Source of the DNA: Bradyrhizobium quebecense
Lineage (GTDB): Bacteria > Pseudomonadota > Alphaproteobacteria > Rhizobiales > Xanthobacteraceae
Length of the DNA stretch: 64,000 bases
Assembly: GCF_013373795.3 (NCBI RefSeq)
Contig: NZ_CP088022.1
Coordinates: forward strand, 3,224,001-3,288,000
Reading direction: 5' to 3'
Positions 1-64,000 of this stretch are shown piece after piece. A program made the position numbers and the translations under genes. The notes below the pieces were generated by a model. The model saw only the letters and a program-made list of their open reading frames with translations. It was not told the DNA's origin and searched no databases. Within the stretch, counting starts at the first letter, position 1. Each line of letters starts with the position of its first letter.

Positions 1-42
1 TGGCGCCAGCATGAGCGCCGCCAGAAGGTAGATCATCTTCAT
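1..42 (-). CDS. 5' end of a secreted or membrane protein gene (partial)
   Basis: Only the first 14 codons lie in the window; the gene runs leftward out of it. They read MKMIYLLAALMLAP, a short charged start followed by a hydrophobic run that looks like the beginning of a signal peptide. An AGGCGG-like ribosome site lies just upstream. Too little is visible to name a product. Confidence 0.4.
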   Translation of the reverse strand, partial: MKMIYLLAALMLAP

Positions 43-497
43 CGTTCAGCCGCCTTGATAGCGCCTCGCGCGGGCGAGGCATGTGTACGTTGCTGAAAGG
101 AAGACCGAGATCGGAGCCCGGATATTTCCCCATCACACAAATGTTGGCGGTGTTGCTACAGGGCTCGACGAGGCGGGCATCGCGCCGCAGAACCAAGGCG
201 CTATCGCCGCAGGTCGGATTCTCACGCTGACTCCCGCAGCCACAGGCGATACGCTGGCGACCGGGACGCCCGACAGCACGACATTGAGGACAAGCGCACA
301 GGCCGCAATGAATGCGGCCAGCCCTCCTGAAAACAAATCGGCTCATCAGACTGATCCCGCCTCAGGCCGTACCGCAGCGCGTATGCACGCCGTTGCCGAC
401 GCACAACACACTCCATTAAATCGTCAACCCTCCTCCCTCCATTGTCACTTGGCTCGACGGCAGCCCTCCCTTGCGATAGATTGTCGCAGGTGGACCG
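43..497. other. Intergenic stretch, possible decayed small gene
   Basis: No convincing gene. On the minus strand, about 133-336 encodes a 67-residue peptide with one strong hydrophobic segment (FIAACALVLNVVLSG), but its only start is a TTG directly after a stop. A frame starting at an ATG near 348 (MSRFVFR) would join it only through a frameshift. It may be a broken small membrane protein gene beside the copper cluster. The long plus-strand frame from 83 overlaps real genes and has no protein-like character. Confidence 0.3.
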
Positions 498-872
498 ATG
501 CGCCGACAGCTGAAGAGATTTCTACCTCTAGTTCTGGTTGCCCTGCTGGTGCAGATCTTTGCACCGATCGGCGCTTGCTGGGCGGCGACTCTTGCGGCCG
601 CAGATCCGCTTGCAGGCGCGGTCATGTGCCACGGCGGCGCGGTACAAGCGACCGACCAGGACGATCAGATCGGTCACCGCGCGCACGAAGGCTGCTGCGC
701 CGCCTGCAGCGTGCTGCAGACCGGCGCACCGATCACTTCGCCGCAGACATCAGCCGCGATCGCGGTCGATCGCGTGACGAGCCAGGTCACCTGGCAGGAT
801 TTCGCGCCGCGCCTCTCCGGTCCAAGAGCCGCTTCCGAGGCCCAGGCGCGCGCTCCGCCGTTTCTGTCGTAA
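498..872 (+). CDS. DUF2946 family secreted protein, copper cluster
   Basis: A 124-residue protein with an N-terminal signal sequence (hydrophobic residues about 9-28). Its centre is rich in Cys and His: a CHGG motif near residue 44 and a HEGCCAACS motif near 68, typical of DUF2946 proteins, which sit beside copper-handling genes. The start has an AGGTGGA ribosome site. The gene is followed closely by an outer-membrane-like protein gene and then copC and copD, so it probably belongs to a periplasmic copper-handling operon. The biochemical role of DUF2946 is not established; metal binding by the Cys/His cluster is inference. Confidence 0.75.
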   Translation: MRRQLKRFLPLVLVALLVQIFAPIGACWAATLAAADPLAGAVMCHGGAVQATDQDDQIGHRAHEGCCAACSVLQTGAPITSPQTSAAIAVDRVTSQVTWQDFAPRLSGPRAASEAQARAPPFLS

Positions 873-929
873 AGCCGCGCGGCCACCGGCCGCTGAGACC
901 TTTACACATCAACGCCCGCGGAGATTCCC

Positions 930-1934
930 ATGTTCATCCGTCATGCGCGCGCAGCCATATCTGGCGTCGCCGTCGCGCTTGTTCCACTTTCTTGCAGCAA
1001 CGCCCACGAAATCGTCGGCAACCGCTTCTTTCCGGCCACGCTCGGCATCGACGATCCCGGCGTGAACGACGAACTCTCACTGCCCACCGTATCCAGCTTC
1101 CACACCGGCGATGATCCGTCGTTCCGGCAGCGCGACTTCTCCGGCGAGTTTTCCAAGCGGATCACCGAGGCTTTCGCGATCTCCATTGGATCAACGTACA
1201 GCTTTCTCCATCCACTTGGTGGACCGACCGGAACCGGCGCCCATGGCTTCCAGAACGTCGACACCACCTTCAAGTATCGTGTCTTCAAGGACGCCGAGCA
1301 TGAATTCGTTATGTCGGTAGGGCTGAGCGTCGAATGGGGCGGCACCGGCGCCGGCAGCGTCGGCGCCGATCCGTTCAACACCTACACGCCGACCCTCTAT
1401 TTCGGCAAAGGCTTCGGCGACCTGCCCGACACGTTGTCATGGCTGCGCCCCGTCGCGGTCACCGGACAGGTTGGCTACGCCATTCCCGGTAGGTCATCCA
1501 CCACGACCTTCGGGGTCGATCCCGATACTGGTGATTTGACCTCCGATACTGAGTTTCATCCAAGGGTGCTGAACTGGGGCGCCACGATCCAGTACAGCAT
1601 GCCCTATCTGAAATCCGCGGTTGTCGATCTCGGTCCGCCGGATTTTATCAATCGCATGATCCCGCTTGTTGAGGCGACGCTGCAGACCCCGGTCGGAAAC
1701 ACGTTGACGTCGGGCACGATGACGACCGGAACCATCAACCCCGGCGTTCTCTGGGTCGGAAACACCTATCAGCTCGGCGTCGAGGCGCTAATCCCGATCA
1801 ATCGGCAGAGCGGCACTCGTGTTGGAGTGATTGGTCAGCTCCATCTTTATCTCGACGATATCGATCCCCGGGGCATCGGCAGGCCGATCTTTGGCGGTCC
1901 GGTCCAGCCCGCCCGCCCGTTTGCGAGGAATTGA
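930..1934 (+). CDS. Putative outer-membrane beta-barrel protein, copper cluster
   Basis: A 334-residue protein with a signal sequence ending near residue 25 (PLSCSNAHE; this could be a lipoprotein cysteine or a type I cleavage site). The rest shows alternating polar and hydrophobic residues with many Gly, Thr and aromatic residues (for example YSFLHPLGGPTGTG and YTPTLYFGKGFG), as in outer-membrane barrels of the transporter/MetA-like type. A GGAG site lies upstream of the start. The stop overlaps the region just before the copC ATG, so the two are co-transcribed. It may form a channel or surface component linked to copper handling; no substrate can be assigned. Confidence 0.6.
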   Translation: MFIRHARAAISGVAVALVPLSCSNAHEIVGNRFFPATLGIDDPGVNDELSLPTVSSFHTGDDPSFRQRDFSGEFSKRITEAFAISIGSTYSFLHPLGGPTGTGAHGFQNVDTTFKYRVFKDAEHEFVMSVGLSVEWGGTGAGSVGADPFNTYTPTLYFGKGFGDLPDTLSWLRPVAVTGQVGYAIPGRSSTTTFGVDPDTGDLTSDTEFHPRVLNWGATIQYSMPYLKSAVVDLGPPDFINRMIPLVEATLQTPVGNTLTSGTMTTGTINPGVLWVGNTYQLGVEALIPINRQSGTRVGVIGQLHLYLDDIDPRGIGRPIFGGPVQPARPFARN

Positions 1935-1936
1935 TC

Positions 1937-2287
1937 ATGCGACGCTCATCCCTGATCATCGCGCTCTTGCTGTCGCTTGCGGCCGGCAAGGCAGACGCCC
2001 ACGCCTTTCTCGATCATGCCGAGCCGCGCGTCGGCAACAAGGTGGCGAGCCCGCCGCGCGAGGTGACGCTCACCTTTAGCCAGAAGCTGGAAGCCGCATT
2101 CAGTTCAGTGACAGTCACCGGTCCTTCCGGGCAGCGGGTCAATGCTGGAAAGGCGCGCGTGAACGGCAACCAGATGTCGGTCTCGCTAAAGGGCGACGGT
2201 GCTGGGACCTATCACGTCAATTGGCACGTGCTTTCCGTAGACACCCACACGACCGAGGGGAACTACACCTTCCAGGTTGGCCAGTAG
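1937..2287 (+). CDS. copC: CopC/YobA family periplasmic copper-binding protein
   Basis: A 116-residue protein with a signal peptide cleaved before HAFLDHAEP. The mature N-terminal His is the copper-brace residue of the CopC family. The C-terminal signature WHVLSVDTHTTEGNYTF supplies the second conserved Asp/His set. The length is normal for a single cupredoxin-like CopC domain. CopC binds Cu(II) in the periplasm and works with the membrane protein CopD, encoded directly downstream. The ATG at 1937 is taken as start; an in-frame TTG at 1931 overlaps the previous stop. Family assignment is firm; exact metal stoichiometry is not visible. Confidence 0.93.
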   Translation: MRRSSLIIALLLSLAAGKADAHAFLDHAEPRVGNKVASPPREVTLTFSQKLEAAFSSVTVTGPSGQRVNAGKARVNGNQMSVSLKGDGAGTYHVNWHVLSVDTHTTEGNYTFQVGQ

Positions 2288-2299
2288 AGTTTGGTCGCA

Positions 2300-3274
2300 A
2301 TGGATTGGTCCGCAGCAGGAGTGCCGTTGATCGCGACGCGCGCCGTGCACTTCGCGGCAACGGCGTTAGCGGTCGGAAGCGTTGTTTTCGGCCGCCTGAT
2401 CGCCATGCCGGTCTTGCACAACCACACCGCGGCGACGCTTGCGTTTCGTAGCCGGACGCGACGACATATCTGGGCCTGTCTTGCCCTCGCGGTGATCTCG
2501 GGCGCGATTTGGCTTCTGCTGCAGGCGGCGTCGATGAGCGGAATACCGCTCATCGACGCTTTGACCGCCGACATCCTATCAACCGTCATCAACGAAACCC
2601 AGTTCGGTGAGATGACAATCATCCGCGCAGGTCTTGCGATCTGCCTGGCGGCCTGCCTCATCTCAGACCGCGCGGTGGTCGCACAATGGCTGGGGCTGGC
2701 TGCAGCGATCGGACTTGCCGGCAGTCTTGCCTGGACCGGCCACGCCGCCTCAACCATTGGTCCGACCGGCTATCTGCATCTCGCAGCGGATGCGTTGCAC
2801 AGTGTTGCTGCTGCAGCCTGGATCGGTGGTCTGGTGTCACTGATCACCTTCTTGGCCACTCCCAAGGTCCATGAGAGCATGTCGCTGGTCCGCGATGCCA
2901 CCGAACGGTTTTCGATACTCGGCATCGTCAGCGTGGCCACCATCCTGCTCAGCGGCGTTGTCAACGCCGCCATTCTGGTCGGCTCGCTACATGGGCTCGT
3001 CGCCACCGAATATGGGCGGCTGCTGATGCTCAAGATAGCGATCTTCGCCGCGATGCTCGTGTTCGCGGCGGTCAACCGCTTTCGCTTGACGCCGCAGTTC
3101 GCCGCCATCGAAAGCGAGCAATCGTCTGTCGCCCTTCGTCAACTGATCCGTAACAGTGCGATCGAGACAACACTCGGACTGGGAATCATCGTCATTGTCG
3201 GGCTGCTCGGAACCCTGCATCCCGGCATTCACCTGCAGGATGTTTCCGACCTCTTGCTGACTAGGCAGCATTGA
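2300..3274 (+). CDS. copD: CopD family copper resistance membrane protein
   Basis: A 324-residue polytopic membrane protein with about eight hydrophobic segments, matching the CopD domain. Conserved features include His residues in early helices (HFAATALAVG) and the segment ADALHSVAAAAWIGGL, characteristic of CopD. It starts 12 bases after the copC stop, so the two form a transcription unit. CopD is thought to move copper across the inner membrane in partnership with CopC. The first Met (2300) is chosen because it begins the hydrophobic domain; a TTG nine bases upstream is possible. Confidence 0.9.
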   Translation: MDWSAAGVPLIATRAVHFAATALAVGSVVFGRLIAMPVLHNHTAATLAFRSRTRRHIWACLALAVISGAIWLLLQAASMSGIPLIDALTADILSTVINETQFGEMTIIRAGLAICLAACLISDRAVVAQWLGLAAAIGLAGSLAWTGHAASTIGPTGYLHLAADALHSVAAAAWIGGLVSLITFLATPKVHESMSLVRDATERFSILGIVSVATILLSGVVNAAILVGSLHGLVATEYGRLLMLKIAIFAAMLVFAAVNRFRLTPQFAAIESEQSSVALRQLIRNSAIETTLGLGIIVIVGLLGTLHPGIHLQDVSDLLLTRQH

Positions 3275-3284
3275 AGCAACTTGC

Positions 3285-4460
3285 CTAGTCCTCATTCGCC
3301 TTGAATCGCCCCAGTCCCCTAAGCACGAACGGTGCAAGCAGCGCGATCAGCGCGATGCCGAGCAGCACAGCCGACATCGGGCTTTGCAGCAGCACCATGG
3401 GATCGCCGAGGCTGATCGCCAGCGCGCGGCGCAACTGGCTTTCCGCGATCGGCCCGAGGATCAATCCGATGACGACGGGCGCGATCGGGAAATCGAAGCG
3501 CCGCAGCAAAAAGCCCATCACGCCGAACGCCGCCAGCATCGACAGCTCGACGACCGACGGCTTCGCCGCGATCGTGCCCATGGTCGCGAACACCAGGATC
3601 CCGGCATAGAGCCATGGCTGCGGGATCGCGAGCAGCCGCACCCACAGCCCGACCAGCGGCAGATTGAGCACCAGCAGGCATGCCGTTGGCGATGAACAGG
3701 CTCGCGATCAGGCCCCACACCAAATCGGGCCGCTCCGCGAACAATAGCGGCCCCGGATTGAGCCCGTATTGCTGGAAGGCCGCAAGCATCATTGCCGCGG
3801 TGGCCGAGGTCGGCAGCCCAAGCGTCAACAGCGGCACCAGCGTGCCCGCGGCGGACGCGTTGTTGGCGGCTTCGGGTCCCGCGACGCCCTCGATCGCGCC
3901 CTTGCCGAATTCCTCCGGATGTTTGGTCAGCCGCCGCTCGGTTGAATAAGACAGGAAGGTCGGGATCTCCGCGCCACCGGCCGGCAGCGCCCCGATCGGA
4001 AAGCCGAACAGCGTGCCACGCAGCCACGGCTTCCACGAGCGCCGCCAATTCTCCCGCGTCATCCACAGCGAGCCGCGCACCGGCTCGAGCTTCTCCTCGG
4101 CGTGATGCCGGCGCGAGGCGTCACCTGGTCCAGCGTCACCGGCGACTTGTTCATGGCGAGCGCGCCCACCATGACGAAGCCGTTCACCATCATCTGGTTG
4201 CCGGCGCCCTTGGCGCCGTTGACGAACTGCGCGATGCCGAGGCTGCCGCCGGCGCCGGGCACGTTGGCGACCTGGACGCTGCGCGCGACACCGGCGGCGA
4301 CCAGCGCCTGCTGCATCGAACGTGCGGTCTGGTCCCAGCCGCCGCCGGGCGCTGCGGGCGCCATCAGCTTGAGCTCGAGCTGCTGCGCGGGCGCCGGACC
4401 GTTCGCCCCAAGCAACAGCGCGACGACCGCGCCGAACAGGCGCATGTGGGACGAGATCAT
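3285..4460 (-). pseudogene. tctC'-'tctA chimera, decayed tripartite tricarboxylate transporter
   Basis: Reading from 4460 downward, a good GGAGGAAG site and a signal peptide begin a TctC-type solute-binding protein ([35 protein letters not shown]). At about 4110-4125, right after VTLDQVTP, the sequence jumps in a different frame into the middle of TctA, the large permease ([38 protein letters not shown]). The TctC C-terminus, the small TctB subunit and the TctA N-terminus are missing. A second lesion is at 3678, where one extra C in ATG-C-CTGCTGGTG shifts frame before the TctA C-terminal part ([13 protein letters not shown]). The locus cannot make a working transporter. TctABC systems import tricarboxylates using an ion gradient. 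Confidence 0.88.
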
Positions 4461-4792
4461 CGGGCTTCCTCCTGGATTTTCAGACGCGGCTTGCCGATCG
4501 CCGGCCGCGTCCAGTCGCGTGGTCGCATCGCCGATCGAAACGCGCGGTCCCTCGGGTTTTGGAATCGCGCGCCGAGCTCGCGTCTGCGCGTTCTTAGCGA
4601 CCATTCGCCACAGCCTTCGGCAAGCCCGACGGCGCGACCAAGCCGTGCTGCATATCGCCGCGCCTCGATCAAAAAATTCCGTCGCGGCAGCGCGGCGCGC
4701 AGCACGGTACTGCCGGTGGTTCAGCTCTAGGAACCATTGCTAGTTCTTCCCGTTCCACCTCCGCCGATAGATACGGCATTGGAGGAGAGAAC
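4461..4792. other. Intergenic, no gene recognised
   Basis: This is the 5' flank of the decayed tctC gene on one side and the upstream region of the small secreted protein at 4793 on the other. Open frames exist on both strands but have no recognisable motif. I see no hairpin or operator that I can support. Confidence 0.4.
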
Positions 4793-5026
4793 ATGAACAT
4801 TAAAACGATTGTCGCGGCAGCGTTGCTTGCCGCTTTTGTCACGCCTGCATTTGCAGCGGACGAATTCTACGTCGTGCAAGACGTGAAGACGAAGAAGTGC
4901 ACGGTCGTCGATCAGAAGCCGGTCGACACGACGACCACCGTCGTCAGCCCGTCGGGCACCATCTACAAGACACGCTCCGAGGCCGAGACCGGCATGAAGA
5001 GCGTCAAGATCTGCACGTCCGACTGA
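4793..5026 (+). CDS. Small secreted protein, unknown function
   Basis: A 77-residue protein with a clear signal peptide ending AFAAD near residue 22 and a strong GGAGGAGAG ribosome site. The mature part (DEFYVVQDVKTKKC, ending VKICTSD) has two Cys residues that could form a disulfide. I recall similar short periplasmic proteins as common in Bradyrhizobium, but no function is known. It lies just upstream of another exported protein gene in the same orientation, so both may act in the envelope. Confidence 0.75.
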   Translation: MNIKTIVAAALLAAFVTPAFAADEFYVVQDVKTKKCTVVDQKPVDTTTTVVSPSGTIYKTRSEAETGMKSVKICTSD

Positions 5027-5137
5027 CAGGCGCTGAGCACGCCAGTCACCATCCTTTGGGCCGAGCCGGCAGTCGTCATCCTGGGCGGTGACGTCTGCCT
5101 GGTCGGCCATCTCCACTGAAGGCGAGGAGTTTCTCTT

Positions 5138-5527
5138 ATGAAAAAGTTTGCTATCGGCTGCATCTTGGCTGCGGCGTTCGCTACCGCCGCGCATGCGGCG
5201 ACCACGTTGCCCGCCGCCCCGACGGACAGCTGGACCATCACCAACTATTACAAGCAGAATGTCTATGATCGGAAGGAATCCAAGATCGGGACGATCGACG
5301 ACGTGCTTGTCGACAAGGCGGGCAAGGTGACCGGCCTCGTCGTCGGCGTCGGCGGCTTTCTCGGCGCCGGCGAGAAGGACGTGATCGTGCCGTACACGGC
5401 CGTCAAATCGCAAAAGAAGGACGACAAGTGGTGGCTCACGCTCGACGAGACCAAGGACAGCCTGAAGGCTGCACCGGGCTTCAAGTACGATCGGGCCAGT
5501 ACGACCTGGATCCCTGAGAACAAGTAA
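5138..5527 (+). CDS. Exported PRC-barrel domain protein
   Basis: A 129-residue protein with a signal peptide (cleavage near AHAAT, residue 21) followed by one PRC-barrel domain: KIGTIDDVLVDKAGKVTGLV and a later DVIVPYTAVK strand pattern. PRC-barrels are small beta domains first seen in the photosynthetic reaction centre H subunit and in RimM. Exported versions are common in Rhizobiales and probably mediate protein or surface contacts. A GGCGAGGAG site precedes the start. A strong terminator follows at 5598. The specific role is unknown. Confidence 0.85.
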   Translation: MKKFAIGCILAAAFATAAHAATTLPAAPTDSWTITNYYKQNVYDRKESKIGTIDDVLVDKAGKVTGLVVGVGGFLGAGEKDVIVPYTAVKSQKKDDKWWLTLDETKDSLKAAPGFKYDRASTTWIPENK

Positions 5528-5597
5528 CACCGAAAGTCCGTCTGCTCGGCGATGCATTGCCGATCACGCAGGTTGACGAGCAAAGCGGAAACACGAG

Positions 5598-5626
5598 CCC
5601 CGGCGCATTCCCGCGCTGGGGTTTTT
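5598..5626 (+). terminator. Rho-independent terminator after the PRC-barrel gene
   Basis: A nine-base-pair stem, CCCCGGCGC with GCGCTGGGG (one G-T pair), has a six-base loop and is followed directly by TTTTT. Confidence 0.85.
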
Positions 5627-6192
5627 GCTTGCACCTCGAACTTCGCCGCAGCCGGGCGAACAAGAGGCAGTGAAGCCGGATTCCCCGCGTTGATGACGAT
5701 ATCGCTAGCGGAAGGCAACGAACACGCGACAACCGACCAACCCACCAACCCTTGGACGTGTTTCGGTTTCAAGATTGCTTGCTTGATCCGCAAACCAACG
5801 ATCCCCGGGCGCCGGAGGTTTCACAGCGCCGGGGATCGCTACTCCCGGAGGGCTTGGGGGCAAAGGCCGGGAGCTGCGAGTCTACTCTGTCGATTTTCGT
5901 TGGTTCCTCGACAGAACAAGGGCCACGGACCGTCGGGGATCAGCGGCTGTGCCGGGTGTCGATCGGTTTGGATATGTGTCCCTCGCCCGCTGCTCGGGCG
6001 GCTCGTGAGCGACCTCGCCAAAGGCCAGACTGGTCAGGCGAGGCTCCGGTAGCTCTCCGTCTTCCTCTTCAGACCGGGCAAAGCCGTCGTCCGGCAGTGG
6101 GGCGGCCGCGCGCTCAAGAGGGCGCGCAGGAACCATGCTCCTCCGGGTCGGTAGTCGGAAAGCATCCATCCATCCACGCACAAAGTATTGTC
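5627..6192. other. Intergenic with one hairpin, no gene recognised
   Basis: No protein-like frame. Near 5802-5839 an imperfect inverted repeat (GATCCCCGGGCGC against GCGCCGGGGATC) can form a strong hairpin with no T-run. The open frame that enters the lipoprotein gene from upstream has no conserved features before the Met at 6193. Confidence 0.4.
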
Positions 6193-6573
6193 ATGTCGTC
6201 ACGACTGCTTTCGCTCATGGGTTTTGCGCTTCTGCTTGTTCTGAGCGGTTGTGGCGATCAGCTCGCGTGCGATTCGATCGACACCCGAAAGGCCGTGCTC
6301 CAGGCCATTGCCGATGACCATCGCAATCCGCTGGTCAACTACGCCGCCAGGGAGTCGACGGCCAAGCCCGATCCGCAAGACTTTCAGCCACAATACCTGC
6401 TCGGTGAAAGAATCGTCACGACTTCGACGAGCAAGGACAAGCGAACCCTGCAGTGCAGCGGCGGGATTTCGGTATCCGTCGGCGACGTCAGGGCGTCAAA
6501 AGAGGTGGAATTCACCGCGCAAAAATCAACCGACGGAAAATTGTCCGTTTCGGTCGCACCATTTCAGTTTTGA
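6193..6573 (+). CDS. Small lipoprotein, unknown function
   Basis: A 126-residue protein. The N-terminus MSSRLLSLMGFALLLVLSGC ends in a clear lipobox (VLSGC), so the mature protein should be lipid-anchored at Cys20. The mature part contains two more Cys residues (LACDS and LQCSG) and a C-terminal beta-rich segment (ISVSVGDVRASKEVEFTAQK). The longer open frame from 5752 is rejected because the lipoprotein signal begins only at 6193. Function unknown; similar lipoproteins may exist in related rhizobia. Confidence 0.7.
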   Translation: MSSRLLSLMGFALLLVLSGCGDQLACDSIDTRKAVLQAIADDHRNPLVNYAARESTAKPDPQDFQPQYLLGERIVTTSTSKDKRTLQCSGGISVSVGDVRASKEVEFTAQKSTDGKLSVSVAPFQF

Positions 6574-6731
6574 CTTCGAAGCGGCGGCGCGAAGCCCGCC
6601 AATATGACGGCGGACCGCATCGACCGTCGCTTTGCCAGGAACCAGAACGGCGAGCACAGAGTTGTCTGTCATAGTCGGGAGCGCGGAGAAAATTCCGTCC
6701 CGGCAATTTTCAATTCGAAAAGCTGGGCCGC

Positions 6732-7035
6732 TTCATTCATTCGCGCTCGCATCGCGAAGGGACGGTTGTGCATGCCGAGGAAGCGGCATCATGGGATAAC
6801 CGACATGAGCGTTTCGAGATCAAGGGAATCAACCATCAGGAGGCACACAGCCTCGATGGCACGAGCATTGACATGGCTGAAGAATACCTTCCCCGCCTGC
6901 GACGGGCCGGGACCGGAGCTCACCGCCACATCGCCGGTGCGTATCTCCCCCGATCCGCGCCGCGGTCCACCTGGCGTGAGGACAACCGCCGGATCTCGAA
7001 CCGGGGTCAGGTGAACGGGATTGCCGGTGGGCGCC
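6732..7035 (+). pseudogene. IS1595-family (ISXO2-like) transposase remnant
   Basis: In one frame the peptide matches the C-terminal part of IS1595/ISXO2-type transposases from memory: EAASWDNRHERFEIKGINHQ, then MAEEYLPRLRRA, HRHIAGAYL and WREDNRR. Normal family members read close to KRINHQEAYS, NMAEEYFSRLRRAE and HHHIAGAYLLRYAQE. Several conserved residues are changed here (HRHIAG for HHHIAG, LPRSAP for LLRYAQ), the N-terminal two thirds are absent, and the usual FxGYWQR ending is lost. No terminal repeats were found. It is a degraded relic of an old insertion. Confidence 0.7.
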
Positions 7036-7169
7036 GACGCGCGGCAACGCTCTTCCCGCACGCATTGGAGCAATGGAATTGGCTGCTGAAGGAGCTTTGA
7101 GCTTGGAACCTTACGGTGTCCCGACAATTGGGCTCTTGTTCCGGGCAGGAACCGATAAAGGGAAAATGC

Positions 7170-7373
7170 ATGGGACAAATCCGCGGCCGCGTGAAGCAAG
7201 CCGATGCGCTCGAAATCCGGCTCACGCAGGGAGCGAAAGAACTTCGCGACCGTGCCGGGCAACTTCCCGCTGGTCGAGACCGTGACGCGCTACTCCAGCG
7301 AGCGCAGCATAATGAAGCCACCGCGCACATGTCGGAATGGCTGATGTCCCCAGGTCAACGGACGCCCATCTAG
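7170..7373 (+). CDS. Short conserved hypothetical protein
   Basis: A 67-residue, charged, mostly helical protein (VKQADALEIRLTQGAKEL, then RDALLQRAQHNEATAHMSEW) ending with SPGQRTPI. I recognise the AAHMSxWLxSPGL-type ending from short, abundant Bradyrhizobium proteins of unknown function. Longer upstream starts add sequence without conservation. It is followed within about ten bases by another small gene, so the two are probably co-transcribed up to the terminator at 7519. Confidence 0.65.
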   Translation: MGQIRGRVKQADALEIRLTQGAKELRDRAGQLPAGRDRDALLQRAQHNEATAHMSEWLMSPGQRTPI

Positions 7374-7383
7374 GAGGGCGACG

Positions 7384-7506
7384 ATGCAGGCGAACCATCA
7401 CCGCAACCATCACCATTTCGACGGCGTGGAGCTTGCCTTTGTCTGCGCGGCGGTGGTGTCGCTGATGGGCCTGCTTGCCAGCGTGGCGTGGCTTCTGCTG
7501 CGGTGA
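7384..7506 (+). CDS. Small single-pass membrane protein (40 aa)
   Basis: A 40-residue protein with a His-rich N-terminus (MQANHHRNHHHFDG) and one hydrophobic segment (ELAFVCAAVVSLMGLL onward) ending WLLLR. An AGGAGGGCGACG ribosome site precedes the ATG and a strong terminator follows 12 bases after the stop, which together support a real gene. The six His residues before the membrane segment could bind metal, but that is speculation. Confidence 0.65.
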   Translation: MQANHHRNHHHFDGVELAFVCAAVVSLMGLLASVAWLLLR

Positions 7507-7518
7507 GCAATCCAATCG

Positions 7519-7547
7519 AAAAGGACCGTCACATGGACGGTCCTTTT
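7519..7547 (+). terminator. Rho-independent terminator
   Basis: A perfect 12-base-pair inverted repeat, AAAAGGACCGTC and GACGGTCCTTTT, around a five-base loop. The A-tract and T-tract make it potentially bidirectional. It closes the small-gene unit at 7170-7506. Confidence 0.9.
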
Positions 7548-8432
7548 CTGCCGGTTGGAATGGATCTGTAAAAACTCAAAAGTTAAGAAATGCTCTGTAA
7601 ATAAAGGTAGTGCCGGCAGAGTTGTATTACGGCCATCCTGGCTTGCGATGAAATCCGGATCAGTACGGTGTTCCGGCGACGGAACCAGGCCGGCGGCGTT
7701 TCCGGGACACACCGAGAGCCGCACAAACCAGGCCGCGTGCTTGCACGGCACCGCCTCCCCGCGACGTGCGGCAAACGACCCGACGGGCACTCAGCAAAAA
7801 CCTGTCAACCGCCTCGCGTAAAAATAATTCGCTTTATCCGAAATATAACTCAGTGTATGGTTTGCCCATCTCACCCGATCGAGGGGCGCTGCGCATCGTC
7901 ACGGGTGTTGCGGTGAGATGCGGTGGACGCTGATCGCGCAGTCGACGAATGCGCGTGATGCGGACGGTGAAGTCGTGTGGTCCTGACGCCCTAGCGGCAG
8001 GTGTCTTTTCACAAAGCGCTGACGCGTCTTGTGAAGGCGGTGAGAAGCAAGCCCAGTCTCGCCGGGGAGAGCACGAAATAAGCCGTAACCCATCGCGCAG
8101 GGAAAGCCGGATTGCTCCGGTTACACCTGTGGTCCTACCCCCGAGCTTTCTACCCATTGCTCGGGGCCCATGGGTGCGATCGGCACCCGGCTTTCCCTGC
8201 GCCCTCTGTTCAAGAGAGGGCGAAACGAAGAGCAAGACTCGGACAATTCGTGTCGCGAGAATACGAAGCTACGTCCCCACCGACACTGTCATCGACCGGG
8301 CGATCCAGTGCGCCGCGGCCTCTCGGCTCAAGCACAGGCGTCTCTGGAATGCTGGATCACCCGCATGGGCGGGTGATGACACCGAGTGGCTGTTTGACAA
8401 TTGAATCTCGCAGGGACGACAAAAAGTACGCC
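7548..8432. other. Long non-coding stretch with structured repeats
   Basis: No gene recognised. The first 300 bases contain AT-rich patches. From about 7900 to 8425 the sequence resembles an intergenic repeat I know from Bradyrhizobium genomes. It includes the nested palindrome at 8095-8202 and, near 8365-8387, a short perfect hairpin ATCACCCGC/GCGGGTGAT. Confidence 0.5.
8095..8202. repeat. Nested palindromic intergenic element
   Basis: Outer arms of 16 bases, GCGCAGGGAAAGCCGG at 8095-8110 and its exact complement at 8187-8202, enclose an inner 8-base hairpin (CCCCGAGC at 8139-8146, GCTCGGGG at 8159-8166) and a third short stem (GGGTGC with GCACCC at 8172-8188). Together they could fold as a branched RNA. 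From memory this type of element is dispersed in Bradyrhizobium intergenic regions; its function is unknown. Confidence 0.75.
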
Positions 8433-8654
8433 CTACAGCCCGGTAAACCCGGCCTTCACATGGTCGGTGCTGCCGTCGAGCTGGCGCAGATAGGTCAGCC
8501 CGCACACGGTCAATCGATGCGTATCGCGCTCGCCCGCCTCGAACAGCGTCTGCACGTACTCTGTCACCTTCGCCCGTGCTTCGTCGCTTGCAGCGGACGT
8601 GCGGTTGAGCAGCAGATCATACGTCTGCATGATCCGATCGATCGCGGCTTCCAT
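8433..8654 (-). CDS. Conserved hypothetical protein, 73 aa
   Basis: A 73-residue, mainly helical protein (MEAAIDRIMQTYDLLLNRTS, then KVTEYVQTLFEAGERDTHRL). A GGAG site lies nine bases before the ATG. It lies 20 bases downstream of the gene at 8675-8905 on the same strand and is probably in the same operon. No catalytic motif is visible and I do not recognise a named family. Confidence 0.7.
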   Translation of the reverse strand: MEAAIDRIMQTYDLLLNRTSAASDEARAKVTEYVQTLFEAGERDTHRLTVCGLTYLRQLDGSTDHVKAGFTGL

Positions 8655-8674
8655 TGATGTCTCCGGGTTGACGC

Positions 8675-8905
8675 TCAGGCGACCACCAGCGTCTCGGCCT
8701 CGAACTTCGCGATCGCCTTGTTGGCGAGGCGGAGTCGGTTCAGCTCACCGCGCTGGAACAGCTTCACGACGATGCCGAGCAGGCGCTCATTGGTGGCGAA
8801 AGTGTCGGGAATGGCGCCGGATTTGCGCAGATAATTCGAGGCGATCGCGTAGGCGTCACCGACGACCTCGACATTCAGCACCTCAATCCCGCGTTCGACC
8901 AGCAT
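8675..8905 (-). CDS. Conserved hypothetical protein, 76 aa
   Basis: A 76-residue protein beginning MLVERGIEVLNVEVVGDAYA and ending in a helical basic segment (LANKAIAKFEAETLVVA). The Met at 8905 is chosen because GGAGAGGCAGGG lies directly upstream; longer upstream starts look non-coding. It is the first gene of a probable two-gene unit with the 73-residue protein. Function unknown; no transmembrane or signal segment. Confidence 0.7.
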   Translation of the reverse strand: MLVERGIEVLNVEVVGDAYAIASNYLRKSGAIPDTFATNERLLGIVVKLFQRGELNRLRLANKAIAKFEAETLVVA

Positions 8906-9093
8906 ATCCCTGCCTCTCCGTTGGGAGAGGGGATAAAGCGCGGGAAACGGCTTGGTTCCTCGCCGGGACCTATTTATTTTCGCAGGTGCAGCATGAAAAA
9001 CGCATCGGCCGGGCATGACCGATGCGTTGACTGGAGGGAGGCTGCCGGTCTTCTCAAGCGGCCGGCTTGGCTATCAGGCAAGAAGAGGAAGGC

Positions 9094-9612
9094 TCAGAGG
9101 CGATACAGGATCTGGTCGGTCCAGAAGCGCTCGAGGCGGTGCAGCGACTTGTTGAGGCTCGCGAACTCCTCGTTCGAGATGCCTCCGACCTGCTCGACCG
9201 TCTTGACGTGCTTCTGATAGAGCGCATCGACGATCTTGCGCACTTCCTGGCCCTGCGGGGTCAGACGGATGCGGACCGAGCGACGATCGACGCGCGAGCG
9301 CTGGTGATCGAGGAAGCCGAGCTCGACGAGCTTCTTCAGATTGTAGGAGACGTTGGAGCCGAGATAGTAGCCGCGCGTGCGCAGCTCGCCGGCGGTCAGT
9401 TCCTTGTCACCGATATTGTAGAGGAGCAGCGCCTGCACCGAGTTGATGTCGGCGCGACCACGACGATCGAATTCGTCCTTGATGACGTCGAGGAGCCGGC
9501 GATGCAGCCGCTCCACCAAAGTCAGGGCTTCGAGATAGAGCGGCTGCACCGGAGCTTGACCGGTAGCGCGATCAGCGGCATCCGCCGCCGTTGTCGCAAC
9601 GGCTTTCATCAT
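9094..9612 (-). CDS. ldtR: MarR family regulator, LdtR-like
   Basis: A 172-residue winged-helix protein. After a variable N-terminus it has the dimerisation helices (YLEALTLVERLHRRLLDVIK) and the DNA-binding part (TAGELRTRGYYLGSNVSYNL, then SRVDRRSVRIRLTPQG) of the MarR fold. The sequence matches the LdtR branch known from Liberibacter and other Rhizobiales, where it controls an L,D-transpeptidase gene and cell-wall stress responses. No transpeptidase gene is adjacent here. A GGGGAAG site precedes the start. Assignment to MarR is firm and to LdtR likely. Confidence 0.85.
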   Translation of the reverse strand: MMKAVATTAADAADRATGQAPVQPLYLEALTLVERLHRRLLDVIKDEFDRRGRADINSVQALLLYNIGDKELTAGELRTRGYYLGSNVSYNLKKLVELGFLDHQRSRVDRRSVRIRLTPQGQEVRKIVDALYQKHVKTVEQVGGISNEEFASLNKSLHRLERFWTDQILYRL

Positions 9613-10277
9613 GACACTTCCCCTGTTTGTCGTTTTTATCGACTTTATTTCGACGAAACTTGTGTCCCGCCTGATAGGTCCAACGTAAGGGGGCCGTTTG
9701 AATATCCGCTTAAATAAGAGAATAAAGAGATCATGAATTTAAGACAGTGAATCGTGGATTAAGCCCATGGATCAAGGACTTTTCGCAACTGTTCATTGAC
9801 GGTGGCGGGCCCCTGTTCACGCTTCGTGTGCCTCACCTGTCACATTCGGAAACAGCAGCGTCCGAATTCGAAACGGTGGCGTAACGGGTATGAGGGAACC
9901 CTTTACGGTGACCGATCGGTTACCGGAAAATTCTTCGAAAATTTTATGGGAGTGCATCGGGGCGGGACGCGCGTGGCGCGCGCAAGCGGTCCCCGTTCGT
10001 CGCCGCGGCCAGATCGGTTCCGCCGTCGGCCCGCGCAAAGCCGGCCGGCACACGCGCCGAGATCCGGTGAAATGGGTCCCGACGGCAGGTCCCGCAAAGG
10101 CGCTGCCGCGATGGGACGCCTTAAATGGGGATGCGATCTACGGCATCCACCTAGCAGAACCAGCGACGCTGTCTTCTCGTTGCGCGCACGACTGCGATAT
10201 ATTGCCAGTCACCGTGAGCTAATCGCCGCGCTGTCGCAGCCAGGCCACAGTGCATCAAGCCATCACGGCGCGCGGGC
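9613..10277. other. Intergenic region upstream of the MarR gene
   Basis: About 665 bases without a convincing gene. The part nearest the regulator (9620-9760) is AT-rich for this genome and repeats TCGAC/GTCGA-like elements (TTTATCGACTTTATTTCGACG), so it probably holds the promoter and perhaps an autoregulatory site. The remaining part has open frames on both strands but no conserved protein features. Confidence 0.4.
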
Positions 10278-10739
10278 CTATGGCGGGCGTTCGCGGGCCG
10301 ACATCCAGGCGAGCGCCAGATAGGCCGCGAGCATCGCGGCCTCGAGCCCGACCACGGTGAGGCTGCCGCCGTAGATGCCCGGAAACATCAGCTCGATGAC
10401 CGCCATGGACACCACAGTGGTCAGCCAGACCACAGCGCCCCACGGCGTCGCGAGCCAGAGCCCGACGGCGGCGACAAGCTCGATGACGGCGAAATAGATC
10501 GTGGCGGTCTGCCAGGCCATCGACTGGTTCTCGAAGGCCTCCTCCTCACCGCCGACGAAGCCCGTCACCTGGGCCCAGTGATAGAGGCCCTTGGCGACCG
10601 AGACGACGGCCATGATGCGCAGGAAGATGACGAGGCGCCGCGTCCACGCATTCTCGTCCGGCTCGATCCGGTCGGACGAGATCGCGCTCACCGAGATGGC
10701 GTTGTCCCGCGCCTGATCGCGTGCAGAGGTCTCAGACAT
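10278..10739 (-). CDS. DUF6163-like membrane protein
   Basis: A 153-residue protein with a polar N-terminus of about 30 residues and four hydrophobic segments (LVIFLRIMAVVSVAKGLY, ATIYFAVIELVAAVGLWL, GAVVWLTTVVSMAVIEL, LTVVGLEAAMLAAYLAL). This fits the DUF6163 inner-membrane family found next to hemB in Bradyrhizobium and relatives. It is divergent from hemB with about 200 bases between the starts. Function unknown. Confidence 0.75.
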   Translation of the reverse strand: MSETSARDQARDNAISVSAISSDRIEPDENAWTRRLVIFLRIMAVVSVAKGLYHWAQVTGFVGGEEEAFENQSMAWQTATIYFAVIELVAAVGLWLATPWGAVVWLTTVVSMAVIELMFPGIYGGSLTVVGLEAAMLAAYLALAWMSARERPP

Positions 10740-10895
10740 CCGAATCGCCGCATGGCGGCTGCAAAATGGGGTTCATGGCGCAGTCTTGGCCCGCCGGGGG
10801 CCCAAAATCAATCGCCGTTGCGGCAAATCAAGGGCGCCAAGAATGCAACAGGGGTGCAATAGCGGCGCAATGACGGCGCCCCTGACAGGTGATAA

Positions 10896-12011
<1,116 letters not shown>

Positions 12012-12016
12012 GGGCG

Positions 12017-12653
12017 CTACACGGGTCCAGCCGACGCGGCTGGACGTGGACCGCAGAGCGGGCGCAGCGCCTCGCGCTCGTCCTGCGACAGCACCCTCAG
12101 CGGGTAGATCGGCTCATTTGTCTCGCGCTTGAAGAACGGATGCGGCCAGGCCTTCCCGTGCAGGCGCCAGCCCAACACCTTGCCGATCACGCAGGATCAG
12201 CGGCAGGTTGAAGCCGGTCGATCCTTTCGGAGCTTCGCCGATCGCATATTTGCCGAGGATTGCGCCGGTTGGCTTGCCGAACACGTCGTCCACGCGCACC
12301 GCGCCGCCGTCGAAGGCCTGCGCCACGATTCCGACGAACGGGACGGCAGGTGTCAGCGAGTTGCCCACCGGCGAATTGCAGCAGGTGGTGTGCCATCGGT
12401 ACAGCCCTTTGGGCGTCAGCCGCAGCCCGGCGATCTTGTCATGCCCCTGCACGAAACTGAGCGACGCCGGGGCGACCTGGACGATGTCGGTCCCGCCGTG
12501 GACATCGAGCAGGTCGGCCCGGCCAACCCGATGCATGAACGCCTGGCAGTCGTCGCAGTAGCAGACGACGCGATTGGCGGCCGTCGGCGCGGCGTTCGTG
12601 ACCACGCCTCGAACCTCGCCACAGCGGCAGCGCAACCCGATCCGTGTGCCCAT
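12017..12653 (-). pseudogene. GFA/DUF6151 family protein, frameshifted
   Basis: From an ATG at 12653 with a GGGGGA site, the frame encodes a GFA-like zinc-binding domain: LRCRCGEVRG then VVCYCDDCQAF, with later WHTTCCNSPVGN. The family includes glutathione-dependent formaldehyde-activating-like proteins and DUF6151. At about 12190 the frame is lost (LPLILR then an unrelated tail ending at 12114). The shifted frame continues the expected protein: VIGKVLGWRLHGKAWPHPFF, ETNEPIYPLRVLSQDERE, then PLCGPRPAASAGPV and a stop at 12017-12019. A gain of one base or loss of two near CTGCGTGATC would explain it. Either a recent mutation or a sequence error. Confidence 0.8.
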
Positions 12654-12809
12654 ATGTCCCCCGCCGTCACACAATCTGCAGCCAACACCGAGGCGGGCGC
12701 GTCCGGCCGCCGAATCGCCGGAATATTTCGGCTAGTTAATGTTCGCGCGGACTTGGCAGGCGCGCCTCGTGCTCCCATGTCTGCCCGGGACTTTCATCGG
12801 AGGTTGGTC

Positions 12810-13367
12810 ATGTCCTACGGCAATGACGGTGGCACCTGGCGCAGGGAAGCCTGGCGCAACGACGGCGGCGTTCCCCCGCATGCGTTCGATCCGTTGATGC
12901 AGCCGGAACTGTTCCGCGGCGTGCTGACGCGGCGGGTGTTCGCGTTCCTGATCGACCTCTTCGTGCTGTCGGTGCCGGTGATCCTGGCGGTGGTCTTCAT
13001 CGCGATCTTCGGCATCGTCACGCTCGGCCTCGGCTGGGCGCTGTTCTGGCTGGTGTCGCCCGCTTCGATCGTCTGGGCCATTGTCTATTACGGCGCCTCG
13101 ATCGGCGGGCAGCACTCGGCCACGCTTGGCATGCGCATGATGGATCTGGAACTGCGCACCTGGTACGGCGCGCGCGGCTATTTCGTGCTCGGCGCCACCC
13201 ACGCGGTGCTGTTCTGGGTGACGATCTCGTTCCTGTCGCCGCTGGTGCTGCTGGTCGGACTCCTCAACGGCCGCCGCCGGCTGCTGCACGACATCATCCT
13301 CGGAACCGTCATGATCAACAGCTCGGTCCGGACCCAGGTCACCCCGGCCGCGCGGGCCTCTTATTAG
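12810..13367 (+). CDS. RDD family membrane protein
   Basis: A 185-residue inner-membrane protein. The RDD domain begins near residue 35 (RGVLTRRVFAFLIDLFVLSV: the Arg and two-Asp-type motif in helix 1), followed by further helices (GLGWALFWLVSPASIVWAIV and YFVLGATHAVLFWVTISFL) and the GMRMMDLELR motif. The start at 12810 follows a CGGAGG site; an upstream ATG at 12777 is less well placed. It lies upstream of bpt on the same strand. RDD proteins are often of unknown function, some acting in ion exchange. Confidence 0.85.
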   Translation: MSYGNDGGTWRREAWRNDGGVPPHAFDPLMQPELFRGVLTRRVFAFLIDLFVLSVPVILAVVFIAIFGIVTLGLGWALFWLVSPASIVWAIVYYGASIGGQHSATLGMRMMDLELRTWYGARGYFVLGATHAVLFWVTISFLSPLVLLVGLLNGRRRLLHDIILGTVMINSSVRTQVTPAARASY

Positions 13368-13453
13368 GCCCGCCTAAACCAATTGACCGTTAGCCTCCGG
13401 GGGGCGATGCTAACTCGGCTGCCTGTATTGTATGTGGAGCCCGACGATCAGAC

Positions 13454-14230
13454 GTGACCCAGCACTCGCGTGATACCCCCCAGTTCTATCTGACGGCGCC
13501 CTCACCCTGCCCCTATCTGCCGGGCCGGCATGAGCGGAAGGTTTTTACGCATCTGGTTGGCGACAAAGCGGGCGATCTCAACGACTTGCTGACCCATGGC
13601 GGCTTCCGCCGAAGCCAGTCGATCGCCTATCGCCCGGCCTGCGACGCCTGCCGGGCCTGCGTCTCGGTCCGGGTGGTCGCCAACGAATTCCGCCCCTCCC
13701 GCAACTTCCGCAAGGTGCTGGCCCGCAACGCCGACATCATCGGCGAGCAGCGCACGGCGGTGCCGACCTCCGAGCAATATTCGGTCTTCCGCGCCTATCT
13801 CGACCGCCGCCACCGCAACGGCGGCATGGCCGACATGACCGTGCTGGACTACGCGATGATGGTCGAGGACAGCCATGTCGAGACCCGGATCATCGAGTAC
13901 CGCAAGCGCAATGCCGACAGCGCCATCACCGGCCGCGGCGACGAGCTGATGGCGGTGGCGCTGACCGACGTGCTCAGCGACGGGCTGTCGATGGTCTATT
14001 CGTTCTTCGAGCCGGGGCTTGAGGCCCGCTCGCTCGGCACCTTCATGATCCTCGACCACATCGCCCGCGCCCGCCGGCAGGGCCTGCCCTACGTCTATCT
14101 CGGCTACTGGATCGAGGGCTCCAAGAAGATGGACTACAAGGGCCGCTTCCTGCCGCAGCAGCGACTCGCGCCGTCGGGCTGGCTGCGCGTCGACGCGTCA
14201 GGCGAGGCGCTGGCCGAGCCGCAGGACTAG
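13454..14230 (+). CDS. bpt: Arginyl/leucyl-tRNA--protein transferase (ATE1-like, Bpt)
   Basis: A 258-residue GNAT-fold enzyme that transfers an amino acid (Leu in bacterial Bpt) from tRNA to N-terminal Asp or Glu, marking proteins for ClpS/ClpAP degradation in the N-degron pathway. Family motifs are visible: [17 protein letters not shown] near the start, the Cys cluster [19 protein letters not shown], and [18 protein letters not shown] near the C-terminus. Start is a GTG at 13454. It follows the RDD gene by 86 bases and may share its promoter. Confidence 0.93.
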
Positions 14231-14250
14231 CGCATCTTCAGTCAGGCGCT

Positions 14251-15624
14251 CTAGGTGCCGAAGATCGTATCGATCAGCAGCTTCACGTTTAGGATCACGA
14301 TCAGGCCGGCGACGATCCATGCTGCCACCGCAACGGGGCGCGAAATCGCGAACGCACCCATCTTGCGCTTGTCGGACACGAAGCGCACCAGCGGGATCAC
14401 CGCGAACGGCAGCTGCATCGACAGCACGACCTGGCTGAACACCAGCAGCTGCGCGGTGCCGCTCTCGCCATAGACCGCGGCGACCACGATGACCGGAACG
14501 ATCGCGATGCCGCGCGTCACCAGCCGCTGCAGCCAGTCCGGCAGCCGTAAATCGAGAAAGCCCTGCATCACAATCTGGCCGGCCAGCGTCGCCGTCACCG
14601 TCGAGTTGAGGCCCGATGCCAGCAGCGCCACGGCGAACAGCGTCGAGGCAATTCCGAGCCCGAGCAGCGGCGACAGCAGCTCGAAGGCCTGATCAATCTC
14701 GGCGACATCAGAGTGGCCGCTCTTGTGGAAGGTCGCGGCCGCCAGCACCAGGATCGCGGCGTTGACGAACAGCGCCAGCATCAGGGCGATGGTGGAGTCG
14801 GTGGTCGCCCATTTGATCGCATCGCGCCGGCCCTCCTCGGTGCGCGGATAGGCACGGGTCTGCACGATCGAGGAGTGCAGATAGAGGTTATGCGGCATCA
14901 CGGTGGCGCCGATGATGCCGATCGCGATGTAGAGCATCTCCGGATTGGTGACGATCTCGCGCGAGGGCATGAAGCCGCCGATCACGCCGGCAATCGGCGG
15001 CGCGGCGGCGGCGATCTGGACCACGAAGCAGACCGCGATGACTATCAGGAGCCCGATCACGAAGGCCTCGAGGAAACGGAAGCCGCGGTTCATCAGGAGC
15101 AGCAGCAGGAATGCATCGAGCGCCGCAAGCAGCGCGCCGCCGATCAGGGGAATGCCGAACAATAGCTTGAGCGCGATCGCGGTGCCGATCACCTCGGCGA
15201 GGTCGCAGGCGATGATCGCGGCCTCGCAGGCGAGCCACAGCAGCAAATTCACCGGCCGCGAATAGGTCGCCCGGCAGGCCTGCGCCAAGTCGCAGTCGGT
15301 GGCGATGCCAAGCCGGGCCGAAAGCGCCTGCAGCAGGATCGCCATCAGGTTGGAGAGTAAGATGACCGACAGCAGCGTGTAGCCAAACTTCGATCCGCCC
15401 GCGAGATCGGTCGCCCAATTGCCGGGGTCCATATAGCCGACCGAGACCAGATAGCCCGGCCCCGCGAAGGCCAGCAGCCGCCGCCACCACACGCCTGTGC
15501 TCGGCACCGCAACGGTCGCGTTCACCTCGGGCAGGCTGCGCGCATGCCCGGCGTCGCCCCGCCAGCCATCTGGCACGGTATCGGCAACAGAAACAGGAGA
15601 CATTTCAGGGGTGCGAGCGTCCAT
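14251..15624 (-). CDS. mntH: Nramp-type manganese(II) transporter MntH
   Basis: A 457-residue polytopic protein of the Nramp family that imports Mn(II) with protons. The metal-site motifs are DPGNW (residues 66-70) in helix 1 and [13 protein letters not shown] in helix 6, with [15 protein letters not shown] near helix 9. The N-terminal 45 residues are polar and variable. Upstream, at 15655-15677, there are three TGCAAC/TGCATC hexamers resembling the Fur/Mur operator. Work on B. japonicum showed mntH is repressed by Mn through the Fur (Mur) protein, so manganese control here is likely. The ATG at 15624 is used; one at 15603 is also possible. Confidence 0.95.
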
Positions 15625-15654
15625 CCGTAAAGCATGACCGATCCTTCCCGTTAT

Positions 15655-15677
15655 TGCAACTCATTTGCAACTGCATC
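15655..15677. promoter_or_regulatory. Putative Mur/Fur operator for mntH
   Basis: Three direct-repeat hexamers, TGCAAC at 15655, TGCAAC at 15666 and TGCATC at 15672, lie about 30-55 bases before the mntH start. B. japonicum Fur/Mur is known to bind imperfect direct hexamers of the TGCATC type at the irr and mntH promoters. The match is by eye; no binding evidence exists for this copy. Confidence 0.55.
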
Positions 15678-15711
15678 TAGGCTCACGAAAATGATACCGA
15701 CTGCCCGCCTT

Positions 15712-15736
15712 GTAAAGTACTGAGGAAGTGCTTTAC
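15712..15736. promoter_or_regulatory. Inverted repeat between mntH and the pspA unit
   Basis: GTAAAG-N-ACT, a 5-base spacer, then AGT-N-CTTTAC form an exactly centred palindrome of 25 bases. It lies in the divergent promoter region, directly before the TnpB-like frame. It looks like a regulator operator, but I cannot name the protein. Confidence 0.5.
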
Positions 15737-15745
15737 GTTGGATGC

Positions 15746-16228
15746 ATGATCAAGCTGCCCGTCGAGATGCCAACCGCAACGCTGCGCTACGCCCTCGCCC
15801 CTGACCCGTCGGGCATCGAGGCGATCGAGGCGACCTTTGCGGCCTATGACCGGATGATGGCGATCCTGGCCGAGGTCGCGCCGGTCGGCGCCAACCTGGT
15901 CTCGCTGCACGCCCAGGCCTACGAGAAGATCCGCAAGGAGACCGGCCTGCCCGCACGGCTGGTGACGCTCGGCCTGCGCGACCGCGCCAACTACATCGCA
16001 GGCGCCGCCGTCCGCCGGATACCGCTCGACGACAAGTTGTTTGCGATCAAGGGCCCAACTTCACTGACCATTAGCACTGTCAGCGGACGCGTCTTGGTGC
16101 CGTTCGACGTGCCGGGATATGTCTCGGGCTGGGAAAGCCCCTTCCCGGCGCATTTGATCTCGGATGGACGCGGCTACGAAATCCACATCGCCGTCAAATC
16201 GAAATCAGCACAACCGGAGGAGAAGACC
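15746..16228 (+). pseudogene. TnpB-like N-terminal lobe, in frame with pspA
   Basis: These 161 codons resemble the N-terminal (WED/REC) half of IS605-type TnpB proteins: YDRMMAILAEVAPVGANL, then LHAQAYEKIRKETGLPARLV, SLTISTVSGRVLVPFDV and AHLISDGRGYEIHIAV. In TnpB the RuvC nuclease domain (GVDLG start) would follow at this point. Here the sequence instead runs, with no stop, through KSKSAQPEEKT into the Met of PspA. All nuclease residues are absent, and no transposon end or guide-RNA-like element was recognised. It may be an insertion relic whose stop was lost, or a real extended first domain of PspA. The pspA ribosome site is embedded in its last codons. Confidence 0.6.
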
Positions 16229-16876
16229 ATGCTTCACGAAGGCATCCTTGCGCGCATGGGCCGGCTTCTTGCCGCCATCGCAAGCCAGACCATCGACAAC
16301 GTCGAGAGCAACAACAAGGTCGCGCTGGTCAAGCAGGCGATCCGCGAGATCGACGCCGGCGCCGACGAAGCGCGCTACGCGCTCGGCAAGTCGCGCGCCG
16401 AGGAATTCCGCTTGAAGAGGCGGCGCGAAGAACTGGATACCGAAACGGCGAACCTCAACGAGAAGATCCGTCACGCACTTGCGGAAAGTCGCGAGGATCT
16501 CGCGCGCGCCGGTGTCGCACGGCAAATTGACCTGGAGTCGCAGGTGATCGCGCTGGAACGCGCGATGGATTTCATCGAGCTCGAGATCGACGAGCAGACC
16601 AAGGCGCTGCAAGCCATGCTCGGCGCGCGCCGCGAGGCAGAGGCGCGATTAGCCGATCTCGAACAAAGTCTGATCCGCGAGGCCAAGGACGAAACCAGCC
16701 GGGGCCCATCGACGACCAATACATTGAGTGCCGAACGCGCCATGGCGGCGATCGCCCGGGTCACCGGTGTCCCCGCCTCCAGCGTGCTCGGCGACAAGGA
16801 GCTTGACGAACTCGATCGCCTGCACCGCGAAAAGGAAATCGCGGCGCGGCTTGAAAGGATCAAGTCAGAAAAATGA
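16229..16876 (+). CDS. pspA: PspA/IM30 family membrane-stress protein
   Basis: A 215-residue coiled-coil protein of the PspA/IM30/Vipp1 (ESCRT-III-like) family, which polymerises on the inner face of the membrane during envelope stress. The visible signature is LARMGRLLAAIASQTIDNVE at the N-terminus, then long charged helices (LKRRREELDTETANLNEKI, LERAMDFIELEIDEQTKAL). The ATG at 16229 has an ideal CGGAGGAGAAGACC ribosome site. The frame is also open upstream into a TnpB-like segment, so a longer 377-residue product from 15746 is possible. The stop overlaps the next start by four bases, so it is coupled to yqiJ and yqiK. Confidence 0.88.
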   Translation: MLHEGILARMGRLLAAIASQTIDNVESNNKVALVKQAIREIDAGADEARYALGKSRAEEFRLKRRREELDTETANLNEKIRHALAESREDLARAGVARQIDLESQVIALERAMDFIELEIDEQTKALQAMLGARREAEARLADLEQSLIREAKDETSRGPSTTNTLSAERAMAAIARVTGVPASSVLGDKELDELDRLHREKEIAARLERIKSEK

Positions 16877-17535
16877 GTGCAGTTGGCGACATTCTGCTCG
16901 CCCCGGACGTACGGCCCTTCGCGGTCGCGGCTGCGATCATGGTGGCACTTGGCGGTATCGAGCTGCTGACCACCATGGTCGGACTTTCGATCAGCGAACT
17001 CGTCGGCAAGGATTTCGCGGTCGAGGCCGAGAGCCACAACGCTCTCAGTGGCCTGTTTCTCTGGATCAACGCCGGGCGGCTTCCCCTCCTGATCCTGATC
17101 ATCCTGATACTTGGCATATTCTCGATCGGAGGCTTCCTGCTTCAGGGACTGGCGCATGCCGCAGGCACCGCCATTCCTGTCTCGATTGCCGCCGTGATTG
17201 CCGCCGCCGGCAGCATCCCTGTCATCAGAAATGCGAGCCGCGGCCTCGCCCACATCATTCCGCGCGACGAGAGCTATGCGGTCAACGACAGCGACTTTGT
17301 CGGCAAGGTCGCAACCGTGTCGGTCGGCCCGCTCGATCAGGGCCTCCCCGGCAGGGTCCGTCTCAAGGATGTCTTCGGCAACTGGCACACCGTGTCGGCG
17401 CGGGCCAGCGCAGAGTCCGAGGCATTGCCGGTCGGCGCCAGCGTGTTGCTGGTCGACCGCGATGCCAAAGGATTCATTGCGATCGCCGCTCCTTCCGACC
17501 TCATTGAACAACAACAATCTTCCAACAGGGCATAA
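16873..17535 (+). CDS. yqiJ: YqiJ-like OB-fold membrane protein
   Basis: A 220-residue inner-membrane protein. Hydrophobic segments lie near residues 15-35 (FAVAAAIMVALGGIELLTTM), 75-95 (LPLLILIILILGIFSIGG) and 100-120. They are followed by a soluble OB-fold of the NfeD type (FVGKVATVSVGPLDQGLPGR and GNWHTVSARA). YqiJ proteins occur next to the flotillin YqiK, as here, and probably assist its assembly in membrane microdomains. It overlaps the pspA stop by four bases and ends three bases before yqiK. The role is inferred from the conserved gene pair. Confidence 0.85.
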   Translation: MSAVGDILLAPDVRPFAVAAAIMVALGGIELLTTMVGLSISELVGKDFAVEAESHNALSGLFLWINAGRLPLLILIILILGIFSIGGFLLQGLAHAAGTAIPVSIAAVIAAAGSIPVIRNASRGLAHIIPRDESYAVNDSDFVGKVATVSVGPLDQGLPGRVRLKDVFGNWHTVSARASAESEALPVGASVLLVDRDAKGFIAIAAPSDLIEQQQSSNRA

Positions 17536-17538
17536 CAT

Positions 17539-19293
17539 ATGTGGGAACTTGCTGTACCCGTCGCCATTGGCGTCCTCGCTATCCTCGTCATTGGCCTGCT
17601 TTTCGCAAAACTCTACAAGCGCTCGACGCGCGATGAGGCCTATGTGCGCACCGGCCTCGGCGGTCAGAAGGTGGTGCTCGACGGCGGCTCGCTCGTGCTG
17701 CCGATCTTCCACTCCACCGCCGCGGTGAACCTGAAGACGCTGCGGCTCGAGGTCGCGCGTGGTGGCCCGGACTCGCTGATCACCAAGGACCGCATGCGTG
17801 TCGATATCGGCGCCGAGTTCTATCTGCGCGTCAAACCCGACTCTTCGTCGATCGCGCTGGCCGCGCAGACGCTCGGCAACCGCACCAATGACGCGGCCGA
17901 GCTCCGCGAGCTGGTCGAGGCCAAGTTCGTCGACGGCCTGCGCTCGGTCGCCGCGACCATGAACCTCGAGGAATTGCAGGAGCAGCGCGCGACCTTCGTC
18001 AAGGCGGTGCAGGACGCGGTCGGCGCCGACATCCAGAACAACGGTCTCGAGCTCGAGTCGGTGTCGCTGACGCGGCTCGACCAGAGCGACATCAAGCATT
18101 TCAACCCGAGCAATTTCTTCGACGCGCACGGCCTCACCACGTTGACCAAGATCACCAAGGAGCGTGAGCAGGAGCGCAACCAGATCGTCCGCACCACCGA
18201 GGTCAATATCGCGCAACAGGACCTGGTGGCGCGGCAAACCACGCTGACGATCGAGAGCACCAAGCGCGAGGCCGAGCTGGCACAGCAGCGCGACATCGCC
18301 AACAAGACCGCCGCGATGCGCGCGCAGACGGCGCAGGTCGAACAGACCGCGTTGCAGAACGAAGCCGAATACCGCATCCAGCAGGAGCTCGCGGTCGCCA
18401 ACAAGCAGACCGAGGCCAACCAGGCCCGCGATACCCGCAAGATCGAGGCCGATCTCGCCGTGAAGCGCCGCACCACCGAAACCGACCGCGAGCTGCAGAT
18501 CGTGGCGCAGGAGGCCGCGATCGCGGTCGCGACCAAGAGCAAGGAGCAGTCGGAAGCCCAGACCATCGCCGAGACCGCACGCGCACTTGCGATTGCAGCC
18601 GAGGAAAAGGTCACCACCGCCCGCGCCACCGAGGTCGCCGAGCGCGACAAGATCATCAACGTGATCGCGGCGCGCAAGGTTGCCGAGACCAACGCAATGC
18701 CGATCACCGTTATGGCGGAAGCCGAAAAACAGGCTGCGGCCAACAAGGCCGAGGCCACCAACGTGCTGGCGAAAGCCGACGCCAACGCCGCCACCACCCG
18801 CGCCGCCGGCGTCAAGGCGCTCGGCCAGGCGGAAGCCGAGGTCGCAACCTTGAAGGCGGAAGCGCGTAACAAGCTGAGCGCCGACATGATCGCCTACGAT
18901 CTCAACCTCGCGCGGATCAACGTGATCCCGAGCGCGCTCGCCGAGGCGGTGAAGCCGATCGAGAAGATCTCCGACATCCGGATCTTCGACACCGGCAGCA
19001 TGCTCGGCCGCGGCGGCGCCAACGGCCATGCCAACGGCAATGGCGGCCTCGGGCTCGGCGACGGCCTCGCCGCGCAATTGCTGTCGGTTTCGGCGTTCAA
19101 GCCGATGATCGACAAGATCCTCGCGGAGGCAGGCTTCCCGGCCGGCCCCGACGCGCTCACCAGCCTGACCAGCGCGCTGGCGCAGCGCAAGACGGAGGTC
19201 GCCGAAACACCGGCAGTGAGCGTCGAAAGCGCGCCAACCGCTCTGGTCGGGACCATCAGCGGCCAACTTACTCCGGCTGCCAAACCGCTGTGA
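17539..19293 (+). CDS. yqiK: Flotillin-like protein YqiK
   Basis: A 584-residue SPFH/flotillin protein. An N-terminal membrane anchor (VPVAIGVLAILVIGLLFAKL) is followed by the SPFH domain (about residues 30-200: VRTGLGGQKVVLDGGSLVL, then VDIGAEFYLRVKPDS). A long Ala/Glu-rich coiled coil (about 215-450, with many TEA and AEK repeats) and a Gly-rich C-terminal linker come next. Flotillins scaffold membrane microdomains and respond to envelope stress. Its place after pspA and yqiJ suggests a joint membrane-integrity system. Three bases separate it from yqiJ, so translation is probably coupled. Confidence 0.9.
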   Translation: MWELAVPVAIGVLAILVIGLLFAKLYKRSTRDEAYVRTGLGGQKVVLDGGSLVLPIFHSTAAVNLKTLRLEVARGGPDSLITKDRMRVDIGAEFYLRVKPDSSSIALAAQTLGNRTNDAAELRELVEAKFVDGLRSVAATMNLEELQEQRATFVKAVQDAVGADIQNNGLELESVSLTRLDQSDIKHFNPSNFFDAHGLTTLTKITKEREQERNQIVRTTEVNIAQQDLVARQTTLTIESTKREAELAQQRDIANKTAAMRAQTAQVEQTALQNEAEYRIQQELAVANKQTEANQARDTRKIEADLAVKRRTTETDRELQIVAQEAAIAVATKSKEQSEAQTIAETARALAIAAEEKVTTARATEVAERDKIINVIAARKVAETNAMPITVMAEAEKQAAANKAEATNVLAKADANAATTRAAGVKALGQAEAEVATLKAEARNKLSADMIAYDLNLARINVIPSALAEAVKPIEKISDIRIFDTGSMLGRGGANGHANGNGGLGLGDGLAAQLLSVSAFKPMIDKILAEAGFPAGPDALTSLTSALAQRKTEVAETPAVSVESAPTALVGTISGQLTPAAKPL

Positions 19294-19323
19294 AGCGGTC
19301 TGACGGCAGATGCGCTTCACCTC

Positions 19324-19435
19324 TCCCGCTTGCGGGGGAGGTCGGATCGCATCGAAGATGCGATCCGGGTGGGCGCGCTCTCCACGATGCGACTCGCGGA
19401 TAGACCCCCACCCTAACCCTCCCCCGCAAGCGGGA
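19324..19435. repeat. Palindromic intergenic repeat
   Basis: Perfect 18-base arms (19324-19341 and 19418-19435, sequence TCCCGCTTGCGGGGGAGG and its complement) enclose a perfect 10-base hairpin at 19344-19366 (GGATCGCATC, loop GAA, GATGCGATCC). I recognise this sequence type as a frequent intergenic repeat in Bradyrhizobium. It lies after yqiK and could stabilise or end the transcript. Confidence 0.8.
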
Positions 19436-19480
19436 ACGTACGTCCGATGCGGTTGCAGAGCGAATTTCGTTGTCCAACGA

Positions 19481-19512
19481 AAAGCCCGCCTCTCACGGCG
19501 GGCTTTGTTTTT
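19481..19512 (+). terminator. Rho-independent terminator after the yqiK operon
   Basis: AAAGCCCGCC, a six-base loop and GGCGGGCTTT, followed by GTTTTT. A strong stem and T-run close the pspA-yqiJ-yqiK unit. Confidence 0.85.
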
Positions 19513-19593
19513 GGCGTTGTCGGGAAACGGGTGGGATCGGGCGTCTTCCAACCACACACTATGGCCAGATCGAATTTCCCTGAGGATTCTGCC

Positions 19594-20835
19594 ATGTCCG
19601 CCGATACGCCGCGCCTGCCCGCCACCTTCAACCGCCTGGCCTGGTCCAACCTCGCCGCGCAATCGGCCGAGCAGATTGCGCTTGCGGCCGCGCCCATCGT
19701 CGCCGTGCTGGTGCTCGGCGTCGGCGAAGGCCAGACCGGCCTGTTGCAGACCGCGCTGACGCTGCCGTTCATCCTGTTTGCGATTCCCGCAGGCCTGCTG
19801 GCTGACCGCGTGTCGCGGCGCTGGGTGATGGCGGGCTCCGAGGCGCTGCGCGCCGCCGCCCTCGCCGCGATCCTGCTGTTGTTGTGGTTCGGCGCGATGA
19901 CCTTGCCGCTGCTCGCTTTGCTCGGCTTCATCGCAGTCTGCGGCACGGTTGCCTACAGCGTCGCAGCACCTGCGCTCGTCCCGTCGCTGGTGACCTCGCA
20001 GCAATTACCGGCCGCGAATGCCCGTATCGAACTTGCGCGCACCGTCGCTTTCGCCAGCGGACCCGCGCTCGGCGGCGTGCTGGTCGGCTGGGTCGGCGCT
20101 GCGCCGGCATTCGGCTTTGCCGCGGCGCTGTCGGCGATCGCGGTCGTGCTGCTCGCCGGCATCTACGAGCCGGCACGCCGGCCTGCCCCGCGACGTCATC
20201 CGATGCAGGACATCAAGGAAGGCGCTGCCTTCGTGATGCATCACGCCTTGCTGCGGCCGGTGTTCATCACCCAGTTCATCTTCAACACTGCGTCCTTCCT
20301 GCTGCTCGCCGTGTTCGTGCCGTATGCGGTGCGCCATCTCGGGCTCAGCGCGACCGGCGTCGGTACGACGCTCGCGATGTACGGGGTCGGCATGGTGGTC
20401 GGCGCGCTGTTCGCAACCCGCGTGATGAAGCGGCTGGCGTTCGGCACCGTGATCGGGCTCGGCCCGGTCACCGGTCTCGTGGCCTCACTCGTGATGGCGC
20501 TGACCACCTGGATTGCGACGCCGCTGCTCGCGGGCCTCGGCTTTTTCCTGCTCGGTGTCGGCCCGATCCTGTGGGTGATCTCGACCACCACGCTGCGGCA
20601 ATCGGTGACGCCGCCGTCGCTGCTCGGCCGCGTCTCCGCGATCAATATCATGAGCTACGGCGCCCGCCCGCTCGGCTCCGCGCTCGGCGCCGTCGTCGGT
20701 GGCCTCTACGGCGCTGAAGCCTGCCTCTACCTCGCGGCCGCGATCTTCGCTGCCCAGGCGCTGGTAATCCTGATGTCGCCCGCAGTGTCGCTCAGGCGTC
20801 AGCCCGACATGGTCGGCGAACCCGCGCGCTGCTGA
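19594..20835 (+). CDS. MFS transporter, EntS-like exporter
   Basis: A 413-residue protein with 12 predicted membrane segments and the MFS_3/EntS arrangement. It has the Gly-rich first helix pair, the motif GLLADRVSRRWVM between helices 2 and 3 (a variant of the MFS loop motif GxxADRxGRR), and a central loop rich in Arg and Pro (EPARRPAPRRHPMQDIKEG). Members export siderophores, drugs or other small molecules. The start at 19594 follows GAGG at good spacing; the longer frame from 19447 runs through the terminator and is not used. The substrate is unknown. Confidence 0.85.
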   Translation: MSADTPRLPATFNRLAWSNLAAQSAEQIALAAAPIVAVLVLGVGEGQTGLLQTALTLPFILFAIPAGLLADRVSRRWVMAGSEALRAAALAAILLLLWFGAMTLPLLALLGFIAVCGTVAYSVAAPALVPSLVTSQQLPAANARIELARTVAFASGPALGGVLVGWVGAAPAFGFAAALSAIAVVLLAGIYEPARRPAPRRHPMQDIKEGAAFVMHHALLRPVFITQFIFNTASFLLLAVFVPYAVRHLGLSATGVGTTLAMYGVGMVVGALFATRVMKRLAFGTVIGLGPVTGLVASLVMALTTWIATPLLAGLGFFLLGVGPILWVISTTTLRQSVTPPSLLGRVSAINIMSYGARPLGSALGAVVGGLYGAEACLYLAAAIFAAQALVILMSPAVSLRRQPDMVGEPARC

Positions 20836-20847
20836 ACCGCCCCTCAA

Positions 20848-20931
20848 CGTCATTGCGAGCGAAGCGAAGCAATCCATTCCCCCGCTTGTGGGGACATGGA
20901 TTGCTTCGTCGCTGTGCTCCTCGCAATGACG
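20848..20931. repeat. Palindromic intergenic repeat (CGTCATTGCGAG type)
   Basis: Outer arms CGTCATTGCGAG (20848-20859) and CTCGCAATGACG (20920-20931), and inner arms GAAGCAATCCAT (20866-20877) and ATGGATTGCTTC (20896-20907), form a long interrupted hairpin between two convergent genes. From memory this is one of the commonest intergenic repeats in Bradyrhizobium and Rhodopseudomonas. It could act as a two-way terminator. Confidence 0.85.
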
Positions 20932-20941
20932 GGGAGAGAGA

Positions 20942-22195
20942 TCAGCTCGCCAGGTACCGTTCATATTTGCCGCCGACGACCTCGTCGACGGTAACGGCCG
21001 GATCCAGCGTATAGAGATCCTGGGCATGGCTGATGCCGCGCAAGACGAAGCGGCCGGTGGAGACCAGATAGTTGCGGCCGGCGGCGTCGATGCCGGTGCG
21101 GAAATCGGTCGAGGTCAGCAGTTCGCGGTCGACCGAAGCGCACATCGAGGCGATCCGGCTGACCTCGTTGACGGCGGGCCCGACCACCGTGAAGTCCAGC
21201 CGGTCCTCGCTGCCGATATTGCCATAGAAGACCTCACCGACATGGAGGCCGACATAGGCCGTGGTGGTCGGCCGGCCCTCGTTCTCGCGGCGATCGTTCA
21301 GCACGCGGATGTTATGGCGGAATCTGTACTCGGCGCGCAACGCCGCGCGCCTGGCGCTTGCCATGTTCTCGCTGGTGAACATCGCCAGCACGCCGTCGCC
21401 GATCAGTTTCAGCACCTCGCCACCGGCATCATGGATCGCATCGATCGAGGCCTGCGCGTAGTCGTTGAGGAACGGAATGATCTCGTCCGGGCCGATGCGC
21501 TCGCTGATCGCGGTCGAGCCGCGCACGTCGGAATACCACAGCACGGCCTTGATCTTCTCGGTGATGCCGCGCTGCATGCGCCCGCGCAGCACCTGCTCCG
21601 CCGTCTCGCGGCCGAGATAGACCCGTCCGAGCGTGCGGGCGATCTCGACCTGGGCGGCCGACTTGATCGCGAGCCCGAGCACCGGCACCAGGTCGCGCAG
21701 CGCCGACATATGGTTCTCGTCGAAGCCGTCCGAACGGCGGGTGGTGTAGTAGGAGTAGAAGCAGTCCATCTCGCCGATCGTGCCGGCCTCGCCGAAGCGG
21801 TGCACGAACGCGGCGAAATGCTTGTGGCCCTTCTCGGCGAGGTCGCCGATCATCGAAAAATCGTGCGAGCCGTTGAGATCGATCACCATCTCGTCATGGC
21901 CGTTTTCGAGCATGTGATGGAACGCCGACCGCCGCCAGTTCTGGCTGGCCTCGCCGCTGCTGGTCGAGCCGTATTCGAAGATGTCGGCCTCGTTGCTCTC
22001 GCCGTCGTTCCAGCGGAAGCCGCGGCCCTCGAAGATCGGATGCAGGGTGTCGATGAAGACGATCGCCCGCGACAGCGGCATGCCGGCGGCCCGGCAGCGC
22101 TCGCAGAAGCCGCGCAGCAGGTCGTTTTCCGGCAGGCCGGTCAGACCCTGGCGGACCAGCCAATTCATCAGGCGCAAACGGGGCGTCAGTTCCAT
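20942..22195 (-). CDS. Class III adenylate/guanylate cyclase
   Basis: A 417-residue protein that probably makes cAMP (or cGMP) from the NTP. The C-terminal cyclase domain begins near residue 215: LWYSDVRGSTAISERIG holds the first metal Asp, EVLKLIGDGVLAMF the second, and DFTVVGPAVNEVSRIA the family signature. The N-terminal 200 residues (with FRWNDGESNEADIFEYGSTS) form a variable sensor-like region without membrane segments. The start at 22195 begins the conserved part (MELTPRLRLMNWLV); a Met at 22273 is also possible. No obvious partner gene is adjacent. Confidence 0.88.
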   Translation of the reverse strand: MELTPRLRLMNWLVRQGLTGLPENDLLRGFCERCRAAGMPLSRAIVFIDTLHPIFEGRGFRWNDGESNEADIFEYGSTSSGEASQNWRRSAFHHMLENGHDEMVIDLNGSHDFSMIGDLAEKGHKHFAAFVHRFGEAGTIGEMDCFYSYYTTRRSDGFDENHMSALRDLVPVLGLAIKSAAQVEIARTLGRVYLGRETAEQVLRGRMQRGITEKIKAVLWYSDVRGSTAISERIGPDEIIPFLNDYAQASIDAIHDAGGEVLKLIGDGVLAMFTSENMASARRAALRAEYRFRHNIRVLNDRRENEGRPTTTAYVGLHVGEVFYGNIGSEDRLDFTVVGPAVNEVSRIASMCASVDRELLTSTDFRTGIDAAGRNYLVSTGRFVLRGISHAQDLYTLDPAVTVDEVVGGKYERYLAS

Positions 22196-22371
22196 ACGTA
22201 GGATTATGCCGGGCAATTGGTGCGGGAGGAAGGGCTGGTCGTCGCGTGACAGATGCGGACGCCAGTCCAGCATTGCAAGGCCGCCGCGCCTCACCATTTT
22301 CGGGCGGAACGACGCCACCGAATGCCGGCGATTCCGCTTCCCTTTGCCCCGGCCTTCGCGCAAAAGGGCGC

Positions 22372-22563
22372 ATGGATAACCACGCCGGCCAGCCGAACCC
22401 GATCCGACGCCTCATGCAGTGGGCGATCACCCCGCCGCAATCCTATGGGGTCTATCTGGCCGGCATCATCCTGGTCTACGCGCTGTCGTTCTACGCCGGC
22501 ACGATGAAGCCGAAGCACGCGCCCGCCCCGTCGGTGACCGCGCCGTCCGCCCCGCACAACTGA
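22372..22563 (+). CDS. Small membrane protein, 63 aa
   Basis: A 63-residue protein with a polar N-terminus (MDNHAGQPNPIRRLMQWAIT), one transmembrane segment (SYGVYLAGIILVYALSFYAG) and a Pro-rich C-terminus (HAPAPSVTAPSAPHN). An AAGGG site lies a few bases before the ATG. It sits between the divergent cyclase gene and the convergent hydrolase gene. The layout of one helix with a short Pro-rich tail is common in small rhizobial membrane proteins; function unknown. Confidence 0.6.
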   Translation: MDNHAGQPNPIRRLMQWAITPPQSYGVYLAGIILVYALSFYAGTMKPKHAPAPSVTAPSAPHN

Positions 22564-22608
22564 TCAGGCCGGTCGGGGCTGGGCGAAAGCGCGCGGTCCC
22601 GAAGCCGC

Positions 22609-23436
22609 TCAATCATAAAAGTCCGGCGACAGCTTCAGCCCGTCGCGCTGGGCCTTGTCGTGGTTGATCCAGAGCTGCGCCTTCTCCTTCGTCAGAGTGT
22701 CGGCGATCTTCTGCATCGAGGCCAGCGTCTGCTCCTTGCTGGCGTTCAGGCTCGGCACGCGCCGATTGTCCCAATTGTCCCTGAAGTGGACCGCATCGCC
22801 GGTCAGCACGACCGCGCCGGTCTTCGGCAACTTCACCAGCAGCGACTGGTGGCCGGGCGTGTGGCCCGGCGTCGACAGGATAATGACGCTGCCGTCGCCG
22901 AACACATCGCGATCGCCCTCGAGTTTCGTGACGGGATGCTCCGGCTTGAAGCGCGGCGCGTTGTTGGCACCGGGCCATTCATACTCCGCCTTCTGCACAT
23001 ACAGCATCGCGGCCGGGAACAGCTCGACATTGCCGATGTGATCGGGATGGGTATGCGAGACGGCGATCGCCTTGATGTCCGACGGCTTCACCCCGAGCTG
23101 GTCGAGCTGCGCGGCCAGCGTCTTCGGCCGCCGCCAGGTCACCGCCTTGGGATCGGCAGGCGCAAGGCCGTTCGGCGTCGCCGCGACCGCGTCGGGAATG
23201 CCGGTGTCCCACAGGAACCAGCCCTGCGCGTGCTTGATCAGATAGCAATTGTCGACGAAATCCATCGACTTGCCTTCATTGACGCCGGGCGACCAGCGTG
23301 AAATGTCGCCGGCAACGCCTTCGCCGCAGTTGAGGATGTAGAGCCGCTCGACGCCTGTTTTCGCCGGCTGGGCGTCTGCCTGCGGCACGGCGCCCACGAG
23401 CCACAGCAACATCGCAAGACCGATTGCCTTCTTCAC
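22609..23436 (-). CDS. Exported metallo-beta-lactamase-fold hydrolase (lactonase-like)
   Basis: A 275-residue protein with a signal peptide (LAMLLWLVGAVPQADAQ) and the MBL fold. The metal motif is SHTHPDHIGN (HxHxDH), followed by STPGHTPGHQS and LTGDAVHF, the positions of the remaining metal ligands. This is the arrangement of N-acyl-homoserine lactonase-like hydrolases, though many relatives act on other lactones or esters. Start is a GTG at 23436 with a GGAGGGCAAC site; the upstream ATG frame is weaker. The enzyme should act in the periplasm. Whether it degrades quorum signals is not shown. Confidence 0.82.
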   Translation of the reverse strand: MKKAIGLAMLLWLVGAVPQADAQPAKTGVERLYILNCGEGVAGDISRWSPGVNEGKSMDFVDNCYLIKHAQGWFLWDTGIPDAVAATPNGLAPADPKAVTWRRPKTLAAQLDQLGVKPSDIKAIAVSHTHPDHIGNVELFPAAMLYVQKAEYEWPGANNAPRFKPEHPVTKLEGDRDVFGDGSVIILSTPGHTPGHQSLLVKLPKTGAVVLTGDAVHFRDNWDNRRVPSLNASKEQTLASMQKIADTLTKEKAQLWINHDKAQRDGLKLSPDFYD

Positions 23437-23560
23437 GTTGCCCTCCGTTGATCGCGCCCGCTCAACGCGCGCGGCCGCAATGTGCCGCCTCATCGGCGGC
23501 CGTGGAAGACGCGGACGTGGGTCGACCGATCAATTGAACGCGAGTGAATCTCGCCGCGGG

Positions 23561-24523
23561 CTAGACCATTTCCGCCGGGGCCAGCCGGCAGGTCTCGCTG
23601 CTGATCTCGACCTGCAGCGTCGCGTGGTGGATGCTGAATCGCTCCGACAGCTCGGCGCAGACGCGATGCAGGAAGACATCGTCATGTCCGCCGGGCCGCA
23701 CCAGGTGTGCGGTCAACGCCGTCTCGCTCGTGCTCATCGCCCAGATGTGCAGGTCGTGCACCTCGGTGACGCCCTCGAGCGCGCCGAGATAGTCCCTCAC
23801 CTGCTTGAGATCGATGCCCCTCGGCACCGCGTCGAGCGCGAGGTTGACGCTGTCGCGGGCAAGCTCCCAGCCGCTCAGCAGCACCACCACGGCAATGACG
23901 AGGCTGATCGCCGGATCGAGCCACTGCCAGCCGGTCGCCATGATCAGCAGCGCGGCGATCACGACGCCGAACGAGACGCCGGCGTCCGCCGCCATGTGCA
24001 GATAGGCGCCGCGCACATTGAGGTCGCTGTCGCGGCCGCGCATGAACAGCAGCGCCGTGCCGCCATTGATCAGGATGCCGAGCGCCGCGACCCAGACCAC
24101 GGTCCAGCTTGCGACCTCGGCCGGCTCGCGGAAGCGGTTGATCGCCTCGACCGCGATGCCGCCGACCGCGATCAACAGCAGCCCGGCATTGAACAACGCC
24201 ACCAGGATCGAGGCACGACGATAGCCATAGGTGTGGGTGTCGGTCGGGCGCCTGCCGGCCAGCCACGCCCCGCCCCAGGCCAGCAGCAGCGCGATGACAT
24301 CGGAGAGATTGTGAACAGCGTCGGAGACCAGCGCCAGCGAGTTGGCGGAATAGCCGAAGATCAGCTCGGCGATGACGAAGGCAGTGTTCAGCGACGCGCC
24401 GACCGCAAAGGCCGTACCGAAACTGTCCGGCGCGTGGCTGTGCCCGGCATGGGAATGCCCGGCGTGGGAATGTCCGTGAGAATGACCGCTGTGGTCATGG
24501 TCGTGGTCGTGATTGTGCGCCAT
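23561..24523 (-). CDS. CDF family divalent metal exporter
   Basis: A 320-residue cation diffusion facilitator that exports Zn, Co or similar ions in exchange for protons. The first 32 residues are His-rich, with repeated GHSHAGHSHAGHSHA, a likely metal-binding tail. Helix 2 has SDAVHNLSDV and helix 5 HMAADAGVSFG, the paired Asp/His metal sites. A C-terminal cytosolic domain (EGVTEVHDLHIWAMS, HHATLQVE) follows. The CzcD/DmeF-like pattern fits zinc or cobalt. It is a single gene with no linked regulator. The His tail is encoded by imperfect tandem repeats. Confidence 0.92.
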   Translation of the reverse strand: MAHNHDHDHDHSGHSHGHSHAGHSHAGHSHAPDSFGTAFAVGASLNTAFVIAELIFGYSANSLALVSDAVHNLSDVIALLLAWGGAWLAGRRPTDTHTYGYRRASILVALFNAGLLLIAVGGIAVEAINRFREPAEVASWTVVWVAALGILINGGTALLFMRGRDSDLNVRGAYLHMAADAGVSFGVVIAALLIMATGWQWLDPAISLVIAVVVLLSGWELARDSVNLALDAVPRGIDLKQVRDYLGALEGVTEVHDLHIWAMSTSETALTAHLVRPGGHDDVFLHRVCAELSERFSIHHATLQVEISSETCRLAPAEMV

Positions 24524-24638
24524 GGCAACCGTCGCCCGATATCGTCGGCGACGGTTATAGCGCGGCGAAATGTGGATACTATCACACCACGGCTGTCGAA
24601 CGGCGGGTTACGGCTTGCGCCCAACCCGCCCACCGCAA

Positions 24639-26894
24639 CTACTCCACGCCGCGATTGAACTTGTTCGACTTCGGCAGGCCATGGGCGAGCCGGCCGGCGT
24701 CGGCGCGGTTGCCGCGCCAGTCGGCCAGTTCCTTCAAGGTCATGCTGTGCTCGCGGCCGGCGGAGTCTTTCCAGGTCAGGCCGGCCTTGGCATCGAACAC
24801 CGCGACATCGGACAGCTCCGAGCTGCTGTATTTCTGCAGCCGAACGCCGCGGCCCCGCGCCATCTCCGGCACCTGGTCGAGACCGAACAGCACCATCTTG
24901 TGGTTGGTGCCGATCACGGCGACGGTGTCGCCGTTCACGGTGGTGATCGCACGGGCCTCGTTCGGCATCTCGACATTGAGCACCTGCTTGCCCTTGCGGG
25001 TGTTGCCGACGCAGTCCTCTTCCTTGACGACGAAGCCCTGTCCCTCGCTGCTCGCGATCAGGAACTTGCGCTCGCCCTTGTTGACGAACAGCGAGATGAT
25101 CGCGGCGTCCTGCTCGAGGTCGATGAACATGCGGATCGGCTCGCCATGGCCGCGGCCGCCCGGCAGCTTGGCGACATCGAGCGAGTAGAACTTGCCGTTG
25201 GTGGCGAACAGCAGCAGCTTCGAGGTGGTCTCGGCAAAGAACGAGTGCTCGAGCTTGTCGTCGGTCTTGAAGGCGAGCCCCGACAGATCCTCGACATGGC
25301 CCTTCAGCGTCCGCACCCAGCCCTTCTCGGAGATCACGACGGTGCACGGCTCGCGCTCGACCAGGGCTTCCTCGATCGCGGCGAGATCATGCTCGGGCGC
25401 ATCGGCGAAGGTGGTGCGGCGCTTGCCGAGCGGTGTCTTGGGCCCGAAGATATCGCGGACCTTGCGGACCTGATCGCTGACCTTGGCCCATTGCTCGGTC
25501 TCGGAGCCGAGCAAGCCCTCGATGCCCTTCAGCTCCTTGCGCAGCTCCTTGTCCTCGGTGCGGATCTCCATCTCCTCCAGGCGGCGCAAATTGCGCAGGC
25601 GCATGTTGAGGATGGCGTCCGCCTGGACGTCTGTGAGGTTGAAGGTCTTCATCAAGACCGGCTTCGGCTCGTCCTCGGTGCGGATGATCTTGATCACCTT
25701 GTCGAGGTTCAGATAGGCGACGAGGTGGCCGCCCAGCACTTCCAGGCGGTGCTCGATCTGCGTCTTGCGGAAATTGGAACGGCGGACCAGCACGTCGCGC
25801 AGATGGTCGAGCCATTCGCGCAGGCACTCGGCAAGGCCGACCACCTTCGGGATGCGGCCCTTGATCAGCACGTTCAGGTTCAGCGAGATCTTGCTTTCCA
25901 GCTCGGTCAGCCGAAACAGCGATTCCATCATCAGCGCCGGATCGACGGTGCGCGACTTCGGTTCGATGACGAAGCGGACGTCCTCCGCGGATTCATCGCG
26001 CACGTCGCCGACCAGCGGCAGCTTCTTCTGGTCGAGGAGCTCCGAGATCTTCTCGTGCATACGCGACTTCTGCACCAACCACGGGATTTCGGTGACGACG
26101 ACCACCCAGGCGCCGCGGGCGCCCTCCTCCACCGACCAGCGCGCGCGGGTGCGGAACGAGCCGCGCCCCGTCGTGTAGGCCTCGACGATCGCTTCCTTGG
26201 AATCGACGACGATGCCGCCGGTCGGGAAGTCCGGACCCTTGACCCATTTCAGCAGCGCCTTCGACTTGGCGTCGGGCTTCTCGATCAGGTGCAGCGCGGC
26301 GTCGCAGAGCTCGGCGGCGTTGTGCGGCGGGATCGAGGTCGCCATGCCCACTGCGATGCCCTGCGCGCCATTGGCGAGCAGGTTCGGGAAACCGCCCGGC
26401 AGCACCACCGGCTCTTTCGACTGGCCATCGTAGTTGAGGCGAAACTCAACGCCGTCCTCGTCGATACCGTCGAGCAGGAGCCGCGCGACTTCCGTCATGC
26501 GGGCTTCCGTGTACCGGTAGGCGGCCGGATTATCGCCGTCGATATTGCCGAAATTGCCCTGACCGTCGACCAGCGGGTAGCGCGAGGAGAAATCCTGCGC
26601 GAGGCGCACCATGGCGTCATAAATCGCCTGGTCGCCATGCGGATGGAACGAGCCCATCACGTCGCCGACGATCTTGGCCGACTTCTTGAATGCCGCGCGC
26701 GGGTCGAGCCCGAGCAGGTCCATGCCGTAGAGGATGCGCCGGTGCACCGGCTTCAGCCCGTCGCGGGCGTCCGGCAGTGCACGATGCATGATGGTCGAGA
26801 GCGCATAGGCGAGATAGCGCTCCTCGAGCGCATCACGCAGCGGCACGTCGTGAATCTCGGCCGGCTTTTCCGGCGGAACCTGTCGTTTTCCCAT
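24639..26894 (-). CDS. parC: DNA topoisomerase IV subunit A
   Basis: A 751-residue type IIA topoisomerase subunit that, with ParE, decatenates replicated chromosomes. The catalytic Tyr is Y128 in [10 protein letters not shown]. The DNA-gate region reads [20 protein letters not shown], and the C-terminal half carries beta-propeller-like repeats ([16 protein letters not shown] blades; [19 protein letters not shown]). At the position of E. coli ParC Ser80 there is Gln (GDQA), which I believe is common in alphaproteobacteria. The length and [11 protein letters not shown] signature separate it from GyrA. recO lies upstream on the same strand. Confidence 0.95.
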
Positions 26895-26966
26895 GGGGAG
26901 GCGTTAAACCTTGGCGGTGAATCGGGCAAGCCGCGAATCACCGGGAATTTAGGGCCCGAATCGGCC

Positions 26967-27716
26967 TTACGGAACCGCCGTTCGGCTTCGCGGCCTGGTC
27001 ACGGCGTTGATAAACCCGTCGCGGGCGTCGGAATGGCCTTGGCCACGGGGCTCCAGCACGTGGCGCAGCAGGAACAGGCCGGTGATCTGGAAGCCGTCGC
27101 GCAGGTCCTGCTCCGACCAGCTGTTGGCGCCGCTCTCGCCTTCGCGCAGGAACGCCGGCAGCGGCAACAGCCGGTCGCGCCACGGCTCGCCGGCGGCGCG
27201 GGACACGGCGCCGCCGGATTTCGGCGACACATAGATCAGGTCGGTGGTCTCTCCGGTCGCCGCGCAGTTTTCCAGGTCGAGCCCGAAGCCGAGCTCGGTC
27301 AGCATCGCCAGCTCAAACCGGATCAAGTGGACTGCCGCGACGTCGGCATCGTCGAAATCGTCGAGCGTGCCCTGCAGCATCTCGTAGATGTCTTGATGCG
27401 GATCGCGCTCCGGCAGCAACCGGGCCAGCGCCGCCAGATGCGTCACGCCATAGACCGCGTGCGACGAGGCGAGCAGCGTCGCCGCCCGCAGTCGCGTGCC
27501 CTCCAGCGCATACATGCCGAGATGCTCGTCGAGCCGCGCCCGCCACACCGCCGTGACGCTGTTGCCGGGCTGCAGCAGCGGCCGCATCCGCGAGCCGGCG
27601 CCGCCGCGCACCAGGCCGAGATGGCGGCCGTGCTCGCGCGTCAACAGTTCGACAATGGCGGAGGATTCGCCATGCCGCCGCACGCCCAACACGATGCCTT
27701 CATCGGTCCATTCCAT
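26967..27716 (-). CDS. recO: DNA repair protein RecO
   Basis: A 249-residue protein. The N-terminal OB-fold starts [20 protein letters not shown], with [14 protein letters not shown], and is followed by a helical and zinc-like C-terminal domain ([20 protein letters not shown]). RecO works with RecR (and RecF) to load RecA onto SSB-coated single-stranded DNA at gaps. Only one conserved Cys of the usual zinc knuckle is seen, as in many alphaproteobacterial RecO proteins. The Met at 27716 is chosen because it is the conserved family start. It is 72 bases upstream of parC. Confidence 0.93.
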
Positions 27717-27733
27717 GGCTGGAAATGTATCAT

Positions 27734-27861
27734 CGTAGGGCGGATCAGCGCAGTGCAATCCGCCGATATCGCCAGGAAGTTACACAGCGGGTTACGCCGG
27801 AGCCTGTGATCGGGCCGCGCTGGCGCGGACCCGTTGGGCCAACCCGCCCAACGCAGCCTAC
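27734..27861. repeat. REP-like intergenic repeat cluster
   Basis: The sequence has GGCGGATcagcgc and gcAATCCGCC near 27737-27756 and later gggttacgc and cccaacgcagcctacgc segments, typical of a Bradyrhizobium palindromic family in which CGTAGGGYGG and its complement flank short units. The copy is imperfect and its edges are uncertain. Confidence 0.45.
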
Positions 27862-28286
27862 GCGTTGAACCAACCCTGCGCGTCGCCGGTGAAGGAATAA
27901 TACAGCCCGGCCGCGGTCAGGATGCAGGACACCACCTCGATGGCGCTGTCGAGCTCCAGGCCTTTTTCGCCGATCACCTGCACCAGTGAGATCACCGAGA
28001 GCACCAGCATCGCGCCTAGCGCCCAGCGCGGCCAGTTCTTGCGGTGCTGCGCGGCGAGCCGGACGAAATACACCAGCAGCAGGATCATGCAGCCGGCGGT
28101 CAGCGTCTCGCCGGTGATCATCTGATCGGTCCTCACGTCGGTCGGCGTGCGGTCCTGGAACGCCACCGACAACGCGTCGAGCGTCAGCGACAGATAGAGC
28201 AGCACCTCAAACCACAGCACATTTCTGGGCACATTCATTGCTTTGGGCACGCTCATTGCTCTGGGCACATTCGGGCGCCGGCTCAT
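27858..28286 (-). CDS. Small four-helix membrane protein downstream of era
   Basis: A 142-residue protein with about four hydrophobic segments (VLWFEVLLYLSLTLDALSVA, TAGCMILLLVYFVRLAAQ, WALGAMLVLSVISLVQVIGE, and VVSCILTAAGLYYSF). The ATG at 28286 overlaps the era stop by four bases (ATGA), indicating translational coupling. The N-terminus is encoded by an 18-base tandem repeat (MSVPKA/MNVPR units), so starts at residues 11 and 17 are equally in frame. No motif; function unknown. Confidence 0.65.
   Translation of the reverse strand: MSRRPNVPRAMSVPKAMNVPRNVLWFEVLLYLSLTLDALSVAFQDRTPTDVRTDQMITGETLTAGCMILLLVYFVRLAAQHRKNWPRWALGAMLVLSVISLVQVIGEKGLELDSAIEVVSCILTAAGLYYSFTGDAQGWFNA
28225..28272. repeat. 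18-base tandem repeat in a start region
   Basis: About 2.7 copies of an 18-base unit (minus strand AATGAGCGTGCCCAAAGC and variants) lie in the first 20 codons of the small membrane protein gene. Each unit brings an in-frame ATG and encodes A-M-S/N-V-P-K/R. Confidence 0.75.
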
Positions 28287-29206
28287 TCCTTGGGGAAGTC
28301 CAATCCCATTTCCTTGTAGCGGTCGGGATCGTCGCCCCAGTTCTCGCGCACCTTGACGAACAGGAAGAGGTGCACGGGAACGCCCATGATCTCGGCGATC
28401 TCGGCACGCGCCTGCGCGCCGATCGACTTGATGGTGGCGCCGCCCTTGCCGAGCACGATCTTGCGCTGGCTCTCGCGCTCGACAAAGATCGTCTGCTCGA
28501 TGCGGATCGACTTGTCCTTGCGGTCGGTCCAGCTGTCGGTCTCGACCGTCGACTGGTACGGCAATTCCTGATGCAGATGGCTGTAGATCTTCTCGCGGGT
28601 GATCTCGGCCGCCAGATGCCGCATCGGCGCATCCGACATCTGGTCCTCGGGATAGAGGAACGGTCCCGCCGGCACCAGCTTGGCCAGCGCCTCGCGCAGA
28701 TCGTCAACGCCATCGCCCGACAGCGCCGAGATCATGAAGGTGTGCTCGAAGCGCATCCGCTCGTTGGCGGCCTGCGCCAGCGCCAGCAGCTTCTCGCGCT
28801 GCACGAGGTCGACCTTGTTCAGCACCAGGATCTTCGGATGCGCGACGGTTTCGAGCTTGGCGAGGATCGCATTGGCCTCCTCGTCGATGCCCGACTTCGC
28901 ATCGAGCAGCACACAGACGAGATCGGCGTCGTGGGCGCCGCTCCAGGCGGTCGACACCATGGCGCGATCGAGCCGGCGCCGCGGCGCGAAGATGCCGGGC
29001 GTGTCGACCAGGATGATTTGCGCGTTGCCCTCGATCACGATGCCGCGGATCAGCGCGCGCGTGGTCTGCACCTTGCGCGAAACGATGGTGACCTTGGAGC
29101 CCACCAGCGCATTGACCAGCGTCGACTTGCCGACATTGGGCGCGCCGATCAGCGCGACGAAGCCACAGCGCGTCGCATCCCCCTGCCCTTTGGCTTCGTC
29201 AGTCAT
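28283..29206 (-). CDS. era: GTPase Era
   Basis: A 307-residue essential GTPase that binds 16S rRNA and helps 30S ribosome maturation. G-motifs are clear: G1 GAPNVGKST, G2 region VQTTRALIRG, G3 DTPG, G4 NKVD and G5 SALSG. The C-terminal KH domain has GKGGATIKSIG. The start at 29206 overlaps the end of rnc by eight bases; a Met at 29224 is also possible. Gene order rnc-era is widely conserved, and Era and RNase III both act in rRNA processing. Confidence 0.96.
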   Translation of the reverse strand: MTDEAKGQGDATRCGFVALIGAPNVGKSTLVNALVGSKVTIVSRKVQTTRALIRGIVIEGNAQIILVDTPGIFAPRRRLDRAMVSTAWSGAHDADLVCVLLDAKSGIDEEANAILAKLETVAHPKILVLNKVDLVQREKLLALAQAANERMRFEHTFMISALSGDGVDDLREALAKLVPAGPFLYPEDQMSDAPMRHLAAEITREKIYSHLHQELPYQSTVETDSWTDRKDKSIRIEQTIFVERESQRKIVLGKGGATIKSIGAQARAEIAEIMGVPVHLFLFVKVRENWGDDPDRYKEMGLDFPKE

Positions 29207-30020
29207 TGGTACCGACGCCTTCACGCTCGATCATCGCGGATGCTGCTGCTTTCTCGGCCGCGCGCTTGTTGCCCCCGAGGCCCTCGGCGGAGGCCAGGCC
29301 CGGCAGGTCAACCGCAACGCGGAATTGTGGATCGTGGTGCGGGCCGGTGCGTTCGACCTCGCGATAGACCGGCGTCGGCAATCCCTTGCCTTGCGCCCAT
29401 TCCTGCAACACGGTCTTGGGATCGCGCAGCGGCCGGCGCAGCTTGTGCATCCGCTCGGTCCAGTTGCGCTCAACGAACTGGCGCGCCGCCTCATAGCCGC
29501 CGTCGAGAAAGATCGCCCCGATCACCGCTTCGCAGATATCGCCGAGCACGGATTTGCGCAGCCGCGCGCCCTCGACCGCCTTCACCATGCCGAGCTTGAT
29601 GTCCTCGAGCAGCCCGAGCGACTTGGCGACGTCGGCGCAGCTTTCCTTGCGCACGAGATCGGCGAGCCGCTTCGACAACTCGCCCTCATCGGCCTTCGGG
29701 AACGCCCGGAACAGCATGTCGGACACGATCAGCCCGAGCACGTGGTCGCCGAGGAATTCCAGCCGCTGGTAGCTGTCGGCGCGGTTGCGGGTGGCGGGCT
29801 TCAGCGCGGAGACGTGGGTGAACGCGGTGGTCAGCAGCGCGGCATCCGAGAACGTATACCCGATACGCGCCTCGGTGCCGGCGATCGCGGCCTTCTCTTC
29901 AGCCGCCTTGGCGGCCTTGCTGCGCCGCTTCTTCGGCGCGGCCGTGCTTTCGGCGGCGGGCGCCTGGCTCGGCTCGCCGGTCGGCGCTTGGTCGTTAATG
30001 GCTGCGGTATCGTCGTTCAT
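29199..30020 (-). CDS. rnc: Ribonuclease III
   Basis: A 273-residue double-strand-specific endoribonuclease that processes rRNA precursors and some mRNAs. The catalytic signature is QRLEFLGDHVLGL (usual LEFLGDxVL) with CEAVIGAIFLDGG, and a C-terminal dsRNA-binding domain (KTVLQEWAQGKGLPTPVY, GGNKRAAEKAAASAMI). An extra N-terminal tail of about 45 residues, rich in Ala, Pro and Lys (ESTAAPKKRRSKAAKAAEE), precedes the catalytic domain. Its ATG overlaps the lepB stop by four bases, so lepB, rnc and era form one coupled unit. Confidence 0.96.
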   Translation of the reverse strand: MNDDTAAINDQAPTGEPSQAPAAESTAAPKKRRSKAAKAAEEKAAIAGTEARIGYTFSDAALLTTAFTHVSALKPATRNRADSYQRLEFLGDHVLGLIVSDMLFRAFPKADEGELSKRLADLVRKESCADVAKSLGLLEDIKLGMVKAVEGARLRKSVLGDICEAVIGAIFLDGGYEAARQFVERNWTERMHKLRRPLRDPKTVLQEWAQGKGLPTPVYREVERTGPHHDPQFRVAVDLPGLASAEGLGGNKRAAEKAAASAMIEREGVGTND

Positions 30021-30778
30021 CGCACGATGGAGAATAGGCGGTTCCACCGCACGGCGAACGGCCAGCGCCAAATCATCCAGGCCTGCTCGCCCTCGGCGAT
30101 CGAGAAGAAGATCATCTGGGCCCGCCCGATGATGTTCTCGAACGGCACGTAGCCGACCTGCGACAGGAAGCGGCTGTCGGTGGAGTTGTCGCGGTTGTCG
30201 CCCATCATGAAGAAATGCCCGGGCGGAACGGTGTAGACGATGGTGTTGTCCATGTAGCTGTTGTCGGTGCAGTCGAGCGACTCATAGCTGACGCCGTTCG
30301 GCAGCGTTTCCTTCCAGCGCTTGACCCGCGCGGTGGCATCCGCCGAGCCGCAGGGATCCTCGCCGACGAAATCGTTCAGCCGCTCGCGCTTGATCGGCTC
30401 ATCGTTGATGTAGAGCAACCCGTTCCGGACCTCGATGCGGTCGCCCGGCAGTCCGATGACACGCTTGATGTAGTCGGTGGAGTCATCCCGCGGCAGGCGG
30501 AACACCACGATGTCGCCGCGGTTCGGCTCCGAGCCGAAGATACGCCCCGAGAAGATATTCGGCGAGAACGGGATCGAATAGTGGCTGTAGCCGTAGGAAT
30601 ATTTCGAGACGAACAGGTAGTCGCCGACCAAGAGCGTCGCCTTCATCGACCCCGAGGGGATGTTGAACGGCTGGAACAGGAAGGTGCGGATGACGAGCGC
30701 GATCAGAAGGGCATGGATGACGACGCGGATGGTCTCGCCCACGCCGCTCTCAGATTTGGTCCCGGTGGTCGCGCTCAT
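30017..30778 (-). CDS. lepB: Signal peptidase I
   Basis: A 253-residue inner-membrane serine protease that removes signal peptides from exported proteins. An N-terminal membrane helix (VIHALLIALVIRTFLFQPF) is followed by the catalytic Ser44 in IPSGSMKATL and Lys105 in DYIKRVIGLPGD. The conserved GDNRDNSTDSR motif lies near the C-terminus. Two Cys residues (DPCGSADA and SLDCTDN) in the periplasmic domain may form a disulfide. It is the first gene of the lepB-rnc-era unit; 282 bases separate it from acpS upstream. Confidence 0.96.
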   Translation of the reverse strand: MSATTGTKSESGVGETIRVVIHALLIALVIRTFLFQPFNIPSGSMKATLLVGDYLFVSKYSYGYSHYSIPFSPNIFSGRIFGSEPNRGDIVVFRLPRDDSTDYIKRVIGLPGDRIEVRNGLLYINDEPIKRERLNDFVGEDPCGSADATARVKRWKETLPNGVSYESLDCTDNSYMDNTIVYTVPPGHFFMMGDNRDNSTDSRFLSQVGYVPFENIIGRAQMIFFSIAEGEQAWMIWRWPFAVRWNRLFSIVR

Positions 30779-31060
30779 TGCTTTCCCAATTCCCGCAGGC
30801 CCTGATGCCCACGCGGTGGCAGAACGTTCTCTCCACGCGAAGCGTTCGACCCCCGCGTGAGGAAAATGGCCTTGATTCTGATCTTGAGGGCAAATTCCAG
30901 CCTAAACTTGGAATCCGCGTCTCGCTCGATACCCTGCGGCATTTTAGACGGTTGTTCGCAGGGGCGCAATCAATCGCCGCCTCAAAACTTCGCAATTCAT
31001 TGAAATGTCAATGATTTTTTAGTTTGCTGAAGTTTCCTGGCAAATTCCGCCGCCGCCCGC

Positions 31061-31477
31061 TCATCTGGCGGGAGCAACCGCCGAAATTATGACGAAGGCC
31101 TGTGCCAGCGGCCAATCGTCCGTGATCGAAAGGTCGATCTGCGCCTTCATGCCCGCGGGTGTCAGCTCTTGGAGCCGGGCCAGCGCCCCGCCGGTCAGCA
31201 GCATCGACGGCCGTCCTCCCGGCAGGTTCACCACCCCCATGTCCTTCCACCACACCCCGCGCCGGATACCGGTGCCGAGCGCCTTGGAGCAGGCCTCCTT
31301 CGCGGCGAACCGCTTGGCGTAGGTTGCGACCACCATCTTCTCGCTGTTGGCGCGGCGCATCGCCTTGGCGCGCTCGGCGTCGGTGAAGATGCGATCGAGG
31401 AAGCGCTCGCCGTGCCGCTCGATCACCTTCGCAATCCGCGTGACGTCGATCAGATCGGAGCCGATGCCGATGATCAT
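31061..31477 (-). CDS. acpS: Holo-[acyl-carrier-protein] synthase
   Basis: A 138-residue enzyme that transfers 4'-phosphopantetheine from CoA to acyl carrier protein, making fatty acid synthesis possible. Signature residues: [12 protein letters not shown] with the metal-binding Asp near residue 8, and [14 protein letters not shown] with the metal-binding Glu. The length is normal for the trimeric AcpS class. The ATG overlaps the pdxJ stop by four bases (ATGA), so pdxJ and acpS are coupled, an arrangement seen in many proteobacteria. Confidence 0.95.
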
Positions 31478-32247
31478 GCGCTGACGGCACCTTGCGCCCT
31501 GGCACGGCCGCGGTCCATCGCCGCACGCATCTCGCGCACCGTGGCGGCGATGCCGACGAACAGCGCCTCGCCCATCATGAAGTAGCCGATGTTGAGCTCG
31601 CGGATTTCGGGCAGCGCGGAGATCGTCTCCGCGGTCTCATAATCAAGCCCGTGGCCGGCATGGACCTCGAGCCCGGCCGCCTGCGCGAGCTTGGCGCCGG
31701 CGACGATGCGCTTCCACTCGGCCTCCGCCTTGTCCTTGCGACCGTCGACCACGGCGTCGCACCAGCCGCCGGTGTGGATCTCGATCACGGGCGCCTTCAG
31801 CTGCGCGGCCATCTCGATTTGCCTGGGATCGGCGGCAATGAACAGCGAGACCCGGATGCCGGCATCATTGAGCCGCGCGATGAACGGCGCCAGCGCATTG
31901 TGCTGGCCGACCACGTCGAGGCCGCCTTCGGTGGTGAGCTCCTGGCGCCGTTCCGGCACCAGGCAGACCGCATGCGGCTTGGTGGCGAGCGAAATCCGCA
32001 GCATGTCGTCGGTCGCCGCCATCTCGAAATTCAGCGGCTTGGATATCTCGGCTTTGAGCCGCGCCATGTCCTCGTCGCGGATGTGACGGCGATCCTCGCG
32101 CAAATGCGCCGTGATGCCGTCGGCGCCCGCAGCGATCGCGGCAAGCGCCAGCCGCACCGGATCGGGCCGCGCCCCGCCCCGCGCATTGCGCAGGGTCGCG
32201 ACGTGATCGACATTGATACCGAGACGGAGCGGAGCAGCCTTTGACAT
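31474..32247 (-). CDS. pdxJ: Pyridoxine 5'-phosphate synthase
   Basis: A 257-residue TIM-barrel enzyme that condenses 1-deoxyxylulose 5-phosphate with 3-amino-2-oxopropyl phosphate to form pyridoxine 5'-phosphate (vitamin B6). Visible signature: [17 protein letters not shown] near the N-terminus, [12 protein letters not shown], and [10 protein letters not shown]. The phosphate-binding end reads [12 protein letters not shown]. The Met at 32247 ([10 protein letters not shown]) is preferred over an upstream start at 32286. It lies 93 bases after the rsh stop and overlaps acpS. Confidence 0.95.
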
Positions 32248-32340
32248 GTCTCTAACCTGCAATTCTAGCCTGTCATGCGCGGCCACAGCCGTCCGAAGGA
32301 AGGCGTCGCTTCCGCTCGCCTATGCCCTGCGCATGCGTCT

Positions 32341-34632
32341 TTATCCATTGACGCGTTCGACCCGTGCAACGACGGCCTTGGCGCGCAACTGCGCGATGAT
32401 AGCGCTGAGATGCTTGAGGTCATAGACCTCAAGATCGATGGTCAGCTCCGTGAAGTCGGGCGATTGGCGCGACATGTGGATGTTGTCGATGTTGCCGTCG
32501 TGCTCGGCGATCACGGTCGCGATCTGGGCGAGGCTGCCCGGCTCGTTGACATTGTGGACCAGGATGCGCGCGGGGAAGCGCTGCGGCATGGTCTCGTCGA
32601 TGTCCCAGCGCACGTCGAGCCAGCGCTCCGGCTCCTCCTCGAAATCCTTCAGCGCCGGCGACTGGATCGGGTAGATCGTGATCCCCTCACCCGCCGTGAC
32701 GATGCCGACGATCCGATCGCCCGGCACCGCGCCGCCGTTCGGCGCGAACTTCACCGGCAGGTCGGAATTGATGCCGCGCACCGGGATCACCGAAGTGGCG
32801 CGCGCCGGATGCGGCGGGGTCTGCGTCTTCAGCTTGGCGGCGAGCCCCTTCTTGGCGCCATAGCGCACCAGCCGCTCTTCCTTGTAGTCGGGATACATCG
32901 CGCGCGCGACGTCGGAGGCCTTGATCTCGCCGCGTCCGACGGAGGCCATCACGTCCTCGATCGAGGTGCGGGCGAGCCGCGGCAAGGCGCCCTTCAGCTT
33001 GTCGTCGGCATATTCGATCTTGGCGCGGGCAAACAGGCGGTCGACGATGCGGCGGCCGAGGCCGGCATACTGGTCGCGCACCGCATCGCGGGTAGCACGC
33101 CGGATCGCGGCGCGCGCCTTGCCGGTGCGGGCGAGCGCTTCCCAGGCCGACGGCGGCGCCGACTGCGCCTTCGAGGTCAGCACCTCGACCTCGTCGCCAT
33201 TCTGCAGCTCGGAGGACAGCGGCGCGAACTTGCCGTTGATCTTGCAGCCGACCGCGCTGTTGCCGACGCCGGTGTGCACGGCATAGGCGAAATCGATCAC
33301 GTTGGCGTTGCGCGGCAGCGCGATCAGCTTGCCCTTTGGCGTGAAGCAGAACACCTGGTCGTGGAACAGTTCGAGCTTGGTGTGCTCGAGGAATTCCTCG
33401 GGATTGGAGCTCTCCGAGAGGATGCCGATGGTGTGGCGCAGCCAGGCGAAGGCGTTCGACTCGTGCTTCAGCCGCTCATGCGGCGAGCCCGCCCCTTCCT
33501 TGTAGAAGGCATGCGCGGCGATACCGAACTCGGCGATCTGGTTCATCTCCTCGGTGCGGATCTGCAGCTCGACGCGCTGCTTGCCCGGCCCGATCACGGT
33601 GGTGTGGATCGACCGGTAGTCGTTCTGCTTCGGGGTCGAGATGTAATCCTTGAAGCGGCCCGGCACGACCGGCCAGGTGGTGTGGACAATGCCGAGCGCG
33701 CGGTAGCAGGCGCCGACATCATCGAGGATGACGCGGAAGCCGTAGATGTCGGAGAGCTGCTCGAAGCCGACCGACTTGCGCTCCATCTTGGTCCAGATCG
33801 AAAACGGCTGCTTGCGGCGGCCGAACACCCGCGCGGTGATGCCGTTCTTCTGCAGGTTCTTGGAGAGCTGGGTTTCGATCTCGCCGATCAGGTTGCGGTT
33901 GCGCTCGGCCAGTGAATCGAGCCGCTGCTTGACCACCGCATAAGCCTCGGGATCGAGCACGAAGAACGACAGGTCCTCCAGCTCCTCGCGCATCTCCTGC
34001 ATACCCATGCGGCCGGCCAGCGGCGCATAGATATCCAGCGTCTCCTCGGCGATGCGGCGGCGCGAGGCCGGCGGCACGAATTCCAGCGTGCGCATGTTGT
34101 GCAGGCGGTCGGCGAGCTTGATCAGCAGCACGCGGACGTCGTCGGCGATCGCCAGCAGCAACTTGCGCAAATTCTCGGCCTGCTTGGCCTCGCGCGACAC
34201 CAGCTCCAGCCGCTTCAGCTTGGTCAGGCCTTCGACCAGCGCGCCGATCTCATGGCCGAACACATGGTCGATCTCGGCCCGCGTCGCCTCGGTGTCCTCG
34301 ATCGTGTCGTGCAGCAGCGCCGCCACGATCGTGGCGTCGTCGAGCTTGAGGTTGGTGAGGATCGCGGCGACCTCGAGCGGATGCGAGAAATAGGGATCGC
34401 CGGAGGCGCGCATCTGCGTGCCGTGCGCCTTCATGGCGTAGACGTAGGCGCGGTTGAGCAGGTCTTCGTTGGTGTCGGGGTTATAGGACCGGACGCGCTC
34501 GACAAGGTCATATTGTCGCATCATTCGGGTCCGCGGCCTGGCTGGCCTTTCCGCCGTGGACGACGCCGGCGCGACCGCGACCGTTTCGGTTGCAGCCTGC
34601 ATCTGGATGGAACTGCGGCGTCGATACGCCAT
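32341..34632 (-). CDS. rsh: Bifunctional (p)ppGpp synthetase/hydrolase
   Basis: A 763-residue RelA/SpoT homologue, the single Rsh enzyme usual in Rhizobiales. It controls the stringent response by making and breaking (p)ppGpp. Domains in order: HD hydrolase (YFSHPLEVAAIL and AALLHDTIEDT, with HD at about residues 108-109, so hydrolysis is expected), synthetase (RFKDYISTPKQNDYRSIH), TGS (HDQVFCFTPKGKLIALPRN), a helical region and a C-terminal ACT domain (HNVNEPGSLAQIATVIAEHD). The Met at 34632 follows GAGAGGCAGCGAG. rpoZ lies upstream on the same strand, a classic arrangement. Confidence 0.96.
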   Translation of the reverse strand: MAYRRRSSIQMQAATETVAVAPASSTAERPARPRTRMMRQYDLVERVRSYNPDTNEDLLNRAYVYAMKAHGTQMRASGDPYFSHPLEVAAILTNLKLDDATIVAALLHDTIEDTEATRAEIDHVFGHEIGALVEGLTKLKRLELVSREAKQAENLRKLLLAIADDVRVLLIKLADRLHNMRTLEFVPPASRRRIAEETLDIYAPLAGRMGMQEMREELEDLSFFVLDPEAYAVVKQRLDSLAERNRNLIGEIETQLSKNLQKNGITARVFGRRKQPFSIWTKMERKSVGFEQLSDIYGFRVILDDVGACYRALGIVHTTWPVVPGRFKDYISTPKQNDYRSIHTTVIGPGKQRVELQIRTEEMNQIAEFGIAAHAFYKEGAGSPHERLKHESNAFAWLRHTIGILSESSNPEEFLEHTKLELFHDQVFCFTPKGKLIALPRNANVIDFAYAVHTGVGNSAVGCKINGKFAPLSSELQNGDEVEVLTSKAQSAPPSAWEALARTGKARAAIRRATRDAVRDQYAGLGRRIVDRLFARAKIEYADDKLKGALPRLARTSIEDVMASVGRGEIKASDVARAMYPDYKEERLVRYGAKKGLAAKLKTQTPPHPARATSVIPVRGINSDLPVKFAPNGGAVPGDRIVGIVTAGEGITIYPIQSPALKDFEEEPERWLDVRWDIDETMPQRFPARILVHNVNEPGSLAQIATVIAEHDGNIDNIHMSRQSPDFTELTIDLEVYDLKHLSAIIAQLRAKAVVARVERVNG

Positions 34633-34774
34633 GAACTCGCTGCCTCTCGCGGGACCGGAACGTCCCCTCTTCCTCAATCTAGTGCGCTTTCGAACGAAGC
34701 AGCACCCCGCGCGGGCCCTGGAACCATTCAATTTCGCGCGCCCGCATAGGACGCACCGTAACAGCAAAATTGTC

Positions 34775-34811
34775 AACAAAAGCAAAGGCCCGGAGCAATG
34801 TCCGGGCCTTT
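34775..34811 (-). terminator. Rho-independent terminator after rpoZ
   Basis: On the minus strand AAAGGCCCGGA, loop CATTGC and TCCGGGCCTTT form an 11-base-pair perfect stem, followed by GCTTTTGTT. It separates rpoZ from rsh, so rsh probably has its own promoter or depends on read-through. Confidence 0.88.
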
Positions 34812-34848
34812 GGCAAATTGATCCGAGATGCGGAGCCGAATGACGAGC

Positions 34849-35241
34849 TTACTCGTCTTCCTCGGGCTGCTCTTCCGGGGGCGCCAGGCCCTCGAGGCCC
34901 TTCAGCAACTCTTCCTCGGTCATGCGCTCGACCGCGACCTCGGTGTCGTCGGCGTCGACGCTGGCACCGGCGGAACCGATCAGCGGGACAGTGTCCGGCT
35001 CGGGCTCGTCGACCTCGACGAACTTCTGCAGGGAGTGCACGAGTTCCTCTTTCAGGTCCTCCGGCGAGATCGTCGAATCGGCGATCTCCCGCAGCGAAAC
35101 GACCGGGTTCTTGTCGTTGTCGCGATCAACCGTAAGTTGCGATCCCGACGAGATCATCCGGGCACGATGCGCAGCCAACAGGACGAGGTCGAAACGATTG
35201 TCGACCTTATCAATGCAATCTTCGACGGTGACGCGAGCCAT
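34849..35241 (-). CDS. rpoZ: RNA polymerase omega subunit
   Basis: A 130-residue protein. The conserved omega core ([20 protein letters not shown] and [11 protein letters not shown]) is followed by a long acidic tail of Glu, Asp and Pro residues, typical of alphaproteobacteria. Omega binds beta-prime, helps RNA polymerase assembly and forms part of one ppGpp site, which fits the position next to rsh. The ATG at 35241 begins the family signature. A strong terminator follows. Confidence 0.95.
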
Positions 35242-35601
35242 CTCGAGGCGCTCCGTGGTAAAAGGGACCGAACATGTAGGTTATGAGGGTTAGTTATAGG
35301 GCTAGTCCCCGTTTCGCAAGGCAAAATTTGTGATTTGCCTTCCCAACAGGCTCTGATAACCCCCTCTGCCGGGGCCAGAAGGGCCGGAGCGTCTGACGAC
35401 ATGGCTAGGTTGCTGTCCCAGGCAAGTAAATCTCTTCATTGCAATGTCAAAGGTCTAGGCTTTTTGCCCTCGCCTCACCATAATTGCGGTGGTGACTGTC
35501 GTGGGGAAAGATTCACAGAACTTTAGGCAGCAACGCCGGAAATTACGCGCGGTTGATCACCGCCGCGCTAAGAACACTAACAACCACGCGAGAACACTTT
35601 G
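35242..35601. other. Divergent promoter region between rpoZ and the NYN gene
   Basis: No gene recognised in this 360-base stretch. It should contain both promoters. AT-richer segments occur near 35320-35340 and 35420-35470, but I cannot place -35 and -10 boxes with confidence. Confidence 0.4.
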
Positions 35602-36873
35602 ATGTCGTCACCTGTTTCCAACAAGATCGCGCTCTTCATCGATGGAGCCAATCTTTACGCAACCGCAAAGACGCTCGGCTTCGACATCGACTACAAGCGC
35701 CTTCTCAAGGAATTCCAGAGTCGCGGCACCCTGCTCCGTGCGTTCTACTACACGGCGATCATCGAGGATCAGGAGTATTCGTCGATCCGTCCGCTGATCG
35801 ATTGGCTCGACTACAACGGCTACACCGTGGTCACCAAGGCGACCAAGGAATTCATCGACGCCAGCGGCCGCCGCAAGGTGAAGGGCAATATGGACATCGA
35901 GCTTGCCGTCGATGCCATGGAACTGGCCGAGCACATCGACCAGATGATCCTGTTTTCCGGCGACGGCGACTTCCGCTCGCTGGTCGAGGCCGTGCAGCGC
36001 CGCGGCGTCCGGGTCACCGTCATCTCCACCATTGCGAGCCAGCCGCCGATGATCGCCGACGAGCTGCGCCGCCAGGCCGACGTCTTCACCGACCTCGTCG
36101 AGCTGCAATCCAAGCTTGGCCGCGATCCGTCCGAACGTCCGGCCCCGCGCGAACCGCGTCACCACTCCCCGCAATTCCTGCAGCGCGCGACCACCATGGC
36201 CCCCGGGGAGCCGATGACGATTTCGACGAGTAATCTCGTCGCCGCACCCACGCGCCCCGACAGCAACTGTCAGCTCTGTGTCAGGCTGGCCGACTTTCGT
36301 GCACAGGCCCGGACACTCCACCCGGACTGGTTCAACTCGCCGGTGGAATCGTTCGGCGATCCGAATGCGCGGCTGTTGATCGTCGGGCTCGCGCCGGGCA
36401 TGCAGGGCGCCAACCGCACCGGCCGTCCCTTCACCGGCGACTACGCCGGCGATCTGCTCTACGCGACCTTGCTCGAATATGGCTTCGCCAGCGGCGTCTA
36501 TCAGGCGCGGCCGGACGACGGCTTGAAGCTGGTGGACTGCCGGATCAGCAACGCGGTGCGCTGCGTGCCGCCGCAAAACAAGCCGCTGCCGGCCGAGATT
36601 AACACCTGCCGGCAATTCCTCCGCGCAACGATAGCTACGATGCCGAAGCTGCGCGCGATCGTGCTGCTCGGGCGAATCGCACACGAATCAACGTTGAGGG
36701 CGCTGGATGTTCGTCTGGCTGCCGCGCCCTTTGTGCACGGCGCCGTGCATAGCGCGGGCACTTTCAAGCTCTACGACAGCTACCACTGCTCGCGCTACAA
36801 TACGAACACTGGCGTGCTGACGACCGACATGTTCCGCAAGATCTTCGCGACCGTGCGCAAGGAGCTCGGCTAG
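35602..36873 (+). CDS. NYN (LabA-like) nuclease domain fused to family 5 uracil-DNA glycosylase
   Basis: One 423-residue frame contains two complete proteins. Residues 1-185 form a NYN/PIN-like LabA domain: ALFIDGANLYATAK, KGNMDIELAVDAME and FSGDGDFRSLVEAVQRRGV carry the acidic metal-site residues of a probable RNase. From residue 205 (MTISTSNLV) it is a family 5 glycosylase. In the other frame the NYN part ends naturally as RGADDDFDE and a stop at 36231-36233. The normal state is therefore probably two overlapping genes, and loss of one base in the CCCCCGGGG run at 36201-36209 fuses them. Start ATG at 35602; a TTG directly before it is less likely. Confidence 0.75.
   Translation: MSSPVSNKIALFIDGANLYATAKTLGFDIDYKRLLKEFQSRGTLLRAFYYTAIIEDQEYSSIRPLIDWLDYNGYTVVTKATKEFIDASGRRKVKGNMDIELAVDAMELAEHIDQMILFSGDGDFRSLVEAVQRRGVRVTVISTIASQPPMIADELRRQADVFTDLVELQSKLGRDPSERPAPREPRHHSPQFLQRATTMAPGEPMTISTSNLVAAPTRPDSNCQLCVRLADFRAQARTLHPDWFNSPVESFGDPNARLLIVGLAPGMQGANRTGRPFTGDYAGDLLYATLLEYGFASGVYQARPDDGLKLVDCRISNAVRCVPPQNKPLPAEINTCRQFLRATIATMPKLRAIVLLGRIAHESTLRALDVRLAAAPFVHGAVHSAGTFKLYDSYHCSRYNTNTGVLTTDMFRKIFATVRKELG
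36214..36873 (+). CDS. Uracil-DNA glycosylase, family 5 (internal start)
   Basis: The 219-residue glycosylase part with its own ATG at 36214 and a GGGGAG site eight bases upstream. Motif 1 reads GLAPGMQGANRTGRPFTGD, the family 5 (UDGb) form without the catalytic Asp or Asn of other families. Motif 2 reads SYHCSRYNTNTG. Four Cys residues (NCQLC near the N-terminus, VDCRISNAVRC in the middle) fit the iron-sulfur cluster of families 4 and 5. It removes uracil and other deaminated bases from DNA. An insertion sequence begins at the third base of its stop codon, which is remade as TAG. Confidence 0.85.
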   Translation: MTISTSNLVAAPTRPDSNCQLCVRLADFRAQARTLHPDWFNSPVESFGDPNARLLIVGLAPGMQGANRTGRPFTGDYAGDLLYATLLEYGFASGVYQARPDDGLKLVDCRISNAVRCVPPQNKPLPAEINTCRQFLRATIATMPKLRAIVLLGRIAHESTLRALDVRLAAAPFVHGAVHSAGTFKLYDSYHCSRYNTNTGVLTTDMFRKIFATVRKELG

Positions 36874-37720
36874 GTGGTGTGGACTCTAAGGATTCCCTTT
36901 TAGGCGCAAATCAGATTCAAGACTGCTTTTGGGGAGGCAGTCTTGGGTGTGATGGACCGTTTGGTATTGAGCGACGCGGCTTGGGAGCGGATGGCGCCGC
37001 TGATCATAGGTCGCCCCGACCAGAAGGGCTCCACTGGGCGCGACAATCGGATGTTCGTGGAAGGTGTACTTTGGATTGTTCGCACGGGCTCTCCCTGGCG
37101 TGATCTCCCGGAGGCGTTCGGGGATTGGAACAGCGTGTTCCGGCGCTTCAGTCGGTGGAGCATCAAGGGCGTCTGGTGGCGGATCTTCGAGGCGATGTCC
37201 GATGATCCGGACTTCGAATATTTGATCGTCGATTCCACCATCGTCCGGGCGCATCAGCACGCCGCCGGGGCCAAAAAAGGGGGTCTGAAGATCAGGCGAT
37301 CGGCCGCTCGCGCGGTGGCCTGAGCACCAAGATACATATGGCCGTTCGTGGCTTGGGATGTCCCGTACGGTTCGCGCTGACCGCAGGCCAGAAGGGCGAT
37401 GCACCGCAAGCTGCCGCATTGATCGAGGGACTACCTGCCGAGGCCGTCATGGCCGATACGGCCTATGACGCCGATCATTTGCGCCAAGCCATCGCCGCCA
37501 AGGGCGCGCTCGCCGTCATCCCCAACAACCCGTCACGCGCACTCAAATACCCGCTGGACAAGCACCTCTATGCCCAGCGTCACCTCGTCGAATGCTGCTT
37601 CTCAAAGCTCAAGCAGTTCCGACGCGTCGCAACCCGCTTCGAAAAGACCGCCCGAAATTACCTAGCCGTCGTCACTCTCGCAGCCATCGTCCTTTGGATG
37701 CGGTAAGTGTCCACACCACC
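36873..37720 (+). mobile_element. IS5-family insertion sequence (IS427 group), 848 bp
   Basis: Terminal inverted repeats are GGTGGTGTGGACTCTAAG at 36873 and, read inward from 37720, GGTGGTGTGGACACTTAC, with 15 of 18 positions shared. The element is flanked by a TA duplication (36871-36872 and 37721-37722), the target length of the IS427 group. It carries a two-frame transposase joined by a -1 frameshift. The sequence looks intact: both ends, the DDE residues and the slip site are present, so it may be recent and active. Confidence 0.92.
36952..37706 (+). CDS. IS5-family transposase, two frames joined by -1 frameshift
   Basis: The first frame (36952-37323, 123 residues) has the DUF4096-type N-terminus (LSDAAWERMAPLI, GVLWIVRTGSPWRDLPEAFG) and the first catalytic Asp in LIVDSTIVRAHQHAAG. 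At the slippery run AAAAAAGGGGG (37273-37283) a -1 shift gives GGSEDQAIGRSRGGLSTKIH and continues through the frame ending at 37706. That frame has the second Asp (VMADTAYDAD) and the Glu (HLVECCFSKLKQFRRVATRF). The joined product is about 251 residues, the usual size. Unshifted translation makes a short protein that could act as an inhibitor, as in other two-frame IS elements. Confidence 0.9.
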
Positions 37721-37764
37721 TAGAGCCCTTCTCCCGGTATCCACTGCGCGAACCGGTATCCACT

Positions 37765-38361
37765 TTATTTGGAAGCGCTCTCATCTTTCCGCGGATTGGC
37801 CTGCAGCCATTCCAGCACGTCGCCGGCATTCCGGTCAGGCGGGAACACCGGATAGAACACGTGCGTGATGCGCGCATCGTCGATGATGAGCGCTAGCCGC
37901 TTGATCAGCGTCAGGCCCGCCACCGACATCGTCGGCAGTCTCAGCGCGTGCGTCAGTTCCAGCGCTTCGTCGGACAGCACCGGGAACGGCAGGTGCAGGC
38001 GCGACGCCATCTCGGTCTGGTACGCATTGCTCTGCGTCGACAGCCCGAACACCTGGGCGGCACCGGCCGCCTTCAGGTCGGCGAACAGGTCGCGGAAGGC
38101 GCAGGTCTGCGGCGTACAGCCGCGGGCCCCCGGGATCATGTCCCAATCGTCGACCAGCCCGATCTTGCCGGGCTCGCCGGTTCGCGGATAGGCGAACACC
38201 ACGGTGCGGCCCTCGAGCGCCGACAGCGCCACCGAGGTGTCGTCGGTGGCGCGCAGCCTGACCGACGGGATCGTCATGCCGGTCAGATGCGCCGCGCCGC
38301 CATCGTCGGTGGGTGCCGGGATCTTGCTCCAGTCGACGTCGGTGAGGCTGCTCTGGTTCAT
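37765..38361 (-). CDS. Peroxiredoxin (AhpC/TSA, BCP/PrxQ-like)
   Basis: A 198-residue thioredoxin-fold peroxidase. The active-site region reads YPRTGEPG then GARGCTPQTCAFRD, with Cys residues five apart, as in the BCP/PrxQ class where the first attacks the peroxide and the second resolves it. Later segments (VFGLSTQSNAYQTEMASR, LPFPVLSD) match the family. It should reduce hydrogen or organic peroxides using thioredoxin. Start at 38361 has a GGAG site; 38376 is an alternative. The insertion sequence ends 44 bases beyond its stop and does not disturb it. Confidence 0.85.
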   Translation of the reverse strand: MNQSSLTDVDWSKIPAPTDDGGAAHLTGMTIPSVRLRATDDTSVALSALEGRTVVFAYPRTGEPGKIGLVDDWDMIPGARGCTPQTCAFRDLFADLKAAGAAQVFGLSTQSNAYQTEMASRLHLPFPVLSDEALELTHALRLPTMSVAGLTLIKRLALIIDDARITHVFYPVFPPDRNAGDVLEWLQANPRKDESASK

Positions 38362-38409
38362 CGGACCAATCTCCATCCGCCGTCGTCGCAGTGGCGGCGC
38401 TCGGACACC

Positions 38410-38883
38410 CTAGCCCCGCGCCCGCATCAGGCGGCCCTTTTCGCGGCCCCAGTCGCGCTTCTTCTCGGTCTCGCGCTTGTCGTGCAGCTTCTTGCCCTTG
38501 GCGACCGCGAGCAGCAGTTTGGCACGGCCGCGCTCGTTGAAGTACAGCTTCAGCGGAATGAGCGTCATGCCCTCGCGGTCGACCGCGCCGAGCAGCTTGT
38601 TGATCTGCTTGCGATGCAACAAGAGTTTTCGCGGCCGCTTCGGCTCGTGGTTGAAGCGGTTGGCCTGCAGATATTCCGGGATATTGGCGTTGATCAGCCA
38701 TATCTCGCCGTTCTTGGAATCCGCATAGGACTCCGCGATCGTGCTCTTGCCGCTGCGGATCGACTTCACCTCGGTGCCGGTCAGCGAAATGCCGGCCTCG
38801 ACCGTATCCTCGATGGCGTAGTTGAAGCGGGCCTTTCGGTTTTCAGCGACAACCTTGATCGGACGTTCGTTCTTGTCGGCCAC
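38410..38883 (-). CDS. smpB: SsrA-binding protein SmpB
   Basis: A 157-residue tmRNA-binding protein needed for trans-translation, which rescues stalled ribosomes. The beta-barrel core ([38 protein letters not shown]) and the basic C-terminal tail ([20 protein letters not shown]) are complete. The start is a GTG one base after the mscL stop, so it is probably translated after mscL. The tmRNA gene (ssrA) is not seen in this window. Confidence 0.95.
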
Positions 38884-38884
38884 G

Positions 38885-39301
38885 TTAGCCCTTCTTGAGG
38901 AGGTCGCGGATTTCCGTCAGCAGCACGACCTCGTCGGACGGCTTCGGCGGCTCGGCGGGCTTGGCCTCATCCTTGCGCTTGAATTGGTTCATGGCGCGAA
39001 TGACTATGAACAGCACGAAGGCGATGATCAGGAAGTTCAGCGTCAGCGTCAGGAAGTTGCCCCAGGCCAGCACCGCGCCCTGCTTCTTGGCGTCGGCCAG
39101 GTTGGTTGCGGTGACAGCCTTGGAAAGCCCGGTGAAATAGTTGGAGAAATCGAGTCCGCCCGTGATCGCGCCGATGATCGGCATGATGATGTCGCCGACC
39201 AGCGAAGTGACGATGCCGCCGAAGGCTGCGCCGATGATGACGCCGACGGCGAGGTCGACGACATTGCCCTTCATGGCGAATTCGCGGAATTCCTTCAGCA
39301 T
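38885..39301 (-). CDS. mscL: Large-conductance mechanosensitive channel
   Basis: A 138-residue channel that opens under high membrane tension to release solutes during osmotic downshock. The first helix holds [20 protein letters not shown], the pore signature. The second helix reads [20 protein letters not shown], followed by a cytosolic tail with a Lys/Glu/Pro bundle ([20 protein letters not shown]). Met at 39301 is chosen because GAAGGGG lies six bases upstream; starts at 39307 and 39343 are in frame. It precedes smpB. Confidence 0.95.
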
Positions 39302-39360
39302 CCCCATCCCCTTCTCTTCGACATTGCGCACGGTATTGTTCACGGCGGTACCGGTCCGGC

Positions 39361-40251
39361 TCAGTTGATCAGGCCGGCATGCACCATGGCGCTGCGGACG
39401 GCCTGGCGGGTCGATTCAGAGACCGGCACCATCGGCAAGCGCAGCTTCTCGTCCAGCTTGCCGAGCAGCGACATCGCATACTTCACCGGCGCCGGATTGC
39501 TCTCGATGAACAGGTTGGTGTGCAACGGCATCAGCTTGTCGTGGATTTTCAGCGCCGTGGTGACATCGCCCTTCTGCCAGGCGGTCTGAAACTCCGAGCA
39601 CAGCCGCGGCGCCACGTTCGAGGTCACCGAGATGCAGCCATGGCCGCCATGCGCCATGTAGCCGATGATGGTCGCGTCCTCGCCCGACAGTTGATTGAAG
39701 TCCTCGCCCATCGCGGCGCGCTGCTGCGACACCCGCACCATGCTCGCGGTCGCGTCCTTGACGCCGGCGATGTTCTTCAGTTCGAACAGCCGCGCCATGG
39801 TGTCCACCGACATGTCGATCACCGAGCGCGGCGGGATGTTGTAGATGATGATCGGAATGCCGATCGCATCGTTGATCGCCTTGAAGTGCTGGTACATGCC
39901 TTCCTGGGTCGGCTTGTTGTAGTACGGCGTCACCACCAGCACCGCATTGGCGCCGGCCTTCTCCGCGTGCTCGGCGAGCTCGATCGCCTCCTTGGTCGAA
40001 TTCGAGCCGGCGCCGGCGATCACGGGCACCCGGCCCTTGGCCTCCTCGATGCACCACTCGACCACGCGCTTGTGCTCGTCATGGCTCAACGTCGGGCTCT
40101 CGCCCGTGGTGCCAACCGGCACCAGGCCGTGCGTGCCCTCGGCGATCTGCCAGTTCACGAGACTGCGGAATGCCGCCTCATCCACCGCGCCGTTTTTGAA
40201 GGGCGTCACCAAGGCAGTGAATGATCCCCGGAATTTTGTCTTGGCTGCCAT
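39361..40251 (-). CDS. dapA: 4-hydroxy-tetrahydrodipicolinate synthase
   Basis: A 296-residue TIM-barrel enzyme that condenses pyruvate with aspartate semialdehyde in lysine and diaminopimelate (cell wall) synthesis. The Schiff-base Lys is K165 in [10 protein letters not shown], and the proton-relay Tyr is in [10 protein letters not shown] (Y137). [16 protein letters not shown] near residue 45 is the N-terminal signature. The length and order of motifs are normal. It is divergent from the lytic transglycosylase gene slt; mscL lies downstream. Confidence 0.96.
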
Positions 40252-40557
40252 GGACTTCCTCCAAACGCTTCAGGCTAAAGGCTAGGTCGACGGACCCTTG
40301 TTATTGTCGTGCTTCACGTCCGTGCAACCGGCACCCGGTTGATGCGAAACGCCATGAAGGGCAATTCATATCGGGTCTGCCCCGCAGGCGAAAGGGCCGT
40401 ACCGAACCTATTCCCAGCCGGTTCCAGCCGCGATTTTGCCGTTGTGCTGGCGCAAACAGCCGCACCGGCAGGCTTCTTAGTATTTTGTCTACGTTTTCAA
40501 TCAAATAAGAACCCATGGCCCAACCGACCAGATGATTCGGGGCCGCAGAGGACTTCT
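40252..40557. other. Divergent promoter region between dapA and slt
   Basis: No gene recognised. The long upstream extension of the slt frame from 40309 has no signal peptide or conserved sequence. A short AT-rich run (TAGTATTTTGTCTACGTTTTC, 40479-40499) is the likeliest promoter area for slt. Confidence 0.45.
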
Positions 40558-43059
40558 GTGATCCGTTCCGCCCGCGCAGGCACTTTGCGATCGACGGCGC
40601 TGGCGACGAGCCTGGCGCTGGTCGTCGGCCTTGCCGCCATCACGGCCGACGCATGGGCCGCCGAGGATGTTCCAGCCGCGAAGCCGGCTACCCAGGATGC
40701 TGCTTCCAAGACAGCTGCCTCGAAGAATGCGGCTTCCAAGGGCGCTTCCAAGACCGACGCTTCCAAGTCCGGCACCTCGAAGGCACACGCTTCAAAGCCA
40801 GCCGACGCCAAGAACGGCGACACCAAGACCAGCGCTGCCAAGGCGGATGCCGCCAAGACGACATCTTCGAAGTCCGGCGCGGCGAAGACCGACGGCGCCA
40901 GGGCCGCGCCTTCCAAGACTGACGCTTCGAAGGCCGCCGCGTCAAAGAGCAGCACGTCCAAGCTCACTACGACGAAGCCCACTGCGGCAAAGACCACCGC
41001 GTCGAAGCCCGCTGCTCCGGCTGCGACAGGAAGTCTGCCGAACAAGCCGACGCCCATCCGTGCCGCCGCCCCCGCGCTGGTTCCGGCGACCCGCCAGCAT
41101 GCCGCGCCGATCGCGCGCAAGCCGGTGCTGCCTGCGGCGGTAGCTGCGACATCGTCGACGTCGCAGTCCGACAAGGAAGCGCTCGCGAGCGTCGTCGAGC
41201 TGTTGCGCAAGCGCAAGCCGGCGGACGCCACCGAGGCCGAGGCTTCGATCTCCGATCCGGTTGCGCGCAAGCTTGCCGAATGGCTGATCCTGCGCAGCGA
41301 GGACAATGGCGCCTCGGTCGAGCGCTACCGCGCCTTCCTTGACGCCAATCCGAGCTGGCCCTCGCAGACCTTCCTGCGCCGCCGCATCGAGGCCTCGCTA
41401 TGGGATGACCATCGCGACGATTCCGCGGTGTGGGCCTGGTTCCAGAATGAATCGCCGGTCTCGGCCAAGGGCCGGCTCGCGCTTGCCAAGGTGATGATCG
41501 GACGCGGCGACCGCGGCAATGCCGAGCGGCTGGTGCGCGAAGCCTGGCGCAACGACCCGATGAGCGAGGACACCGAAACCACTGCGCTCGATCTGTTCGG
41601 CTCGTTCCTGACCGCCGGCGACCACAAGGCGCGCATGGACACCATGCTCTACGGCACCGACAACGAAGCCGCCGGCATCCGCGCGGCCAGGCGTCTCGGT
41701 TCCGGCTATCTGGCGCTCGCCAAGGCGCGCATCGCGGCCAACCGCAAGGGCTCGAACCTGCGCGCGCTACTCGAAGAGGTGCCGCGCGAACTCTCCGGCG
41801 ACACCGGCTATTTGTTCGCCAAGATCCAGCTGCTCCGCCGCGAGGAGAAGTTCACCGAAGCCGCGCAGCTGATGCTGAGCGCGCCGAAGGACGCCGCGCG
41901 GCTCTTCAACGTCGACGAATGGTGGGTCGAGCGCCGCCTGCTGGCGCGCAAGATGATCGACGTCAACGAGTTTCGCACCGCCTATCTGATCGCGCGTGAT
42001 GCGGCGCTGCCCGCCCGCGACATCTACAAGACCGAGCAGGAATTCACCTCGGGCTGGATCGCGCTGCGCTTTCTCAACGACCCCGCCCTCGCCGCCCAGC
42101 ATTTCGCGCGGATCGGCGTCGGCAGCGCCAACCCGACCGCGCTGGCGCGTGCCGGTTATTGGCAGGGCCGCGCCGCGGAGGCCGCCGGCCGCGGCCAGGA
42201 GGCGCGCGCCGCCTACGCACGCGCAGCCGAGCAGTCGACCAGCTATTACGGCCAGCTCGCGCGCGCCAAGCTCGGCCTGCCGCAGATCGAATTGAACAGC
42301 GCGCCGCGCGGCCGCGGCGCCGACCGCCTGGAAATCGTGCGCGCGGTCGGGCTGCTCTACGAAATCGACGCGCGCGAGCTCGCGATCCCGATCTTCGGCG
42401 ACATGGGCGACAATGGCGATCCGGAAGCGCTCGCCGGGCTCGGCGAGCTCACCGCGCGCCATGGCGATGCCCGCGGCATGCTGCTGATGGGCAAGGCCGC
42501 GCTCAATCGCGGACTGCCGTTCGACCACTACGCCTACCCGGTGAACGGCATTCCATCGTTCCGCCAGGTCGGACCGGAGGTCGAGCAGAGCGTCGTCTAC
42601 GCGATTGCGCGCCAGGAGAGCGCGTTCAATCCGGCGGTGGTGTCGCCGGCCCAGGCCTACGGCCTGATGCAGGTGACGCCGGACGCCGGACGCTATGTCT
42701 GCAAGCGCGCCGGTATCGGCTTCGACCTCAACCGGATGAAGACCGACCCGGTCTACAACGCGATGCTCGGCGCGGCCGAGCTCGGCGGCCTGCTCGAGGA
42801 CTATCGCGGCTCCTACATCCTGACCTTCGCCGCCTACAATGCCGGCCGCGGCAGCGTGAAGAAGTGGATCGAGCGCTACGGCGACCCGCGCGATCCCAAG
42901 GTCGACGCGGTCGACTGGGTCGAGCTGATTCCGTTCTCGGAGACGCGGAACTACGTCCAGCGGATCATGGAGAACCTGCAGGTCTACCGCGCCCGCTTCG
43001 GCGGCGGCACCAGATTGCAGATCGACGCCGACCTGCGCCGCGGCGCCAGCGTGGAATGA
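40558..43059 (+). CDS. slt: Soluble lytic murein transglycosylase
   Basis: An 833-residue periplasmic enzyme that cleaves peptidoglycan glycan strands, leaving 1,6-anhydromuramyl ends. Start is a GTG at 40558 with AGAGGA upstream and a signal peptide ending ADAWA. Residues 45-170 are a low-complexity Ala/Ser/Lys/Thr region with repeated ASK/AAK units. A long helical solenoid of TPR-like units follows, then a C-terminal SLT domain: the catalytic Glu in IARQESAFNP, then AYGLMQVTPDAGRYV and TFAAYNAGRGSVKKW. The low-complexity part is longer than in most Slt proteins and may bind cell-wall polymers. Confidence 0.93.
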   Translation: MIRSARAGTLRSTALATSLALVVGLAAITADAWAAEDVPAAKPATQDAASKTAASKNAASKGASKTDASKSGTSKAHASKPADAKNGDTKTSAAKADAAKTTSSKSGAAKTDGARAAPSKTDASKAAASKSSTSKLTTTKPTAAKTTASKPAAPAATGSLPNKPTPIRAAAPALVPATRQHAAPIARKPVLPAAVAATSSTSQSDKEALASVVELLRKRKPADATEAEASISDPVARKLAEWLILRSEDNGASVERYRAFLDANPSWPSQTFLRRRIEASLWDDHRDDSAVWAWFQNESPVSAKGRLALAKVMIGRGDRGNAERLVREAWRNDPMSEDTETTALDLFGSFLTAGDHKARMDTMLYGTDNEAAGIRAARRLGSGYLALAKARIAANRKGSNLRALLEEVPRELSGDTGYLFAKIQLLRREEKFTEAAQLMLSAPKDAARLFNVDEWWVERRLLARKMIDVNEFRTAYLIARDAALPARDIYKTEQEFTSGWIALRFLNDPALAAQHFARIGVGSANPTALARAGYWQGRAAEAAGRGQEARAAYARAAEQSTSYYGQLARAKLGLPQIELNSAPRGRGADRLEIVRAVGLLYEIDARELAIPIFGDMGDNGDPEALAGLGELTARHGDARGMLLMGKAALNRGLPFDHYAYPVNGIPSFRQVGPEVEQSVVYAIARQESAFNPAVVSPAQAYGLMQVTPDAGRYVCKRAGIGFDLNRMKTDPVYNAMLGAAELGGLLEDYRGSYILTFAAYNAGRGSVKKWIERYGDPRDPKVDAVDWVELIPFSETRNYVQRIMENLQVYRARFGGGTRLQIDADLRRGASVE

Positions 43060-43309
43060 GCCGGCGCGGCCGGTTTTCAACAGCCTTGCGAGGGGCCACG
43101 GTTAGCCCTGCGCAGATCTCGACCTAACTTATTGTTATAGCTTGCATTTCCTGCGCTCACCTGAGCCATCGCACCGGAATCGGCGCGCAATATAAAGGCT
43201 CCGTGCCCGCTCCCGGGCCGCCGGCGGCACAGCTGCCACCAAATCACCTTGCCGCAAACTGAATCTGCCGCTTGCGGCTTAGCGCCCTCTCGGGCATATC
43301 GGCGCCATT

Positions 43310-43403
43310 GGAGACGTGGCCGAGTGGCTGAAGGCGGCGGTTTGCTAAACCGTTATAGGCTTGTAAAGGCCTATCGAGGGTTCGAATCCCTCCGTCTCCG
43401 CCA
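43310..43403 (+). tRNA. tRNA-Ser (anticodon GCT)
   Basis: The acceptor arms GGAGACG and CGTCTCC pair perfectly, with G discriminator and encoded CCA. The D-arm reads GTGGCCGAGTGGCTGAAGGC, the anticodon stem-loop is CGGTTTGCTAAACCG with GCT, and there is a long variable arm (GGCTTGTAAAGGCC), as expected for a class II tRNA. T-arm GAGGGTTCGAATCCCTC is canonical. It decodes AGC and AGU. Confidence 0.97.
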
Positions 43404-43602
43404 GTCTCATTGACATCATTGAAATTTCTGGAAAATCGCTGTTCAGCGCACGAGCGGCTGCACAAGCCGCCTTTGGCCTGAACCGGCAGTCACCTCCGCG
43501 TGAACGAAACATCATTCCCGGCACGTTGAAGCGAGCGCGAAACAAACCGCGCGCAGGATCGTCCCGTGTTTTTCATCACCTGAATATTTCCGGAGTAAAG
43601 CC

Positions 43603-43884
43603 ATGCAGCAGGACAGTGGCATTCAATTCCAGGATATCGACCAGGTTTTGCGTAACGCCCAGCTTCGCCGATCCGCCGATTTGACTCCCTGGTTACGGCA
43701 GCGCTTCTCATCCAAGGCAGGCAGACTCGTCATCGCAACTTCGCTGGCTTGCATGGTTGTCGTGCTGGCGATCGTTGCCGCCCCACGGCCCGTCTCGAGC
43801 GCTACGCTTGGCAGCGATTGGCAATGTAGCAAGGCAGCGTTTGTCTTGACGACCTGTCGTCAAACCGATCCTGCGCGCTCATAG
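43603..43884 (+). CDS. Small single-pass membrane protein, 93 aa
   Basis: A 93-residue protein with a polar N-terminal part (MQQDSGIQFQDIDQVLRNAQ), one hydrophobic segment (LVIATSLACMVVVLAIVAAP) and a short C-terminal part with two Cys residues (DWQCSKAAFVLTTC). A CGGAG site precedes the ATG. Layout and composition recall abundant short Bradyrhizobium membrane proteins; no function is known. Confidence 0.65.
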   Translation: MQQDSGIQFQDIDQVLRNAQLRRSADLTPWLRQRFSSKAGRLVIATSLACMVVVLAIVAAPRPVSSATLGSDWQCSKAAFVLTTCRQTDPARS

Positions 43885-44042
43885 CAAGGGGCCTCGTCGT
43901 TGAAGGAACGCTACCCCTGGCCGGGCGTTGCGTAGGCGGCGACGGCCCGCTCGCGAGGGCAACCGGTCCCCTCGTCGACCGATCGATGTCGACGCAATGC
44001 CGCAACATCGCGAGCAACATGTCCTTTGTGAGCCAAGTTTCC

Positions 44043-44213
44043 ATGAACAAGCGCAGGCAAACCTATTCTCGCAATTCGCTGGATCTGCGCGACAAGGTCC
44101 AGGTCAAAGTATTGAGGAAGCGCCTCAAGGTCTCCGATCAACAGTTTGCTTCAATCGTTCGAAAATCGGGCCCCTCGATTGCCGCTATCACCAAGGAAGC
44201 AAAGGTGACCTGA
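44043..44213 (+). CDS. DUF3606 family small protein
   Basis: A 56-residue basic protein (MNKRRQTYSRNSLDLRDKVQ, then KRLKVSDQQFASIVRKSGPS) that fits the DUF3606 family of short helical proteins found in many copies in rhizobia. The usual pattern is an N-terminal basic stretch, an SLxLxD element and a C-terminal VRKxGxSxxxI helix, all present. An earlier in-frame Met at 43986 adds non-conserved sequence. Function unknown. Confidence 0.65.
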   Translation: MNKRRQTYSRNSLDLRDKVQVKVLRKRLKVSDQQFASIVRKSGPSIAAITKEAKVT

Positions 44214-44597
44214 TCCAACACCTCGAAGGGGCCGGACGGTCGCGACGGCAATTGGCTGGCGAAACCATTTGGCCGGCGACGCCGTAGCTCGACAGCTAGC
44301 CCATTCTTCCATTTTGGCACCGCGGGCCGGCTGAGGCCGTTCGGTCTATCCCAGTCACGAACGGCCTCACTTTTGAGTCCATCAATGAAATGCGTCAGCG
44401 TCTACGCGATCGATGATCGAGCCTTGAGGCTTGAGGTGATTGTGGCGGCTGGCGTAGCCACGGAGCCGGATGAGGGTTAGAGCCGAGGTGGAAGTCGCAG
44501 CTTCCCCTCGGCTTGATTATTTGGCATCAAATAGTCATGAAGCCCGCACGAAGTATCCGCCGGCTTGTCGAGATCGGGCTGAAGGCGAAGAAATAAG
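44214..44597. other. Intergenic region with a terminator-like hairpin
   Basis: Apart from the hairpin at 44332-44376 there is a 19-codon frame at about 44536-44595 (MKPARSIRRLVEIGLKAKK) resembling the C-terminal end of short rhizobial proteins, which could be a relic. No full gene is supported. Confidence 0.4.
44332..44376 (+). terminator. Terminator-like hairpin
   Basis: A perfect 12-base stem, TGAGGCCGTTCG (44332-44343) and CGAACGGCCTCA (44358-44369), a 14-base loop and then CTTTTGAG. It could end transcription of the DUF3606 gene 120 bases upstream. Confidence 0.65.
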
Positions 44598-45278
44598 ATG
44601 GATGGCCCGAGTCGCGGTCTCAGGTTAGCGGTCTCCTTCGCACTGGCTATTGTCCTGCCTGCTGCTCAGACACCGCCAACAGTGCATTCGCGGGACGCGC
44701 GTCGCGTGGTTGACAAGGAATGTCGCGATGTCTTGCCCGCGCAGGCAAAGATACGGGCATGCCTCAACCTGCTGAGCGATCGACGACTGTCGACTGCCTA
44801 TATCGCGCCGATCAACAACGAAATATCGAGCACCTTCCAAAGCCTGCGCGACTACGACAACGCCATCAAATACAAGAAGATCGAAATTGAACGCGCACAG
44901 AGCGCGGCGAAGCAGCCTGCTTCTTCGGCCGAAGCACTTCCTGCAAGTTTCGGCGCGATGTCTCAACGGTACACGGAGCTCGGAACACTCCAGGCGCTCA
45001 ATCGCCTGGCCAACATCGACAGTCAATCGGATGATGCGCGCCGAGGCGCCACTGAGGAGCAAAGCAACTACACCCTGGCGCTTCAGTACAACCCGATGAA
45101 CTACAGGGCATATCGATACCGGGCTGAAATTCACAGCCTGTTCTGCGATAGCGCGTCTGCCTCGCAGGACATGGAGGCCGCGGTCAGGTTTGCGGAAGAA
45201 TCCGGAGATCAGAACGCCGCTCGAGACTACAGGCGCGTCACGCTAACCGCTTGCATTCCGGCTTGGCGCCGAGAATAG
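44598..45278 (+). CDS. Exported TPR-like protein, unknown function
   Basis: A 226-residue protein with a signal-like N-terminus (LRLAVSFALAIVLPAAQTPP). The mature part is helical with tetratricopeptide character: LSTAYIAPINNEISSTFQSL, YDNAIKYKKIEIERA, NYTLALQYNPMNYRAYRYRA and ASASQDMEAAVRFAEESGDQ. Four Cys residues lie mostly at the ends of helices. Such proteins usually act as protein-binding scaffolds in the periplasm. No neighbour suggests a pathway. Confidence 0.65.
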   Translation: MDGPSRGLRLAVSFALAIVLPAAQTPPTVHSRDARRVVDKECRDVLPAQAKIRACLNLLSDRRLSTAYIAPINNEISSTFQSLRDYDNAIKYKKIEIERAQSAAKQPASSAEALPASFGAMSQRYTELGTLQALNRLANIDSQSDDARRGATEEQSNYTLALQYNPMNYRAYRYRAEIHSLFCDSASASQDMEAAVRFAEESGDQNAARDYRRVTLTACIPAWRRE

Positions 45279-45411
45279 CAAGACCCATCAGACTTACGCC
45301 CCGACCGTATTCTTACGGACCCGCTCCTGGCAGGCGACTTGCGATGTATCCGTGAATAGTTCGGCGCCAGCTGTTCGCGGTGTGCCGAACTCGGACATTC
45401 GGAGCACGCAC

Positions 45412-45693
45412 ATGAACATGCATCATCGTTTTGAGACAGCTCGCGCAAGCACCGGACGAGAGTCGACGGTCAGGAAGATGCTGTCCGATCTTGTCCTGGC
45501 CTGCCAGCAGATCGAAGCCGACATTGCGACCGAAGAAGCGCGCGCGGGAATCTATGACCAATCGGACGCAAGGTATCCGACCCTGGCAAGGTCGCTCAAT
45601 GAGCGGTACGACAATCTCAAGGGAACCATCGCCACGCTCGAAATGCGTGTCACCGAGAGATCTCAGCAGAAGCTGGTCACCGGCGCAGCGTAG
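45412..45693 (+). CDS. Small helical protein, 93 aa
   Basis: A 93-residue, highly charged helical protein (MNMHHRFETARASTGRESTV, LSDLVLACQQIEADIATEEA, LNERYDNLKGTIATLEMRV). The Met at 45412 has GGAG eight bases upstream; the upstream GTG at 45352 adds unconserved sequence. Probably a coiled-coil cytosolic protein. Function unknown; convergent with a small secreted protein gene. Confidence 0.6.
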   Translation: MNMHHRFETARASTGRESTVRKMLSDLVLACQQIEADIATEEARAGIYDQSDARYPTLARSLNERYDNLKGTIATLEMRVTERSQQKLVTGAA

Positions 45694-45743
45694 CTCGGTC
45701 CCCGAGAAGCAAAGGGGCCCGCTGGAAGCGAGCCCCTGGCTGC

Positions 45744-45968
45744 TTACTGCACCGGGAAGCACTGCCGCTTGCTGTTGTTCGGGCAGTAGAAGCAGACCTT
45801 CGAGGAACAGCCCGACAGGTCTCCAGCCTTGTTCAGGGTATAGTTGCATCCTGCGGTTCTGTCGCACGCCTTCACGACTGCTCCGATGGGGGCGGCAAAA
45901 GCCGACTGACCGAACGTGAACAGAGCAATCGCAGTTGCGACGGCGAAGCCCAGTGAAATTGCACGCAT
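45744..45968 (-). CDS. Small secreted Cys-rich protein, 74 aa
   Basis: A 74-residue protein with a signal peptide (VATAIALFTFGQSAFA) and a mature part of about 49 residues holding six Cys residues (KACDRTAGC, LSGCSSKVCFYC, KRQCFPVQ). These could form three disulfides. A GGAGGGTAAATC site precedes the ATG. The Cys spacing does not match a defensin or knottin I can name. Function unknown. Confidence 0.7.
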   Translation of the reverse strand: MRAISLGFAVATAIALFTFGQSAFAAPIGAVVKACDRTAGCNYTLNKAGDLSGCSSKVCFYCPNNSKRQCFPVQ

Positions 45969-46163
45969 GATTTACCCTCCTCCACAATTGGGCTGACGCA
46001 CCATTGCATCGCCTTGGTCGAAACACTCGCAGAACGGCTCCGGAAGTGATGTGAGGCGGGTCACTCAGGTACGCCGGAGCAGCCCTGGAACGATCACCCT
46101 CGCCACCGAAACGCCAGCGCGGGCAGCGTGATCGACGTGATGGAGCTGCGGCGCCGACCGACG

Positions 46164-46379
46164 TCAGCCGCTACCACGTGTGGATGGATCGAGATTTCGG
46201 TTCTCGCCCGGCGGGATCGGCCCGAAGCCGGGATATCTGTACCCGCCAGGCACGACCACCTCTTCGCTCGGACGGATGATGAGGTGCTGTCGCACGCGCC
46301 GGTGATGCGCAGCGGCCGCGTCGGCAACCGCACTCCACAGGATCACAAGAGGCAACGTCAAGACCAAGGCAACACGCAT
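46164..46379 (-). CDS. Small secreted protein with PGGYRYPGFGP motif, 71 aa
   Basis: A 71-residue protein with a signal peptide (MRVALVLTLPLVILWSAVA) and a mature part of His/Arg (AHHRRVRQHLIIRP) followed by a Pro/Gly-rich tail (PGGYRYPGFGPIPPGENRN). The Met at 46379 has GGAG nine bases upstream. I recall near-identical short proteins from Bradyrhizobium; function unknown. Confidence 0.65.
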   Translation of the reverse strand: MRVALVLTLPLVILWSAVADAAAAHHRRVRQHLIIRPSEEVVVPGGYRYPGFGPIPPGENRNLDPSTRGSG

Positions 46380-46740
46380 GGCGATCACTCCGTTTCACCG
46401 AACAAGTGACCGCCGACCGCGGCGTTCTATTCTGCCCCGGCCTTTCACATGTGATCAAAACCGCGAGATCGTCGATGTAGAGCCTGCGCGTGATCACGCA
46501 GCGTGAGCCCGCCCGCCGGACGGCGTACGCCCAAGCTGGGCGACGATAATGTCCCCTCCAACGTAGTTCGCGATGAAGACCCTGTCGCAGAAGGCCGAAT
46601 AGAACACGGCCGTTGGACTCCAGACAGGCAGTTCGACGTCGATCTCAAGCGGCACCGCGGTGCAGTTATGCGGGCACGATGTCGCGACGCCAGCCCGGCG
46701 AGAAATAGATCAGACATCGCTTTGACGACAGGTCACATGC
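46380..46740. other. Intergenic, one possible small reading frame
   Basis: On the minus strand 46494-46655 (GTG start) encodes 53 residues with protein-like composition (PLEIDVELPVWSPTAVFYSA, FCDRVFIANYVGGDIIVAQL). There is no clear ribosome site or known family. It may be a small gene or a decayed fragment. Confidence 0.3.
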
Positions 46741-47646
46741 TCAGGCACGCTGCGCGCGCAACAGCGGCCGCGGAAAGGCCTGCGCGCAGGCGACGCCGAG
46801 CAGTGCGAGGCCGCCGCCGATGACGTGAAACGTCCTGACCGGCTCACCCAGCAGCACGATCCCGGCCGCGGCCGTCAGCACCGGCAACAGGTTCATGAAG
46901 ATCGCGCAGCGGTTCGGGCCAAGCTGCGCGACCCCGCGGATCCACAGGAACGGCAGCACCACCGAGGCCAGCGCGCCGGCATAGACGATCAGCGGCCAGG
47001 TCTCGGCGTTGACCTGCCGCAACGGCGCCGGCGTCGCGAGGAAGGCGGGAAACATCACGGCCAGCGCGCACAGCGCCTGCATGTAGGTCGATTGCCATCC
47101 GGTGATCGGCAAATTCCAGCGCTTCAGGAGCACGCCGTACAGCGCGTAGACGATCGCGGCGAGCAGCATCAGTGCGTCGCCAGCATGCACGCCGTTCTGC
47201 AGCAGCGACGACAATTCGCCGCCGCTGACGAGATAGACGAGGCCTGCGAACGACAGCGGCGCGCCGCAGACCATGCCAAGCGTCGGCTGCTCGCCGAGCA
47301 GCGCGGCGCTGAGCGCGACCGTCAGTAGCGGCGTCAGTGCGGTGAACACGGCCATGTTGGTCGCAGTCGTGGTCTCGGCGGCGAGATACGACAGGCTCTG
47401 GAACAGGCACATCGCAAGGAAGCCAAGGATCGCGAGCGGCCCGAGATGCGGCCAGATCGCGCGGCGATTGCGCCAGGCGGCGCGTGCCACGAACGGAGAC
47501 ATCAGCAGCACCGCGACCAGCAGGCGATAGAAGGTGATCGCCTGCGGACCGATCGTGTGGGCCGACAGACGCGAGACAATGACGTTGCCGGCCCATAGCA
47601 CGATGGCAACGAAGGGATAGAGAAGTGCAGCATTCTTCTTGAGCAT
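46741..47646 (-). CDS. EamA/DMT family transporter
   Basis: A 301-residue protein with ten membrane segments in two EamA halves (LLYPFVAIVLWAGNVIVSRL at the start and a second repeat from about residue 150, ALMLLAAIVYALYGVLLKRW). DMT proteins export amino acids and other metabolites. The Met at 47646 begins the conserved first helix; earlier codons lack character. It is divergent from an AraC-type regulator with 111 bases between starts, suggesting that this regulator controls it. The substrate is unknown. Confidence 0.88.
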   Translation of the reverse strand: MLKKNAALLYPFVAIVLWAGNVIVSRLSAHTIGPQAITFYRLLVAVLLMSPFVARAAWRNRRAIWPHLGPLAILGFLAMCLFQSLSYLAAETTTATNMAVFTALTPLLTVALSAALLGEQPTLGMVCGAPLSFAGLVYLVSGGELSSLLQNGVHAGDALMLLAAIVYALYGVLLKRWNLPITGWQSTYMQALCALAVMFPAFLATPAPLRQVNAETWPLIVYAGALASVVLPFLWIRGVAQLGPNRCAIFMNLLPVLTAAAGIVLLGEPVRTFHVIGGGLALLGVACAQAFPRPLLRAQRA

Positions 47647-47757
47647 GACCTGGCAGCGCATTGGTGAAGGACACACCAGCAACTACTTGTCGCGCCGAAG
47701 TCCGTCTCACGCTAGAATGACCTCACCTAGCGAGATTGGGACATGCGAGACTAAGAC

Positions 47758-48531
47758 GTGTTGGACGAGCTGATCACACGGCACCTCGATTATCACGCCA
47801 CGGCGCGGCCGATGGCGGCGATGGAAATCGACTATCCGAGCGGCACATCGACCGGCCTGCATGCGCATCCGCGCGGCCAGCTGCTCTATGCGATCGAGGG
47901 CGTGATGATCGTGCGCTGCGCCGAGGGCACCTGGGTGGTGCCGCCCAATCGCGCGGTGTGGCTGGTGGCCGGTCTCGCGCACGAGGTCCGGATGTGCGGG
48001 GCGGTCAAGATCCGCACTGTGTTCGTGGACAGCGACGCGGCTCCCAATCTGCCGCAGACCAGCTGCGTGTTCACGGTCTCGCCGCTGCTGCGCGAATTGT
48101 TCGTCGCCGCGATGGGTGTGCCGCTGGATTATGCGCCTGCGACGTCCGACGAGCGCCTGATGCGCGTGCTGCTCGACCAGCTGCGCGAAATCGATGTGCT
48201 ACCGCTGCATCTGCCGATGCCGCGCGACGAAAGGCTCGCGCGGATCTGCGCGGCGCTGGTGGCCCGCCCCGACGACGCCTCCACCGCCGAGCACTGGGCG
48301 CGCCGGCTGAAGCTGACGTCGAAGACGATCCATCGTCTGTTCCCGCGCGAAACCGGCATGACGTTCGGCGAGTGGCGTCAGCAGGCCCGCTTGCTGTTCG
48401 CGCTGGAACGCCTCGCGCGCGGCGCGCGGGTGGTCGATGTCGCGCTCGATGCCGGCTATGCCAGCCAGAGCGCCTTCACCGCGATGTTCCGCAAGCATTT
48501 TGGTGTGCCGCCGAACGCGTTCTATCGGTAG
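47758..48531 (+). CDS. AraC family regulator with cupin sensor domain
   Basis: A 257-residue regulator. An N-terminal cupin-like sensor (residues 15-110, with GLHAHPRGQLLYAIEGVM and WVVPPNRAVWLVAG) precedes two helix-turn-helix motifs (TAEHWARRLKLTSKTIHRLF and VVDVALDAGYASQSAFTAMF, then FGVPPNAFYR). Start is GTG at 47758. It is divergent from the EamA exporter and probably activates it in response to a small ligand bound by the cupin. The ligand is unknown. Confidence 0.88.
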   Translation: MLDELITRHLDYHATARPMAAMEIDYPSGTSTGLHAHPRGQLLYAIEGVMIVRCAEGTWVVPPNRAVWLVAGLAHEVRMCGAVKIRTVFVDSDAAPNLPQTSCVFTVSPLLRELFVAAMGVPLDYAPATSDERLMRVLLDQLREIDVLPLHLPMPRDERLARICAALVARPDDASTAEHWARRLKLTSKTIHRLFPRETGMTFGEWRQQARLLFALERLARGARVVDVALDAGYASQSAFTAMFRKHFGVPPNAFYR

Positions 48532-48552
48532 GCCGTCGCGGCGGCGAGATAG

Positions 48553-49455
48553 CTAGCGCTCCGCAGGCACTGACTGCGCCACCGGCCCCAATATCCATTC
48601 CCTGAACGCCGCGATCTTCGGAAGCCCCTGCCGGTTGTCGGGGCAGACGAGATAGTAGGCGAACTCCTCCAGATGCGCGGTGTCAAGCAACTGGATCAGC
48701 TCGCCGCTCTCGATCTCGTTTGCGACCATCGCCGCCGGCAGCAGGCCTGCGCCCTGGCCGGTCAGCACGGCTTTCAGGAGCAGACCGCTGTCGTCGAACG
48801 AGGGACCACGCGGTGTGCGCACCTCCGTGATGCCGTTGGCCTGAAACCACAGGCTCCACCCCTTGCGATCGGCATCATGCACCTGCGGCCAGCCCGCAAG
48901 CTCTGTGGGAGATGCGGGCCGCCCGAGACGCGCAACCAGCGACGGCGAGGCGACCGCCACCATCTCGACCGTGACGACGCGGTCGCTGCGCAGCCCCGGA
49001 TAGCGGCCGAGGCCGTGGCGCACCGCGACGTCGATTCCGCTGCGCGAGAAATCGACCAGCGTGTTGCTGGTGACGATCTGCAGATCGATCTCGGGATGCG
49101 CGCCCTGAAACGACGCCATGCGCGGCACCAGCCAGGCCGACGCAAAGAACGGCGTGACGCTCACCGTCAGCGTACCGACGTCGACCGACGCAGCAACGCG
49201 GCGCGAGGCCTCCGCGATCTGGCGAAACGCATTGCGGATCGACGGCAGATAGTCGCGCCCGGCGTCGGTGAGATAGATGCCCCGCGGCACCCGCTCGAAC
49301 AGCTTGACGCCGAGATGGGCTTCCAGCGTCTTGAGCATCTGGCTGACTGCACCCGGCGTCACGCACAGCTCCTCGGCCGCGAGCTTCACCGAGAGATGGC
49401 GGGCGGCGGACTCGAACGCCTTGAGCGCGTTCAGGGGTGGAAGCCGGCTCTCCAT
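48553..49455 (-). CDS. LysR family regulator (GcvA-like)
   Basis: A 300-residue LysR-type protein. The N-terminal winged helix reads MESRLPPLNALKAFESAARH and AAEELCVTPGAVSQMLKTLE, the GcvA-like form. The effector domain follows (TVSVTPFFASAWLVPRMASF). LysR proteins usually control a neighbouring divergent gene; here the thioesterase-MFS pair starts about 195 bases away. The ATG at 49455 is the conserved start. The effector is unknown. Confidence 0.9.
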   Translation of the reverse strand: MESRLPPLNALKAFESAARHLSVKLAAEELCVTPGAVSQMLKTLEAHLGVKLFERVPRGIYLTDAGRDYLPSIRNAFRQIAEASRRVAASVDVGTLTVSVTPFFASAWLVPRMASFQGAHPEIDLQIVTSNTLVDFSRSGIDVAVRHGLGRYPGLRSDRVVTVEMVAVASPSLVARLGRPASPTELAGWPQVHDADRKGWSLWFQANGITEVRTPRGPSFDDSGLLLKAVLTGQGAGLLPAAMVANEIESGELIQLLDTAHLEEFAYYLVCPDNRQGLPKIAAFREWILGPVAQSVPAER

Positions 49456-49650
49456 GATTTAGATATTCTAATCTCAATCGCGCAGCAAATCTGGTTTGCC
49501 AATGGCGCCTTCCTGGCGCTCAATCAGCCTATCGTAACGCTGAGAGCCGCGTCAACTCAGAGAAATCCGGGCCAATGGAGTTAGTTTTTCTAATCTTTTC
49601 TACAGCTCGCGACAGCGGCTCCCGGTTCCCTGATGGAGCCAGGACAGGAC

Positions 49651-50157
49651 ATGACCGAGGTCCCAAATAGACTCGCCCTGCACGGGACCGGTGCAGGCAG
49701 CGATATCCGCCAACGCGTCGACCGCATCAACGCGTCGCAAGCCGGCAGCCTGCCCGGCCTGCTGGACTTTCAATGGCTCGAAGCCGAACGCGGCCTCATC
49801 CGCGGCCGCTTCGAGATTGCCGCGAAGCACTTCTCGCCGCACGGGCTCTTGCACGGCGCAAGCATCGTCGCGCTGGCGGATAGCGCCTGCGGATTCGGCT
49901 GCCTCGCCTCCCTGCCGGACGGCGCGATTGGCTTCGCGACCGGCGAGTTGAAGACGAACTTCATCGGCGCCGCGCGCGAAGGCGGCGTCAGCTGCGAGGC
50001 GCGCCTCGTTCATGCCGGGCGCACGACCCAGGTGTGGGATGCCGAGATCCGCCGCGAGGCGACCGGCGAGGCCATCGCCCTGTTTCGCTGCACGCAGATG
50101 CTGCTCTATCCGCCGGCCAAGGCGGGCGGCGGCGCATCACAGGGAGAACGATCATGA
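49651..50157 (+). CDS. PaaI-like hotdog thioesterase
   Basis: A 168-residue protein with the hotdog fold of the PaaI/YdiI thioesterases: SPHGLLHGASIVALADSACG (the HGG-type active-site helix) and IGFATGELKTNFIGAAREGG, then VHAGRTTQVWDAEIRRE. It should hydrolyse an acyl- or aryl-CoA. The Met at 49651 has AGGACAGG upstream. Its stop overlaps the next gene by four bases (ATGA), so it is coupled to an MFS transporter, suggesting uptake or export of the matching organic acid. Confidence 0.82.
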   Translation: MTEVPNRLALHGTGAGSDIRQRVDRINASQAGSLPGLLDFQWLEAERGLIRGRFEIAAKHFSPHGLLHGASIVALADSACGFGCLASLPDGAIGFATGELKTNFIGAAREGGVSCEARLVHAGRTTQVWDAEIRREATGEAIALFRCTQMLLYPPAKAGGGASQGERS

Positions 50158-51416
50158 GGAACGCCGTCATGCACGCCGGTTATCGGAGAGCAAAGCCGTT
50201 CTATGGCTGGTATGTCGTCGCAGCCGCCTTCGTCGTGACGCTCGTCGGCTTCGGCAGCGCCTACACGTTCTCGTCCTTTGTCGAGTCGTTGCAGCGGGAG
50301 TTCGGCGCCTCGCGCGGCTCGGTCTCGCTGGTGTTCTCGTTCGCGGGCTTCCTGTATTTCGGACTCGGCATCGTCTCCGGCCCGCTTGCCGACCGCTGGG
50401 GCGCCCGCAGGCTCGCTGGCCTCGGAATGGCGCTGGTCGGTCTCGGCATGGTGCTGGCGGGACAGGCGCAGACCATCCTCCAGGTCTATGCCGCCTACAG
50501 CATCGGCATCGGTGCCGGCGTCGGTTGCGCATACGTTCCGACCTTGGGCGCCGTGCAACGCTGGTTCGTCAGGCGACGCGGTTTTGCGTCAGGCCTCGCC
50601 GTCAGCGGGATCGGGGTCGGGACACTGGTGATGCCGCCGCTCGCGACCTGGCTGATCACGAGCCTCGGCTGGCGCGAAGCCTACGTCGTGTTGGGCGTCG
50701 TCGCTGCCGTCGCCGGGATCGGAGCATCGCTCCTGATCGCCGACGATCCGCGCCGCCATGGCACCGGACCGGATGGCGATCCGCTCGAAGCAGTCTCGGG
50801 CGCGCCGCTCCGTCAGGGCGTCTCGATCCGCGGCGCGGTCAAGACCGCCCGCTTCGCCGGGCTCTATGCGGCCTGCCTGATCAGCGCGTTCGGGGTGTTC
50901 GTGCCCTTCGTGCACCTGGTGCCCTTTGCCGTCGACCATCAGGTCGCGCCGACGCTTGCCGTGCTGCTGCTCGGAATGATCGGCGTCGGCAGCACCGCCG
51001 GCCGGTTCTTCCTCGGCGGCATCGCCGATCGGGTCGGCCGCGATGCGTTCCTGATTGCGATGTATCTCGGCATGGCCGTCTCGCTGGCGATCTGGGCAAT
51101 CGCCGGCAGCTTCTGGTCGCTCACGGTCTTTGCGCTGCTGTTCGGTTTGTTCTATGGCGGCTGGGTGGCGATCCTGCCTGCTGTGGTCACCGACCATTTC
51201 GGCGGCCGCAATGTCGGCGGCATCATCGGCATCCTCTACACCAGCGTCGCCGTCGGCACGCTGCTGGGCCCGAGCGCTGCCGGCTTTGCGTTCGACGTCA
51301 GCCACAGCTATTTCATCCCGGTGGCGATCAGCGCAGCCGCCAACCTCGTCGCCGCCGTCATCGCCGTCGCGACGATGCGAACGGCCTCGCCGATGGCTTC
51401 AGTCGCGCAGAGGTGA
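50154..51416 (+). CDS. MFS transporter, oxalate/formate or monocarboxylate type
   Basis: A 420-residue protein with 12 membrane segments. The N-terminus (YGWYVVAAAFVVTLVGFGSA), GPLADRWGARRLAGLG after helix 2, and RFFLGGIADRVGRDAFL in the second half match the MCT/OFA branch, which carries small carboxylates. The start overlaps the thioesterase stop by four bases, and an AraC regulator gene lies downstream. An organic-acid substrate is inferred from both neighbours. Confidence 0.87.
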   Translation: MRNAVMHAGYRRAKPFYGWYVVAAAFVVTLVGFGSAYTFSSFVESLQREFGASRGSVSLVFSFAGFLYFGLGIVSGPLADRWGARRLAGLGMALVGLGMVLAGQAQTILQVYAAYSIGIGAGVGCAYVPTLGAVQRWFVRRRGFASGLAVSGIGVGTLVMPPLATWLITSLGWREAYVVLGVVAAVAGIGASLLIADDPRRHGTGPDGDPLEAVSGAPLRQGVSIRGAVKTARFAGLYAACLISAFGVFVPFVHLVPFAVDHQVAPTLAVLLLGMIGVGSTAGRFFLGGIADRVGRDAFLIAMYLGMAVSLAIWAIAGSFWSLTVFALLFGLFYGGWVAILPAVVTDHFGGRNVGGIIGILYTSVAVGTLLGPSAAGFAFDVSHSYFIPVAISAAANLVAAVIAVATMRTASPMASVAQR

Positions 51417-51484
51417 CGTCCCATGACAGTCGGTGACCCCCGTGCTACGTTCGGGGATCACCCACCCATCGGTTCGAGACCTCT

Positions 51485-52207
51485 GTGATCACCCGGTTCG
51501 CCATGACCAACGCCTGGAACTACCGGCGCGCCACCAACGACGACATCGTCGAGCTGGCGGCGTGGCGCGGTGCCGGCTCGCTCGCCCTCAGGCCGCACTT
51601 CCATGACGAGAACCAAATCGTGCTGGTGCTGTCGGGATCGCGCGCCTTTCGCATCGACGACGCGACCGTCACGGTGCCGGCGGGCCATGCCGCGCTCATC
51701 CCGGCGGGAATGCTGCATACACCGATGGCGACACCGGGCGCGGAGATGGTTTGCCTGAATGCCTATGTTCCGGCGGGCCGCGCCTGCTCGTCGCTCCGGA
51801 TCATCAATGTCGGGGACCGCTGGCGGAGCATCGACGAGATATCGCCCAAGCATATCGGCGAGATCGCCAACGACACGCTGTCGCGCGAGCCGTCACGCCC
51901 GGCCGGGTGCATCGACAGTGCGAAGCTCGGTACCGCCTTGACGGAGAGCGTCGAGCCGATCGGCGAGATTGCCGCCAGCTTCGGGCGAAGCCGCGAAGGG
52001 TTCAGCCGCATGGTGAGGCGCGAGCTCGGCGTCGCGCCGCATACCTTCCGCCTGCTCGCCCGGCTCAATCTTGCCCGACAGTTGCTGCGCGCCGGCGAGC
52101 CGATCGCAGCCGTTGCGGCGGATGCGGGCTTTTCCGACCAGAGCCATCTCACCCGCCTGTTCCGCCACACCTTCGGCACGACGCCGGGCGTCTACTGGCG
52201 CGATTGA
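51485..52207 (+). CDS. AraC family regulator
   Basis: A 240-residue regulator. The N-terminal AraC/cupin sensor has LRPHFHDENQIVLVLSGSRA and VPAGHAALIPAGMLHTPMA, which bind a small ligand. Two helix-turn-helix motifs follow (IGEIAASFGRSREGFSRMVR and IAAVAADAGFSDQSHLTRLF, then FGTTPGVYWRD). The GTG at 51485 is used; an ATG at 51503 is possible. It lies between the MFS gene and a TauE-type permease gene on the same strand and may control either or both. Confidence 0.87.
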   Translation: MITRFAMTNAWNYRRATNDDIVELAAWRGAGSLALRPHFHDENQIVLVLSGSRAFRIDDATVTVPAGHAALIPAGMLHTPMATPGAEMVCLNAYVPAGRACSSLRIINVGDRWRSIDEISPKHIGEIANDTLSREPSRPAGCIDSAKLGTALTESVEPIGEIAASFGRSREGFSRMVRRELGVAPHTFRLLARLNLARQLLRAGEPIAAVAADAGFSDQSHLTRLFRHTFGTTPGVYWRD

Positions 52208-52280
52208 AGCGGCGTCACAGACGTTCCAGACCGGCCGGCGCTCGGCCCGCTAGGCTGCTCACCCTGCAAAGGGGTGAAGG

Positions 52281-53045
52281 ATGGATACCGGAACAAGTCT
52301 TCTGCTGCTCGCAGCCGGCGGCGCGGGGGGCATCATCAATGCATTGGCGGGCGGCGCGACGCTCATCACCTTTCCGGCGATGCTCGCCGCAGGCTTGCCC
52401 GCCGTCATCGCCAATGCATCGAATGCGGTGGCGATCTCGCCGGGGCATTTGATCGCAGCCCTCGCCGATCGCGGCAAGCTGCCGCCGCCGACGCGGCGCA
52501 CGATCAGCTTCGTCGCCGTCTCCACGGTTGGCGGCGCAGCCGGTGCCAGCGTCCTTTTGCTGCTTCCCGAGCGGCTGTTCGTCCTGCCGGTGCCGGCCCT
52601 GATCGCATTCGCAACGCTGCTGTTTGCCTTCGCACCACAGATCCAGGGATGGACCGTCGGGCACCAGAAGGCAGCGGCTCTGCCCTCGACCGGCGCGAGC
52701 AGTGCCGTGCTCGGATTGGCATGTGTCTATGGAGGGTTCTTCGGCGCCGGGCTCGGCGTCATCTTGACCGCGGTGCTCTCGATCACGGAACCCAACGACA
52801 TCAGGGCGATCAAGGCATTGAAGAACCTGCTGGCGACCTGCGTGTCGCTCGCCGCCACACTGATCTTCATCGTGCAGGGAGCGGTACGGTGGCCGGAGAC
52901 CTCTCTGATGCTGCTCGGCGCCATGATCGGCGGCTATACAGGAGGCCACCTGATCCGGATCCTGCCGGCTCGCATGGTCCGGCGGTTCGTCATCGCCGCC
53001 GGAGCATTGATGACCGTGATCTACGCGGCGCGCTACTGGTTCTAG
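52281..53045 (+). CDS. TauE/SafE family membrane protein
   Basis: A 254-residue inner-membrane protein with eight hydrophobic segments and the TauE/SafE duplication (GGAGGIINALAGGATLITFP in the first half, ACVYGGFFGAGLGVILTAVL in the second). Family members export sulfite, sulfonate or sulfoacetate in sulfur metabolism; others have unknown substrates. It follows the AraC regulator by 73 bases, so regulation by it is plausible. Confidence 0.88.
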   Translation: MDTGTSLLLLAAGGAGGIINALAGGATLITFPAMLAAGLPAVIANASNAVAISPGHLIAALADRGKLPPPTRRTISFVAVSTVGGAAGASVLLLLPERLFVLPVPALIAFATLLFAFAPQIQGWTVGHQKAAALPSTGASSAVLGLACVYGGFFGAGLGVILTAVLSITEPNDIRAIKALKNLLATCVSLAATLIFIVQGAVRWPETSLMLLGAMIGGYTGGHLIRILPARMVRRFVIAAGALMTVIYAARYWF

Positions 53046-53092
53046 ATGGAGCGAGGGAGCCGAGGCTCCCAGCTCGAGCTGTGCGTTTTCGA

Positions 53093-53138
53093 GCGAAGTG
53101 GATTACCGGTTCGCGTGAAGAAAACGCGTCAAAACGAA
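53093..53138. repeat. Dispersed intergenic repeat (GCGTTTTC/GAAAACGC)
   Basis: GCGTTTTC (53093-53100) and GAAAACGC (53120-53127) flank a GAGCGAAGTGGATTACCGGT core. I recognise this as an intergenic element repeated in Bradyrhizobium. A partial copy with the complement core (CGCGAACCGGTATCCACTT) lies near 37747-37765, next to the peroxiredoxin gene. Confidence 0.6.
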
Positions 53139-53141
53139 AAC

Positions 53142-53417
53142 TTAGTGCGTCGTCATCCAGGCGCGGGCTTCGCGCTGGGCGGCAGCGATCTCGACGTCGG
53201 ACATCTGCTCGGCGACTTCGCGGCGGTGCGCGATCGCGTCGGTACGTCCCTTGAGCGCCGCCAGGTTGAACCATTTGTGCGCCGCGACGAGGTTGACCAC
53301 GCCGGAGCGGCCGCTCGCCCAATACATGCCGCGCTCGAACAGCACGTCCTGGATTGCAGTCGCAGCAACCGGGACAGCGCTTTCCTGATCGATGACCCCC
53401 TGAAACATTGTCGTCAT
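53142..53417 (-). CDS. SEL1-like small protein, 91 aa
   Basis: A 91-residue helical protein. Its central part (YWASGRSGVVNLVAAHKWFN LAALKG, read as one helix pair) has the small-residue and Ala-Ala-x-x-Trp/Phe-Asn-x-Ala pattern of SEL1/TPR repeats, followed by a charged C-terminal helix (VAEQMSDVEIAAAQREARAW). Similar short proteins are common in Rhizobiales and act as scaffolds. A palindromic element lies about 210 bases upstream. Confidence 0.65.
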   Translation of the reverse strand: MTTMFQGVIDQESAVPVAATAIQDVLFERGMYWASGRSGVVNLVAAHKWFNLAALKGRTDAIAHRREVAEQMSDVEIAAAQREARAWMTTH

Positions 53418-54214
53418 TCCCCTTTTTGTTGTTGGCCGCCCTCCCCCGAGCGCGGCCCCCGTCCACTGTTAAGCTACCCTGTCATTCCCGGGCTGATCCT
53501 TTGGATCACCGCGCGCCGTTTGCCGGCTTGTTGGGATGATCATGGCCCATCAAATTTGAAGAGCGGTTTAAGTATCGCGATGAACGGGATGTAAATCGGC
53601 CCGCCCGGAGCGCTCCCCGGAATCGCAGAAGTGCCTGTGCCGCAGGCATTTCCGTGCATTCGTGAACGCCGGTTTACCCTGGTGTTTCGGACAACGATAA
53701 CCATGGCGGGCAATGGCCGCGGGCACCGGCCGGTCCCGGCCGCCGGCGCATGTGATCAATCGATGAGTTGACGGCGCGCTGGCAGGCCTGGCGGACGGTC
53801 CACGGAGCCGCGGTACGGTCGCGCGCGCAAAGGTACGCGAGGCCGTGAGGCCCGACGTCGATCCAGAAAATGGGATGTGGAAAGTGGCTGCCGGGCGCGG
53901 ACTGCGCGGGCCGCCGGAACGAGGGGGTCGGCGAACACGTCAGGACCAGATTTCAGCTCGGCATTGTCGCCGGTGAAATTGCGGAACCAAGCGGGCTCCG
54001 CACCGAACGAAGAAATCTCTGTTTCTTCTGCCGGACCGCTTTTGGGAGGGTTGCCCTCTCCGAAATTCGATCCAGCCGTTTGACCTGATGTCTCGCCGAC
54101 ACCCTCTTTCGTCAGCCAGAGCCTTGGGGTGGGAGGTGCCTCTCAGCAGTCCGTCCGCTGGCTCTCGCGACGTGCCGGCATCAAGCCGCCGGCAATCCTC
54201 TCAAGGCGAGAGGC
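53418..54214. other. Non-coding stretch with one copy of a palindromic element
   Basis: About 800 bases with no supported gene. Open frames on both strands lack recognisable features. The only ordered structure I can support is the 25-base palindrome at 53628-53652. The region is the upstream side of the SEL1-like gene and the downstream side of the lysine-rich gene. Confidence 0.45.
53628..53652. repeat. Palindromic element, copy 1
   Basis: Two 10-base arms around a five-base spacer (GAAGTGCCTG, TGCCG, CAGGCATTTC), matching copy 2 at 54534-54558 at 20 of 25 positions. It lies about 210 bases upstream of the SEL1-like gene start, on the same side as copy 2 relative to its gene. Confidence 0.65.
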
Positions 54215-54304
54215 TTACTTCTTCTTGGCGACCTTGCGGGTCTTCTTCGCAGTCTTCTTCACTGCGCTCTTCGCCTTCTTCGCCTTCTTTGCCTTCTTAG
54301 CCAT
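54215..54304 (-). CDS. Lysine-rich histone H1-like mini-protein, 29 aa
   Basis: The 29 codons read MAKKAKKAKKAKSAV and then KKTAKKTRKVAKKK, about half Lys with Ala and a few Thr, Ser, Val and Arg residues, like the tail of histone H1-type bacterial proteins. The start has a GGAGGGCAAC ribosome site and the stop is TAA. It could bind DNA, RNA or polyphosphate, but none of this is shown. The upstream region carries copy 2 of the palindromic element. Confidence 0.7.
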   Translation of the reverse strand: MAKKAKKAKKAKSAVKKTAKKTRKVAKKK

Positions 54305-54900
54305 GTTGCCCTCCAGTATGTGAGATGGCTCTCGCTGCGTGCACTCGGGAATCGATATGCACTACTTCCCGAATACACCAACAGACCGAAAAAAACAGTG
54401 TCCCGCTTAAGGAAGTGTTGACGCAGCGGTGGCAGTGCGCACAGCGCGCGGCGCCGATCAAATCGGCATTGCATTCACGCGACGATACAAGAAATGCAGC
54501 AACGGCCGACATCGGCATTTGTCAACGTTGCAGGAAACGCCTGTATTGCAGGCATTTCTTGAATTCGCATTCGAACGATCGACGCGCGATCGTCATTGCG
54601 TTGAGTCGCAAGCTGTGACGAAAAGCGGCGCGTCGCGAACGCCGAGTCGTAATTTTTGGCAACGAAAAAATTTTCGTGGGTAAGACCGCTTTTGCCTCGT
54701 TTGAGGTCACCGGGACCGGATTCGCGAACGAATCGCAGCTTCGCCGATTCGGCGCGGAAGGCGTCAGCGCGACCGTCGAGGGAGGGTGTGAGGCAAGATC
54801 ACGCCGCGTTCACGCGCGCGCGACGACGCCGATGGCGACGGTCGCGAGAGCATGATCCGACTGGATCATGCGCCAAGGACAACATCATTGTCCTGTTCGT
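54305..54900. other. Upstream region of the lysine-rich gene, no further gene
   Basis: No protein gene supported. It contains copy 2 of the palindromic element and, near 54848-54869, a perfect hairpin GCATGATCC/GGATCATGC without a T-run just past the gatB stop. The AT-rich part near 54640-54680 may hold the promoter for the lysine-rich gene. Confidence 0.4.
54534..54558. repeat. Palindromic element, copy 2
   Basis: Arms GAAACGCCTG and CAGGCATTTC around TATTG. It lies about 230 bases upstream of the lysine-rich mini-protein start. The arms are kept complementary apart from one position, although the two copies differ at five positions. Confidence 0.65.
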
Positions 54901-56388
54901 TTAGACGCCGAGCTTGGACTTCAAGAGCTCGTTGACCGCCTTCGGGTTCGCCTTGCCGCCCGACGACTTCATTACCTGACCGACGAACCATTGAAGGGCT
55001 GCGGGCTTCGCCTTCGCCTGCTCGACCTTGTCGGGATTGGCCGCGATGATGTCTTCGACCACCTTTTCGATCGCGCCGAGGTCGGTGACCTGCTTCATGC
55101 CGCGCGCCTCAACGAGCGCGCGCGGTTCGCCACCCTCCCGCCAGACGATCTCAAACAAGTCCTTGGCGATCTTGCCGGAAATCGCTCCCTCGCCGATCAG
55201 ATCGACGATCGCGGCGAGTTGCTCCGCCGACACCGGCGAGGCTGCGATCGCGACGCCTTCCTTGTTGAGACGGCCGAACAGCTCGTTGATCACCCAGTTG
55301 GCGGCAAGCTTGCCGTCGCGCGCCTTGTCGGCGAGACGAGCGAGCACCGCCTCGTAGAACTCCGCGCTCTCGCGCTCGGCGACCAGCACGCTCGCATCAT
55401 AGGGCGACAGGCCGAAGCCCGTAATAAAACGGGACTTCTTCTCGTCCGGCAGTTCCGGCAGCTGCGCCTTGAGTTCGTCGACGAAGGCCTGGCTGAATTC
55501 GAGCGGCAGCAGATCGGGATCGGGGAAGTAACGGTAGTCGTGCGCCTCTTCCTTGGAGCGCATCGAACGCGTCTCGCCCTTGTTCGGGTCGAACAGCCGG
55601 GTTTCCTGGTCGATCGAGCCGCCGTCCTCGATGATCTCGATCTGGCGCCGCGCCTCGTACTCGATCGCCTGGCCGATGAAGTTGATCGAGTTCATGTTCT
55701 TGATTTCGCAGCGGGTGCCGTACGCGGTCTCGCCGTAACGGCGCACCGAGACGTTGACGTCGGCGCGCAGGCTGCCCTTCTCCATGTCGCCGTCGCAGGT
55801 GCCGAGGTAGCGCAGGATCGAGCGCAGCTTGGTGACGTAGGCCTTGGCCTGCTCGGCATCGCGGATGTCGGGCTTGGAGACGATCTCCATCAGCGCGACC
55901 CCGCAGCGGTTGAGGTCGACATAGGACATCGTCGGCGACTGATCGTGCAGCAACTTGCCGGCGTCCTGTTCCAGATGCAGCCGCTCGATCCCGATCGTGA
56001 CGCTGCGGCCGCCATCGAGCTCGAGCACCACCTCGCCCTCGCCGACGATCGGCGACTTGTACTGGCTGATCTGGTAGCCCTGCGGCGAGTCCGGATAGAA
56101 ATAGTTCTTGCGGTCGAACACCGAGCGCAGGTTGACCTGCGCATTCAGCCCGAGACCGGTGCGCACCGCCTGGCGGACGCACTCCTCGTTGATCACGGGC
56201 AGCATGCCCGGCATCGCGGCATCGACCAGCGAGACGTGGGAGTTGGGCTCGCCGCCGAACGCGGTCGACGCGCCGGAGAACAGCTTCGCGTTCGAGGTGA
56301 CCTGGGCATGGACCTCCATGCCGATCACGACCTCCCAATCGCCGGTGGCGCTCTTGATTAGCTTGTGAGGGGCAGCAGATGCGGTCAT
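54901..56388 (-). CDS. gatB: Asp-tRNA(Asn)/Glu-tRNA(Gln) amidotransferase subunit B
   Basis: A 495-residue subunit of the GatCAB complex, which converts Glu-tRNA(Gln) and Asp-tRNA(Asn) to the amide forms. GatB phosphorylates the tRNA-bound acid. The N-terminal part has [20 protein letters not shown] and [14 protein letters not shown]; the middle has [15 protein letters not shown] and [19 protein letters not shown]; the C-terminal helical tail-domain ends [15 protein letters not shown]. The Met at 56388 ([10 protein letters not shown]) begins the conserved region; an upstream start at 56457 is less likely. gatA and gatC lie nearby on the same strand. Confidence 0.96.
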
Positions 56389-56506
56389 GGATCTCGGTTT
56401 CCGGACAAGTGATATCTGGGATCGATTGGGCTTCGCGCAACCGATCGCGCCAGTCAAGCCGCCTTGCAGTCCCCTTGCAGCCCGTACCGGCGCATCGGGG
56501 CGGAGA

Positions 56507-57904
56507 TCAGAGACCGCGCCGGAACTGCTGGTAGGCCTTGCTCGAGCGCAGCGCGTCCGCGCCGCCGGTGATCAGCTGGTCGACCTGCTCCGGCGGCAGC
56601 GAAAGCCGCGTCGGGATGGCGTTCAGGATGCCGGCGCGCTCCGGTCCGAACCGGTCGAAGCCGAGCCGCTCGACATAGATCGCGACGTCGCCGCACTTCC
56701 AGCCGGCGCCGACGCCGAGCCTGGCGCGATCCGCCGCCGACAGGCCGCAGCGCCAGTGCTTCAACTTGCCGGACCAGTCGTTGGCGAGCGACGTGAAGGC
56801 GGCGTAGCTCGAGCGCACGCTGGCATCGATCGCGGTGTCGGCGGCCGCGGACACCAGCTCGACACCACTCGGCCCTTCGAGCGTCTGCACGAAATCGCCG
56901 GAGATGCCGCGGCCGGCATCGACCACCAGGAACAAGATGCGCCTGAGCTTGGCCGCCTGCCGTTCGCTCAGCGGCTCGTAGGGACGTTGCGCGGCAAGCA
57001 GGCCGATGCTCAGCCCCGACAAGCCGTAATTGTCGACGAGGCCGCCATCGAGCAGCTTGACGTAGCGCATCGAGCCGCCGCGGTAACGCGCCTGGGCCTC
57101 GGCATAGGAGCGCAGCAGCGGCTGCGCGTTCGGATCGTTGCGCACCCGATCGAGCCAGGACGGCAGCGGCGCAGCGCAGCCACCGGGATAGGTTTGCAGC
57201 ACGATCGGGGCGAAGGCCAACGGCACCGCGGCGGACGCCGCCACCGCTTCGGCGACACGATAGGAGCGGATGTCGCTGCACAGCGCATCGAACGACGTCT
57301 TGCCGAACACGAACGGCGTGCGGTTGTAGATGTCGGACGCGTTGATCCACACCCGCGGCCGGCGGTCGTCCGGCAATGCCTCGAACCGCGCGCCGTCGAA
57401 CAGGTTTTGATCGAGCCAGTCGGTGAACTGGCTGTCGTTGACGCCGCCGCCCAGCGCGCGCCCGATATTGCCGAGCGAGATCCTGGTCTTCAGTCCCTCC
57501 TCGGCATTGCGCAGCAGGAAACGTTCGCGGAAATCGTCGAGCGCCGCACGCCGCTTCAATCCGAAATAGGCCGCGGTGACCGATCCGCCGGAGACGCCGG
57601 AGACGAAGTCGACACGGTCGAGCAGCGTCTTGGTGCCGGCGGCGCTGGAGCGCACACGGTCGAGCTCCTCCAGCACGCCGAACGAAAACGCCGCCGCGCG
57701 CGTGCCGCCGCCGGAGAACGACAGCGCAAGCAGCAGATCGTCTTCATAAGCCGGAATATCGCTGACACCGTTGGTGTCGGCAGCCGCGTTGCCGAGCGGC
57801 ACATTGCCCGGGAGATTGTAGACGGTTGCGCAGCCGGCCAGGCCCACCGCGACCGCAGCCACCAGCAACGCTGACAGCCATCCCCCTATGCCCGACCCAC
57901 GCAC
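56507..57904 (-). CDS. Patatin-like phospholipase lipoprotein
   Basis: A 465-residue protein with a lipoprotein signal (VAVGLAGC, Cys25). The patatin domain has the oxyanion motif [13 protein letters not shown], the nucleophile Ser in [14 protein letters not shown] (GxSxG), and the Asp in [14 protein letters not shown] (DGG). These residues make a Ser-Asp dyad that should cleave acyl chains from phospholipids or similar esters. The C-terminal half is variable. It is anchored in the envelope and lies between gatB and the gatA side genes, with no clear functional link. Confidence 0.88.
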
Positions 57905-58044
57905 GAATACTCTCTTTGCCGCTGGCCCCCGCCCGGTTCCACCAGCCTATCACGGCCAATCTGGGCGGCGGCATGGCGGCCGAAACAGGGTTAATGCTCG
58001 CGGTGCCAAGACACCGCACAAGACACCGACCTGGCACCGGTATT

Positions 58045-58326
58045 TCAGACCAAGAGCGCGGAGACGATCCGCTCCCACTCAGCCTCAACAGTATCGCTCG
58101 CGACGGGTTGGCCGGCCCGGCGATACCAGTAGCCGGCATTGCCGAGATCGCCCTCGACGCGATGCAGATAGGCATGCACCCAGGCCGAATAGGCGTCGCT
58201 CTCGTCCTGCACGATCTTGTGCGCCTGATCCCAATCGCCCTTCCTCGCCCACCACAACGCCGCGAGCGGCGGCGACAGCGCCGCATCAGGCGCGGCGTTA
58301 GCGAGACTGGCGCGGAAATCCACCAT
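58045..58326 (-). CDS. Small helical protein downstream of gatA, 93 aa
   Basis: A 93-residue, Ala- and Trp-rich helical protein (LAALWWARKGDWDQAHKIVQ, YSAWVHAYLHRVEGDLGNAG, YWYRRAGQPVAS). The WxYRRAG segment and helix pattern resemble one or two TPR-type units. It begins three bases after the gatA stop, so it is coupled to gatA. Function unknown, but the position after gatA seems conserved in relatives. Confidence 0.7.
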   Translation of the reverse strand: MVDFRASLANAAPDAALSPPLAALWWARKGDWDQAHKIVQDESDAYSAWVHAYLHRVEGDLGNAGYWYRRAGQPVASDTVEAEWERIVSALLV

Positions 58327-58329
58327 CGC

Positions 58330-59805
58330 TCACCACCATTTTGGCGCCGGGAAGCGGCCGGCCGCCTGCTCGATCACCTCGCCGAGCGAGAACAATGTCT
58401 CCTCGTCGAACGGACGGCCGATCAGTTGCAGGCCGAGCGGCAGCCCTTGCGTGTCCTTGCCCGCGGGCACGGCGATGCCCGGCAGGCCCGCCATGTTCAC
58501 GGTCACCGTGAAGATGTCGTTGAGATACATCTCGACCGGATCGGCGCCGCCCTTCTCGCCGATGCCGAACGCCGCCGACGGCGTCGCCGGCGTCAGGATC
58601 GCATGCACGCCCTTGGCGAAGCAGTCCTCAAAGTCCTTCTTGATCAGCGTCCGCACCTTCTGCGCACGCAGATAATAGGCATCGTAGTAACCGGCCGAGA
58701 GCACATAGGTGCCGATCAGCACGCGGCGACGCACCTCGTCGCCAAAGCCGTCGGCGCGGGAGTTCTCGTACATCTCGATGATGTTCTTGGCCGGCTCGCG
58801 CAGCCCGTAGCGTACGCCGTCATAGCGCGCGAGGTTCGACGAGGCCTCCGCCGGTGCCACGATGTAATAGGCCGGCAGCGCGTATTTGGTGTGCGGCAGT
58901 GACACCTCGACGAGCTCGGCGCCCGCCGCCTCCAGCCACTGCGCGCCCTCGCTCCAGAGCTTCTCGATCTCGGCCGGCATGCCGTCGAGGCGATACTCCT
59001 TGGGGATGCCGATCTTCATGCCCTTCACGGACTTGCCGATCGCTGCCTCGTAGTTGGGCACGGCGATGTCGACCGACGTGGTGTCCTTGGGATCATGCCC
59101 CGCCATCGAACGCATCAGGATCGCGGCGTCGCGCGTCGTGCGCGCGATCGGGCCGGCTTGGTCGAGCGAGGATGCAAACGCCACGATGCCCCAGCGCGAG
59201 CAGCGGCCGTAGGTCGGCTTGATGCCGACGGTCGCGGTGAACGCGGCGGGCTGGCGGATCGAGCCGCCGGTGTCGGTCGCGGTCGCACCCATGCAGAGCA
59301 GTGCCGCCACGGCCGACGCCGAGCCGCCGGACGAGCCGCCCGGCACCAGCGTGGTGTTGGAGCCTTTGCGCCGCCACGGGTTGGTGACCGGGCCGAAGCA
59401 CGAGGTCTCGTTCGACGAGCCCATCGCGAACTCGTCATTGTTGAGCTTGCCGAGCAGCACCGCGCCGTCGCGCCAGAGCTGCGAGGTCACCGTCGACTCG
59501 TAGGGCGGAATGAAATTGCCGAGGATCTTCGAGCACGCGGTGGTTCGGATATCGCGGGTCGCGAACAGGTCCTTGATGCCGAGCGGAATGCCGGCCAGCG
59601 GCCCGCCCTCGCCCTTTGCAATTTTCTCGTCGGCCGCCCTGGCCATCTCGCGGGCGCGGTCCGGCGTCTCGAGCACATAGGCATTGAGCACGCGCGCGGC
59701 CTCGATGGCGGCAAGATGCGCGTCAGTCAGTTCGCGGGCGGTGAAAGACTTGCTCGCCAGGCCCTCGCGGGCGTCGGCGATCGTCAGCGATGTCAAATCG
59801 GTCAT
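58330..59805 (-). CDS. gatA: Asp-tRNA(Asn)/Glu-tRNA(Gln) amidotransferase subunit A
   Basis: A 491-residue amidase-signature enzyme that releases ammonia from glutamine and feeds it to GatB. The catalytic triad is K78 ([10 protein letters not shown]), Ser in [14 protein letters not shown] and Ser in [11 protein letters not shown] (about S158 and S182). The start overlaps the stop of the 82-residue upstream gene by four bases (ATGA). Gene order gatC, small gene, gatA, small gene on the minus strand indicates one operon. The length is normal. Confidence 0.97.
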
Positions 59806-60050
59806 TTATTGATCGGGCTGCAGAAGAACGGAGACAGGGTCTTGTCGTTGGCGGGGTCGTCCTGCCGGGGGCTCATATTTCTCTGGGCATTTTCCCTGGC
59901 GCGGGCGGCATCGAGCCCCTCGAGATGGTCGAGCACCGCGTCCATCGCCGCATTGGGGTCGGCGACCTTCCCCTTGCGCTCCATCGCATCGAGGAAGTCC
60001 ATATAGGCCTTGTAGGCCTTCTCATCGTCGCAGAGCAGACACATCGCCAT
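59802..60050 (-). CDS. Small protein between gatC and gatA, 82 aa
   Basis: An 82-residue protein beginning [20 protein letters not shown], with a CxxC pair (CLLC) and then a helical, charged segment ([20 protein letters not shown]) and a disordered C-terminus ending FFCSPINK. The stop overlaps the gatA ATG by four bases, and the start lies 17 bases after the gatC stop, so it is coupled within the amidotransferase operon. The CxxC and a third Cys could bind zinc. I do not recognise the family. Confidence 0.75.
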
Positions 60051-60067
60051 CGTCCCAGAACAGAGAA

Positions 60068-60355
60068 CTACTCGACCACCTTCGGCACCAGGAAGAAGTG
60101 GTTGGTCGTATCGGGCGCATTGCGGACGATGTCGTCGGCAATCTCGCCGTCATTGACCACGTCGGCGCGCTTCTTCATCTCCATCGGCGTCACCGAGGTC
60201 ATCGGCTCGACGCCGTCGATATTCACCTCCGACAGCTGCTCGACAAAGGCCAGCATCGCGTTCAGCTCGCCCTGGAGATGGGGAACTTCCGCGTCGCTGA
60301 CCGCAATCCGCGCCAGATGCGCGATGCGGCGGACGGTTGTGGCGTCGACGGACAT
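60068..60355 (-). CDS. gatC: Asp-tRNA(Asn)/Glu-tRNA(Gln) amidotransferase subunit C
   Basis: A 95-residue subunit that holds GatA and GatB together. The signature is [20 protein letters not shown] near the N-terminus and [18 protein letters not shown] in the middle, then [19 protein letters not shown] at the C-terminus. It is the first gene of the gatC-gatA unit. The start at 60355 is the conserved Met; the longer frame from 60853 is not real. Confidence 0.95.
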
Positions 60356-60595
60356 TATATGGGGCCTCGGGGCTGAAAGGTCAGCCCGCCGTATAGCAGA
60401 GGCCGGTTTTGCGCCGCAACCGCGCGAATCCCTCAGCCCCGGGGCTTCGGCACCTGCCGGGCACCCGGGCGAGACATTCTGGCGCGCATTCGGGCCGCAA
60501 AAGCCTGCGACGAAACCACTTTGCGGCTGCCACGAAGTGGTGGCGAAACATTCAGGGCGCCTACTCCCTCCAAATAGAAAAGTTCGGAGTGCGTC

Positions 60596-60703
60596 ATGCA
60601 AACGCTGGAAAGCCGCCCCCGATCGGAGGGCTGGGATCCCGCCCTGTGGTCGATCGGCACGGTGCTGGGGATCGCGATCCTTTACGTGGCCTGTCTGGTC
60701 TGA
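60596..60703 (+). CDS. Small single-pass membrane protein, 35 aa
   Basis: A 35-residue protein ([19 protein letters not shown] then a helix [16 protein letters not shown]). A GGAG site precedes the ATG at good spacing. It lies 12 bases upstream of another small gene on the same strand. Short proteins of this type, with a polar N-terminus and one helix, are common in this lineage; function unknown. Confidence 0.55.
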
Positions 60704-60715
60704 GCGAGGCGAACG

Positions 60716-60892
60716 ATGGCCATGTCCCAGGCAAAAGCTCTGCAGGAAAAGGCCGAGATGTTCGAGCGCCGCGCCGAAAGCGCCGCGGATCCGATCTCCC
60801 GGCAACATTACAAGGAAATGGCCGCGCATTATCGCAGGCTCGCGACCGAGCACCTGGAGATCAACCAGAGCGAGCCCGCGCGTCAGGCCTGA
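60716..60892 (+). CDS. Small helical protein, 58 aa
   Basis: A 58-residue charged helical protein ([20 protein letters not shown], then [20 protein letters not shown]). The spacing of Ala, Leu and charged residues suggests an amphipathic helical hairpin. GAGGCGAACG lies upstream; a second Met at 60722 is possible. I recall close relatives as abundant short proteins in Bradyrhizobium. Function unknown. Confidence 0.6.
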
Positions 60893-60921
60893 GACAGAGC
60901 GATCCGGCCTGCCACGGTCGG

Positions 60922-61236
60922 CTAGGCCGGCATCGGCAGCAATGGCCGAAAGAACGACCGCTCATAGCGGACGAAGCAGCGCGTCTCCCTCGCGAAGGCG
61001 ATGGCCTTCTGAACGTCCGGATCGAGCGCTGAGTCCTTGCGGTACTGTTCGTAGGCCGCAAGGCTCGGAAAGCTGAAGATCGCCAACGCGACGTCGCTTG
61101 CTCCCTCGGAAGGCAGGAAATAGCCGTGATGAGTGCCGCCAAACCGCGGCACCAGTTCCAGCCACATCGCACCATAGGCCTCGAATTCGGCGAGCTTGTC
61201 CGCGCGGACTTCGTATCGCAGATAACAGGTGATCAT
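60922..61236 (-). CDS. NIPSNAP family protein
   Basis: A 104-residue protein with the NIPSNAP/dimeric alpha-beta barrel fold: [20 protein letters not shown], then [20 protein letters not shown] and [20 protein letters not shown]. Family members may act in small-molecule or vesicle-related metabolism, but bacterial functions are mostly unknown. The Met at 61236 has GGAG nine bases upstream. It is 102 bases downstream of the first nitronate monooxygenase gene on the same strand. Confidence 0.85.
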
Positions 61237-61338
61237 GCCGTGGTGCTCCTGCGCCAATTGAACTGCCGTCTCTCGATAACCGGATATCGGAGGCGGAAGT
61301 CCGGGGCATACACCGAAATTGCGCTGGCGGAGGTGAAA

Positions 61339-62415
61339 TCAGCCCGCCATCTTGCCCATCCGCGCCAGTGCGGCGCCGGCCAGCGCGCGGGTCAGCTCGG
61401 CGGCCGGCATCTCCTTGCCCATTCGCACCGCCTGCCCGGCCCAGAGGTTGGTGAAATCGACCTTGCCCTGTTTTTCGGCAGCCACCTTCAGCGGCCCGAG
61501 GGCGGTCGCCGCGTGCGGGAACGCCGGCGCGTCCGGCGAAATCGGACCGACCTCGCGCATCACGCGGTTGGCGACGCCGCGCGCCGGGCGGCCGGTCATC
61601 ACATTGGTGATCACGGTCGATTCATCGCTCGCCTGCGCCAGCGCCACGCGGCCCGCCGCGCTGACCTTGGATTCCGGGCAGCGCAGGAACGCGGTGCCGA
61701 TCTGCACAGCGGATGCGCCGAGCGCAAAGGCCGCGGCGATCCCGCGACCGTCCGCGATGCCACCGGCCGCGACGACCGGCACCTTCACCGCATCCACCAC
61801 CTGCGGCAGCAGCGAGAACGTGCCGGGCTGCTCGGCGATATCATCGGTCAGGAACATGGCGCGATGGCCGCCGGCGTCGGCGCCTTGCGCGATGACGACG
61901 TCGGCACCGTTCTCCTCGAGCCAGATCGCCTCCTTCACTGTTGTCGCCGACGACATCACGATCGCGCCCGCGGCCTTCACCCGCTGCAACAGTTTTGGCT
62001 CCGGCAGGCCGAAATGGAAGCTAACGACCTCGGGCTTCAGCTCCTCGACGACGGCGCAGAATGCCGCGTCGAATGGCGCGCGGTTCGCCGCGTTGATCGG
62101 CTCATCCGGATCGAGGCCGTGTTCGCGATAGTAGGGCCCGAGCCGCTGCCGCCATTGCGCCTCGCGCGCCGGATCGGCGTCGACTGCCTTGTGGCAGAAG
62201 AAGTTGAGGTTGACCGGCGTAGACACGCGCTGGCGGATGATGTTGACCTGCTCACGCGCCTTCTCGGCCGAGAGCATCGCACATGGCAGCGAGCCAAGCC
62301 CGCCGCCCTGCGCCACCGCGATCACTAGCTCCGCATCCATCACGCCGGCCATCGGCGCCAGCACGATCGGGAATTCGGTTTTGAAACGATCGATCAATCG
62401 ACGGTCCGGCCACAT
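61339..62415 (-). CDS. Nitronate monooxygenase (NMO) family flavoprotein, copy 1
   Basis: A 358-residue FMN-dependent TIM-barrel protein. The FMN-binding motifs are FPIVLAPMAGVMDAELVIAV near the start, IAQGADAGGHRAMFL in the middle and VVAAGGIADGRGIAAAFALG, with ASAVQIGTAFLRCPES. Members oxidise nitronates (for example propionate 3-nitronate) to carbonyl and nitrite; others reduce quinones or enoyl groups. Next to it, 18 bases apart, is a paralogue. The lysR gene upstream is divergent. Confidence 0.85.
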   Translation of the reverse strand: MWPDRRLIDRFKTEFPIVLAPMAGVMDAELVIAVAQGGGLGSLPCAMLSAEKAREQVNIIRQRVSTPVNLNFFCHKAVDADPAREAQWRQRLGPYYREHGLDPDEPINAANRAPFDAAFCAVVEELKPEVVSFHFGLPEPKLLQRVKAAGAIVMSSATTVKEAIWLEENGADVVIAQGADAGGHRAMFLTDDIAEQPGTFSLLPQVVDAVKVPVVAAGGIADGRGIAAAFALGASAVQIGTAFLRCPESKVSAAGRVALAQASDESTVITNVMTGRPARGVANRVMREVGPISPDAPAFPHAATALGPLKVAAEKQGKVDFTNLWAGQAVRMGKEMPAAELTRALAGAALARMGKMAG

Positions 62416-62433
62416 GGTCTGTCTCGCGCTTGT

Positions 62434-63414
62434 TCAGGACAAAGAGGAAAGCGAATTGCGCCGGCCCTGCAAGGTCTGCTCGGCCTCGGCGACGATACGG
62501 CCGACGATCTCGGCCGCGGGAACGATATCATGGATCAGCCCGACGGACTCGCCGGCGAACGCCGCGGCAACATCGAAATTGGCCGCGGCCCGCGCGGCGG
62601 CGTATTCCACCGCGATCTCGTCCGCGCGCTGCATCAGCTCGATCTCGCGGCCGCTCCAGCGCCGCAGATGATCGTTGGAGAGCGAGCGCGCGGTGAACGG
62701 CGCCGGCCACATCAGCTTGCGCGACCAGTCCATCACCACGCCGCGCACCGTCTCGCCGCTCTTGGCGGCGCAGATCAGCTGCTTCGCCCGCTCGGGCGCA
62801 TCGGCCTCGACGCTGGCATAGAAGCGCGTTCCCATCAGCACGCCGGATGCACCGAGCATCATCATCGCCGCGAGGCCGCGGCCGTCCGCGATGCCGCCGG
62901 CTGCGACGACGGGGACGCGCCCTGCCGCGAAATCGGCGATCGCAGGCACGATGTCGAGCGTGGTGCGCGAGGCGCCGTGACCGCCCGCCTCCGTGCCCTG
63001 CGCAATCAGGATGTCGGCGCCGCAATCGAGGGCTTGCTGCGCCATGTCCTCACTTTGCACCTGGCAGATCAGAAGCGCGCCTGCGGCCTTGATCGCGGGC
63101 GCGAACGGTGCCGGATCGCCGAATGACAGCATCACCGCGCGCGGCCGCGCCTCCAGTGCGATATCGATCAGCTCGGGCTGCCTGGCGAGGCTCCAGGTGA
63201 TGAAACCGATCCCGAACGGGCGGTGATATTTCCTGAGTACCGCCGTCTCCGCTTCGAGCCACGCCCGATCTCCATAGCCGCCACCCAGAATGCCGAGGCC
63301 GCCCGCGTCGCTCACCGCCATCACCAGCCGGCTTGCCGTGATCATCGCCATCGGCGCCAGCAGGATCGGATGCGCGATCCCCAGACGAGCCGTCAATTCG
63401 GTGCCGATCGGCAT
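62434..63414 (-). CDS. Nitronate monooxygenase (NMO) family flavoprotein, copy 2
   Basis: A 326-residue paralogue of copy 1, with the same motif order: HPILLAPMAMITASRLVMAV, LIAQGTEAGGHGA, VVAAGGIADGRGLAAMMMLG and ASGVLMGTRFYASVEAD. It ends 18 bases before copy 1 starts, so the two form a transcription unit. The catalytic His (AGGHG) is present. Two diverged copies suggest different substrates. The divergent LysR gene 116 bases away is the likely regulator. Confidence 0.87.
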   Translation of the reverse strand: MPIGTELTARLGIAHPILLAPMAMITASRLVMAVSDAGGLGILGGGYGDRAWLEAETAVLRKYHRPFGIGFITWSLARQPELIDIALEARPRAVMLSFGDPAPFAPAIKAAGALLICQVQSEDMAQQALDCGADILIAQGTEAGGHGASRTTLDIVPAIADFAAGRVPVVAAGGIADGRGLAAMMMLGASGVLMGTRFYASVEADAPERAKQLICAAKSGETVRGVVMDWSRKLMWPAPFTARSLSNDHLRRWSGREIELMQRADEIAVEYAAARAAANFDVAAAFAGESVGLIHDIVPAAEIVGRIVAEAEQTLQGRRNSLSSLS

Positions 63415-63530
63415 GCGTTGCTCCCTGTTCTGGCTTGCTGTTCTGGACTCGCAGCCTAAGCGGGCCTAACATTCTCGGAAAATGAATACTAGAGAACGCT
63501 ACGATCTCTAAAATGAAACGGTGGTCCCAG

Positions 63531-64000
63531 ATGGAATTGACCGACCTGCTCACCTTTTCCACGGTCGCCCGGCTCGGCGGCATCACCCGGGCCGCCGACG
63601 AGCTGAACACCGTGCAGTCCAACGTCACCCAGCGCATCAAGGCGCTGGAGGCCGAGATCGGCACCGCGCTGTTCGAGCGGCACAGCCGCGGCATGTCGTT
63701 GACCGGCGCCGGCCGCCGCCTGTTGCCCTATGCGCAGCGCATGGCGGCGTTGTCGCGCGAAGCGGTGCTCGCCGCGCGCGACGATGGCGAGCCGAAGGGG
63801 CCGCTGTCGATCGGCTCGATGGAGACCACCGCCGCGGTGCGGCTGCCGACGCTGCTTGCCGAATTTCATCGCCGCTATCCGGCGGTGCGCCTGACCTTGC
63901 GCACCGCGCCGACCGCCGACCTCGTGGCCGCCGTGCTCGACGGCTCGCTCGATGGCGCCTTTGTCGCCGGCCCGATCGAGCACGCCGAACTGTCAGCGAC
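63531..64000 (+). CDS. LysR family regulator (partial, runs off the window)
   Basis: The first 156 codons of a LysR regulator. The winged-helix domain (MELTDLLTFSTVARLGGITR, ELNTVQSNVTQRIKALEAEI, FERHSRGMSLTGAGRRLLPY) is complete, and the effector domain begins (LSIGSMETTAAVRLPTLLAE). The start at 63531 is the conserved position; an ATG at 63513 is in frame. It is divergent from the nitronate monooxygenase pair and probably controls it. Confidence 0.88.
   Translation, partial: MELTDLLTFSTVARLGGITRAADELNTVQSNVTQRIKALEAEIGTALFERHSRGMSLTGAGRRLLPYAQRMAALSREAVLAARDDGEPKGPLSIGSMETTAAVRLPTLLAEFHRRYPAVRLTLRTAPTADLVAAVLDGSLDGAFVAGPIEHAELSA

Follow-up and report, generated by a model that had tools for sequence, protein, structure and literature searches.

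A TnpB-derived WED/REC lobe fused to PspA in Alphaproteobacteria, a candidate guide-free regulator of its own operon

Introduction

Domestication of TnpB, the protein of IS200/IS605 elements, is known to yield RNA-guided proteins of two kinds, nucleases (Cas12) and repressors (TldR). TldRs combine a mutated RuvC domain with a guide RNA, are tied to host genes and act at promoters (PMC13418256).

A second group of related systems is built on the membrane-stress protein PspA. In E. coli, PspA holds PspF, a separate AAA+ activator. Elsewhere, PspA is encoded in operons with YqiJ and flotillin proteins and a CesT/Tir-like partner (PMC11237479). Unusual architectures make up less than 2% of PspA proteins in the same survey of PSP systems, those named being PspA repeats, NlpC/P60 and PspAA, with none that includes TnpB; the word 'transposase' is absent from its main text (PMC11237479). 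A limited literature search found no title on a TnpB-PspA fusion protein, which is weak evidence of absence.

Here we describe a protein that has features of each of these systems. It is encoded in a stretch of 64,000 nucleotides from Bradyrhizobium quebecense (contig NZ_CP088022.1, positions 3,224,001 to 3,288,000; hereafter the window), where a TnpB-like lobe is joined to PspA. The lobe shares with the TnpBs of ISDra2 and of the Thermus, Meiothermus and Rhodothermus type a first WED strand, REC helices and further WED strands, in the same order, but it has neither RuvC nor zinc ribbon, no guide RNA was found, and it forms one chain with PspA, encoded in a host operon. Like TldR (PMC13418256), it appears to descend from a TnpB that was domesticated and became associated with host genes, and it would probably act at a promoter as well; unlike TldR, it has lost the whole nuclease half, and its specificity appears to be borne by the protein. 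With PspA/IM30 systems it has in common the PF04012 domain and an operon of the stress type that also encodes YqiJ and flotillin proteins, whereas the regulator would be part of the PspA chain and not a separate protein such as PspF. The operon partners are those of the CesT/Tir-PspA-YqiJ-flotillin operons (PMC11237479), except that the TnpB-derived lobe replaces the CesT/Tir-like partner and belongs to the same chain as PspA.

Results

The fused frame and its operon

The open reading frame runs on the + strand from an ATG at 15746 to a stop codon ending at 16876, and no stop separates the TnpB-like lobe from PspA. An earlier note on this DNA had described the same frame, with a long form of 377 residues; the frame stands, while the length counted the stop codon in and is 376 residues. 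Residues 166-291 match PspA_IM30 (PF04012; E 1.3e-10, 41.7 bits for a cut-off of 33.9), and residues 1-161, searched alone, match no Pfam family at E <= 10. Profile, predicted structure and dN/dS support a WED and REC lobe without RuvC at 15746..16228 (+), encoding residues 1-161; PF04012 and alignment place the PspA/IM30 domain, with a possible 215-residue short product from its own ATG, at 16229..16876 (+). Two genes follow: yqiJ (16873..17535, +), which overlaps the pspA stop and encodes an OB-fold membrane protein (YqiJ_N and YqiJ_OB; PF21001, PF07290), and yqiK (17539..19293, +), which encodes an SPFH/flotillin protein (Band_7 and Flot; PF01145, PF15975). These downstream proteins confirm that the fusion heads a PspA-YqiJ-YqiK operon.

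The long frame could also start from a GTG at 15728; we prefer the ATG at 15746, the point at which alignment with homologues begins. To judge from open reading frames and Pfam, the genes around the fusion look host-type. The same genome has a second, higher-scoring PspA at 5521085, no second lobe at E <= 10 and no TnpB detected by PF01385 or TIGR01766. The full-length predicted model shows long helices (pTM 0.41), with a placement of the lobe relative to the coiled coil that is not reliable. Upstream, a divergent gene (14251-15624), presumably for an Nramp-type manganese transporter, is preceded by TTGCAACTCATTTGCAACTGCA at 15654-15675, which we take to resemble a MUR box.

Kinship of the lobe with TnpB

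In profile-profile comparison, lobe columns 14-161 align with TnpB at a probability of 98 and E 2.1e-13. The match ends directly before the RuvC-I motif, and the lobe indeed stops where the nuclease domain should begin, as had been proposed from the sequence. Of 30 column-shuffled controls none scored above 19.3, against 94.2 for the real comparison in a rerun. The predicted structure of the lobe also matches the TnpB WED/REC lobe, and the likeness is visible by eye in an LH...Y...R...GL(S/P)A(Q/R) stretch and a T..GR strand. Profile and structure comparisons thus both uphold the relationship first noticed.

Pfam, NCBIfam, PHROGs and PDB returned nothing significant for the lobe; HTH_OrfB_IS605 was touched by two of 17 lobes (best E 0.11), and a tblastn search of phages at E <= 1 gave no match. 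Among plasmids, tblastn retrieved 11 PspA-type fusions first and then 13 other records, nine of them annotated as TnpB at E values of 0.2 to 9 each, six of these being Thermus thermophilus plasmids. The lobe profile has no significant match to ISDra2 TnpB alone, and nor does a profile of Thermus-type TnpB. The lack of significant single-sequence matches in Pfam, NCBIfam and PDB, together with a best Foldseek E of only 2.1e-3, would suit a convergent origin, an OB barrel with inserted helices that came to look like TnpB without descent. We consider convergence very improbable, since the profile match is colinear over 148 columns and stands well clear of the shuffled controls, and since TnpB is the annotation of most of the non-PspA plasmid records, weak as their E values are.

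The nuclease half is missing from the fusion protein: only PF04012 exceeds the Pfam cut-off, the frame passes from the lobe to PspA, and a zinc ribbon (TNB) is not detected by PF07282 or PF01385 at E <= 10. Homology, predicted structure and conservation identify the N-terminal part as the TAM-reading WED and REC lobe of a TnpB, domesticated and deprived of its RuvC and zinc-ribbon half.

A stand-alone lobe of the same kind was met outside this family. THECO_RS19725 of the Thermobacillus composti plasmid pTHECO01 (L145:2504-3034) is a TnpB-like WED/REC lobe of 176 residues. At its end it shares bases with the beginning of an S-layer-homology gene, and it aligns with the lobe family at an hhalign probability of 96; it is possibly a second, separate domestication.

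Distribution and selection

Among 31 near genomes, the whole protein has matches in 12, each belonging to the same genus. The lobe was matched in 15 of 297 genomes of the order, 4 of 289 of the class, 8 of 76 and 4 of 17 of two other orders, and 10 of 199 of one more family, each count including the genome at the centre of its sample. Holders include Bradyrhizobium and Rhizobium (among the best 80 of 151 places) and further Methylobacterium/Methylorubrum, Agrobacterium, Shinella and Bosea. The fusion gene was followed by OB-fold and flotillin-domain genes in all six plasmid regions inspected. A locus whose record is entitled Frankia sp. RB7 (L082) carries a Bradyrhizobium-like lobe with 60% identity, and the name of that record may be wrong.

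We assembled 142 loci (12 + 97 + 7 + 26, some from the same genome) with 127 distinct lobes, which were reduced to 43 representatives at 90% identity. A frame of at least 340 residues spans the lobe in 140 loci and in 125 of the distinct lobes. Relatives with a stop between the two parts were absent from the 142 loci save two exceptions of another kind: L195, in which the lobe lies in a frame of 185 residues followed by yqiJ-yqiK and PspA is absent, and L205, in which the match begins 27 bases from the contig end. In 18 pairs, dN/dS was 0.09-0.17 for the lobe and 0.045-0.165 for PspA, the latter being clearly lower in some pairs.

The earlier note had left a choice between a domesticated lobe and an insertion relic whose stop was lost. 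TnpB genes are mobile and their fragments common, and a decayed, useless fragment could by accident lie in frame with pspA. This is contradicted by purifying selection on the lobe and by its wide distribution, to which the near-constant long frame and the conserved internal start and inverted repeat described below may be added, and a relic is hardly credible. The same observations support domestication, which, judged from these sequences, is old in the Alphaproteobacteria.

A candidate internal start for PspA

The ribosome site of pspA had been placed inside the last TnpB-like codons, and this proved correct: GGAGGAG (16216..16222, +) lies there, separated by 6 nt from the internal ATG (16229). 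Of 41 representatives, 40 have a Shine-Dalgarno-like motif, defined as any of nine strings located 4-15 nt before the start, ahead of PspA, compared with 9 of 210 other in-frame ATGs. The sole representative without it, L204, has no Met near the PspA start. The residues encoded by the motif vary (PEEKT in the window, QKETT in L107, QKEQT in L157), so the ribosome motif seems to be kept as DNA. The idea of two products, of 376 and 215 residues, gains support from this internal site, the short one being predicted.

An inverted repeat before the long start

An inverted repeat of the form AAAGYAC-N7-GTGCTTT precedes the long start codon in the window and most relatives. In the window it reads AAAGTAC-N7-GTGCTTT (15714..15734) and forms a putative operator. 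A candidate -35 box, TTGTAA (15710..15715, +), overlaps its left arm; of the 43 representatives, 37 have a TTG within the 6 nt that precede the repeat. A candidate -10 box picked by eye, TACGTT (15734..15739, +), lies 6 bp before the ATG and would make the long mRNA leaderless. A scan for the sigma-70 consensus lists no + strand promoter at the repeat, which counts against the regulatory reading proposed below.

Conservation was assessed with a symmetric rule applied across loci. In the 7-7-7 arrangement with AA..TT ends, seven, six and five of the seven positions are paired in 29, 11 and 3 of the 43 representatives, respectively. Repeats of this type with at least five pairs are thus found in 43/43, versus 1/43 stretches located 600 nt further upstream and 2/43 shuffles; with AAA..TTT ends and at least six pairs, the corresponding counts are 38/43, 0/43 and 0/43. 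The weak repeats (5/7; L106, L158 and L186) count against that reading too. The first in-frame start codon lies 10-12 nt after the repeat in 31 of the 43, the rule having chosen a nearer or farther start in the other 12. Throughout the 9.17 Mb genome of the window, the pattern occurs with at most one mismatch at this place only; a reversed control pattern gave 2 and 1, few places thus being expected by chance as well, and the single site shows only the absence of a wide regulon.

Two variations were observed. Second-clade Bradyrhizobium loci, L006-L012 among them, have a third half-site, AGTGCTTT, immediately after the repeat and just before the ATG. In L111, L202 and L204 (family f42), the repeat is AAAACAC..GTGTTTT and the lobe retains Arg71; position 4 of the repeat may be read by a different lobe residue in these loci.

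Covariation of residue 71 with the repeat

At position 5 of the repeat, most loci have C on one arm or both, and the others have G or T. This base follows residue 71, which lies in the third lobe helix (residues 70-82, in REC; 15953..15991, +) and is Arg in the window (codon 15956-15958). The 43 representatives comprise 30 with Arg71 and C, 12 with Gln71 and no C, and one, L044, in which Arg71 faces T on both arms and which counts against the association; for the 127 lobes the numbers are 111, 15 and 1. Residue 71 ranks first of the 376 lobe and PspA columns in sequence-weighted mutual information with position 5 (0.910 bits), the next column being the variable residue 4 (0.875 bits). Divided by column entropy, the value is 0.940, and at most 0.389 in the other 14 columns listed. 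With an unweighted symmetric score over 317 columns, residue 71 reaches 0.847 and the next, residue 263, 0.579.

Phylogeny tempers this result. In a tree built without column 71, whose deep forks are unresolved, the residue changes three times and the base four times. Starred, well-supported branches give two independent pairs, and all branches together give three; in both pairs on starred branches, residue and base shift in the same direction, and a sign test gives p 0.5, two pairs being too few for a test. When a random trait was simulated on this tree, 26 of 400 draws had a column that scored as well, so the covariation alone corresponds to p of about 0.065. The link gains weight because a single multiple alignment places residue 71 on F77 of ISDra2 TnpB, and F77 and its neighbour K76 touch TAM bases (PMC10097598). 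It would amount to a one-residue code, Arg71 reading C:G and Gln71 reading G:C or T:A. We give an even chance to a guide-free transcription factor that derives from the TAM-reading half of TnpB, uses such a code and combines membrane-stress sensor and repressor in one chain; the REC helix, which formerly licensed cutting guided by RNA, would now read the operator through its own contacts with DNA.

DNA, RNA or protein as the partner of the lobe

The N-terminal part had also been described as an RNA-binding-type lobe. Indeed, the TnpB WED domain contacts omega-RNA (PMC10097598), and TldRs, which are TnpBs domesticated without nuclease activity, retain guide RNAs (PMC13418256); the lobe could accordingly bind an omega-RNA-like molecule or its own mRNA and regulate as TldR does, the repeat belonging elsewhere. 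The omega-RNA scaffold of ISDra2 TnpB, though, is held mainly by WED and RuvC (PMC10097598), and RuvC is absent here. An Rfam scan of 12000-21000, which covers described RNA families, found none at gathering score; at E <= 1 it gave five matches, all below that score, the best (mir-598, E 0.0015) being taken as chance. Without an Rfam match at gathering score and without the main partner of WED in holding omega-RNA, RNA binding is not supported. It is also at odds with the covariation of residue 71 with a DNA base, and we judge a still RNA-guided lobe to be quite unlikely. The evidence points instead to the DNA-reading (TAM) side of the lobe.

Alternatively, the lobe might have lost the binding of nucleic acids and form a PspA head of a protein-binding or chaperone-like kind, taking the part that the CesT/Tir partners play in other PspA operons; a separate regulator from elsewhere in the genome would then read the repeat. 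The existence of PspA operons with YqiJ, flotillin and a CesT/Tir-like partner (PMC11237479) favours such a head, as does the nearly neutral charge of the window lobe (18 K+R, 17 D+E), which counts against DNA binding. Against it stands, besides the first rank of residue 71 among all columns, the distribution of the repeat, for which lobe-free sister operons provide a comparison.

These operons were sought with a PspA-only profile across 385 genomes of the class, 32 of which were matched. The six best places (at least 213 bits) have frames of 386-409 residues, and the next nine (93-143 bits) have frames of 228-304 residues. In L159-L164 and L167, a gene of about 170-190 residues (172-190 in the six maps inspected by eye) precedes the lobe-free pspA, in the place of the lobe, and yqiJ- and yqiK-like frames follow it in L159-L163 and L167 (by eye). 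A pattern for the small gene found it in seven of nine lobe-free loci, and not in L165 and L166. None of these seven operons has AAAG.AC-N7-GT.CTTT in the 150 nt before the small gene; TGTAT/GCATAC-like repeats are seen by eye in L160, L161, L163 and L164. By eye, the small gene looks like a ribbon-helix-helix regulator; searches for such a family gave no match in Pfam (four proteins), NCBIfam (six) or PDB (a profile of six), and hhalign against one CopG-type protein was not significant. Conversely, the PspA-free lobe-yqiJ-yqiK locus L195 (family f89) keeps a perfect AAAGCAC repeat. As far as sequence comparison can tell, the repeat goes with the lobe and not with the operon, and a purely protein-binding head is unlikely.

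Discussion

We propose that the lobe is a guide-free, sequence-specific DNA module which reads the repeat in its own promoter and represses the operon, as part of a stress switch made of lobe and PspA. Our analysis gives this reading a probability of roughly 0.58. One lobe would bind each arm of the inverted repeat, by protein-DNA contact without a guide, and the self-assembling PspA part would pair two lobes. Binding would cover the promoter and so repress pspA-yqiJ-yqiK. A stressed membrane would then draw PspA away, the lobe would leave the operator and the operon would be turned on, a step suggested by analogy with the hold of PspA on PspF in E. coli. Lobe-free PspA made from the internal ribosome site would carry out the membrane work.

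Nuclease-dead domesticated TnpB is known in the form of TldR; here the DNA-reading half is all that is left, attached to a membrane-stress protein and retained across several alphaproteobacterial families. If the operator is truly bound without RNA, a fold for TAM/PAM reading can serve by itself as a transcription factor, and with this family would come a natural, testable residue-to-base code for TAM specificity. Membrane stress would also have a short path to the control of its own operon.
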